Made by a program: the position numbers and the translations under genes. A DNA stretch of 33,986 nt from Candidatus Uhrbacteria bacterium (GTDB taxonomy: Bacteria; Patescibacteriota; Patescibacteriia; UBA9934): the NCBI GenBank assembly GCA_943358395.1, contig CALRGY010000012.1:1-33986 (forward strand), given 5' to 3'. The notes under the pieces are model-generated. The model worked only from the letters and a program-made list of their open reading frames with translations, did not search any database and was not told the DNA's origin. Shown here in pieces: positions 1 through 33,986 of the stretch (the first letter of the stretch is position 1; every line of letters starts with the position of its first letter).

Positions 1-145
1 GCGTGTCCGAGGTGCATTCCTTCGCTTCACCACGCAATCGGAGCGTACGGGGCAGTTTCAAGTCACCACGCGCTCCGCGCGTGCGATTAGTCGGAATCAG
101 GATTATCAGCAAAATACATTCGAACTTTGTTTAATACACACCGCC
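1..145. other. Unresolved left edge, possible 3' end of a plus-strand gene
   Basis: A plus-strand frame entering from the left edge stays open to a TAA at 132-134, just before the hairpin terminator at 146-177, so this could be the last 43 codons of a gene starting outside the window. The translation is rich in Arg and Ser and ends in VRLVGIRIISK plus a short tail. I do not recognise a family. A second frame is also open to 169 but would run through the terminator stem. The stretch also holds a perfect 7-bp GC-rich hairpin at 67-83. Coding status is a guess from position only. Confidence 0.25.
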
Positions 146-177
146 AAAAAATATCATCCGTTTGGATGATATTTTTT
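146..177. terminator. Bidirectional intrinsic terminator
   Basis: A perfect 14-bp stem (146-159 with 164-177) closes a GTTT loop. It is flanked by A-tract and T-tract, so it can end transcription from either side. It lies 8 bp beyond the stop codon of the minus-strand kinase-like gene and 11 bp beyond the possible plus-strand stop at 132-134. Confidence 0.85.
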
Positions 178-185
178 ATATGCGT

Positions 186-1172
186 CTACAGAACCCAGCG
201 AATGTTGTGCGCTTTGAGTATTGCTTTTTGCTCAGCGAGAGTTCGAGGCTCTGCTTCAGGATCTTTTGTGTGAATTATACGGGATACTTCCTCATAGACA
301 CGTTGCATTTCGTACACGGACAATGGTTGAAGTGTTGCGATTTCTTCGTCGGTAAGTGAGATGTGCGCACGGCGCGGGTGTTCTCGCGGACAATAGAAGA
401 ATGGATCAACCCATACGGCAGTGCCATTATCCCGTTGACGAAAGTTTTTCGTGGGTAATGCATTGCGATGAATGACATCGGGAAAAATAGACTTCCACAA
501 CGCTGCTCCTTCTCCGCGTTTTTGTGCTGCGATATAGTCTTGTGCTGTTGTAGCAAGCGCGTAATATGTTCGCAGAAAGTCCGGGGTAAATCGTGCTGTG
601 TTTGGAATGTATTCTGCGCACATAACTTGGCCGGACGCGAAAAGGAGTTGAGGAAATTCAATATTCATTGCACGTAATTCATCACATCGATCTGTGGCGA
701 ATGACTGAATCTGTAGCATTTCATTGCTATACGCTTGGTGCACATCGCTTTCTGAGCGGTGGACTTTGACGATATATTTTTCCTGAGGCGTGTGGAGTGT
801 AAATACTTGTGATTGCCCCCCCGTAGCAAAATATCGCATGCGGTATTCATCGCCAAGTTCTATTTCTTTTTTTGAATGCCTATCACTTTCAGATTCGGTA
901 AGGAAAAAGAGCCCACGGCTAATTTTTCGAAGAATTTTTGGGTGATGGTGAATGAATTCCTCTCCTGCGGGTGAGAGAAGTAGCGCTGAACGTGTTTCGA
1001 TATTTTCCCTATTCGTATACGTTTGATGTGCCGAGACGAATACTCGATTCCCGAAGCGATCTCTCTCGATTTTTCTTGCAGCATCTTCGATATGCTCTAA
1101 AGAAATATTCGCATTGGATCCTATTCTTTCCGAAACATGTGTTCCTTGAAATCGAATCTTTTCTTCCTTCAT
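186..1172 (-). CDS. Kinase-like fold protein, catalytic residues altered
   Basis: A 328-residue protein with what looks like a protein-kinase/aminoglycoside-phosphotransferase core after an N-terminal region of about 110 residues. A glycine-rich loop (GGQSQVF, about 118-124) is followed by a VAIK-like lysine in YIVKVHR (K136). A catalytic-loop-like segment, HRNALPTKNF (about 235-244), has Asn where HRD kinases have the base Asp. VWVDPF (D256) sits where the metal-binding DFG Asp would be. The start is set at the ATG at 1172: a TATACT box (1181-1186) lies 8 nt upstream, whereas the longer frame would need a TTG at 1190 lying upstream of the -10 box. The gene is single, with a terminator just downstream. 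Substrate unknown. It could be an active small-molecule kinase or a pseudokinase. Confidence 0.7.
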   Translation of the reverse strand: MKEEKIRFQGTHVSERIGSNANISLEHIEDAARKIERDRFGNRVFVSAHQTYTNRENIETRSALLLSPAGEEFIHHHPKILRKISRGLFFLTESESDRHSKKEIELGDEYRMRYFATGGQSQVFTLHTPQEKYIVKVHRSESDVHQAYSNEMLQIQSFATDRCDELRAMNIEFPQLLFASGQVMCAEYIPNTARFTPDFLRTYYALATTAQDYIAAQKRGEGAALWKSIFPDVIHRNALPTKNFRQRDNGTAVWVDPFFYCPREHPRRAHISLTDEEIATLQPLSVYEMQRVYEEVSRIIHTKDPEAEPRTLAEQKAILKAHNIRWVL

Positions 1173-1180
1173 ATACTGGG

Positions 1181-1210
1181 AGTATACCAACGAATACTTG
1201 TCTATGTCAT
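1181..1210 (-). promoter_or_regulatory. Promoter of the kinase-like gene
   Basis: On the minus strand an ATGACA -35-like box (1205-1210) is 18 bp from an extended -10, TGG-TATACT (hexamer 1181-1186). The expected transcription start is within 1-2 nt of the ATG at 1172, so the message would be leaderless. Confidence 0.6.
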
Positions 1211-1226
1211 CGAATCATCTTATGAT
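1198..1226 (+). promoter_or_regulatory. Candidate promoter for tRNA-Pro transcript
   Basis: TTGTCT (1198-1203), a 17-bp spacer and TATGAT (1221-1226) form a reasonable sigma70-type promoter, overlapping the divergent promoter of the kinase-like gene. Transcription from here would pass through the inverted-repeat element at 1299-1423 before reaching the tRNA. Inferred from consensus only. Confidence 0.4.
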
Positions 1227-1298
1227 CCCAGGCGTGTTCATGAGCGTAACCTCGTCACCTTCGATCAGTTCCTATACGTAGATAGGTGAATCTCCGCG

Positions 1299-1423
1299 TA
1301 GGACTTTCTCATTTGCGGCTATTTTCGATGAACCAGGAGGAAATGTCGTGAGACGTACTTAACGGTACGTTGAACGACTTTCCGACGCAGTGAGTCGAAA
1401 AGAGACCAAATGGGAAAGTCCTA
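1299..1423. repeat. Nested inverted-repeat element, copy A
   Basis: A 125-bp element whose ends are inverted repeats beginning TAGGACTTTC. Three nested pairings are visible: outer arms (1299-1328 with 1394-1423), a middle stem (GGAAATGTCGT with ACGACTTTCC) and an inner ACGTAC/GTACGT stem. Related copies are at 2452-2574 (opposite orientation), 9172-9239 and 26291-26442. TA occurs at both ends. The right end stops one base before the mature tRNA 5' end. Confidence 0.85.
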
Positions 1424-1424
1424 T

Positions 1425-1499
1425 CGAGCCGTAGCGCAGTGGTAGCGCGCTTGCATGGGGTGCAAGAGGTCGTGGGTTCAACCCCCATCGGCTCGACCA
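1425..1499 (+). tRNA. tRNA-Pro (anticodon GGG)
   Basis: A complete cloverleaf can be folded: 7-bp acceptor (CGAGCCG/CGGCTCG), GCGC/GCGC D-stem, anticodon stem CTTGC/GCAAG with loop ATGGGGT (anticodon GGG, G37), T-stem GTGGG/CCCAT with a TTCAACC loop, discriminator A and an encoded CCA. The GGG anticodon with G37 fits proline, reading CCC and CCU. The 3' CCA runs directly into a terminator. Confidence 0.95.
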
Positions 1500-1527
1500 A
1501 AAAGAATCGCATCCGCGGTTCTTTTTT
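1499..1527 (+). terminator. Intrinsic terminator of tRNA-Pro
   Basis: A 12-bp stem (1499-1510 with 1515-1526, one T-G pair) with an ATCC loop and a run of six T. It begins at the last A of the tRNA CCA, so CCA-end maturation must open or trim this stem. Confidence 0.85.
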
Positions 1528-1529
1528 GA

Positions 1530-1535
1530 TACACT
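1530..1535 (+). promoter_or_regulatory. -10 box of the small hypothetical gene
   Basis: TACACT ends 7 nt before the ATG at 1543, right after the tRNA terminator. That spacing places the predicted transcription start at or next to the start codon. No clear -35 is visible. Confidence 0.4.
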
Positions 1536-1542
1536 TTTCGAT

Positions 1543-1854
1543 ATGAAAGTAACCTACGACGCTTCGGTGATGCATAGTCCGCTGGCGGTGCTGAGGAAGG
1601 CGGGGTATTCGGCGTTTGTGGATCCAAAGACGGGGGAGGAGAGTTTTGTGTTGCGATTGACGTCGGAATTTTATCCGCGGTTTCATTTGTATGTGAAGGA
1701 AAAAGGTGATGAAGTCATTTTCGATCTTCACTGCGATCAAAAAAAATCATCGTATGGTAGTGGGCACATGCATAACGGCGAATATAGTGGCCCGATGATC
1801 GAAAAGGAAATGCAGAGAATTGATGGATGGGTTAATCATGTCGAGAAAGAGTAG
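1543..1854 (+). CDS. Conserved hypothetical protein, 103 aa
   Basis: A small soluble protein of a type I associate with Patescibacteria genomes, without a known function. It has no signal peptide or membrane segment. The middle alternates short beta-like segments (RFHLYVKEKG, EVIFDLHCDQ), and the C-terminal part is rich in His, Gly and Tyr (YGSGHMHNGEYSGP) before an amphipathic helix. Clustered His residues could suggest metal binding, but that is inference. Start chosen at the ATG 7 nt after a TACACT box. A short hairpin follows the stop. Confidence 0.75.
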   Translation: MKVTYDASVMHSPLAVLRKAGYSAFVDPKTGEESFVLRLTSEFYPRFHLYVKEKGDEVIFDLHCDQKKSSYGSGHMHNGEYSGPMIEKEMQRIDGWVNHVEKE

Positions 1855-1875
1855 GACTTCTTTCGAGAAGTCAAG
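1852..1875 (+). repeat. Short UUCG hairpin after the hypothetical gene
   Basis: GACTTCT (1855-1861), a TTCG loop and AGAAGTC (1866-1872) form a perfect 7-bp stem directly after the TAG stop. There is no T-run, so it is a poor terminator. TAGGACTT at its left and GAAGTC at its right match the termini of the inverted-repeat element family, so it may be a remnant. Confidence 0.5.
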
Positions 1876-1984
1876 ATTCTCATGCACATGTGGATGCTCT
1901 CCCTTCACGCTTTCTTCATGCGTTTGTACAATGCGTCACATCATCACGCATCATGGCGTTTCTCTGCGCGTGTTATCGGCTTCT

Positions 1985-2455
1985 ATGCGCCTTACGTCCC
2001 CAGCATTTTCAAGCGGTGAAATGATTCCGGCAAAATATACGTGCGACGGCAAAGACGTAAATCCAGAATTACTCTTTGACGACGTGCCTGGTGATACACG
2101 AAGTATCGCAGTGCTTGTAGACGATCCATCTTCACCGTCTGGAAATTGGTTGCATTGGAGTGTATGGAATATTGCACCAACAGTGCGAGCCATTCACGAA
2201 AATAGTGTGCCACCGGGTGCACGTGAAGGAGAAACAGATTTTAGTGAAGTGGGGTACGGTGGGCCATGCCCCGGTGTTGGCGAGCATGAATATCGTTTTA
2301 CCGCATTTGCTCTGGATTGCATTTTAGATATTGGGCACGGTGCTCCTCGGAATATCGTTGAAGAAGCGATGGAGGGACATGTTCTTGCGAAGGGTATCCT
2401 CGAAGGTCGGTATCAGCGTCAGAAGATTAGGGCTATGCAACATGCCACGGCATAA
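1985..2455 (+). CDS. YbhB/YbcL-type PEBP family protein
   Basis: A 156-residue protein of the phosphatidylethanolamine-binding protein family (bacterial YbhB/YbcL, Raf-kinase-inhibitor-like). Family landmarks are in order: the N-terminal LTSPAF and CDGKDVNPEL segments, DDPSSPSGNWLHWSVWNI around the ligand pocket, and YGGPCPGVGEHEYRF with the conserved GGPCP. Its cellular role in bacteria is poorly known. The frame is open further upstream, but the ATG at 1985 (MRLTSPAF) matches the usual family N-terminus. A TACAAT box at 1927-1932 could drive it with a leader of about 45 nt. The TAA stop lies inside the left terminus of inverted-repeat copy C. Confidence 0.9.
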   Translation: MRLTSPAFSSGEMIPAKYTCDGKDVNPELLFDDVPGDTRSIAVLVDDPSSPSGNWLHWSVWNIAPTVRAIHENSVPPGAREGETDFSEVGYGGPCPGVGEHEYRFTAFALDCILDIGHGAPRNIVEEAMEGHVLAKGILEGRYQRQKIRAMQHATA

Positions 2456-2574
2456 TTGATTACTTTGGTCTATTTTCGATTCAGATCATCGGAAACTTCG
2501 TCGACGTACCGAGAAGTACGCCTCCGAAGATTTCCTTGATCTTCATCGAAACTAGCCTCAAAGAAATCAATTAT
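2452..2574. repeat. Nested inverted-repeat element, copy C
   Basis: A 123-bp element in the opposite orientation to the other copies. Its reverse complement shares the core GGCTAGTTTCGATGAAGATC, the GTACTTC..GGTACGT centre and CCGATGATCTGA with copy D. Its outer termini (ATAATTGATT..AATCAATTAT) are unlike those of copies A, B and D, yet are perfectly inverted with respect to each other. It fills the whole gap between two genes: the left arm contains the upstream TAA stop and the right arm ends within the ATG of the next gene. Confidence 0.85.
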
Positions 2575-2833
2575 GCACTCATCACTGTTTCGTGATCGTG
2601 TTCTCGAGATCGTGAGAAACATTCCTCGAGGGAAGATGATGACGTACAAGGCTGTTGCAACCGCAGCGGGGAATCCTGGCGCATCACGAGCTGTCGGTGC
2701 AGTGATGAAGACGAATTTCCATCCCGATATTCCGTGTCATCGGGTGATTCGATCTGATGGAACGCCGGGAGAATACAATCGTGGCGCCGCGCAAAAGATC
2801 GTGCTATTACGAGAAGAGGGTGCAATCGTGTAA
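2573..2833 (+). CDS. MGMT-like DNA alkyltransferase, minimal
   Basis: An 86-residue protein equivalent to the C-terminal DNA-binding and active-site domain of O6-alkylguanine-DNA alkyltransferase (Ogt/MGMT family). Visible features are the helix-turn-helix region (MMTYKAVATAAGNPGASRAVG, which includes the Arg finger) and the active site PCHRVI with the acceptor Cys at residue 55, then the GEYNRGAAQKIVLLREEG tail. Since the Cys is present it could repair alkyl groups, unlike ATL proteins that carry Trp or Ala there. The N-terminal domain of full-length Ogt/Ada is missing, as in other short MGMT-family members. The ATG overlaps the terminus of element C. Confidence 0.88.
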   Translation: MHSSLFRDRVLEIVRNIPRGKMMTYKAVATAAGNPGASRAVGAVMKTNFHPDIPCHRVIRSDGTPGEYNRGAAQKIVLLREEGAIV

Positions 2834-2846
2834 GCTGATGCTATCT

Positions 2847-4244
2847 ATGTCGATTTTTTTATATAACACCCTTGGGCGAAAGAAAGAGGTCTTTGCGCCG
2901 TTGGTTCCAGGAAAGGTTGGGATGTATACGTGCGGGTTGACGGTGTATTATCGTGGATCGATCGGAAACTTTCGCGCGTTCATTGTTGCGGATGTTCTTC
3001 GGAGAATGTTCGAAGCGAATCAGTATTCGGTGACGCACGTGGTGAATATTACCGATGTTGGGCATTTAGTTGGTGACGGCGACATTGGCGAGGATAAGAT
3101 CGAGATGTCTGCACGAAAGTCTGGTGAATCCGCGTGGGACATCGCCGCGAAGTACACAGCGCTGTATTTCGAGGATGCGAAGAAGTTTAATGTGCTCACA
3201 CCAACGATCAGTCCGAAGGCAACGGATCACATCGCAGAACAGATCGCGATGATCGAGGCGATCGAAAAGAATGGATATGCGTACACGATTGCGGACGGGG
3301 TGTACTTCGATACGTCGAAACTTGCATCGTACGGTCAGCTTTCTGGTCAGTCGCTCGATGAGAAGGAAGGTGGATCACGTGTTGCAGTCGGGGATAAGAA
3401 ACATGCGACTGATTTTGCACTTTGGAAGTTTTCGCCATCGCCGAGTGCTGATTCCATTGCGCAGAGGCGACAGATGGAATGGGAATCGCTATGGGGAATC
3501 GGGTTCCCTGGTTGGCATATTGAATGCTCGGCGATGAGCGAGAAGTATCTTGGTGTGCCATTTGATGTGCATACGGGTGGCATCGATCACATCGCGGTGC
3601 ATCATGAGAACGAAATCGCGCAAACGCTTGCGGCGCGAAATTGCCTTGAAGCGAATGTTTGGATGCATAACGAATTTCTGCAGATCGATGGCGGGAAGAT
3701 GAGTAAGTCGCTGGGCAACACGTATACCGTCGCCGATCTTGAAGAGCACAAGATTCATCCGCTTTCATTCCGATTATTTTTATTGGGCGCACACTATCGA
3801 ACCCCGCAGAATTTCACCTGGGAAGCGGTCGGTGCCTCGCATATTGCGCTTGGATCGATTCGGAACGCCGTGCGTGATTTGCCGAAGCCTAGTGAAGTCG
3901 ATACTGAATCGATGAAGCAGTTTATTGATCGGATCAACGATGATTTGGATACGCCAGGTGCGCTCGCGCTTTTTTATGGCGTGTTGAACGATGTATTGAT
4001 GGAGCGATCGACGAAAGCGGCAACGTTGCTTGCGATGGACGAGGTGCTTGGTCTTGCGCTCGCTGATGTTCTTGCCCGACCGGTACTGGTTCCCGGAGCC
4101 GTCGAAACTCTTCTGCGAAATCGTGAACATGCTCGCGCACAGAAAGACTGGAAAGCGTCAGATGCGCTTCGTGCCGACATCATCGCATTAGGATTCGATG
4201 TGAATGATACGCCAAGCGGGCAGAGAATTTTGGAGGTGTGGTGA
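2847..4244 (+). CDS. cysS: Cysteinyl-tRNA synthetase
   Basis: Class I aminoacyl-tRNA synthetase charging tRNA-Cys, about 465 residues, normal length. The N-terminal MYTCGLTVY contains the first zinc Cys, WHIECSAMS and HHENE supply the other zinc ligands, and GGKMSKSLGN is an intact KMSKS loop. The C-terminal DALR-like helices end in DWKASDALRADIIALGFDVNDT. The HIGH signature reads GSIGN, so the first His is Ser (see findings). The frame is open upstream into the alkyltransferase gene, but MSIFLYNTLGRKKE fits the usual N-terminus. An ATG at 2838 is the alternative. It follows the alkyltransferase by 13 nt and is probably cotranscribed. Confidence 0.95.
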   Translation: MSIFLYNTLGRKKEVFAPLVPGKVGMYTCGLTVYYRGSIGNFRAFIVADVLRRMFEANQYSVTHVVNITDVGHLVGDGDIGEDKIEMSARKSGESAWDIAAKYTALYFEDAKKFNVLTPTISPKATDHIAEQIAMIEAIEKNGYAYTIADGVYFDTSKLASYGQLSGQSLDEKEGGSRVAVGDKKHATDFALWKFSPSPSADSIAQRRQMEWESLWGIGFPGWHIECSAMSEKYLGVPFDVHTGGIDHIAVHHENEIAQTLAARNCLEANVWMHNEFLQIDGGKMSKSLGNTYTVADLEEHKIHPLSFRLFLLGAHYRTPQNFTWEAVGASHIALGSIRNAVRDLPKPSEVDTESMKQFIDRINDDLDTPGALALFYGVLNDVLMERSTKAATLLAMDEVLGLALADVLARPVLVPGAVETLLRNREHARAQKDWKASDALRADIIALGFDVNDTPSGQRILEVW

Positions 4245-4256
4245 GCGTGATATACT
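4245..4256 (+). promoter_or_regulatory. Extended -10 upstream of the membrane protein gene
   Basis: TGA-TATACT (hexamer 4251-4256) sits just after the cysS stop and 22 nt before the ATG at 4279. It could start a separate transcript for the secretion-type ATPase operon. No clear -35. Confidence 0.45.
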
Positions 4257-4278
4257 CAAGAGGATTTTATCGCGCTTT

Positions 4279-5775
4279 ATGATCGGAGTCACCATTCAGC
4301 TTCCACTCCCTATCGTCCACTATCTTGATGTCACGCCGTTTCCGCTGATGATGACGCAGGCGTTGCTCTTGATTGGGTGGATCCCTATTTTTGGGGTGAT
4401 TATTTGGGGGCTTACGCATATTTGGTTGGATTATAAGCAGGGGCAATACGGTAAATCGTTGAAATGGGAACTTTTGGAAGTGAAGGTACCGCAAGACGCA
4501 ATTAACACGCCGAAGGGCATGGAGAATTTCTTCATGAACCTTTCTGGGGTGAAGTCTGGAATTACGTGGCGAGAAACATGGTTGCTTGGCAAGGAACAAG
4601 CGTCGTTTAGTTTTGAAATTGTCAGCAATGAAGGAAGGATTCAGTTTTTGATTCGAACGCTCGATAAGTATCGTGACTTAGTAGAGGCTGCGCTGTATGC
4701 GCAATATCCGGAAGCGCAGATTACGGAGGTTCCGGATTATGTGATGGAGTTGACCACTGAATATCCCAATACCGAGGTTAACGTGTTTGGCGGTGAAATT
4801 GCGTTGGCGAATAAACCGTATTTCCCTATTCGAACATTTGAAGATTTTGAGCATCAGGGGGAGAAGGACATGCGTTTTAAAGATCCATTGCTGCCGATTA
4901 TTGAAATGATGGGAAAAATGCGGAAGGGGGAACGGTATTGGATTCAGTGTGTTATTCGCCCGCCTGATGATCAGCACTGGACGAAAGATGGCGTGGCGTA
5001 TTTGAATAAGATGATGGGAAAAGAAGAGAAGCACGCACCGAGCCTGATGGATGCTCTTGGTGAAAGCGCGTTATGGTTGCCGAAGGGCATCGCGTCACAA
5101 CTTATTGGTTTTGGTGGCGGAGAAGCTGCGCATGGCGAAGAAAAGAAAGACGACTTCCGTATGTTCCGTATGACGCCGCAAGAGCGAGTCATGCTGGATG
5201 CTGTAGCAGAGAAGATTTCGAAAGTGGGGTGGAAGACGAAAATTCGGTTCTTGTATGCTGGCCCGAAAAAAACGTTCCGCAAGGGATTAATGGCAAGCTC
5301 CATGAAAGGCATGTGGGCAACGTTTACCAACCAAAATCTCAACGGATTAAGTTTGTTTGGTCCTTCTGTTCCGAAAGATGATTACTTTTGGCAGGAATGG
5401 TTTATGCCGCAAAAGCAAAAGAACCTTGTTTCTCGCTTTCAGCGCCGTGTGGGGAATGCGAGTGGCAGCTGGCAGATGTTGAATGTCGCAGAGCTTGCAA
5501 CAGTATTTCACTTTCCAGCCGCAGATGCGCGCACACCGGTGCTGACAAAAACTGGGGCGCGCAGAGCGGAAGCTCCAGATACGCTTGAACTTGCGATGGG
5601 TGACGAGCCGCATCTTCCGAATTGGAAATTGGAAACTGCAGAGGCGAAAGAAGAAGAGCGTGTTCAGAATTTGCCGCCAATGCCGCTACAGGTTCCCACA
5701 CCGTCCATTCCTCTGGCTCACCGGTACGGCGCTGTTCCTTCCCAGGATGATGTTCCGCCGAATCTCCCCATGTAA
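4279..5775 (+). CDS. Membrane protein paired with a TraG-like ATPase
   Basis: A 498-residue protein with one strongly hydrophobic N-terminal segment (about residues 22-50), then a large cytosolic-looking region with alternating beta strands and helices (GRIQFLIRTLDKYRDLVEAALYAQYPEAQI), ending in a Pro-rich tail. In CPR genomes a protein of this kind typically precedes a VirD4/TraG-like ATPase and may form its membrane platform. That is contextual inference. There is no Walker motif. The start at 4279 is preferred over the frame's earlier ATG (4204), which lies inside cysS and upstream of the -10 box. It ends 6 bp before the ATPase gene, so the two are almost certainly cotranscribed. Confidence 0.75.
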   Translation: MIGVTIQLPLPIVHYLDVTPFPLMMTQALLLIGWIPIFGVIIWGLTHIWLDYKQGQYGKSLKWELLEVKVPQDAINTPKGMENFFMNLSGVKSGITWRETWLLGKEQASFSFEIVSNEGRIQFLIRTLDKYRDLVEAALYAQYPEAQITEVPDYVMELTTEYPNTEVNVFGGEIALANKPYFPIRTFEDFEHQGEKDMRFKDPLLPIIEMMGKMRKGERYWIQCVIRPPDDQHWTKDGVAYLNKMMGKEEKHAPSLMDALGESALWLPKGIASQLIGFGGGEAAHGEEKKDDFRMFRMTPQERVMLDAVAEKISKVGWKTKIRFLYAGPKKTFRKGLMASSMKGMWATFTNQNLNGLSLFGPSVPKDDYFWQEWFMPQKQKNLVSRFQRRVGNASGSWQMLNVAELATVFHFPAADARTPVLTKTGARRAEAPDTLELAMGDEPHLPNWKLETAEAKEEERVQNLPPMPLQVPTPSIPLAHRYGAVPSQDDVPPNLPM

Positions 5776-5781
5776 ATTGCT

Positions 5782-7515
5782 ATGCGCTACGAGCATGATC
5801 ACGAAAAAGACATTGTCTATTTTGGGCAAACGAACTTCCGCAATCAAATGCGGAGGTTTGGCATTAAAACAGATGATCGGCGGCGCCACATGTACATGGT
5901 AGGAAAAACAGGAATGGGGAAGACGACGCTCTTGGAAAACATGATTCTTGCAGATATTTATGCTGGCCATGGGTGCTGTTATGTCGACCCTCACGGAGAC
6001 ACAGTGACGAAAATTCTCGACTATATTCCATCGTGGCGCATTAACGACGTGGTGTATTTTAATCCGGCAGACGGTGATTTTCCTATTGCATTCAACATGC
6101 TGGAGAAAACGGAGGGCTGGGAAAACGTGAAGGATTACAATGCAAAGGTGATGTACAGCCTTCTTTCGATTTTTAAGAAGGTGTGGGAAAACGTGTGGAG
6201 CGCCCGCATGGAATACATTTTGCAGTATACGATTCTTGCGCTTTTGGATACCCCGGGAACAACATTGCTTGGTATTAACCGCATGTTGTCAGACAAAGAA
6301 TATCGCACAGAGATTGTTCAGAATGTGAAGGACCCAATGGTTCAGGCGTTTTGGCTGAAGGAGTTTGCACAGTACGACGTGAAATTTGCCGCAGAGGCTT
6401 CTGCGCCAATTCAAAACAAGGTTGGTCAGTTTTTGGCGTCTACGACAATGCGAAATATTGTTGCGCAGGCAAAGTCTTCGTTCAGTTTCCGCGAAGTCAT
6501 GGATGGCCAGAAGATCCTTCTCATCAACTTATCAAAGGGTCAGATTGGTGAAGACGCCATGCGAATTTTGGGGGGCATGTTGATCACGAAAATCTACATG
6601 TCTGCCATGGAACGCGTGAATATTCGTGACGAAAATGAACGTCAAGACTTTTATTTGTACGTCGACGAATTCCAAAACTTTGCTACAGAATCGTTTGCAG
6701 ATATTTTGTCTGAAGCGCGAAAGTATCGTTTGAGTCTTATTCTTGCGCACCAGTACATTGCACAGCTCGATAGCATGACGTCCACCGCGGTTCGTGATGC
6801 GGTGTTCGGGAACGTAGGAAGCTTGATCACATTCCGTATTGGAGCAAAAGATGCGGAATTCATGGAAAGTGAATTCATGCCACGATTCTTGCCGGAGGAT
6901 TTGATCAACCTTCCAAAATACGGAATTTATCTCAAGCTCATGATTGACGGGGTAACCAGCCAGCCGTTCTCCGCAATGACGCTTCCGCCCATTGCTCAGC
7001 GTACGGGAAGTGAGGGTAAGGTTGTTGAACAGTCTCGTGAGCGATTTGGCGGAAATAGGAAAATGATTGAGGAGCATGTGATGGCATGGAGCGGGTTTGA
7101 CCCGAATGCGAACGTTGCGGATGCTCTTGCAAAGGTTGCTACAGAAAAAAAGGAAGCCAAGAAAGCGCGTTTTTCCCACGAATATACGTGCGCGCGTTGC
7201 GGTAAGGTGTTTAGTTTGCCGGTAGAGCTTGATAAGAGCCGCCCCATTTATTGCGATGATTGCCACACGCTTATGGTGGAGGAGCGCAAAAAGAAAGGCA
7301 CGCAAGCTGTTGCAAAACGATACGAGGCTACGCCACCGCCAAAAGTGAGTGATGGAGCGATGATCGTGATCCCAACCCCGGGTGAAGTATCTCTTGATGC
7401 GTTGAAACCTCAAGCAGATCCGGAAAAGAAAAAACGTCGACGACGAAAGAAAAAGCCTGCTTCTGCGCCATCGGTAACAACGTCTGTTGTTCCCGGTGAA
7501 CGCATCCAATTTTAA
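5782..7515 (+). CDS. VirD4/TraG-like ATPase with C-terminal zinc ribbon
   Basis: A 577-residue P-loop ATPase related to type IV secretion coupling/VirB4-TraG proteins. Walker A is GKTGMGKTT (41-49), followed by YVDPHGD. Walker B is in YLYVDEFQNF (about residues 292-300), and SEARKYRLSLILAHQY matches the region after Walker B in this superfamily. After the ATPase core (about residues 465-500) lies a zinc ribbon with two CxxC pairs (CARC and CDDC), then a very basic tail (KKKRRRRKKK) that may bind nucleic acid. No transmembrane segment is visible, so the preceding gene product probably provides membrane attachment. In CPR such pairs have been linked to DNA or protein transport and pili, but the substrate is unknown. 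Confidence 0.88.
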   Translation: MRYEHDHEKDIVYFGQTNFRNQMRRFGIKTDDRRRHMYMVGKTGMGKTTLLENMILADIYAGHGCCYVDPHGDTVTKILDYIPSWRINDVVYFNPADGDFPIAFNMLEKTEGWENVKDYNAKVMYSLLSIFKKVWENVWSARMEYILQYTILALLDTPGTTLLGINRMLSDKEYRTEIVQNVKDPMVQAFWLKEFAQYDVKFAAEASAPIQNKVGQFLASTTMRNIVAQAKSSFSFREVMDGQKILLINLSKGQIGEDAMRILGGMLITKIYMSAMERVNIRDENERQDFYLYVDEFQNFATESFADILSEARKYRLSLILAHQYIAQLDSMTSTAVRDAVFGNVGSLITFRIGAKDAEFMESEFMPRFLPEDLINLPKYGIYLKLMIDGVTSQPFSAMTLPPIAQRTGSEGKVVEQSRERFGGNRKMIEEHVMAWSGFDPNANVADALAKVATEKKEAKKARFSHEYTCARCGKVFSLPVELDKSRPIYCDDCHTLMVEERKKKGTQAVAKRYEATPPPKVSDGAMIVIPTPGEVSLDALKPQADPEKKKRRRRKKKPASAPSVTTSVVPGERIQF

Positions 7516-7523
7516 GCCAGGGT

Positions 7524-8297
7524 ATGGATTTCCTCTCCGCAATTGTTTTGGGCTTGGTTGAGGGCATCACCGAGTTTTTGCCGGTTTCCTCTACTGGTCA
7601 CCTCATTCTCTTCAATGCCTGGTTTTCATTTGCGCCAGAGTTTACGAAAATGTTCGATATCGTGATTCAACTCGGTGCGATTCTTGCGGTCGTCGTCGTG
7701 TTTTGGAAGCGATTTCTTCCTCGTGTTTCATCGAATCGTGAACTGTGGAAACGAGTGATCATTTCGGTATTGCCGGCACTGGTCTTCGGTGCATTATTTG
7801 GATCGAAGATTCAAGCGGTGCTTTTTCATCCGATTGTTGTGGCAATCGCACTGATCATCGGCGGCGGTGTTCTTCTTTTCGCGGAGCGTCTTCATCGAAC
7901 CACTAATGTGATCGATGAGAAAAAGATGAGTTATGGGAAGGCGTTTGCTGTGGGATGCATTCAATGTTTAGCATTTATTCCTGGAGTCTCGCGTTCGGCT
8001 GCCACGATCGTTGGCGCGATGATGCTTGGCGTTTCCCGATCTTCTGCCGCTGAATACTCGTTTTTTCTTGCGGTGCCAACGCTCCTTGCCGCATCGGGAT
8101 ACGCCATACTTAAAAATCCAATCGTGCTGAATAGCTATGATATTTCGATTCTTTTGATGGGCTTCGTAGTCGCCTTTCTCTCTGCACTCATCGTCATTCG
8201 TCTCTTTTTAGGGTACATTCGTACCAAGACGTTTGCGCCGTTTGCGTATTATCGCATTCTTCTTGGTACAGCGATTCTTCTTTTCTTTTATGTCTAG
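7524..8297 (+). CDS. uppP: Undecaprenyl-diphosphatase
   Basis: A 257-residue BacA/UppP family integral membrane phosphatase that recycles undecaprenyl pyrophosphate for peptidoglycan and other envelope polymers. Signature motifs are present: EGITEFLPVSSTGH near the N-terminus and FIPGVSRSAATIVGAMMLGVSR in the middle, with several hydrophobic segments in between. The length is normal. The gene starts 8 bp after the ATPase stop and its last codons overlap the next gene, so it belongs to the same operon. Confidence 0.95.
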   Translation: MDFLSAIVLGLVEGITEFLPVSSTGHLILFNAWFSFAPEFTKMFDIVIQLGAILAVVVVFWKRFLPRVSSNRELWKRVIISVLPALVFGALFGSKIQAVLFHPIVVAIALIIGGGVLLFAERLHRTTNVIDEKKMSYGKAFAVGCIQCLAFIPGVSRSAATIVGAMMLGVSRSSAAEYSFFLAVPTLLAASGYAILKNPIVLNSYDISILLMGFVVAFLSALIVIRLFLGYIRTKTFAPFAYYRILLGTAILLFFYV

Positions 8298-9150
8298 CCC
8301 CGTATTGCGTGAGTCGGCGGTGTGGAGTGACATTGCGTTATTGGATTCTGGGAATGGGGAAAAATGTGAACGGTATGGCGATATCGTTATGGTGCGTCCA
8401 GAACCACAGGCGTTGTGGAATATTGGTGATGCATCTGTGTGGTCATCGGCGCATTTGGTGTACAAGCGCCAGGGCCGTGAAGGGGAGTGGATCACGAATC
8501 AGCCTGTTCCAGAATCGTGGAATGTTCGGTGGGAGGATTTGACGTTTCGCATTCGTCCAACGTCATTTAAACATACCGGGCTTTTTCCTGAGCAGGCGAG
8601 CAACTGGAAATGGATTCGGGAGAACGTGAAGCCGGGGATGAAGGTGTTGAATCTGTTTGGCTATACCGGTGGTGCAACGCTTGCTGCGGCGAGCGTGGGT
8701 GCCGAAGTAACGCACTGTGACGCGAGTAAGCCGGTGGTGACGTGGGGAAAGGAAAATGCGGAATTATCCGGGCTTGGTGATGCGTCGATCCGGTGGATTG
8801 TGGACGATGCGCAGAAATTTGTTGCGCGAGAGATTCGTCGGGGGAATACGTACGACGTTATTATGCTCGATCCGCCAGCGTTTGGCAGAGGACCAGAGGG
8901 GGAGTTGTGGCAGTTTGAAGAGCATCTTCCAGCATTGCTCGCTGACTGTGCAGCATTACTCAAGCCAGAATCCGGAATGCTGCTGTTGAACGCGTACTCG
9001 TTAGGATTCCCTGCACTTGCTCTGGAGAATCTTGTCCGAACAACGTTGCCATTTGCGCAGAAGTTTTCTGCAGTCGAGCTGACGATGAAAGAAGAATCTT
9101 CTCGAGGATTTGAGCTGCCAACCGGCATCGTCATCCGTGCGACATGGTAA
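8290..9150 (+). CDS. Class I SAM-dependent methyltransferase, RlmI-like
   Basis: A 286-residue protein with a Rossmann methyltransferase domain: LNLFGYTGGATLAAA (motif I), EVTHCDASKPVV, WIVDDAQKF, and the catalytic DPPAFGRGPEGELW of the RlmI/RlmK-type family (Methyltrans_SAM), which methylates 23S rRNA cytosine or guanine. The N-terminal PUA domain of RlmI is absent; a short beta-rich region is found instead. The exact target cannot be read from the sequence. The ATG at 8290 overlaps the uppP stop by 8 bp and is preferred to the earlier in-frame ATG at 8233, which would create a long hydrophobic overlap inside uppP. Confidence 0.85.
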   Translation: MSSPVLRESAVWSDIALLDSGNGEKCERYGDIVMVRPEPQALWNIGDASVWSSAHLVYKRQGREGEWITNQPVPESWNVRWEDLTFRIRPTSFKHTGLFPEQASNWKWIRENVKPGMKVLNLFGYTGGATLAAASVGAEVTHCDASKPVVTWGKENAELSGLGDASIRWIVDDAQKFVAREIRRGNTYDVIMLDPPAFGRGPEGELWQFEEHLPALLADCAALLKPESGMLLLNAYSLGFPALALENLVRTTLPFAQKFSAVELTMKEESSRGFELPTGIVIRATW

Positions 9151-9159
9151 TGGTTACGG

Positions 9160-9168
9160 TGGTATGAT
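9160..9168 (+). promoter_or_regulatory. Extended -10 upstream of element B
   Basis: TGG-TATGAT (hexamer 9163-9168) ends 3 bp before inverted-repeat copy B. The predicted transcription start lies inside the first bases of the element, so the 9292 mRNA would begin with the element's hairpin. Confidence 0.45.
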
Positions 9169-9171
9169 GTT

Positions 9172-9239
9172 TAGGACTTTCTCATTTTAGGCTAGTTTCG
9201 ATGATCTGAGTCGAAAATAGACAAAATGAGGAAGTCCTA
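9172..9239. repeat. Inverted-repeat element, copy B (short form)
   Basis: A 68-bp version consisting almost only of the outer arms (TAGGACTTTCTCATTTTAGG.. with ..AAATGAGGAAGTCCTA). Compared with copy D it lacks the whole inner stem, with the junction at the six-base sequence CGATGA that flanks the missing part in D. It also lacks D's extra GC-rich hairpin. Confidence 0.88.
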
Positions 9240-9291
9240 ATGTTGATAATCGATGGATCGGAATCGATCATCTTGATACCATACACAAACT

Positions 9292-9768
9292 ATGACCAAT
9301 GAAGAACACATAAAAAAGATATCAGATACTGTTCAAAATGTGGAAGAAGCATTCGTGGTCGTTCAGCAAAACATGCTCGGTTTGCAGAAAAGTATGTTTG
9401 GTATGCAACAAACAATGCTTGCAATGCAAAAAACTATGGCGACGAAGGATGACATCGTTCAGATTCGATCTGAGATGGCAACGAAAGAGGATTTGAAGGG
9501 CTTCGCAACGAAGGACGATCTCCAGAACTTCGCAACGAAGGATGATTTTGCTGCGATTCGAGAAGATCTGGAATTTATTAAGGATTCGATGGTGACAAAG
9601 GAGGATTTGCAAGAAACCGAATCACGTTTAATGACGCATGTTGACGGTTTGACGATGCGAACTGAAAAATTCGATCATGAATTGGTTGCTGCCCAAGCGA
9701 AGTTCGATCGGATTGAAGAACGAGTGGAGGTTTTGGAATTAAAAGCGGGGGTTGCCGTAACAGTATGA
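9292..9768 (+). CDS. Coiled-coil protein with ATKDDL repeats
   Basis: A 158-residue, highly charged and predominantly helical protein. An N-terminal Met/Gln-rich helix (MLGLQKSMFGMQQTMLAMQ) is followed by about five repeats of a (M/F)ATK(D/E)DL motif with 9-11-residue spacing, then another heptad-like helix. Such repeats occur in many bacterial and phage coiled-coil proteins without a defined function. It probably oligomerises. There is no signal peptide or membrane segment. It overlaps the next gene by 4 bp (ATGA), indicating translational coupling. Confidence 0.75.
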   Translation: MTNEEHIKKISDTVQNVEEAFVVVQQNMLGLQKSMFGMQQTMLAMQKTMATKDDIVQIRSEMATKEDLKGFATKDDLQNFATKDDFAAIREDLEFIKDSMVTKEDLQETESRLMTHVDGLTMRTEKFDHELVAAQAKFDRIEERVEVLELKAGVAVTV

Positions 9769-10337
9769 ACGAGATCGTGCTTGATATTGAAACGCAGAAT
9801 ACGTTTGAAGAAGTCGGTGGATATTTTACGGATAAGCTGAAGGTTTCGCTTGTCGGCGTGTACTACTACGATACCGATTCATACGAATCGTATCTTGAAG
9901 CTGATTTGCCGCAGATGTTTCAAAAGTTAGAAACTGGAGGCAGAATTATCGGGTACAACTCGATCGGTTTTGATATGCCGGTGTTGAATAATTATTATGC
10001 TGGGGATTTGCTCAAGCTCCCTCAGCTCGATATTTTGAAAGAGATTGAAAAGTCGTTAGGCTATCGCATTAAGCTCGACGATGTTGCCGCGGCAACGATT
10101 GGAACACGAAAATCGAGCCACGGCTTGCAGGCGGTTGCCTGGTGGAAAGAAGGGAAGATTAACGAAATTCGTGAGTATTGTTTGCAGGACGTGAAGGTAA
10201 CGAAGGAAGTGTACGAATTTGGTTTGAAAAACGGCTACGTGCTTTTTGACGATCGTTCCGGCGAACGCCGCCTGATTCCGATTAATTTTACCCCAGCCCC
10301 AGAAAAAACCGTCGTCAATTTAACTATGGGTTTTTAG
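9765..10337 (+). CDS. DEDD-type 3'-5' exonuclease-like protein
   Basis: A 190-residue RNase H-fold protein. The three exonuclease motifs are in order: LDIET (D7, E9), GYNSIGFDMP (N65, D70) and YCLQD (Y138, D142), as expected for a DEDDy 3'-5' exonuclease. DILKEI and SHGLQAVAWW between motifs II and III resemble PolB-like or YprB-type stand-alone exonucleases. The likely activity is trimming DNA or RNA 3' ends in repair or RNA turnover. Translation is coupled to the upstream coiled-coil gene through the ATGA overlap. Confidence 0.82.
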   Translation: MNEIVLDIETQNTFEEVGGYFTDKLKVSLVGVYYYDTDSYESYLEADLPQMFQKLETGGRIIGYNSIGFDMPVLNNYYAGDLLKLPQLDILKEIEKSLGYRIKLDDVAAATIGTRKSSHGLQAVAWWKEGKINEIREYCLQDVKVTKEVYEFGLKNGYVLFDDRSGERRLIPINFTPAPEKTVVNLTMGF

Positions 10338-10343
10338 CGTATT

Positions 10344-10784
10344 ATGCAAATTCCCGTAAGTATCGCTACTGCAATTGATACGTTCTCTATTCTTGAGGTG
10401 AAGAAGGAGAAATTCGCACAGCATCCAGAGAAACTCAACATGGTCATGATCGAAATCGATGCCTACGGATCGATGATCGATGACGTGATCGCTAAGTATC
10501 CTGCGCTCGTTGAGCTTGTGCATCGATTGCGTGATCTTCATCTTCTCCTCTGGGACATCGAAGACAAAAAGCGCGCGATCGAATCTGGAGATAACGTCGA
10601 TGCGTTGATTGATCGATTGTGCAATGTGGGGAATCGTGAACTCCTCGAGGAATACATTGCCTTGTCACGCAATGTTTCGAAGTATAACGACGAACGTGCG
10701 TCGATCAAGAATGCCATGAATCGCATTGCCGGTTCTGTACTTCACGAGGTAAAATCTCATAAGACTGTAACAGAATCATTATGA
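10344..10784 (+). CDS. DUF6165 family protein
   Basis: A 146-residue helical protein that I recognise as DUF6165. It has the N-terminal IDTFSILEVKKEK, central LHLLLWDIEDKKRAIE and C-terminal YNDERASIKNAMNRIAGS segments typical of that family. The function is unknown. In other bacteria members occur near LPS or sugar-nucleotide genes, and here the gene overlaps the nucleotidyltransferase-cupin gene by 4 bp (ATGA), which fits. It starts 6 bp after the exonuclease stop. Confidence 0.75.
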   Translation: MQIPVSIATAIDTFSILEVKKEKFAQHPEKLNMVMIEIDAYGSMIDDVIAKYPALVELVHRLRDLHLLLWDIEDKKRAIESGDNVDALIDRLCNVGNRELLEEYIALSRNVSKYNDERASIKNAMNRIAGSVLHEVKSHKTVTESL

Positions 10785-11554
10785 AAACTATTGTTGTCAC
10801 GAGTGGCGGATTCGATCCTTTGCATAGCGGTCACATTGCGTTTTTTGATGCTGCGAAGGAGTTGGGTGATTGTGTGGTTGTCGCGTTGAATTCCGATGCG
10901 TATTTGAACAAGAAAAAAGGAAGAGCGTTCATGCCATGGCAGGAGAGAGCTGCAGTGATTCGTGCTCTTGGATCCGTTGATGACGTTATTGAATTTGATG
11001 ATAGTGACGAACATAATACGTCGATCGATGGTCTTCGAAAAGTTCGCGAGCGTTATCCTGACGCGAAAATCATTTTTGCCAAAGGTGGTGATCGTGGGGC
11101 GGGAAACGTTCCAGAGATTGAATTTGCCGATGAGAATTTTGAATGTATCTTTGGTATCGGCGGTACAGATAAGAAAAATTCGAGTAGTGGGATTCTTCAA
11201 GAGTGGAAAGCGCCAAAGACCGAAAGAAAGTGGGGGCATTATCGGGTGCTTCATGAGAATGATTCTGAGGTGAAGGTGAAGGAACTGATCGTTGCCCCTG
11301 GTGAGCAATTATCGATGCAACGTCACAAAGAGCGCGCAGAGCATTGGTTTGTGGTAGATGGTGTGGCAACGGTGCAGACGTTGAATGATGCCGGTGAAGA
11401 GTGTCTGCTTGGCGTGTATGCCAAGTTTCAGCATATTCACATCGATCGCACGCAATGGCACCGGCTGGGGAACGATACTGATGTTCCGTTGAAAGTGATC
11501 GAAATTCAGTATGGAACGGCATGTGTGGAAGAAGATATCGAGCGCCTCCCTTGA
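10781..11554 (+). CDS. Cytidylyltransferase-like/cupin fusion protein
   Basis: A 257-residue two-domain protein. The N-terminal half is an RfaE/TagD-type nucleotidyltransferase: SGGFDPLHSGH (HxGH, H15/H18), NSDAYLNKKKGRAFMPWQER, and NSSSGIL near the position of the ISSTxI motif. The C-terminal half is a cupin of the mannose-6-phosphate isomerase type II class (WGHYRVL, then SMQRHKERAEHWFVVDG with metal-binding His residues). The fusion suggests making and processing of an activated sugar or polyol phosphate for envelope polymers. The substrate is unknown. It is the last gene of the run, and its TGA lies inside the terminator stem. Confidence 0.83.
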   Translation: MKTIVVTSGGFDPLHSGHIAFFDAAKELGDCVVVALNSDAYLNKKKGRAFMPWQERAAVIRALGSVDDVIEFDDSDEHNTSIDGLRKVRERYPDAKIIFAKGGDRGAGNVPEIEFADENFECIFGIGGTDKKNSSSGILQEWKAPKTERKWGHYRVLHENDSEVKVKELIVAPGEQLSMQRHKERAEHWFVVDGVATVQTLNDAGEECLLGVYAKFQHIHIDRTQWHRLGNDTDVPLKVIEIQYGTACVEEDIERLP

Positions 11555-11564
11555 GGCGCTTTTT
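11541..11564 (+). terminator. Intrinsic terminator overlapping a stop codon
   Basis: AGCGCCTC (11541-11548) pairs with GAGGCGCT (11553-11560) around a CCTT loop, followed by TTTTCGTT. The stop codon of the cupin fusion gene (11552-11554) is within the hairpin, so the stem codes for its last residues. Confidence 0.88.
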
Positions 11565-11625
11565 CGTTGAAATACATTTCTCAGTTTATCCCCGTTTTTC
11601 CAGAGCGTTTCATGGGAAGATGCGG

Positions 11626-11631
11626 TATAAT
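11626..11631 (+). promoter_or_regulatory. -10 box of the giant surface protein gene
   Basis: A perfect TATAAT 16 nt before the ATG at 11648 implies a leader of about 10 nt. It shows that the ATG at 11567, upstream of the promoter and abutting the terminator, is not the start. Confidence 0.65.
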
Positions 11632-11647
11632 TTCCTCGTCATTTTCC

Positions 11648-14600
11648 ATGGAATCGACCAAGAACATTATGGGAGCATTTCAGAAAATAGCCTGCGCCTT
11701 TTTCTTTGGCATGCTTTTTTTCTTTGCACACTCATCATCGACATTGGCAGCAGCATGTCCGGTAACCGATGGTGGCGCAGGTGATGGCGATGCCACAGCC
11801 GACGGAACTATTACGATCAATGCGAATGCTACCTGGACTCCTGCTGATGCAACTACATGGGATTGTTCTGGAAAGGCGGTTTTAGTGACGAATAACTCGA
11901 CTCTCACCTTTGCGAGCGATACGACGAATGGTTATTACGGTTGGTTGACGGCAGATAGCCTTACGATTGATAGCGGAAGTACGATTAGTTCTAATGCATA
12001 TGGATGCGCGCCTTTGAAATCAGGAACCTATGACGGTCTTGCGCCAAGCGATTTGAATGTCTGCACCCAAGGTGCTACGGGTTCTGGCGACGGATCGTCA
12101 ACAACATCGAATACTCGTGCCAGTGGTGGAGGAGGATACGGGGGAATAGGAGGAAATGGAGTAGGAGGGGCTGCGTTTAATGGTGCAGCAAGTTTGCAAC
12201 ATCACACGTATCAATCTCCACTTTTCTTTGGTTCTAGTGGAGGCTCTCACACCACAGGAACGGCAGGAACGGGGGGCGGAATTGTACGATTGACGATCTC
12301 TGGGACTTTTACCCATAACGGGTTAGTGAGTTCTAATGGGTCTGCAGCATCAACTGGTTCTGCTGGCGTTGCGCCTGGAGGAGGTTCTGGAGGCAGTGTG
12401 TACGTCGATGTGGGTGTTTTAGCGGGAACTACCGGAACATTCTCTGCAACGGGAGGCGCTGGATATGTGCACTCTTCTTCACCTACCACGTATGGTGGAG
12501 GAGGTGGTGGTGGACGTATTGCCATTTACTACACGTCAAAAACTATGACGCTCGCCGATGCGACGTTTTCTGTTGTTGGTGGATCGAACACGGGGAGTTC
12601 AGTGACCGGGGGCGAGGGAACGGTGTATGAAAAAAACAATACGTCTGCAGCGGTGACGAGTTATGCGGCATTTACACTAACGGCGAGTACGGCGTACTCA
12701 GAAACAACTTGGACTTTTGATTCGGGTCTCACGGTGAATTGTCTCTCCACGGCGGCGGCTCCGACTATTTCTGCCACCACACTGACTCTTGGAGGTACAT
12801 GGGCATGCAGTGGTGCGAGTCTCACGAGCGTTGGATTTTCTGCAACGTCATCGTTCGCAATAACAAGTGGAACGACGATGTCCTTCACTACCACGGGAGC
12901 TGATGTAGATTTTAATATTCCTGCTGGATCGTCGCAAACATGGACGAATTTTAGTTTTACGGGTGCGAACGAAGGACTGTTGACCGTTAACGATGTTATC
13001 TCTCTTTCTCTGGCGGGAACCACGAACATTTATGCTAATGCACAATTTACAGCGCTTACGAACTTAACGGTCGCTTCCACAGCAAGTATTGATGCCGACG
13101 GGCTTGGATGTCGTTCGCCAGCAGTGAGTGGGACGGCAGATGGCTATGCCCCTGATGGTTCTAATGTATGTACGCAAGGAACCACGGGAGGAGGTGGAGA
13201 TGGTTCAACTATAGCTTCAAACACGCGAGCGGCGGGTGCCGCTGCCCATGGCGGCACAGGAGGGGCTGGAGTTGGGGGTCTTGCGTTCAATGGTGCTGCA
13301 CAAAATATTACATATGATTCTGCGACTAACCCTGCTTTGTTCGGTGCTTCTGCTGGTTCAATTAATGCCGGGAGTGGCGGTGCAGGAGGGGGCTATGTTC
13401 GATTAATTGTTTCAGACACGGTAAGCAATCAAGGAAGAATTTCTGCGGATGGAAATCCATATTCTGGGAGCACTGCTGGAGTTGCTGGGGCCGGCGGTGC
13501 AGGCGGAACGGTTTATATTGATACAATCACCTACACAAGCACGACGGGCACTCTTTCTGCGATAGGAGGTGACGGACGAAACACGACGGTAGATGGAGGA
13601 GGAGGAGGAGGAGGACGTATTGCGATTTTTTACATTACCGATACAGATGGAGCGCTTGCTGCACTTGTAGAAGCTACTGTAGCAGCGGGTGGCGTGGGAG
13701 GGGCTTCTAATAGTGGTTCCACGGGGTCTTTGTATCTTGACCAAGATACCACTCCAGGGCCGGTAATGACTGCGGCGGTTACGGCTGATACAGATAATGA
13801 TGGGCAGATTGATGCCATTGTTGTCACATTGGATAAGGATGCTACGGCGGGAAGTGTGAGTGGTGCTGATTTTACTGCGACATCATTTACCGTTGCTTCA
13901 GCGTCTCGAACTGCAAGTGCGCAAATCACGATCGTTCTTACCGAATCTGGCTCTGGTGATACGGGTGCTACGCCAACGGTGACTATCGTGGGAAGTATTA
14001 CGGACACGCTTGGACATACGACGACTTCAGGCACTCAAGCTTCAACCGACGGCGCCGTTCCTGTCCGCCTTTCTCAATCGTACAAAGACGTCGTGTCCGT
14101 CAACGGTACTGTTGATCGTTTTGACATCGTCTATTCCGAATCCCTCACCCTCGATGAATGCGATTCGGCAGATTACACGTTGAGCGGGGCTGATGTTGGA
14201 TCGATTGCACTTGGATCATGTGCAGTTTCGACCACGACACTTCAACTCACTGTGACTGGAGCGACGGCAAACGATACGGAACTCACGCTGACGATCGCGT
14301 ACACGGCAAGTGCAGGGACGGCGAACAGCATTCATGATGCGGCAAATAATAATGCAGCAACGTATACGGCGGTTTCGCTTGCTGATGCTGCTGCGCCATA
14401 TGCGTTATCGGCGAGTTATAAGGATGTTGTTTTGGTGAACGGTACGGTGGATCGAGTGGATGTGGTTTTTACAGAAACGGTTACCCTGTCGTCGTACAAC
14501 GCATCGGATTGGAGTTTTCCAGGCGCAGGCTCCTTAAATCTTTCGGATACTGGCGCATCGGCGTCGACTGCAACGATCTTGGTTACCGTCTCTTCCGATA

Positions 14601-17600
14601 CCGGAGAGACGTCATCGACGAGTACGCCGACGGTTCTGTATACGAACGTGAGCAATCGTTTAAAAGATGCATCAAATAATGCCGTTGCCACATTTGGATC
14701 AAACTTGAACGTTACCGATGCTGCCGGTCCCATCATCAGATCGATAACTATTGAGGATACGGGTACACCAAACGGACTTATCGATAAATTAACGATCTTG
14801 TGGAGTGAGAATGTGGATACCGATGACGGTTCAGCGCCAGTTATTGGGGATCTCGGAACAATTCTGCTTCCGGATGGACAATCGGTGTCATCTGCAACGA
14901 TTTCGGATCCGGCTGGCGCATCAGCAAGTGTGGTGTTGACGAGTGTGGTTGGGCAAGTCACGCCGAACACGACCGCTGGTTCCACAGCGATTAATGGCAT
15001 TACGACGCAGTGGACCGATGGGACGAATGCGACCAGTAACCCCGATGATTCCGAAACGGTCACTGACTCTGCGGCACCTGCGGCGCTTTCTGCGAGTTAT
15101 AAAGATGTGACTTCTGTCGATGGCACCGTCGATCGCGTTGATATTCTTTTTTCTGAAGCGCTCACACTTTCGTCATACAATGCCTCTGATTGGGCGATGA
15201 CCGAGACGAGCACGATGAATCTTGCGGATACGAATGCCACGGTGTCGACGACAACGCTTCGCTTGGCGGTGAGTGCTGATAGTTACGAAACAGGTGCGGC
15301 GATTGATCCAACGGTGACGTATACCAACAATGCTGGTCGACTAACGGACGGGACGAATGCGGTGGCAACATTCGGATCGGCGTTGACGGTAACCGACGGT
15401 GCCCTTGGCTTTTTGCGCACCGATAGCACGAATGCGCCGACGTATCTTGATACTGCTGTTGTTGATGGACGTATTGATCGATTGCGATTGAACTTCACTG
15501 AGGCAGTGACGATCTCTTATGTCGACGGTGATTGGACGGCTGTCGCCAATGGACTGACGAGTTTTGATACGGGTGCATATTCGAGTGGCAGCGGTACGAC
15601 GCAAATTTTGCTTACTGCAACGGCTGCAGTGAATCTTACTGGAGTTTCAGGCGGCACTGAACCAACGATCGCATTCAGTGGAGCATCGGGATACATCCGT
15701 GATGCGGGGAGTAATGCGATAACGATTTCGACGACAAATCTTGTCGACGGTGCTGCAGCGATTGCAGCGAACATCGCGTATCGTGACGCGAACGGTGATG
15801 CGCAAGTCGATCGTATTGATGTGACGTTCACAGAGCAGCCGGTTGTCGGCGATTGTGCTCCGACGGATTACACCGTTGGTGGAGGAGATGCGGGAAGTAT
15901 TGTGGTTGCAACGGCGGGATGTGCGGTGAGTGGATCTGATTTGCAATTGACGGTGACGGGTGCTCCAGCAAGTACCACGGCACTGACGATTACGCTGACA
16001 TACAATGCCGCAAATGGCACCGCGAATTCGTTGAAAGATGCGACAGCGATCGCAATCGCATCCTTCGGTCCGACCGACATTGCCGACGGAACCGATCCTG
16101 CTCGTGTTTCTCAGCGATACGTCGACAGCAACGCCGATGGTACGGTTGATCGCTTCGATATTACGTTCTCCGAACCAGTCACGGTTGATGAATGTGAATC
16201 AGGAGACTTTTCGATTGGTGGAGCAGATGTTGGAAGTTTTGCGGTGGCATCGTGTGCAACGTCGGGAAACGATGTGCGTATTACGGTGACGGGCGGCGCA
16301 GCAGATACCAGTCTCACATTGACGTTGGCGTATACCCAAGCGGCCGGTGTGGCGAACTCGTTGCACGATGCAACCGGGAATAACGTCACAAACCTTGCCG
16401 CAACATCACTCACCGATGCTGCTGCACCGATTCTCATTTCGCAGTCGTACAAAGACATTGTTTCCGTGAATGGCACGGTGGATCGGTTTGATCTTGTCTT
16501 CTCAGAAAATATCACTCTCGATGAATGTGATGCTGCGGACTACACATTCGGTGGTGCCAGTGTTGGATCTATCGCACTCGGATCGTGTGCAACATCAACG
16601 ACTACTCTTCAACTCACGGTGACTGGCGCATCGGCAAACACGACGAATTTGACGTTGACGGTTGCGTACACCGCTGCCGGTGGCACGGCGAATAGCATCA
16701 ACGACGGTACAAACAACACCGGAAACATTTCTGCTGCAACACTTGCCGATGCCGCTGCACCGATCGCGATTTCGGCAAGCTACAAAGACACCGATGTGAA
16801 CGGTACTGTTGATCGCGTCGATATTCTTTTTAGCGAAGCGATGACGCTTTCATCGTATAGTGGCGGTGATTGGAGTTTTCCAGGAACAGGATCGTTGAAT
16901 CTTTCAGACAGCAATGCTGCTGCATCATCATCAACGATTCAAGTTTCGGTCTCGTCGGACACCGGAGAGACGTCATCGACGAGCACGCCGACCGTGCTCT
17001 ACACGAATGTTGGCAATCGACTCAAGGATGGATCGAATAACTTTGTGATTACGTTCGGATCGAACCTGAACGTTACGGATGCTGCTGCCCCTGTCATTCG
17101 TACCGTCACCATCGAGGATACGGGAGCCGCGAACGGCATCATCGACAAAGTGACGATTCTTTGGAGCGAGAATGTGGACACGGATGATGGAGCGGCGCCA
17201 GTCATCGGTGACTTCGGCACACTGGCATTGCCAGACGGTCAGTCTGCCTCATCGGCGACCATCTCCGATCCTGCCGGCGCATCGGCAACGGTGATTCTTA
17301 CGAGTGTGGTCGGACAAATCACGCCGAATACAGCGGCAGGAAGCACAGCGATTAATGGAATTACGACCCATTGGACCGATGGGACCAATGTCACGTCAAA
17401 CCCCGATGACGCCGAAACCATTACTGACTCTGCCGCACCGTTCTTACGCACCGATGGAACGAATGCGGTTCGCTACGAAGATAGCAATGGTGACGCCACG
17501 ATCGATCGCGTGAAACTTGTGTTCTCGGAGGCTGCAACGATCTCGTACACCGACAGCGATTGGACGGCGACGGCGAACGGTCTCACGTCGTTTGATGTTT

Positions 17601-20600
17601 CAACGGTTGCATCTGGTAACGGTACTGCGACCATCTACCTCACCGGATCGGCAGCATCGAACATTACTGGTGTTGGCGCAGGTACTCAACCGACGATTGC
17701 ATTTACTGCAGGAACGGGATCGATTGTCGATGCGTCGGCATCGGCAAATGCGCTCGCATCGATTTCGAGTCGATCATTGGCAGATGCGGCGACTCCGCTG
17801 TTGCTCTCAAATACTCCAGCGAGTGGGGCGACGAGTGTGGCGATTGACGCGAGTGTGATTCTGAATTTCAGCGAACCGATTGTAACGGGAACGGCGGCGT
17901 ATACGTTTAGCTCGACACCGACCGGATTGTCTGATGCTTGGTCGGTTTCCGATACGCGATTGACCGTTTCACATTCTGGAACATTTACACCGAGTGCAAC
18001 AATCACTTTTACGATGACGGTTGCAGCAGATGCAACAGGAAACGCGTTTGGTGGAGCGGATAGCGGAGCGACGCATCCTTTCTCATTCACGATTACCGCC
18101 GATGGTGCTCCACCAGTATTGCAAAGTGGTGTCACGGGTGACGATGATACCGACGGACACATCGATCGTGTTGTGCTGACCTTCAATGAAGACGTGAGCG
18201 GCGCCACGGTGACGGGTGTTGATTTTACGGTGACGGGGTACACTGTTTCTTCTGCATCTCGAACCTCGAGTGCAACGGTCACCATCGTGCTCACCGAACT
18301 TGTGTCATACGACACATCAGCGACACCATCGACCTCGTTGGTTGGCTCCGTCGACGACCTTAGCGCAAACTCCGCAACCAGTGGAACGATCACGCCCACC
18401 GATGGCGCCACGCCAATCTCGATTAGCGCGAGTTACAAAGACACCGACGTGAACGGCACCGTTGATCGTGTTGATATTCTCTTTAGCGAAGCGATGACGT
18501 TGACGAGTTACAGCGCAGGTGACTGGAGCTTCCCAGGAACGGGATCACTCAACATCTCCGACTCAAGTGCTACCGCATCATCAACAACGATTCAAGTCTC
18601 TGTTTCATCCGATACCGGCGAAACCTCGTCGACCAGCACGCCGACTGTTCTTTATACAAATGCTGGTAATCGATTAAAGGATGCATCAAATAATGCTGTT
18701 GCGACTTTCGGATCGAATCTCAACGTCACCGATGCTGCGGCTCCAGCGATCAGATCGATGACTTTCGAAGACACGGGAACTGCGAACGGACTCATCGATA
18801 AGCTGACGATTGTGTGGTCGGAGGTTCTCGATACCGATGATGGTGCAGCTCCAGTTATCGGAGACTTCGGAACTATCACACTCCCAGACGGTCAAACCGT
18901 CTCATCGGCAACGATTTCAGATCCCGCTGGTGCATCGGCGACGGTGATTCTTACGAGTGTGGTCGGGCAAGTCACACCGAACACGGCGGCAGGATCCACA
19001 GGAATCAACGGCATTACGACCCATTGGACCGATGGGACCAATACGACTTCTAACCCCGATGATGCCGAAACCATCACTGACTCTGCTGCACCATTTCTCC
19101 GTACCGATGGAACGAATGCGGTTCGCTACGAAGATAGTAATGGTGATGCCACCATCGATCGCGTGAAGCTTGTGTTTTCTGAAGCGACAACGATTTCGTA
19201 CACGGATAGCGACTGGACTGCGACGGCAAATGGTCTCACGTCGTTTGATGTTTCAACGGTTGGATCTGGAAATGGAACTGCGACCATCTATCTCACCGGA
19301 TCGGCAGCGTCGAATCTCACTGGTGTTGGCGCAGGAACGCAGCCGACGATTGCATTCACTGCGGGAACCGGATCGATCGTAGATGGATCAACGAATGCAC
19401 TGACATCGATCTCGAGTCGATCTTTAGCAGATGCTGCGGCTCCGCTATTACTTTCTTCAACGCCGACGAGTGGCGCAACCGATGTTGCGGTTGATGCGAG
19501 TGTGATTCTGAATTTCAGCGAACCGATTGTGACGGGTACTGCAGCGTATACGTTCAGCTCGGCACCGACCGGATTGTCTGATGTATGGTCAGTTTCTGAT
19601 ACACGATTAACCGTTTCACATTCGGGAAGTTACACCACAGGTGCCACGATTACCTTCACGATGACGGTCGCGGCAGATGCTTCTGGCAATGCATTTGGTG
19701 GTGGAGATAGTGGAGTAACGCATCCCGTCGTCTTTACGATCGTCTCGATTACGAACCCAACACTTGTGAGCGCAACAACGGCTGATAATGATGCTGATGG
19801 GTATCTTGATCGCATTCTGGTTGTGTTCAGTGAAGACATCACGTCCGGTTCTGTTGCAGGAGGCGACTTCACGGTGACGGGGTACACGGTTTCTTCGGCA
19901 TCGAGGAGTGCATCGGCAACGGTGACGATCGTATTCGCTGAAGGTGGCACGGCAGATACTTCCGCAACTCCGCAAGTGACCGTTGTTGGATCGGTGAGCG
20001 GTGCAGATGATGGAACCATCACATCAGGATCGGTCACGCCGACGGATGCGGTTGCTCCTGTGCTCGTGTCTCAATCCTACAAAGACATCGTCTCTGTTAA
20101 TGGCGTAGTCGATCGATTTGATCTTGTCTTTTCAGAATCGATCACACTTGATGAGTGCGATCTTGCCGATTACACCATCGGTGGTGCAGATGTTGGATCT
20201 CTTGCCGTTGCATCATGTGCCGTTTCAACAACAACGTTGCAAATCACCGTCTCGAACGCTCCAATCAACGATACCAATCTTGCATTGACGATCGCATATG
20301 CTGCTGCAAGCGGAACCGCGAATTCCATTCACGATGGCGGCAATAACAACACGGGCAACATTTCTGCGGCAACACTTGCCGATGTCGCAGCTCCGATCGC
20401 GATCTCAGCTTCGTACAAAGACACCGATGTGAACGGCACCGTTGATCGTGTCGATATTCTCTTCAGCGAAGCGATGACATTGACGACGTACAGTGCAGAC
20501 GATTGGAGCTTCCCGGGAACAGGATCGTTGAATCTTTCAGACTCAAGCGCAGCAGCATCGTCATCCACGATTCACGTTTCGGTGTCATCGGATACGGGCG

Positions 20601-23239
20601 AAACCTCATCAACAAGCACGCCGACTGTTCTCTACACCAACGCTGCCAATCGTCTTACCGATGCTGCATCGAATGCGGTTGCAACCTTCGGCGCTGCAGT
20701 GAATGTCACTGATGCTGCCGCGCCAGCGATTCGATCGATGACCTTCGAAGACACAGGAACTGCGAACGGACTCATCGACAAGCTCACGATCCTCTGGTCG
20801 GAGGTTCTCGATACCGATGACGGATCCGCACCGGTCATCGGAGACTTCGGCACAATCACACTTCCCGATGGTCAAACCGTCTCATCGGCGACGATTTCCG
20901 ATCCTGCTGGTGCATCGGCCTCAGTCGTGTTGACCAACGTCGTTGGGCAAGTCACAGCGAATACGGCAGCAGGATCCACGGGGATTAACGGAATAAGTAC
21001 CTATTGGACCGATGGGACCAATACGACGAGCAACCCCGATGACGCAGAAACCATTACGGATTCTGCTGCGCCGGTCGCACTTTCCGGCTTGTATCAAGAC
21101 ATTGTTTCTGCAGACGGGCAGGTCGACAAGATTGTGATCACGTTCTCGGAAGCGACCACGGTGGCAGGGTGTGAAGTAGGGGATTATTCGTTTGGTGGAA
21201 GTAACGGAACTGGAGTTGAGATTTTGAACTGTACTGGAACAGGAACAACAACACTTTCCTTCGAACTTACGGGGACTCCAACCGCGAATACGGCGCCGTC
21301 GTTGACGTGGAATTATTCGGCGAGTGCGGGAGTCGCTTCGTCATTGCGTGATGCGACGAATGCTGTTGCGAACGTGTCGTCGTTAGCGCTTGCTGACGAT
21401 GCAGATCCGCGTCTTATCACCACGCTCGCCAACGGTCCACGCTATCAAGATGCTGATACCAATGGCACCGTCGACCGTGTTCGTTTGATCTTCACTGAAG
21501 CAGTCACGTTTACCTATGCCGACGCTGATTTTAGCGCGACGCCAAACAGCCTCACGTCATTTGATGTTTCCGGTATTACATCCGGTAATGGCTCGTCGAC
21601 GGTGTATCTCACTGCAACTGCTCTTGCGAATCTGACCGGTGTTGGATCGGCGACTGAACCAGCGCTTGCCTTTACACCGCTCACCGGATTCATTCTTGAT
21701 GCATCGAGTAATCCACTTGCCGCATTTACTGCAACCACACTTCGCGATGGTGCTGCGCCGATTGCACGCTACGCCACCGCACGCGACATCGATAGCAATG
21801 GCACTGCCGACAGAATCGATGTGACGATGACGGAAGCTGCCGCGCTCGATGAATGTGAGGCGGGGGATTATGCATGGAGCGGAACGGATGGTGGGAGTGT
21901 TGCGGTGACAGCGTGTGCGGCATCGGGGAACGATATGCGTTTGACGATTTCCGGTGCACCATCGAATGACACACTCTTCACCGCATCGATGACCTACACC
22001 CAAAACGCAGGAGTCGCCGCTTCACTCGACGACGGCGCATCGAACGCTGTTTCAGATTTCACCTTCTCGTCGTTTACTGATGCGATTGCACCAATCATCG
22101 TGACGATTTCTCCCGCAGATGGTGCAACATCGGTGACGAATACTCAGAACATCATTGTGACATTTAGTGAGCCGATGAATACCGGTGTGTATGCTCATAC
22201 GCTTTCTCCGAGTGTGTCGTCGCAAGTTTCCACGTGGAATGATGCTCATACGCAAGTCACCACCACCCATGCGACATTCATTACTGGAGCGTATACATTC
22301 ACGGTGACATCGGCAGAAGATACATCAGCGAATGCGTTCGCTGGAGCATCTGCAGTGACGCATCCAGTGACATTCACCGTTATTCTTCGTCATCCTTCCA
22401 CGATTATTACCCCTGTGGTTCCGGTGCCGAACATTGATTCGTTCACGATTACCGATGCGTCATTAGGATCGGCGTTAAAATATCTCGTTCCAGGATCGGC
22501 GATTCAGTTTGCGTGGACGTATACCGGTGGTGATGCCTGGTTTGCACTCGATGTCTCGTACGATGCTGGGAAAACATCAACAAGAATCATCGATCCTGCT
22601 AAAACATTTAATGCGCGAACCACAACATGGACGGTGCCAAGATCTGCATCATCGGCAACGTTTACACTTTCTGCCATGTACAATGAAACGAAGTTAACAT
22701 CGAAAACATCATCGCGTTACACCACGGCAGAACTTGCCGAGGAAGAAGCGGCAGCAGAGGAGAATACTGCCGATTCAGCAAGCACTGCGCCAGAATCCGT
22801 GATTCGTGTTGAGGGAAGTGATGCGGTGTATGCTATTGTGAATGGAACGCGAAGAGTATTCATCAATAGCGCTGCGTACTTTACGTGGTACGATCATTTC
22901 GACGATGTGGTAACGGTGAGTGCAGAAACGCTTGCGGAGTATCCTATCGCTGGACTCATGCTCCCAAAAGCAGAAACCGTGCTCGTCAAAATTCAATCGG
23001 TACCATACGTCTATTTCTTGGGTTCCAATTCAGATAACGCATTCTCGCCTCTGCTTCGGTGGATTACGTCTGAAGAGATCGCGATCTCTCTCTTCGGCAC
23101 CCGTTGGGCAGATTACGTTATCGACATCGCGCCAACATTCTTCACGAAGTTTACACAAGGGGAGGCGATTGATTCCGTTGATGATGTGGAGGGAGATGCA
23201 TCAACGATGGTGACACGAGAATCTTTAGCGGCACGATAG
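11648..23239 (+). CDS. Giant secreted repeat protein, 3863 aa
   Basis: One uninterrupted frame encodes an exported protein. Residues 1-35 form a signal peptide (hydrophobic core ACAFFFGMLFFFA, cleavage near LAA-ACP). Next come two Gly-rich, beta-helix-like domains, about 26 tandem modules of roughly 110 residues (13750-22400), a beta-sandwich-like domain, an acidic AELAEEEAAAEE linker and a C-terminal S-layer-type module. Most modules open with a (D/S)YKD...NGTVDR loop followed by a beta-rich FSE segment; two or three are Big_5-like (SGATSVAIDASVILNFSEP). No LPXTG motif or C-terminal membrane helix is visible, so attachment is presumably non-covalent. Likely a long surface rod or adhesin. The start is set by the TATAAT box and signal peptide. 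Precedents are large CPR surface proteins; the ligand is unknown. Confidence 0.92.
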   Translation: MESTKNIMGAFQKIACAFFFGMLFFFAHSSSTLAAACPVTDGGAGDGDATADGTITINANATWTPADATTWDCSGKAVLVTNNSTLTFASDTTNGYYGWLTADSLTIDSGSTISSNAYGCAPLKSGTYDGLAPSDLNVCTQGATGSGDGSSTTSNTRASGGGGYGGIGGNGVGGAAFNGAASLQHHTYQSPLFFGSSGGSHTTGTAGTGGGIVRLTISGTFTHNGLVSSNGSAASTGSAGVAPGGGSGGSVYVDVGVLAGTTGTFSATGGAGYVHSSSPTTYGGGGGGGRIAIYYTSKTMTLADATFSVVGGSNTGSSVTGGEGTVYEKNNTSAAVTSYAAFTLTASTAYSETTWTFDSGLTVNCLSTAAAPTISATTLTLGGTWACSGASLTSVGFSATSSFAITSGTTMSFTTTGADVDFNIPAGSSQTWTNFSFTGANEGLLTVNDVISLSLAGTTNIYANAQFTALTNLTVASTASIDADGLGCRSPAVSGTADGYAPDGSNVCTQGTTGGGGDGSTIASNTRAAGAAAHGGTGGAGVGGLAFNGAAQNITYDSATNPALFGASAGSINAGSGGAGGGYVRLIVSDTVSNQGRISADGNPYSGSTAGVAGAGGAGGTVYIDTITYTSTTGTLSAIGGDGRNTTVDGGGGGGGRIAIFYITDTDGALAALVEATVAAGGVGGASNSGSTGSLYLDQDTTPGPVMTAAVTADTDNDGQIDAIVVTLDKDATAGSVSGADFTATSFTVASASRTASAQITIVLTESGSGDTGATPTVTIVGSITDTLGHTTTSGTQASTDGAVPVRLSQSYKDVVSVNGTVDRFDIVYSESLTLDECDSADYTLSGADVGSIALGSCAVSTTTLQLTVTGATANDTELTLTIAYTASAGTANSIHDAANNNAATYTAVSLADAAAPYALSASYKDVVLVNGTVDRVDVVFTETVTLSSYNASDWSFPGAGSLNLSDTGASASTATILVTVSSDTGETSSTSTPTVLYTNVSNRLKDASNNAVATFGSNLNVTDAAGPIIRSITIEDTGTPNGLIDKLTILWSENVDTDDGSAPVIGDLGTILLPDGQSVSSATISDPAGASASVVLTSVVGQVTPNTTAGSTAINGITTQWTDGTNATSNPDDSETVTDSAAPAALSASYKDVTSVDGTVDRVDILFSEALTLSSYNASDWAMTETSTMNLADTNATVSTTTLRLAVSADSYETGAAIDPTVTYTNNAGRLTDGTNAVATFGSALTVTDGALGFLRTDSTNAPTYLDTAVVDGRIDRLRLNFTEAVTISYVDGDWTAVANGLTSFDTGAYSSGSGTTQILLTATAAVNLTGVSGGTEPTIAFSGASGYIRDAGSNAITISTTNLVDGAAAIAANIAYRDANGDAQVDRIDVTFTEQPVVGDCAPTDYTVGGGDAGSIVVATAGCAVSGSDLQLTVTGAPASTTALTITLTYNAANGTANSLKDATAIAIASFGPTDIADGTDPARVSQRYVDSNADGTVDRFDITFSEPVTVDECESGDFSIGGADVGSFAVASCATSGNDVRITVTGGAADTSLTLTLAYTQAAGVANSLHDATGNNVTNLAATSLTDAAAPILISQSYKDIVSVNGTVDRFDLVFSENITLDECDAADYTFGGASVGSIALGSCATSTTTLQLTVTGASANTTNLTLTVAYTAAGGTANSINDGTNNTGNISAATLADAAAPIAISASYKDTDVNGTVDRVDILFSEAMTLSSYSGGDWSFPGTGSLNLSDSNAAASSSTIQVSVSSDTGETSSTSTPTVLYTNVGNRLKDGSNNFVITFGSNLNVTDAAAPVIRTVTIEDTGAANGIIDKVTILWSENVDTDDGAAPVIGDFGTLALPDGQSASSATISDPAGASATVILTSVVGQITPNTAAGSTAINGITTHWTDGTNVTSNPDDAETITDSAAPFLRTDGTNAVRYEDSNGDATIDRVKLVFSEAATISYTDSDWTATANGLTSFDVSTVASGNGTATIYLTGSAASNITGVGAGTQPTIAFTAGTGSIVDASASANALASISSRSLADAATPLLLSNTPASGATSVAIDASVILNFSEPIVTGTAAYTFSSTPTGLSDAWSVSDTRLTVSHSGTFTPSATITFTMTVAADATGNAFGGADSGATHPFSFTITADGAPPVLQSGVTGDDDTDGHIDRVVLTFNEDVSGATVTGVDFTVTGYTVSSASRTSSATVTIVLTELVSYDTSATPSTSLVGSVDDLSANSATSGTITPTDGATPISISASYKDTDVNGTVDRVDILFSEAMTLTSYSAGDWSFPGTGSLNISDSSATASSTTIQVSVSSDTGETSSTSTPTVLYTNAGNRLKDASNNAVATFGSNLNVTDAAAPAIRSMTFEDTGTANGLIDKLTIVWSEVLDTDDGAAPVIGDFGTITLPDGQTVSSATISDPAGASATVILTSVVGQVTPNTAAGSTGINGITTHWTDGTNTTSNPDDAETITDSAAPFLRTDGTNAVRYEDSNGDATIDRVKLVFSEATTISYTDSDWTATANGLTSFDVSTVGSGNGTATIYLTGSAASNLTGVGAGTQPTIAFTAGTGSIVDGSTNALTSISSRSLADAAAPLLLSSTPTSGATDVAVDASVILNFSEPIVTGTAAYTFSSAPTGLSDVWSVSDTRLTVSHSGSYTTGATITFTMTVAADASGNAFGGGDSGVTHPVVFTIVSITNPTLVSATTADNDADGYLDRILVVFSEDITSGSVAGGDFTVTGYTVSSASRSASATVTIVFAEGGTADTSATPQVTVVGSVSGADDGTITSGSVTPTDAVAPVLVSQSYKDIVSVNGVVDRFDLVFSESITLDECDLADYTIGGADVGSLAVASCAVSTTTLQITVSNAPINDTNLALTIAYAAASGTANSIHDGGNNNTGNISAATLADVAAPIAISASYKDTDVNGTVDRVDILFSEAMTLTTYSADDWSFPGTGSLNLSDSSAAASSSTIHVSVSSDTGETSSTSTPTVLYTNAANRLTDAASNAVATFGAAVNVTDAAAPAIRSMTFEDTGTANGLIDKLTILWSEVLDTDDGSAPVIGDFGTITLPDGQTVSSATISDPAGASASVVLTNVVGQVTANTAAGSTGINGISTYWTDGTNTTSNPDDAETITDSAAPVALSGLYQDIVSADGQVDKIVITFSEATTVAGCEVGDYSFGGSNGTGVEILNCTGTGTTTLSFELTGTPTANTAPSLTWNYSASAGVASSLRDATNAVANVSSLALADDADPRLITTLANGPRYQDADTNGTVDRVRLIFTEAVTFTYADADFSATPNSLTSFDVSGITSGNGSSTVYLTATALANLTGVGSATEPALAFTPLTGFILDASSNPLAAFTATTLRDGAAPIARYATARDIDSNGTADRIDVTMTEAAALDECEAGDYAWSGTDGGSVAVTACAASGNDMRLTISGAPSNDTLFTASMTYTQNAGVAASLDDGASNAVSDFTFSSFTDAIAPIIVTISPADGATSVTNTQNIIVTFSEPMNTGVYAHTLSPSVSSQVSTWNDAHTQVTTTHATFITGAYTFTVTSAEDTSANAFAGASAVTHPVTFTVILRHPSTIITPVVPVPNIDSFTITDASLGSALKYLVPGSAIQFAWTYTGGDAWFALDVSYDAGKTSTRIIDPAKTFNARTTTWTVPRSASSATFTLSAMYNETKLTSKTSSRYTTAELAEEEAAAEENTADSASTAPESVIRVEGSDAVYAIVNGTRRVFINSAAYFTWYDHFDDVVTVSAETLAEYPIAGLMLPKAETVLVKIQSVPYVYFLGSNSDNAFSPLLRWITSEEIAISLFGTRWADYVIDIAPTFFTKFTQGEAIDSVDDVEGDASTMVTRESLAAR
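11920..12640 (+). repeat. Gly-rich domain, first copy in the giant gene
   Basis: The encoded segment runs from SLTIDSGSTISS through a Cys-rich stretch (GCAPL..NVCTQG) and Gly-rich turns (GGGGYGGIGGNG) to GGGGGGGRIAIYY. The same order recurs in the second copy at 13050-13745. It resembles a parallel beta-helix. Confidence 0.75.
13050..13745 (+). repeat. Gly-rich domain, second copy in the giant gene
   Basis: Starts NLTVASTASIDADGLGC and ends GGGGGGGRIAIFY..GSLYLDQD, matching the first copy in the order of its Cys pair, the VGG.AFNGAA segment and the Gly runs. The proteins have clearly diverged, so the duplication is old. Confidence 0.75.
16751..18405 (+). repeat. Five-module super-repeat, first unit
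   Basis: Modules b-c-d-e-f, about 1655 bp, directly followed by a second unit of the same five modules. Proteins are near-identical over long stretches. Confidence 0.82.
18406..20047 (+). repeat. Five-module super-repeat, second unit
   Basis: About 1642 bp repeating b-c-d-e-f. Compared with the first unit the DNA differs mostly at third codon positions (visible at 17435-17640 versus 19090-19300), while residues are largely kept. Confidence 0.82.
22800..23236 (+). other. C-terminal S-layer-type module of the giant protein
   Basis: The encoded block VYAIVNGTRRVFINSAAYFTWYDHF, then VLVKIQSVPYVYFL, LLRWITSEEIAISLFGTRWADYV and FFTKFTQGEAIDS aligns in order with the C-terminus of the 746-residue protein (30580-31045, minus strand). 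I recognise it as a module found at the C-terminus of many CPR surface proteins. Confidence 0.8.
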
Positions 23240-23247
23240 CAATGGTA

Positions 23248-23253
23248 TATGAT
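23248..23253 (+). promoter_or_regulatory. -10 box for the 23261 gene
   Basis: TATGAT ends 7 nt before the ATG at 23261. It overlaps an earlier in-frame ATG (23249), which is therefore unlikely to be used. It lies 9 bp after the stop of the giant gene. Confidence 0.5.
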
Positions 23254-23260
23254 AGAGAAA

Positions 23261-23554
23261 ATGTTTCATGGATTACCGCGGGTGAGTGAGGACGGGGTGG
23301 TGGAAGCTTTTATTGCAGAGGTTTCGCAAGTGATGCTGCCTGAAGTGCCGCAAGCTCCATATGTTCTTCCTCCGATTCGCTTCGAGTATTTTGATGAAGA
23401 TCTTCAGAAGCCCGTTGAGCGTTGTGTAGAAATCGTGCAGCATTTTTTAGGGCGCCCAATCATTCCTTACACGTTTTCTACTCATGAAGAATGGATAGAA
23501 TGGAAAAAACCATGGAAAAGAAGTATGGTGAAGAGCGTATTGTTTTATATGTAG
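23261..23554 (+). CDS. Hypothetical protein, probable N-terminal part of a frameshifted gene
   Basis: A 97-residue frame with no recognised family. Up to THEEWIEWKK it reads like a normal soluble protein (VLPPIRFEYFDEDLQKPVERCVEIVQHFLG). After the A6 tract at 23504-23509 it becomes basic and ends quickly (PWKRSMVKSVLFYM). Moving to the -1 frame at that tract continues as TMEKKYGEERIVLYVERMREN, which reads as a natural continuation of the helix. I think 23261-23823 is one gene of about 187 residues, broken by a -1 frameshift that could be a mutation, a sequence error or programmed. The frame has no membrane or signal segment. Confidence 0.6.
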   Translation: MFHGLPRVSEDGVVEAFIAEVSQVMLPEVPQAPYVLPPIRFEYFDEDLQKPVERCVEIVQHFLGRPIIPYTFSTHEEWIEWKKPWKRSMVKSVLFYM

Positions 23555-23823
23555 AGCGTATGAGAGAGAATAAACTGCGTGGAAATGCGCTGACGGCATT
23601 TTTTAATAGCCTTGATGGGTTGGGTATACAGCTTGCATTGAGTACCAAGAAAGAGATGCGAGATATTGCTCGATATATTGAAGATGAATTCTGCATTCAG
23701 GAAGTGGAGTTACGCATTCATACGTGTAGAAGTTCTTCTGTAGACGCTTGTGTGCAGGAAATGCCATATTTTAACAAAAAAGCGTTGCAATTTTTACAAA
23801 AGCTTTCTGATATTTCTGTATGA
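23491..23823 (+). CDS. Hypothetical protein, probable C-terminal part of the same gene
   Basis: A 110-residue frame overlapping the end of the previous one by 64 bp. A TGA lies two codons upstream of its first ATG, so it must either start internally (ATG 23491 or 23500) or be reached by frameshifting. It contains charged helices (LRGNALTAFFNSLDGLGIQLALSTKKEMRDIARYIEDEF) and three Cys. No family is recognised. It overlaps the kinase-like gene by 4 bp (ATGA), so the two are translationally coupled and may work together. Confidence 0.6.
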   Translation: MDRMEKTMEKKYGEERIVLYVERMRENKLRGNALTAFFNSLDGLGIQLALSTKKEMRDIARYIEDEFCIQEVELRIHTCRSSSVDACVQEMPYFNKKALQFLQKLSDISV

Positions 23824-25079
23824 AAGAATTCTCATTACTCTCTCGGGAGGTGAAGGAGCCCAAGGAGCGCGTAGAGCTTTCGGCGATGACTAAACTGCTG
23901 TTGAAAAAAAGTGAGTATATTTCTCCTACGAACATCGAACGAGTTGCCAAGGAGATTCGGCGAGAGCTTGAAGTATTATTTGCTCGTGCTCATCCGGATG
24001 GGATCGGTGCTGATGTAGTTGCCGGAGTGATCCTTCGAAAGATTTCGGGAAAGGGATTGCAGGATTTACGCGAAAAAATGCCAAAAGGTGCACAAGCAAT
24101 TTCAGACGAAGACTTTGCCGCAGCATGGGAACCTATTTGGCAGGCGGTGTTTGTAAAACTCCAAGCACTGCTTGCGCAAGATAAAAAGAAAGATATTCTC
24201 GTCTTTTTGGAAAAGCATCAGATTGTTCCTGGAGTTATCGCACTCCATAATGGATACATCCAAAAACATCCGTTTGACGATAAACGCAAAGTCCAGGCTT
24301 CAGAGCAAGCTCCGCAAATACCCGGAGGCACAAGAACGATACCCATGAACAAGCCAAGAAGCGCAGAGCTTATTGATGATGGTGATACTGCCGAGCATCA
24401 GCGGCATGAGGCGTTGCGCGTGCTCTTCGATAGTCCCGAGCGAAGCCCGAATCTGGCATATCACGTGGCGTATCTTGAAGAGCGAAAGGGCAAACGGCGT
24501 GGCGAAGAAATTCAACACGAGCTTTCGATGATGTCGCTGAATGATATTGTGAAGGATCGTCAACGAGAATTCCCCCTGCAGCGTGTGTTGGCTATTCTTC
24601 TTGGCGCCATGCGTGGAGTGCAGTTTCTCATCGATCACGACCTTCGATTAACCGATTTGGCTCTGCAGAATATCGTCTATAACGAAATAACCGGCGAGGG
24701 AATGCTCTTTGATTATGATGCCTTGCGCACAAAAGATGCAGTTCTTTCTGTGTATCTTGGGCGAGTAGATTCCGGCTATATTCCTCCAGAACGGTTGAAT
24801 ACAATTACTATTTCAAAAATACAACCTCAAAAACAAAAAAGTCCTCTTATCATCCAAAAATCAAACCCAAAAGATTATGCTCGTCTGCAAACCATTCAAG
24901 AGTCGGACATGGTCTTCGAGTTTGGGGTTTCGTTGAGGAAATGTTTGGAGGCGTATGGGGAGAAGTCGCCCGAGTCCGAGGTTGTGATGCTCGCTGCGGA
25001 TATGACGAATATACAGTATCGGGAACGTCCAATGCTCAAGGACGCGATTGCGAGATTAGAACATCTGATCGATCGTTGA
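23820..25079 (+). CDS. Protein kinase-like protein with degenerate N-lobe
   Basis: A 419-residue protein. The C-terminal half (about residues 215-419) follows a protein-kinase C-lobe: hinge-like HELSMMSLNDIV, catalytic-loop-like HDLRLTDLALQNIVYN (about 271-286; D and N where Asp and Asn are expected), LFDYDAL in place of DFG (about 296), GYIPPER like the APE segment (about 318) and VFEFGVSLRKCL like helix F. No glycine loop or VAIK lysine can be placed with confidence, so it may be a pseudokinase or a divergent family. The first 200 residues are charged and helical with no recognised domain. There is no signal peptide. Cotranscribed with the frameshifted gene upstream. Confidence 0.65.
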   Translation: MKEFSLLSREVKEPKERVELSAMTKLLLKKSEYISPTNIERVAKEIRRELEVLFARAHPDGIGADVVAGVILRKISGKGLQDLREKMPKGAQAISDEDFAAAWEPIWQAVFVKLQALLAQDKKKDILVFLEKHQIVPGVIALHNGYIQKHPFDDKRKVQASEQAPQIPGGTRTIPMNKPRSAELIDDGDTAEHQRHEALRVLFDSPERSPNLAYHVAYLEERKGKRRGEEIQHELSMMSLNDIVKDRQREFPLQRVLAILLGAMRGVQFLIDHDLRLTDLALQNIVYNEITGEGMLFDYDALRTKDAVLSVYLGRVDSGYIPPERLNTITISKIQPQKQKSPLIIQKSNPKDYARLQTIQESDMVFEFGVSLRKCLEAYGEKSPESEVVMLAADMTNIQYRERPMLKDAIARLEHLIDR

Positions 25080-25134
25080 TCTTATTCCTGCATCTATTTC
25101 AGGTTTCTTTCGTGAGCCAATCTCGCTCCATATC

Positions 25135-25163
25135 AAAAAGAACGGATCCGAAGATCCGTTCTT
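25135..25163 (-). terminator. Terminator of the sialidase-like gene
   Basis: On the minus strand, AAGAACGGATC and GATCCGTTCTT form a perfect 11-bp stem around a TTCG tetraloop, followed by a short T-run (A-run 25135-25139 on the plus strand). It lies 7 bp past the stop codon at 25170. Confidence 0.85.
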
Positions 25164-25169
25164 GATGAC

Positions 25170-26234
25170 TTATCGTTGTGTTTGTGTAGATGTTGGCATG
25201 GTGACGCTGACAATGAGATATGTTCCAGCATCGGTTTTGATGATTGCTGGATCTGCGCCGCCTTGAGCCATGGTGAGTGAGGACTTTGCGCTCCACGTGT
25301 TGCCGTCGGTAGACGATGCGCGCCACATTCCATTCTTTCCAGAGCCGTAGAACCACAGTGTGTCGTCTTCCACGAGCAAATTTCCCGTCCAATTCATGTC
25401 TGTTGATGCGCCGGTCATTTGGGTTCCTTTCTTGAATGTAATGCCGTCTTCCGATGATGTTGTGTAGAATTCGTTGATGATTCCGGTGCCGGAAGCCTCT
25501 GGCCATCGTGGGGTCATGAGATACCATGTTCCATTAAGCTCTGCGGCTGCGCAGTCGTAGTTTGGTTCATCGGTCACGTCGAGACGTGAGCCGGGTTCCC
25601 AGGTGAAATTCACGCCATCCGTTCCAACGGCAGAGGTGATGTAGGCGATGTCTTGCATTCGTGTTGCACCGGTGGTGAAAAAGAGATGAAGCTTTCCATC
25701 CGAGCCTACAGCGATGGTTGGGTCATATGGTCGTGCGTATTCCGCAGGGAAGCCGTCGATAACGATGAGTTCAGGATCTGACCATGTCTTTCCATTATCT
25801 GTTGACTTCTTCGTGGCAATTTTGTCGAAAGAGTCGTCATCATCTGTAGGGAACCATTGGAATACCAGGTACAATGTTCCATCTGTGCCTTTCGTCATAC
25901 TTGGCACACCGCCGTTTTCTACAACAGTCTTTGGGCTCGTAAACGTAACGCCATCGGTGCTACTGAGCATCGTTAAGTCATTATTCCATGCGCCACTTGG
26001 ATTCGCTGCTCGAATTGCTGCCGGTGACATTTCTCGTCCACCGGTCGGCGCCGTGCTCGTCGACGTTCCCGTTGTGCTTGGTGTTTTCCCAGCAGTAGAC
26101 GTTCCCGTCGTTGTACCCGATGTCCCACTCGATGATAACGGCGACGTTGCCACCATATATCCCACCAGTGCCGCAAGTCCCAAGCATCCAACGGTCGCAA
26201 CGATGATAAGAATAGTGCTCCACGGTTTTTGCAT
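25170..26234 (-). CDS. Exported or anchored sialidase-like beta-propeller protein
   Basis: A 354-residue protein with an N-terminal hydrophobic segment (TILIIVATVGCLGLAALVGYMVA), a Ser/Thr/Gly-rich linker of about 40 residues and a six-bladed-propeller-like region. Asp-box motifs (S-x-D-x-G-x-T-W/F) recur: SSTDGVTF, STDNGKTW, SSEDGITF, SSTDGNTW. They mark the BNR/sialidase fold but do not prove enzymatic activity, and no sialidase Arg triad or nucleophile can be assigned by eye. It is probably membrane-anchored with the propeller outside. ATG 26234 is preferred over TTG 26249. A TATACT box is at 26263-26268. It is transcribed away from inverted-repeat copy D. Confidence 0.8.
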   Translation of the reverse strand: MQKPWSTILIIVATVGCLGLAALVGYMVATSPLSSSGTSGTTTGTSTAGKTPSTTGTSTSTAPTGGREMSPAAIRAANPSGAWNNDLTMLSSTDGVTFTSPKTVVENGGVPSMTKGTDGTLYLVFQWFPTDDDDSFDKIATKKSTDNGKTWSDPELIVIDGFPAEYARPYDPTIAVGSDGKLHLFFTTGATRMQDIAYITSAVGTDGVNFTWEPGSRLDVTDEPNYDCAAAELNGTWYLMTPRWPEASGTGIINEFYTTSSEDGITFKKGTQMTGASTDMNWTGNLLVEDDTLWFYGSGKNGMWRASSTDGNTWSAKSSLTMAQGGADPAIIKTDAGTYLIVSVTMPTSTQTQR

Positions 26235-26262
26235 AGGAAATCGAATCAATGATGATGGATAA

Positions 26263-26268
26263 AGTATA
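26263..26268 (-). promoter_or_regulatory. -10 box of the sialidase-like gene
   Basis: TATACT on the minus strand, 28 nt upstream of the ATG at 26234. Predicted leader about 20 nt. No clear -35. Confidence 0.5.
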
Positions 26269-26290
26269 CTACAGATGGAGGCATTTATTT

Positions 26291-26442
26291 TAGGACTTTC
26301 TCATTTTAGGCTAGTTTCGATGAAGATCAAGGAAAATTCGTGAGACGTACTTCATGGTACGTTGAACGATTTTCCGATGATCTGACCCCGCCGTTCGCGA
26401 ACAGCGGGGTGAGTCGAAAATAGACAAAATGAGGAAGTCCTA
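26291..26442. repeat. Nested inverted-repeat element, copy D (longest)
   Basis: A 152-bp copy with outer TAGGACTTTC arms, a middle stem (AGATCAAGGAAAATTCG with CGATTTTCCGATGATCT) and an inner ACGTAC/GTACGT stem. An additional 24-nt GC-rich hairpin (26386-26409, CCCCGC..GCGGGG enclosing GTTCGCGAAC) is present only in this copy. It occupies most of the gap between two divergent genes, and its right end merges with a TATATT box (26441-26446) before the next gene. Confidence 0.88.
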
Positions 26443-26459
26443 TATTTATCGTTGATCAT

Positions 26460-27260
26460 ATGTCGAAAATCGAGGAAGGATTCTTGGGACCGAAAAGGGT
26501 CACGAAGCGTGATGGGGCTTCGGCGCTGTTGGGTGCGGGGTTAGGACTGATTCTTGGGGGATCGGTTTTTGCACCAGAGGGGAAAAAGGAACCGGTGGAG
26601 AAGGCGGCTTCATCGGCGGATGTTCCGGATAAGGATGTACCCGATGCTGCATCGATGAAACGTGAATCGCAACAAAAGCCTCGTCCGTCATATATTGAAG
26701 AGTCTTCGCGTGAAAGAGAAGAGGAGCGAGAAAAAGAAGGCGAACGCAAGGCTATTTTTGACGCGATTGAAGGATCGGTGAAGGGGGCATTGGATGAAAA
26801 GGTGAAAGATGCGTTGCGAGATTCAGAGAAATCGGAAGAATTGCGTGCAGCGCTTCAGGAACATTGCATGGCAGAAATTCAGGCAATGCGATTTGAACAA
26901 AGCGGTGAAGCATTGATCATCAGCGCTCCGGGACATAAAAATGATCCAGACTATATTGTAACATTCACGATAATTAGTCCGGATGAGGCGCGTATTGTAT
27001 GGCAAGAAAAGTATGATTATCTTCAATCTCGTCAGATGATTTCACAATCTTTAGAGGCCTCACGACCTTCTGATGAAGATATGAGAGATGGCGTTCCTTT
27101 TATTTTGAACAATGATACGATTTTTGGGAAGTCACTTTATTCGACGCACGATGATTTTTCATTCAAGATTGGTGACGGAATGGCATTCATTATTTTTAAT
27201 TTTTGTGAGTCTTCTGCTGAGGATGCTGTGTCTAAAGGCACGCAGGAAGAAGGGGATTAG
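26460..27260 (+). CDS. Hypothetical protein with a short hydrophobic segment
   Basis: A 266-residue protein of no recognised family. A Gly/Ala/Leu-rich stretch (ALLGAGLGLILGGSVFA, about residues 21-37) may be a membrane anchor. It is followed by a long, highly charged coil (ESSREREEEREKEGERKA) and a C-terminal beta-rich domain (ALIISAPGHKNDPDYIVTFTIISPDEARIVW). The start follows copy D closely. A TATATT at the end of the element could be its -10. Its TAG overlaps the stop of the convergent fic gene by 2 bp, and no terminator separates them. Confidence 0.65.
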   Translation: MSKIEEGFLGPKRVTKRDGASALLGAGLGLILGGSVFAPEGKKEPVEKAASSADVPDKDVPDAASMKRESQQKPRPSYIEESSREREEEREKEGERKAIFDAIEGSVKGALDEKVKDALRDSEKSEELRAALQEHCMAEIQAMRFEQSGEALIISAPGHKNDPDYIVTFTIISPDEARIVWQEKYDYLQSRQMISQSLEASRPSDEDMRDGVPFILNNDTIFGKSLYSTHDDFSFKIGDGMAFIIFNFCESSAEDAVSKGTQEEGD

Positions 27261-28129
27261 ATGCCGATTTTCCAGATGCTTTTTTCTCGGAACGCCTCGA
27301 TGGTTTGGCGTTTGGCTTTGTTGAGGAGGGAAGAGAGGGATGTGTTGGTGATTTTGCTGTATTCGCTCAACGTAACGATACGTTTGCCTTCCAGATACGC
27401 CAGTCGTTTGTGATAGCTTTCTTGGAGTGCAAGCCCAACAATGTTTTCCATGATGGTTTGCGTGCCTTTGGTTTCCAGTTCATGAAAGGCTGCGTAATAG
27501 ACTTCGCGAGTGGCGAAGAGAATCGTCATTGGAACGTAGCCTTCGCGCAAAAGAAGATAATTGTTGAGTGCTCGGCCAATGCGGCCATTACCGTCCACAA
27601 AGGGATGGATACGCTCGAAAGTAAGGTGAAATGCAGCAATGCGGGAAACGATATGCTCCTGGGTATTCGCGGAATACGCGGAGAGCATCGCGGTAAGAAG
27701 GGCATCGATCTCGATAGGGTTCGGAGCGATGTAACTTCCAACGCGTACCCATTCATCGGCATTTCGAAATCTGCCCGCAATGCTGTCGCGAATATTCGTC
27801 ATGAGCATGGTGTGCAACAGCAGCATCATGTCTTTATCCAGCGGACGTTCGTGGGATTTTGGCTCAATGTAGCTCATAACGCGGGCAAGATTCTTTGCTT
27901 CAAAAAGCTCTCGTTCGCCGATATATCGGTCGAGGTCGATTTGCAAAAGGATTTTTTCTGTTTCTTCCAGCGTTAACGTGCTGTTTTCAATAGCATTCGA
28001 GTTATAGACCTGCTCCCCAACTTCCGCATCAAGAATGAGGCCCATGAGGGATTCCTTGCCTGGCAACGCGAGAATATATCGCTTGCGCAATGGTTCAATG
28101 CGGGTGAAATATGTTTTCAGCCTAGGCAT
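27257..28129 (-). CDS. Fic family AMPylase with class II inhibitory motif
   Basis: A 290-residue Fic protein. Near the N-terminus, S44-NAI-E48-N49 matches the (S/T)xxxE(G/N) inhibitory helix of class II Fic enzymes. AGRFRN..VRVGSYIAP is the target-docking region. The catalytic HPFVDGNGRIGR (H175) is complete, so transfer of AMP to a protein hydroxyl is expected once inhibition is relieved. A C-terminal winged-helix-like part (LSEYSKITNTSLSSLLNKAKR) suggests DNA binding, as in many Fic-HTH proteins. The start is ATG 28129; longer versions would lie across the TATAAT box at 28160-28165. The promoter carries an elaborate operator array, probably for autoregulation. Confidence 0.92.
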   Translation of the reverse strand: MPRLKTYFTRIEPLRKRYILALPGKESLMGLILDAEVGEQVYNSNAIENSTLTLEETEKILLQIDLDRYIGERELFEAKNLARVMSYIEPKSHERPLDKDMMLLLHTMLMTNIRDSIAGRFRNADEWVRVGSYIAPNPIEIDALLTAMLSAYSANTQEHIVSRIAAFHLTFERIHPFVDGNGRIGRALNNYLLLREGYVPMTILFATREVYYAAFHELETKGTQTIMENIVGLALQESYHKRLAYLEGKRIVTLSEYSKITNTSLSSLLNKAKRQTIEAFREKSIWKIGI

Positions 28130-28137
28130 AGGAGAAT

Positions 28138-28239
28138 AATAATCGTGAATAATGATGAAATTATAGCATACATTCACGTTTATTGCCACTATAACCGTGA
28201 ATGATGTTGTTTTTATGCCACGTATTCACGTTTATTATT
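28138..28239. promoter_or_regulatory. fic operator: two identical-spacing inverted dyads
   Basis: Four copies of a motif close to ATAAnCGTGAATR: cores at 28144-28150 (+), 28172-28178 (-), 28196-28202 (+) and 28224-28230 (-). They form two inverted pairs, each with cores 28 bp apart centre to centre and 21 bp between them; the pairs are offset by exactly 52 bp. The first dyad encloses the fic TATAAT box. A dimeric regulator binding here would block fic. The Fic protein itself, with its HTH-like C-terminus, is the obvious candidate. Confidence 0.8.
28160..28168 (-). promoter_or_regulatory. fic extended -10 promoter
   Basis: TGC-TATAAT on the minus strand (hexamer 28160-28165), 30 nt upstream of the ATG at 28129. 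Located in the middle of the first operator dyad. Confidence 0.7.
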
Positions 28240-28281
28240 ATCTTCGATGAGTGATGACTCATGGCAATTTTCCCAAAAATG

Positions 28282-28290
28282 TGCTATCAT
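28282..28290 (+). promoter_or_regulatory. Extended -10 of the FG-GAP-like gene
   Basis: TGC-TATCAT (hexamer 28285-28290), 8 nt before the ATG at 28299, so transcription would begin at the start codon. Its -35 region lies about 30 bp from the second operator dyad of fic. Confidence 0.5.
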
Positions 28291-28298
28291 GCCCGGTT

Positions 28299-29483
28299 AT
28301 GATTTTATCAAAACCGTTTCGGATTGGGATGATTATTGGGCTTATTCTTGCCCTTTTTGTGCCAGGAGTGTTTGCCGCGAGCCAGGAAAAGATTCTTCCG
28401 GTAACAACGGGAAGCATTTATAGTGCCGCAATGGCAGCAGATGACGGCTGGCTTGCGCTTGCGGGAATGCCTGGAAGCGTGGATGTGTATCAAAAAACCG
28501 GTGCGAGTTGGACGTGGAAACAGAATCTTGTTCCCGCAGAAAGCAGTATGGTGATGCCGTCTGCGATGACAATGAACGATGGAATGCTATTCCTTGGCGA
28601 TGCCTCTGCAAACGTAGTGTATGGTTTTGCGTTAAAGACGAGTACTGGCGTGTGGACGGAGTTTGGCGCCTTTCAAAGTGCCGATGTTGCTTCTGGCGAT
28701 AATTTTGGTGCATCCATCGCCGCAACGTCGAACCTGTTCGTGGTGGGGGCAAAGGAAAAAGACAGTAAGGGTGCGGTGTATGTTTTTGCGAAGCAAATTA
28801 CCGGAAAGTGGCTTCAAGTCTCAAAATTGACCTCATCGTCATGCTCGTCATCCGTATGCGCCTTCGGCTCATCTGTTGCGATGAATGCAACAGGATCGGT
28901 GATTGTGATCGGTGCTCCTGACGATTCAGGATCCCGACTTGAGGTATTTCTTCAGCGAACCGGCGGAACATTGCCAACATTTAGCCACGCGAAAACGCTG
29001 CTCCCTCCATCGAGTTCGGTGAATGTAAAATGTTTCGGACGAAGCGTTGCGACGAATGACAATGGGAACGTGATTGTGGGCGGAAGCTCATGCGAGGATA
29101 CGTTTGCGGTTGGTGCCGGCGCGGCACACGTTTTCGCGAAAACAACCCTGTTCCCTTCATGGCGATTTATCGACACGCTTTCTGCTCCAGAACCGATGAT
29201 GAGTGACGCATTCGGCACCTCAGTGGCAATACTCGGCAACACTATCGCCGTTGGCGCCCCAAGTTCTGATCTTGCCGCCACCAATGCTGGTGCAGCGTTT
29301 GTGTATACCAAAGGCGCATCCCACTGGAGCTGGAACAGCACCTTTACTGCCGCCGATGCTGCGGTTGCGTCCACAATGTCTGACGCTTTCGGTTCCGCGG
29401 TACTCCTCCCATCCGCATCATCGATCTTGTCCCTTTCGCCGTATAAAGATGGTATTGGCGCAGCGTACGATGATGCTCGGTAG
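28299..29483 (+). CDS. Secreted FG-GAP-like beta-propeller protein
   Basis: A 394-residue exported protein. The signal peptide (about residues 1-26: basic start, GMIIGLILALFVPG core, FA-AS cleavage) leads into repeated propeller blades with FG-GAP-like motifs: GDNFGASIAATSNLFVVGA, AFGSSVAMNATGSVIVIGAP, CFGRSVATNDNGNVIVGG, AFGTSVAILGNTIAVGAP and AFGSAVLLP. A few Cys are present and could form disulfides. It is probably a binding protein at the surface; no enzymatic motif is visible. ATG 28299 is chosen because a TATCAT box precedes it by 8 nt and because the signal peptide begins there, not at 28251. Confidence 0.82.
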   Translation: MILSKPFRIGMIIGLILALFVPGVFAASQEKILPVTTGSIYSAAMAADDGWLALAGMPGSVDVYQKTGASWTWKQNLVPAESSMVMPSAMTMNDGMLFLGDASANVVYGFALKTSTGVWTEFGAFQSADVASGDNFGASIAATSNLFVVGAKEKDSKGAVYVFAKQITGKWLQVSKLTSSSCSSSVCAFGSSVAMNATGSVIVIGAPDDSGSRLEVFLQRTGGTLPTFSHAKTLLPPSSSVNVKCFGRSVATNDNGNVIVGGSSCEDTFAVGAGAAHVFAKTTLFPSWRFIDTLSAPEPMMSDAFGTSVAILGNTIAVGAPSSDLAATNAGAAFVYTKGASHWSWNSTFTAADAAVASTMSDAFGSAVLLPSASSILSLSPYKDGIGAAYDDAR

Positions 29484-29487
29484 ACTG

Positions 29488-29528
29488 CGAGCCCTCCCCC
29501 TGCCAAGGGGGAGTCGGAGGGGGTCGAG
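29488..29528. repeat. REP-like GC-rich palindrome
   Basis: CTCCCCCT (29494-29501) pairs with AGGGGGAG (29506-29513) around GCCA, with flanking CGAGCCC..GGGGGTCGAG adding further pairing. It resembles CCCCCTTGGCAGGGGGAG-type repeats found between genes in many bacteria. It lies 5 bp after the FG-GAP gene stop and may stabilise the mRNA 3' end or weakly terminate. Confidence 0.6.
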
Positions 29529-29547
29529 TTATCGGTTTCTTTTTCTA

Positions 29548-30519
29548 CTATTCGAACACTTTCCTCGTCATCCGAATCCCTACCGTTGGAGCGAAATCGA
29601 TTTTGTGATCATCGGGATTCATTTTGACACCGATAACGAGACTTACGTTTTCCTTGAGCGTTGTTGTGATATGGGCACTGAATGCGGCATCTGATACGCC
29701 TTCAGAACGAGTGAGCTCTACATTGCCCCCAATGCCGGAATGCCCGCCGTCTTTTAAGGAAAATTTTGTATCGATTCCTCCACCCGCCTGTACGGAGAAT
29801 GTTTGCCCATTACGGCTCACGCCAATGGCACCGTTCAGTTCCCAGTCGTAACCGTTTGCAGTTTGGATGCGTGAAAGCCCGACGGTGACGTCTTCGGCGT
29901 CTTTTAGGAAAGATCGTACTGTGAGGTCGCCGTTCATTGCGTCCCCGGCGTAATCTTTCAATTCTTCCGCTGAAGTCTCTTTACTGATCTCAAGATTGAG
30001 CGCGAGTTCAACGGTGCCTATTTCTTTTGCTGCGCTTTCTGCAATAGCATTGAGCGCTGCACCGTCGATGGGGTACATCGTTACGCCCGATGCTTCTGCT
30101 CGCACCATATGCGCAAGCCTTGGGTGATCACCACTTCCCATAAAACATGTCTGTAGCTCGCCAAGGCCAGATTTCAGCAGATCGGTATGTTCTTTCAGCG
30201 ATGCACCTTTAGTGACGGCGGTGTCGATGACGAGCCATATCTGTTCCTTTCTTCCATCAACGCTTTGTTTTGCTTCTTTTGCTGCGTCGTGTGCAGCTTT
30301 GCATGCTTTAGCACGTTCTTGAATCGCCTCTTTCCCATTGACGTGTTTTTGCAATGAAGCATCGCCAAGGGATTCTACGCTTACGGTCGGGGCCTTTTCC
30401 GGTTCTTCAGCGTGTACTGGGTTATTCATTGCGAAAAACGCCGCCATTGTTCCAAGTGCAATCTGTGCTCGGCGTTCAAAAGAGGCTTTTGGGGCTCCGG
30501 ATACGTATTCTTTTTGCAT
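29548..30519 (-). CDS. Exported protein with beta-strand-rich C-terminus
   Basis: A 323-residue protein with a probable long signal peptide (about 37 residues; core IALGTMAAFFAM, cleavage after VHA). Residues 40-120 are helical and charged with two or three Cys. The last 150 residues form a run of alternating amphipathic strands with Gly turns (YDWELNGAIGVSRNGQTFSVQAGGGIDTKFSL, HSGIGGNVELTRS, SAHITTTLKENVSLVIGVKMN) that looks barrel-like. No family recognised. CPR bacteria are thought to lack an outer membrane, so a true porin-like role is doubtful. ATG 30519 follows an extended -10 by 10 nt. Confidence 0.68.
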   Translation of the reverse strand: MQKEYVSGAPKASFERRAQIALGTMAAFFAMNNPVHAEEPEKAPTVSVESLGDASLQKHVNGKEAIQERAKACKAAHDAAKEAKQSVDGRKEQIWLVIDTAVTKGASLKEHTDLLKSGLGELQTCFMGSGDHPRLAHMVRAEASGVTMYPIDGAALNAIAESAAKEIGTVELALNLEISKETSAEELKDYAGDAMNGDLTVRSFLKDAEDVTVGLSRIQTANGYDWELNGAIGVSRNGQTFSVQAGGGIDTKFSLKDGGHSGIGGNVELTRSEGVSDAAFSAHITTTLKENVSLVIGVKMNPDDHKIDFAPTVGIRMTRKVFE

Positions 30520-30529
30520 AGATAAAAGA

Positions 30530-30538
30530 AGTATACCA
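30530..30538 (-). promoter_or_regulatory. Extended -10 of the exported protein gene
   Basis: TGG-TATACT on the minus strand (hexamer 30530-30535), 10 nt from the ATG. It directly abuts the terminator of the gene upstream; any -35 element would lie within that hairpin. Confidence 0.6.
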
Positions 30539-30564
30539 AAAAACCGGCATAACGCCGGTTTTTT
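30538..30564 (-). terminator. Intrinsic terminator of the Ig-repeat gene
   Basis: AAAAAACCGGC (30538-30548) pairs with GCCGGTTTTTT (30554-30564) around a five-base loop: an 11-bp stem with a T-run on either strand. It lies 15 bp past the stop of the 746-residue gene, which it should terminate before the next promoter. Confidence 0.88.
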
Positions 30565-30579
30565 ATACCCTTTGAGGAA

Positions 30580-32820
30580 TTAGAAGAGGTCGTTGATATC
30601 ACTTACTGAGTAATATGCTTCTGTGCGATCGAAGTCACTTGTGCTGTCGATGTCGTTGCCGATGGTGTAGTTGCTGTAGAGAGAGTCTGGGACAGAAACC
30701 AAGACTTCTTTCCAATCTGCACCGTAATCGGACTTCACGAGCGATGAGCTTTCGTAGTGGCGAAGTGTACGTGTTTCTTCTACGGCGTACACCTTGGATG
30801 AGCTGTCGAATTTCACGAGCACGCTTCCTGGGCGATACGTCACGTTCTTGCCAATAGTGAGTGATGCCATGAAGCTGCTGCTCACGGTTTCCACGTCGTC
30901 GAAGTCGCTGTACCAGTTAAAGTACACGCTTTCGTTTGCAAACACATGGCGCTTGCCGTCGTCACCATAGAAGTACACGGCTTTACATGGATCCGTTGCT
31001 GTTGCCTTTGTGCTACATGCGGTTTTGATGAGCGATCCGGTTGCAACCGTGGTTTTGTCGGTGACTTTGATGGTGCGAGACGATCCCTTCGTCCAATCGC
31101 CATTCTCATCTTCACAGTACGCGTAGGCTGTATAGCTGCCGTCGTTGGTGAAGGTGTAAGACTTTTTGAAGGTTCCACTATAATCAGTCATCGATCCAAC
31201 GAGTGATCCAGAAACGTAGAGCTTACATGCTTCTGCATCGAGCGTTCCGTATGGGGTAACGCTGATCGTTGTTGATTCATCTTCTGTTGCGGTAGATGGC
31301 GAAACGGCTGGAACGGTGAAGGTGCCGTTATCATCTTCGTTGCTGACTTTGATGGTGCGAGATGATCCGCGCGTCCAATCGCCATTCTCATCTTCACAAT
31401 ATGCGTATGCTGTGTAGCTTCCATCGTTTGTAAAGGTGTAGGACTTCTTGAACGTTCCGCTGTAGTCGGTCATCGATCCGATGAGACTTCCTTCAACGTA
31501 GAGCTTACATGCTTCTGCATCGAGCGTTCCGTATGGCGTAACACTGATGGTTGTCGCTTCGTCTTCTGTAGCGGTCGCTGGTAAAACGATTGGAACGGTG
31601 AAGGTACCGTTATCATCTTCGTTGCTTACTGTGATCGTTCGCGATGTTCCGGTGGTAACGTCGTATGAAGCATCGGTACAGACGGCGTATACCGTGTACG
31701 ATCCATCGTTCGTAAAGGTGTAATCGATTTCAAACGTGCCGTCGCTGTTGCGATCCATGTCGCCAACATTGCTGCCGTTCACGTACAAATCACACCATGA
31801 AACTTTCTCGTCGCTTGTTGGGGCAACGGTGATCGTTACCTCTTCATCTTCTGTAGCCGTTGAAGGGGAAACGCGTGGCACGGTTGGTGCATCGTCGTTT
31901 GAATCTTCCTCTGAAACGGTTACGGTGCGAGATGATCCCTTTGTCCAGTTGCCATTTTCATCTTCGCAATAGGCATACACGGTGTAGTCGCCGTCGTTTG
32001 TGAAGGTGTAGGACTTTTTGAATGTTCCGCTGGATTCGGTCATCGATCCTACCGATGATCCTGAAACGTAGAGTGTGCAGGCTTCAGCGTCGAGTGTTCC
32101 GTATGGAGTTACACTGATGGTTGTCGATTCATCTTCCGTTGCGGTTGCTGGGGAAACGGCTGGAACGGTGAATGTTCCGTCAACATCGCCATCGCCTACT
32201 GTGATCGAGCGCGATGTTCCGCTGGTGGTATTGTTGTCGCCGTCGGTACATTTTGCGTACACGGTGTAGCTTCCAGTATTGGTAAATGTGTATTCGCGGA
32301 TGAATGCCGTGCCGGTTTTGGTCATGTCGCCAACATTGGTTCCGTTCACGTACAAATCGCACCATGCTGGAGCAGATTCTCCGAATGGACCAACGCTGAT
32401 GGTGGTTGATTCATCTTCTGTTGCGGTAGATGGGGAAACAGCAGGAACCGTTGGGCCAACGGTGTCGATTTCCATGGTTACCGATGCGGTTGCGCTGGTT
32501 GCGGAGTTGTTGAGCGCACGTACGGAAAAGGTGTACCAGCCGTCGGTGAGGGTGGAAAGGGTGTATGTGCTGACGTTGGAAAGGCTGGTCCAGCTTCCGT
32601 TGTCGAGCATAATCTCATACCAGGTTGCGCCCGAAGGGCGTTCCCATGTGATGGTTGGCGTGGTGTCATTGGTATATGCTCCACCGGTAACTGAAACGTT
32701 GCTTGGGGCAGAAAGTGATGCCGCAATGCTTAGAGCAAAGGTTTTGGTTGGCAATGCAGAAAGTGCCATGGAAAGCACGACGGTTGCTGCAAAAACCTTT
32801 TTGAGGAAACGTGTGGTCAT
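30580..32820 (-). CDS. Secreted Ig-repeat surface protein with S-layer-type C-terminus
   Basis: A 746-residue protein. A signal peptide (about residues 1-30, core FAATVVLSMALSALP) is followed by an Fn3/Ig-like domain (TPTITWERPSGATWYEIMLD). Five tandem Ig-like repeats of about 95 residues come next, each starting VP.VSP.TATEDE and each with two Cys (C.LYV and Y..C.D), likely a disulfide. Repeats 2, 4 and 5 are nearly alike; 1 and 3 form a second type. The last 150 residues (VYFYGDDGKRHVFANESVYFNWYSDF, VLVKFDSSSKVYAV, YTIGNDIDS) match the C-terminus of the giant protein. Probably a surface-layer or adhesin protein. An AATACT box at 32844-32849 is the likely -10. Confidence 0.88.
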   Translation of the reverse strand: MTTRFLKKVFAATVVLSMALSALPTKTFALSIAASLSAPSNVSVTGGAYTNDTTPTITWERPSGATWYEIMLDNGSWTSLSNVSTYTLSTLTDGWYTFSVRALNNSATSATASVTMEIDTVGPTVPAVSPSTATEDESTTISVGPFGESAPAWCDLYVNGTNVGDMTKTGTAFIREYTFTNTGSYTVYAKCTDGDNNTTSGTSRSITVGDGDVDGTFTVPAVSPATATEDESTTISVTPYGTLDAEACTLYVSGSSVGSMTESSGTFKKSYTFTNDGDYTVYAYCEDENGNWTKGSSRTVTVSEEDSNDDAPTVPRVSPSTATEDEEVTITVAPTSDEKVSWCDLYVNGSNVGDMDRNSDGTFEIDYTFTNDGSYTVYAVCTDASYDVTTGTSRTITVSNEDDNGTFTVPIVLPATATEDEATTISVTPYGTLDAEACKLYVEGSLIGSMTDYSGTFKKSYTFTNDGSYTAYAYCEDENGDWTRGSSRTIKVSNEDDNGTFTVPAVSPSTATEDESTTISVTPYGTLDAEACKLYVSGSLVGSMTDYSGTFKKSYTFTNDGSYTAYAYCEDENGDWTKGSSRTIKVTDKTTVATGSLIKTACSTKATATDPCKAVYFYGDDGKRHVFANESVYFNWYSDFDDVETVSSSFMASLTIGKNVTYRPGSVLVKFDSSSKVYAVEETRTLRHYESSSLVKSDYGADWKEVLVSVPDSLYSNYTIGNDIDSTSDFDRTEAYYSVSDINDLF
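31045..32455 (-). repeat. Five tandem Ig-like repeats (~285 bp each)
   Basis: Repeats begin near 32455, 32170, 31880, 31590 and 31310, reading leftward. The last two are almost identical in protein sequence (VEGSLIGSM versus VSGSLVGSM) and also close in DNA, pointing to recent duplication. Confidence 0.82.
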
Positions 32821-32843
32821 AAAATGTGGTGAAATTAAAGGGA

Positions 32844-32849
32844 AGTATT
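32844..32849 (-). promoter_or_regulatory. -10 box of the Ig-repeat protein gene
   Basis: AATACT on the minus strand, 23 nt before the ATG at 32820. It is about 55 bp from the left end of the IS30-family element, so the insertion may have replaced upstream regulatory sequence. Confidence 0.4.
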
Positions 32850-32903
32850 CCTAAGCATTGCAGCGCATTTTCACGGTTTCGTCAATGTTTTTGCCCTCAG
32901 CGA

Positions 32904-32924
32904 GTTCAAGGCACATAGCACCAC
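32904..32924 (+). repeat. IS30 left inverted repeat
   Basis: GTTCAAGG and ATAGCACCAC match the right end with a three- versus four-base middle. Confidence 0.8.
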
Positions 32925-32963
32925 CCTGTCGCCATTGAGGTATCGGAAAGACCCGTCTCGGGA

Positions 32964-32969
32964 CATACT
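32964..32969 (+). promoter_or_regulatory. Transposase -10 box
   Basis: CATACT, 8 nt before the transposase ATG; same spacing as at several chromosomal genes in the window. The resulting message would be leaderless. Confidence 0.4.
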
Positions 32970-32977
32970 TTTTCTGT

Positions 32978-33979
32978 ATGCCAAAGGGATCTCTGCTTAC
33001 CGACATCGACCGTCAGGTCATTGAGCTTGGTGTTCGGAAAAAGAAGGGAGTTCGAGAGATTGCCAGGATCATTGGAAGAAGCCATTCCATCGTGTCTCGA
33101 GAGATTCGGCGGAACAGTGGTGTTCGAGGTTACCGGCGAGATATCGCCGGTCGACTTTCTGGTGTGCGTGCCCGGAAGACCAACAAGAGAAAACTTGAGA
33201 AAGATCTTGTGCTACAGAAATATGTTCGAGATCAGATTCATGCAGGGCTTTCGCCAGAACAGATCGCCGGACAGATGAAGGCTCTTCCACCAAAGATTCT
33301 TGGAAAAGCGTCTGTAAGCCACGAAGCAATTTACGCGTGGGTTTACGACGGAGATGGAAAAGATTGTATTCCATATTTACGGAAACGACATCGGAAACGA
33401 CGGAAGAAGAGTACACGACGAAAGCAGCGTCTCACACTGCAAAATAGGGTCAGTATTCACATTCGACCCAAAAGAATCACGAACAGAACAGGATTCGGAG
33501 ACTGGGAAGATGACAGTGTCATTTGTAGTGGTGGTCGGTCGGTGCTCGCTGTGCAATATCACCGGACACTCATGCTTGCGAGGATTTCCAAGGTTCCAGA
33601 TAAGAGCGCAACGAGTCATGAGTGGGCGCTCAGAGCCAAGATGGAGCGAGATCCAAAAGGATTGTGGAAAAGCATCACGAGAGACAACGGAACAGAGAAT
33701 GCGCTCCATGACGAAACAAGAAAACAGTATGGCGTCAAAAGTTACTTCTGTGACACATACTCATCCTGGCAAAAAGGTGGTGTTGAGAACCTCAACGGTC
33801 TCATCCGACAATACTTCCCAAAAAGCCTCAATCTCGACCGTATTCCACAGGAGGCCGTTGCCATGGTCGAGCACATGCTCAATACTCGTCCAAGAAAGAA
33901 GCTCAACTATTTAACCCCGAACCAGGCGTTGGAACGATATTTACTCAAAAGGGAGCGAAGTGGTGCTATAAATCCTTGA
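32978..33979 (+). CDS. IS30-family transposase
   Basis: A 333-residue DDE transposase. The N-terminal helix-turn-helix (LLTDIDRQVIELGVRKKKGVREIARIIGRSHSIVSREIRRN) is typical of IS30, then HAGLSPEQIAGQMK and SHEAIYAWVY. Catalytic residues are visible in GDWEDDSV (first Asp), TRDNGTEN (second Asp) and WQKGGVENLNGLIRQYFPK (Glu). The frame is intact, so the element may be active. The TGA lies inside the right terminal repeat. Confidence 0.95.
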   Translation: MPKGSLLTDIDRQVIELGVRKKKGVREIARIIGRSHSIVSREIRRNSGVRGYRRDIAGRLSGVRARKTNKRKLEKDLVLQKYVRDQIHAGLSPEQIAGQMKALPPKILGKASVSHEAIYAWVYDGDGKDCIPYLRKRHRKRRKKSTRRKQRLTLQNRVSIHIRPKRITNRTGFGDWEDDSVICSGGRSVLAVQYHRTLMLARISKVPDKSATSHEWALRAKMERDPKGLWKSITRDNGTENALHDETRKQYGVKSYFCDTYSSWQKGGVENLNGLIRQYFPKSLNLDRIPQEAVAMVEHMLNTRPRKKLNYLTPNQALERYLLKRERSGAINP

Positions 33980-33981
33980 AC
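33960..33981 (-). repeat. IS30 right inverted repeat
   Basis: GTGGTGCTAT, four bases and CCTTGAAC: inverted match to the left end, overlapping the last codons and stop of the transposase. Confidence 0.8.
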
Positions 33982-33986
33982 CTACC

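Follow-up and report, generated by a model that had tools for sequence, protein, structure and literature searches.

The promoter of a fic gene in a Candidatus Uhrbacteria contig (CALRGY010000012.1) carries four copies of the core CGTGAAT in alternating orientation, which raises the question of which protein reads these sites and whether that protein is Fic itself. An initial annotation of the window (the whole stretch of DNA analysed, 33,986 nucleotides) had read them as two equal operator dyads and had suggested an AMPylation switch that also controls its own synthesis.

The fic gene and its operator

The fic gene is the sole match of its kind in the genome at a threshold of E 0.01. Its FIC motif, HPFVDGNGRIGR, fits the class II Fic pattern HxFx(D/E)GNGRxxR, and SNAIEN fits the class II inhibitory pattern (S/T)xxxE(G/N); the inhibitory motif is intact, as annotated (Table 1). 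The product of the divergent neighbour (window 28299-29483, plus strand) looks secreted and contains four FG-GAP_2 repeats (E 8e-26); the promoter-like site of this gene lies outside the operator.

Table 1. Features of the fic gene and its promoter region (window coordinates)
Feature	Position	Strand	Remarks
fic coding sequence, 290 aa, ATG start at 28129, stop included	27257..28129	-	Pfam Fic E 2e-21; start common to orthologs
Class II inhibitory motif SNAIEN, residues 44-49	27983..28000	-	same in 58/59 proteins
FIC motif, residues 175-186	27572..27607	-	FIC pattern in 57/59 proteins
Putative C-terminal HTH-like module, helices at residues 254-261 and 265-282	27284..27370	-	conservation, moderate-confidence fold model, hhalign
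Half-site H1 (CGTGAAT)	28224..28230	-	most distal to fic
Half-site H2	28196..28202	+	orientation opposite to H1, 28 bp away
Half-site H3	28172..28178	-	in -35/-10 spacer; 24 bp from H2
Half-site H4	28144..28150	+	downstream of -10; absent from some orthologs
-35-like GTGGCA	28184..28189	-	between H2 and H3; TTGACA in most orthologs
-10 TATAAT of fic promoter	28160..28165	-	between H3 and H4, inside promoter-proximal dyad

The four alternating cores were all found exact, with the annotated centre spacings of 28, 24 and 28 bp. Read on the minus strand toward fic, H1 and H3 point forward and H2 and H4 point back (H1>, <H2, H3>, <H4), and the -35-like GTGGCA lies 18 bp upstream of TATAAT, which does fall within the dyad said to straddle it. 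Each dyad is one copy of a 46-bp direct repeat (76% identity, displacement 52 bp), and the extended half-sites are 12-13 bp long (AATAA[AT]CGTGAAT). The CGTGAAT core alone is unremarkable in the window (14 matches against 8.6 expected). A search of the whole genome (912,413 bases, ~0.91 Mb) for further CGTGAAT dyads, as the initial annotation had advised, found the dyad CGTGAATN{20,22}ATTCACG in these two places only, and allowing any spacer of 7-25 again retrieved just these two, so that the spaced dyad is confined to the fic promoter.

Conservation of the half-site array among orthologs

We collected orthologs from relatives, from the phylum and from named genomes. The phylum genomes were mostly 0.7-1.5 Mb in size with more than 90% completeness, and those that gave orthologs are probably Patescibacteria. 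The 60 orthologous genes were 46-72% identical to fic. Five genomes of gammaproteobacterial mussel symbionts also carry orthologs and keep the operator; these are sound cases from outside the phylum, as one lies on a 686-kb contig and flanking genes are held in common. Orthologs assigned to Spirochaetales and Verrucomicrobiota come from metagenome bins, where they lie on short contigs, and binning errors could account for them.

Lack of conservation upstream of orthologous fic genes had been named beforehand as evidence against an operator, and the comparison gave the reverse: at least three perfectly phased alternating half-sites were present in 49 of the 60 upstream regions, against an expectation of 0.02. 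Across the same 60 regions the convergent pair was spaced by 27 bp in 35 orthologs and 28 bp in 23, and the divergent pair by 23 bp in 21 and 24 bp in 30, where shuffled sequences gave an expectation of ~0.2 for each half-site spacing. In a profile anchored on H3, information was 2.3 bits in the half-sites and ~0.1 or less past the operator edges. The -35 element (mostly TTGACA) fell between H2 and H3, with the -10 element 16-18 bp further on, in 52 of the 55 non-symbiont orthologs, so that H3 fills the spacer between them.

The reading as two equal dyads 52 bp apart is correct locally but did not extend to the family. Four or more half-sites, with one mismatch allowed, were found in twenty orthologs, and the fourth is often missing; the symbionts, L006 and L079 have H2-H3-H4 instead of H1-H2-H3, with both spacings unchanged. 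In the best register the H1-H3 distance was 50, 51 and 52 bp in 10, 40 and 10 orthologs, respectively. The unit shared across orthologs is three alternating half-sites, not two dyads. A displacement of 50-52 bp, about five helical turns, would still fit the annotated picture of dimers binding cooperatively on one face of the DNA. When the best inverted repeat was sought without a preset motif, many promoters taken singly showed only a modest excess; the signal draws its strength from the joint geometry across orthologs.

In roughly twenty orthologs (for example L045, L054, L057, L063, L066 and L076) the predicted -10 element ends ~6 bases before the fic ATG, and the fic mRNA of these genes looks leaderless.

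The C-terminal module of Fic

The last 50 residues of Fic are strongly conserved among the orthologs, in a pattern that resembles an HTH with a short wing of the HTH_17/MerR type. A fold model of the module gave two helices joined by a three-residue turn (local pLDDT ~75-80); the AlphaFold model of full-length Fic, built from an input of eight sequences, was poor. With hhalign, 44 columns of the module profile could be aligned to the C-terminal end of a different Fic family; one member of that family (L028) matches HTH_17 at E 1e-4, which does not reach the curated cut-off. The module alone had no significant match to a curated HTH family in Pfam or NCBIfam or to a chain in the PDB. The HTH-like C-terminus of the initial annotation is thus backed by the two-helix model, by conservation and by the alignment to an HTH_17-like tail, but not by a database identity, and we assign an HTH to the Fic C-terminus with moderate confidence.

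Which protein reads the sites

The dyad occurred in 26 of 41 genomes with an ortholog and in 19 of 339 without one (p = 6e-18), and in 25 of the 26 ortholog-bearing genomes that have it the dyad lies at the fic promoter. Within an operator, half-site bases 1, 4 and 7 agreed beyond all 2000 shuffles; this test leaves relatedness in, and separate branches show the effect nonetheless. The variants CGTGAAT, CGTAAAT, CGTTAAA and AGTGAAT change in concert per operator, as in L004 (CGTAAAT four times), the symbionts (CGTTAAA), L068 and L079 (CGTTAAT three times) and several operators with AGTGAAT. The promoter repeats of more distant Fic genes in the phylum differ, which makes the motif specific to this fic family. 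Except among the five sister symbionts, no neighbour gene recurred within ~1.5 kb of fic (open frames of at least 40 codons, excluding antisense frames inside fic).

One protein that travels with the operator should read all of its sites, and Fic is likely to be that protein, being the only visible candidate. Because the half-sites change in concert and a partner gene is absent, Fic is the likely repressor, acting through its C-terminal HTH-like module. Phylogeny dominated the mutual information computed between columns of the protein alignment and bases of the half-sites, which did not single out the C-terminus. Residue 274, an arginine in 56 of 59 proteins, ranked first for half-site base 1; the three proteins with A or K there are those whose operators have a majority of G at base 1 (L013, L080 and L081, on two separate branches). 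This agreement is a single pointer only. The proposal that fic controls itself through the half-sites is strongly supported by conservation, by the uniqueness of the dyad and by the concerted change of half-sites.

In a few genomes (L127, L131) a similar operator is found with no close fic ortholog beside it, and it is possible that the operator has other targets or binders. At L127:2978-3060 (genome G227, without a close fic ortholog) a fic-type promoter with three half-sites precedes a MQTEYEASFYPIKPEK.. gene, CYTH-like by eye, and a second fic-type promoter lies 3 kb from fic at L126:5457. These two may be captured promoters, scars or extra targets. At L130:4689-4780 (genome G229) the operator is followed shortly by EKGVWKIGI and a stop, identical to the end of fic over nine codons, and this is likely a fic deletion scar with the operator retained. 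A more distant fic stands beside the dyad in G146, and a broken piece of fic is kept in G458; together with L130, these indicate that some dyads in ortholog-free genomes are explained by decay or divergence of fic. The near-perfect palindrome CGTGAAAAATGGGACGATCGTCCCATTTTTCACG, present in four copies in genome G246 (L135:4671 and three other places), matches the dyad pattern and looks like a different repeat element.

Proposed mechanism and alternatives

We consider it probable that the operator array is autoregulatory, serving a stand-alone class II Fic gene whose product, once bound, represses the promoter. Acting through its C-terminal HTH-like module, Fic would bind the alternating AATAA(A/T)CGTGAAT half-sites, probably in the form of one dimer or of several that cooperate. 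With H3 placed between the -35 and -10 elements, and H2 and H4 on either side of these elements, Fic on H1-H3(-H4) would keep RNA polymerase off a strong promoter. Such self-repression would hold synthesis low and keep a potentially toxic enzyme scarce. From these sequence comparisons we infer both that Fic is the binder and that binding represses, and further that binding to DNA may affect, and be affected by, whether the enzyme is inhibited or active. An AMPylation switch governing its own synthesis, as first suggested, is a plausible design.

A separate, unlinked host regulator might instead bind the sites and control fic, with Fic itself not binding DNA. This reading would agree with the lack of a curated family for the Fic HTH and with the similar operators found at other genes in some genomes. 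We regard it as improbable, since the dyad has a single location per genome, with fic, the array is kept in distant hosts including the gammaproteobacterial symbionts, and the half-sites drift together per lineage with no common neighbour gene. It is also unlikely that Fic binds but mainly activates the promoter, or that the DNA is an allosteric or tethering site that tunes enzyme activity. H1 and H2 do lie upstream of the -35 element, a position typical of activators, and DNA stimulates the enzyme activity of CbFic2 (PMC10628234). However, H3 in the spacer and H4, where present, over the start region occupy positions typical of repression, the near-consensus -35 and -10 elements of most orthologs need no activator, and CccR, discussed below, is a repressor (PMC9755527).

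It seems very improbable that the repeats are no protein operator at all, and arose by chance tandem duplication, form structure in a leader RNA or serve a mobile cassette as its recombination site. In favour of this reading, the fic gene is scattered and apparently transferred between lineages, and an empty operator is seen at L130 as an apparent fic deletion scar. Yet transcription is expected to start downstream of H1, H2 and the -35 element, and a leaderless transcript is predicted for many orthologs; the phased geometry excludes chance, and neither an integrase nor any other neighbour gene recurs. We set these explanations aside on the geometry statistics, the site positions and the lack of a recurring neighbour, and kept self-repression by Fic as the preferred reading.

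Relation to known systems

The phd-doc and Fic type II toxin-antitoxin operons repress themselves through repeats in their own promoters, and the fic gene here shares such own-promoter repeats. It differs in that no conserved antitoxin gene stands beside fic (~1.5 kb, frames of at least 40 codons), and in that the inhibitory motif and the likely DNA-binding part lie in one polypeptide.

A self-repressing Fic-HTH protein is already known. CccR of Yersinia pseudotuberculosis (PDB 7XUX) is a class II Fic protein that carries an HTH at its C-terminus and represses its own promoter (PMC9755527). Its operator, AGATAATCAT-N26-ATGATAATCT, consists of 10-bp inverted repeats with a 26-bp spacer near the -35 and -10 elements, and repression needs dimerisation, with the DNA-binding helices 70 A apart (PMC9755527). 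CccR is a secreted effector, and its regulatory and toxic activities are reported to be independent (PMC9755527). CccR and the fic gene described here both have inverted repeats set far apart in the gene's own promoter, but the 7xux profile match is limited to the Fic core (E 1.8e-12), with no full-length homology, and CccR has one inverted pair, against three to five phased half-sites of other sequence and spacing in this family. CbFic2 of Coxiella burnetii is likewise a class II Fic protein with a C-terminal HTH, in which DNA binding promotes dimerisation and (de)AMPylation; it differs in carrying DUF4172 at the N-terminus, the work on it used random DNA and host histones, and an operator at its own promoter is not described in the cited part of that source (PMC10628234). 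SoFic (PDB 3EQX, 3ZEC; NCBIfam NF046030) also combines a Fic domain with an internal inhibitory motif, and 3EQX was deposited as a Fic domain containing transcriptional regulator. The match to SoFic is restricted to the Fic core, the C-terminus is different, and the score against the equivalog NF046030 was 40.6 bits, compared with a cut-off of 550.

What is new is the array of multiple half-sites with fixed alternation, kept in distant genomes with concerted changes in specificity, and a Fic family that matches CccR in its Fic part only. In the open-licence literature we found no matching description of this Fic family and no paper that links Fic domains to Patescibacteria or the Candidate Phyla Radiation. 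The exact, conserved operator geometry is now given for this family, and the natural specificity variants (the four listed above) can be paired with their own proteins; the suspected link of Fic inhibition, dimerisation and DNA binding thereby becomes directly testable. Our results suggest that antitoxin-free Fic genes of very small genomes are made safe by self-repression and not by a partner protein.

A broader reading, which we offer tentatively and hold to be possible rather than likely, is that these are widespread, horizontally moving one-gene switches in very small bacterial genomes. A single polypeptide would transfer AMP, inhibit itself as an enzyme and repress its own gene from three to five phased half-sites. 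Occupancy would be coupled to the inhibited state, so that a signal (ATP level, a target or phage infection) would both activate the enzyme and derepress the gene, and at least two other Fic architectures of the phylum would share this design with other HTHs and operators.

Other Fic families and distribution

Searches of phages, plasmids and viral contigs retrieved no close relatives, returning either low-identity other Fic proteins or nothing. A second Fic family of the phylum (L018, L020, L022, L027 and L029) has an N-terminal Xre-like HTH (HTH_3/HTH_31) and AACTTTATAAAGTT or AACTATATATAGTT palindromes at the promoter, usually two. A third (L024, L026 and L028) has a C-terminal HTH_17-like tail. 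Both seem to be built on the same design, with HTHs and operators of their own. In the third family, CTTAATATGGT..ACCATATTAAG arms straddle the -10 element; these arms are identical in three genomes, and the middle varies.
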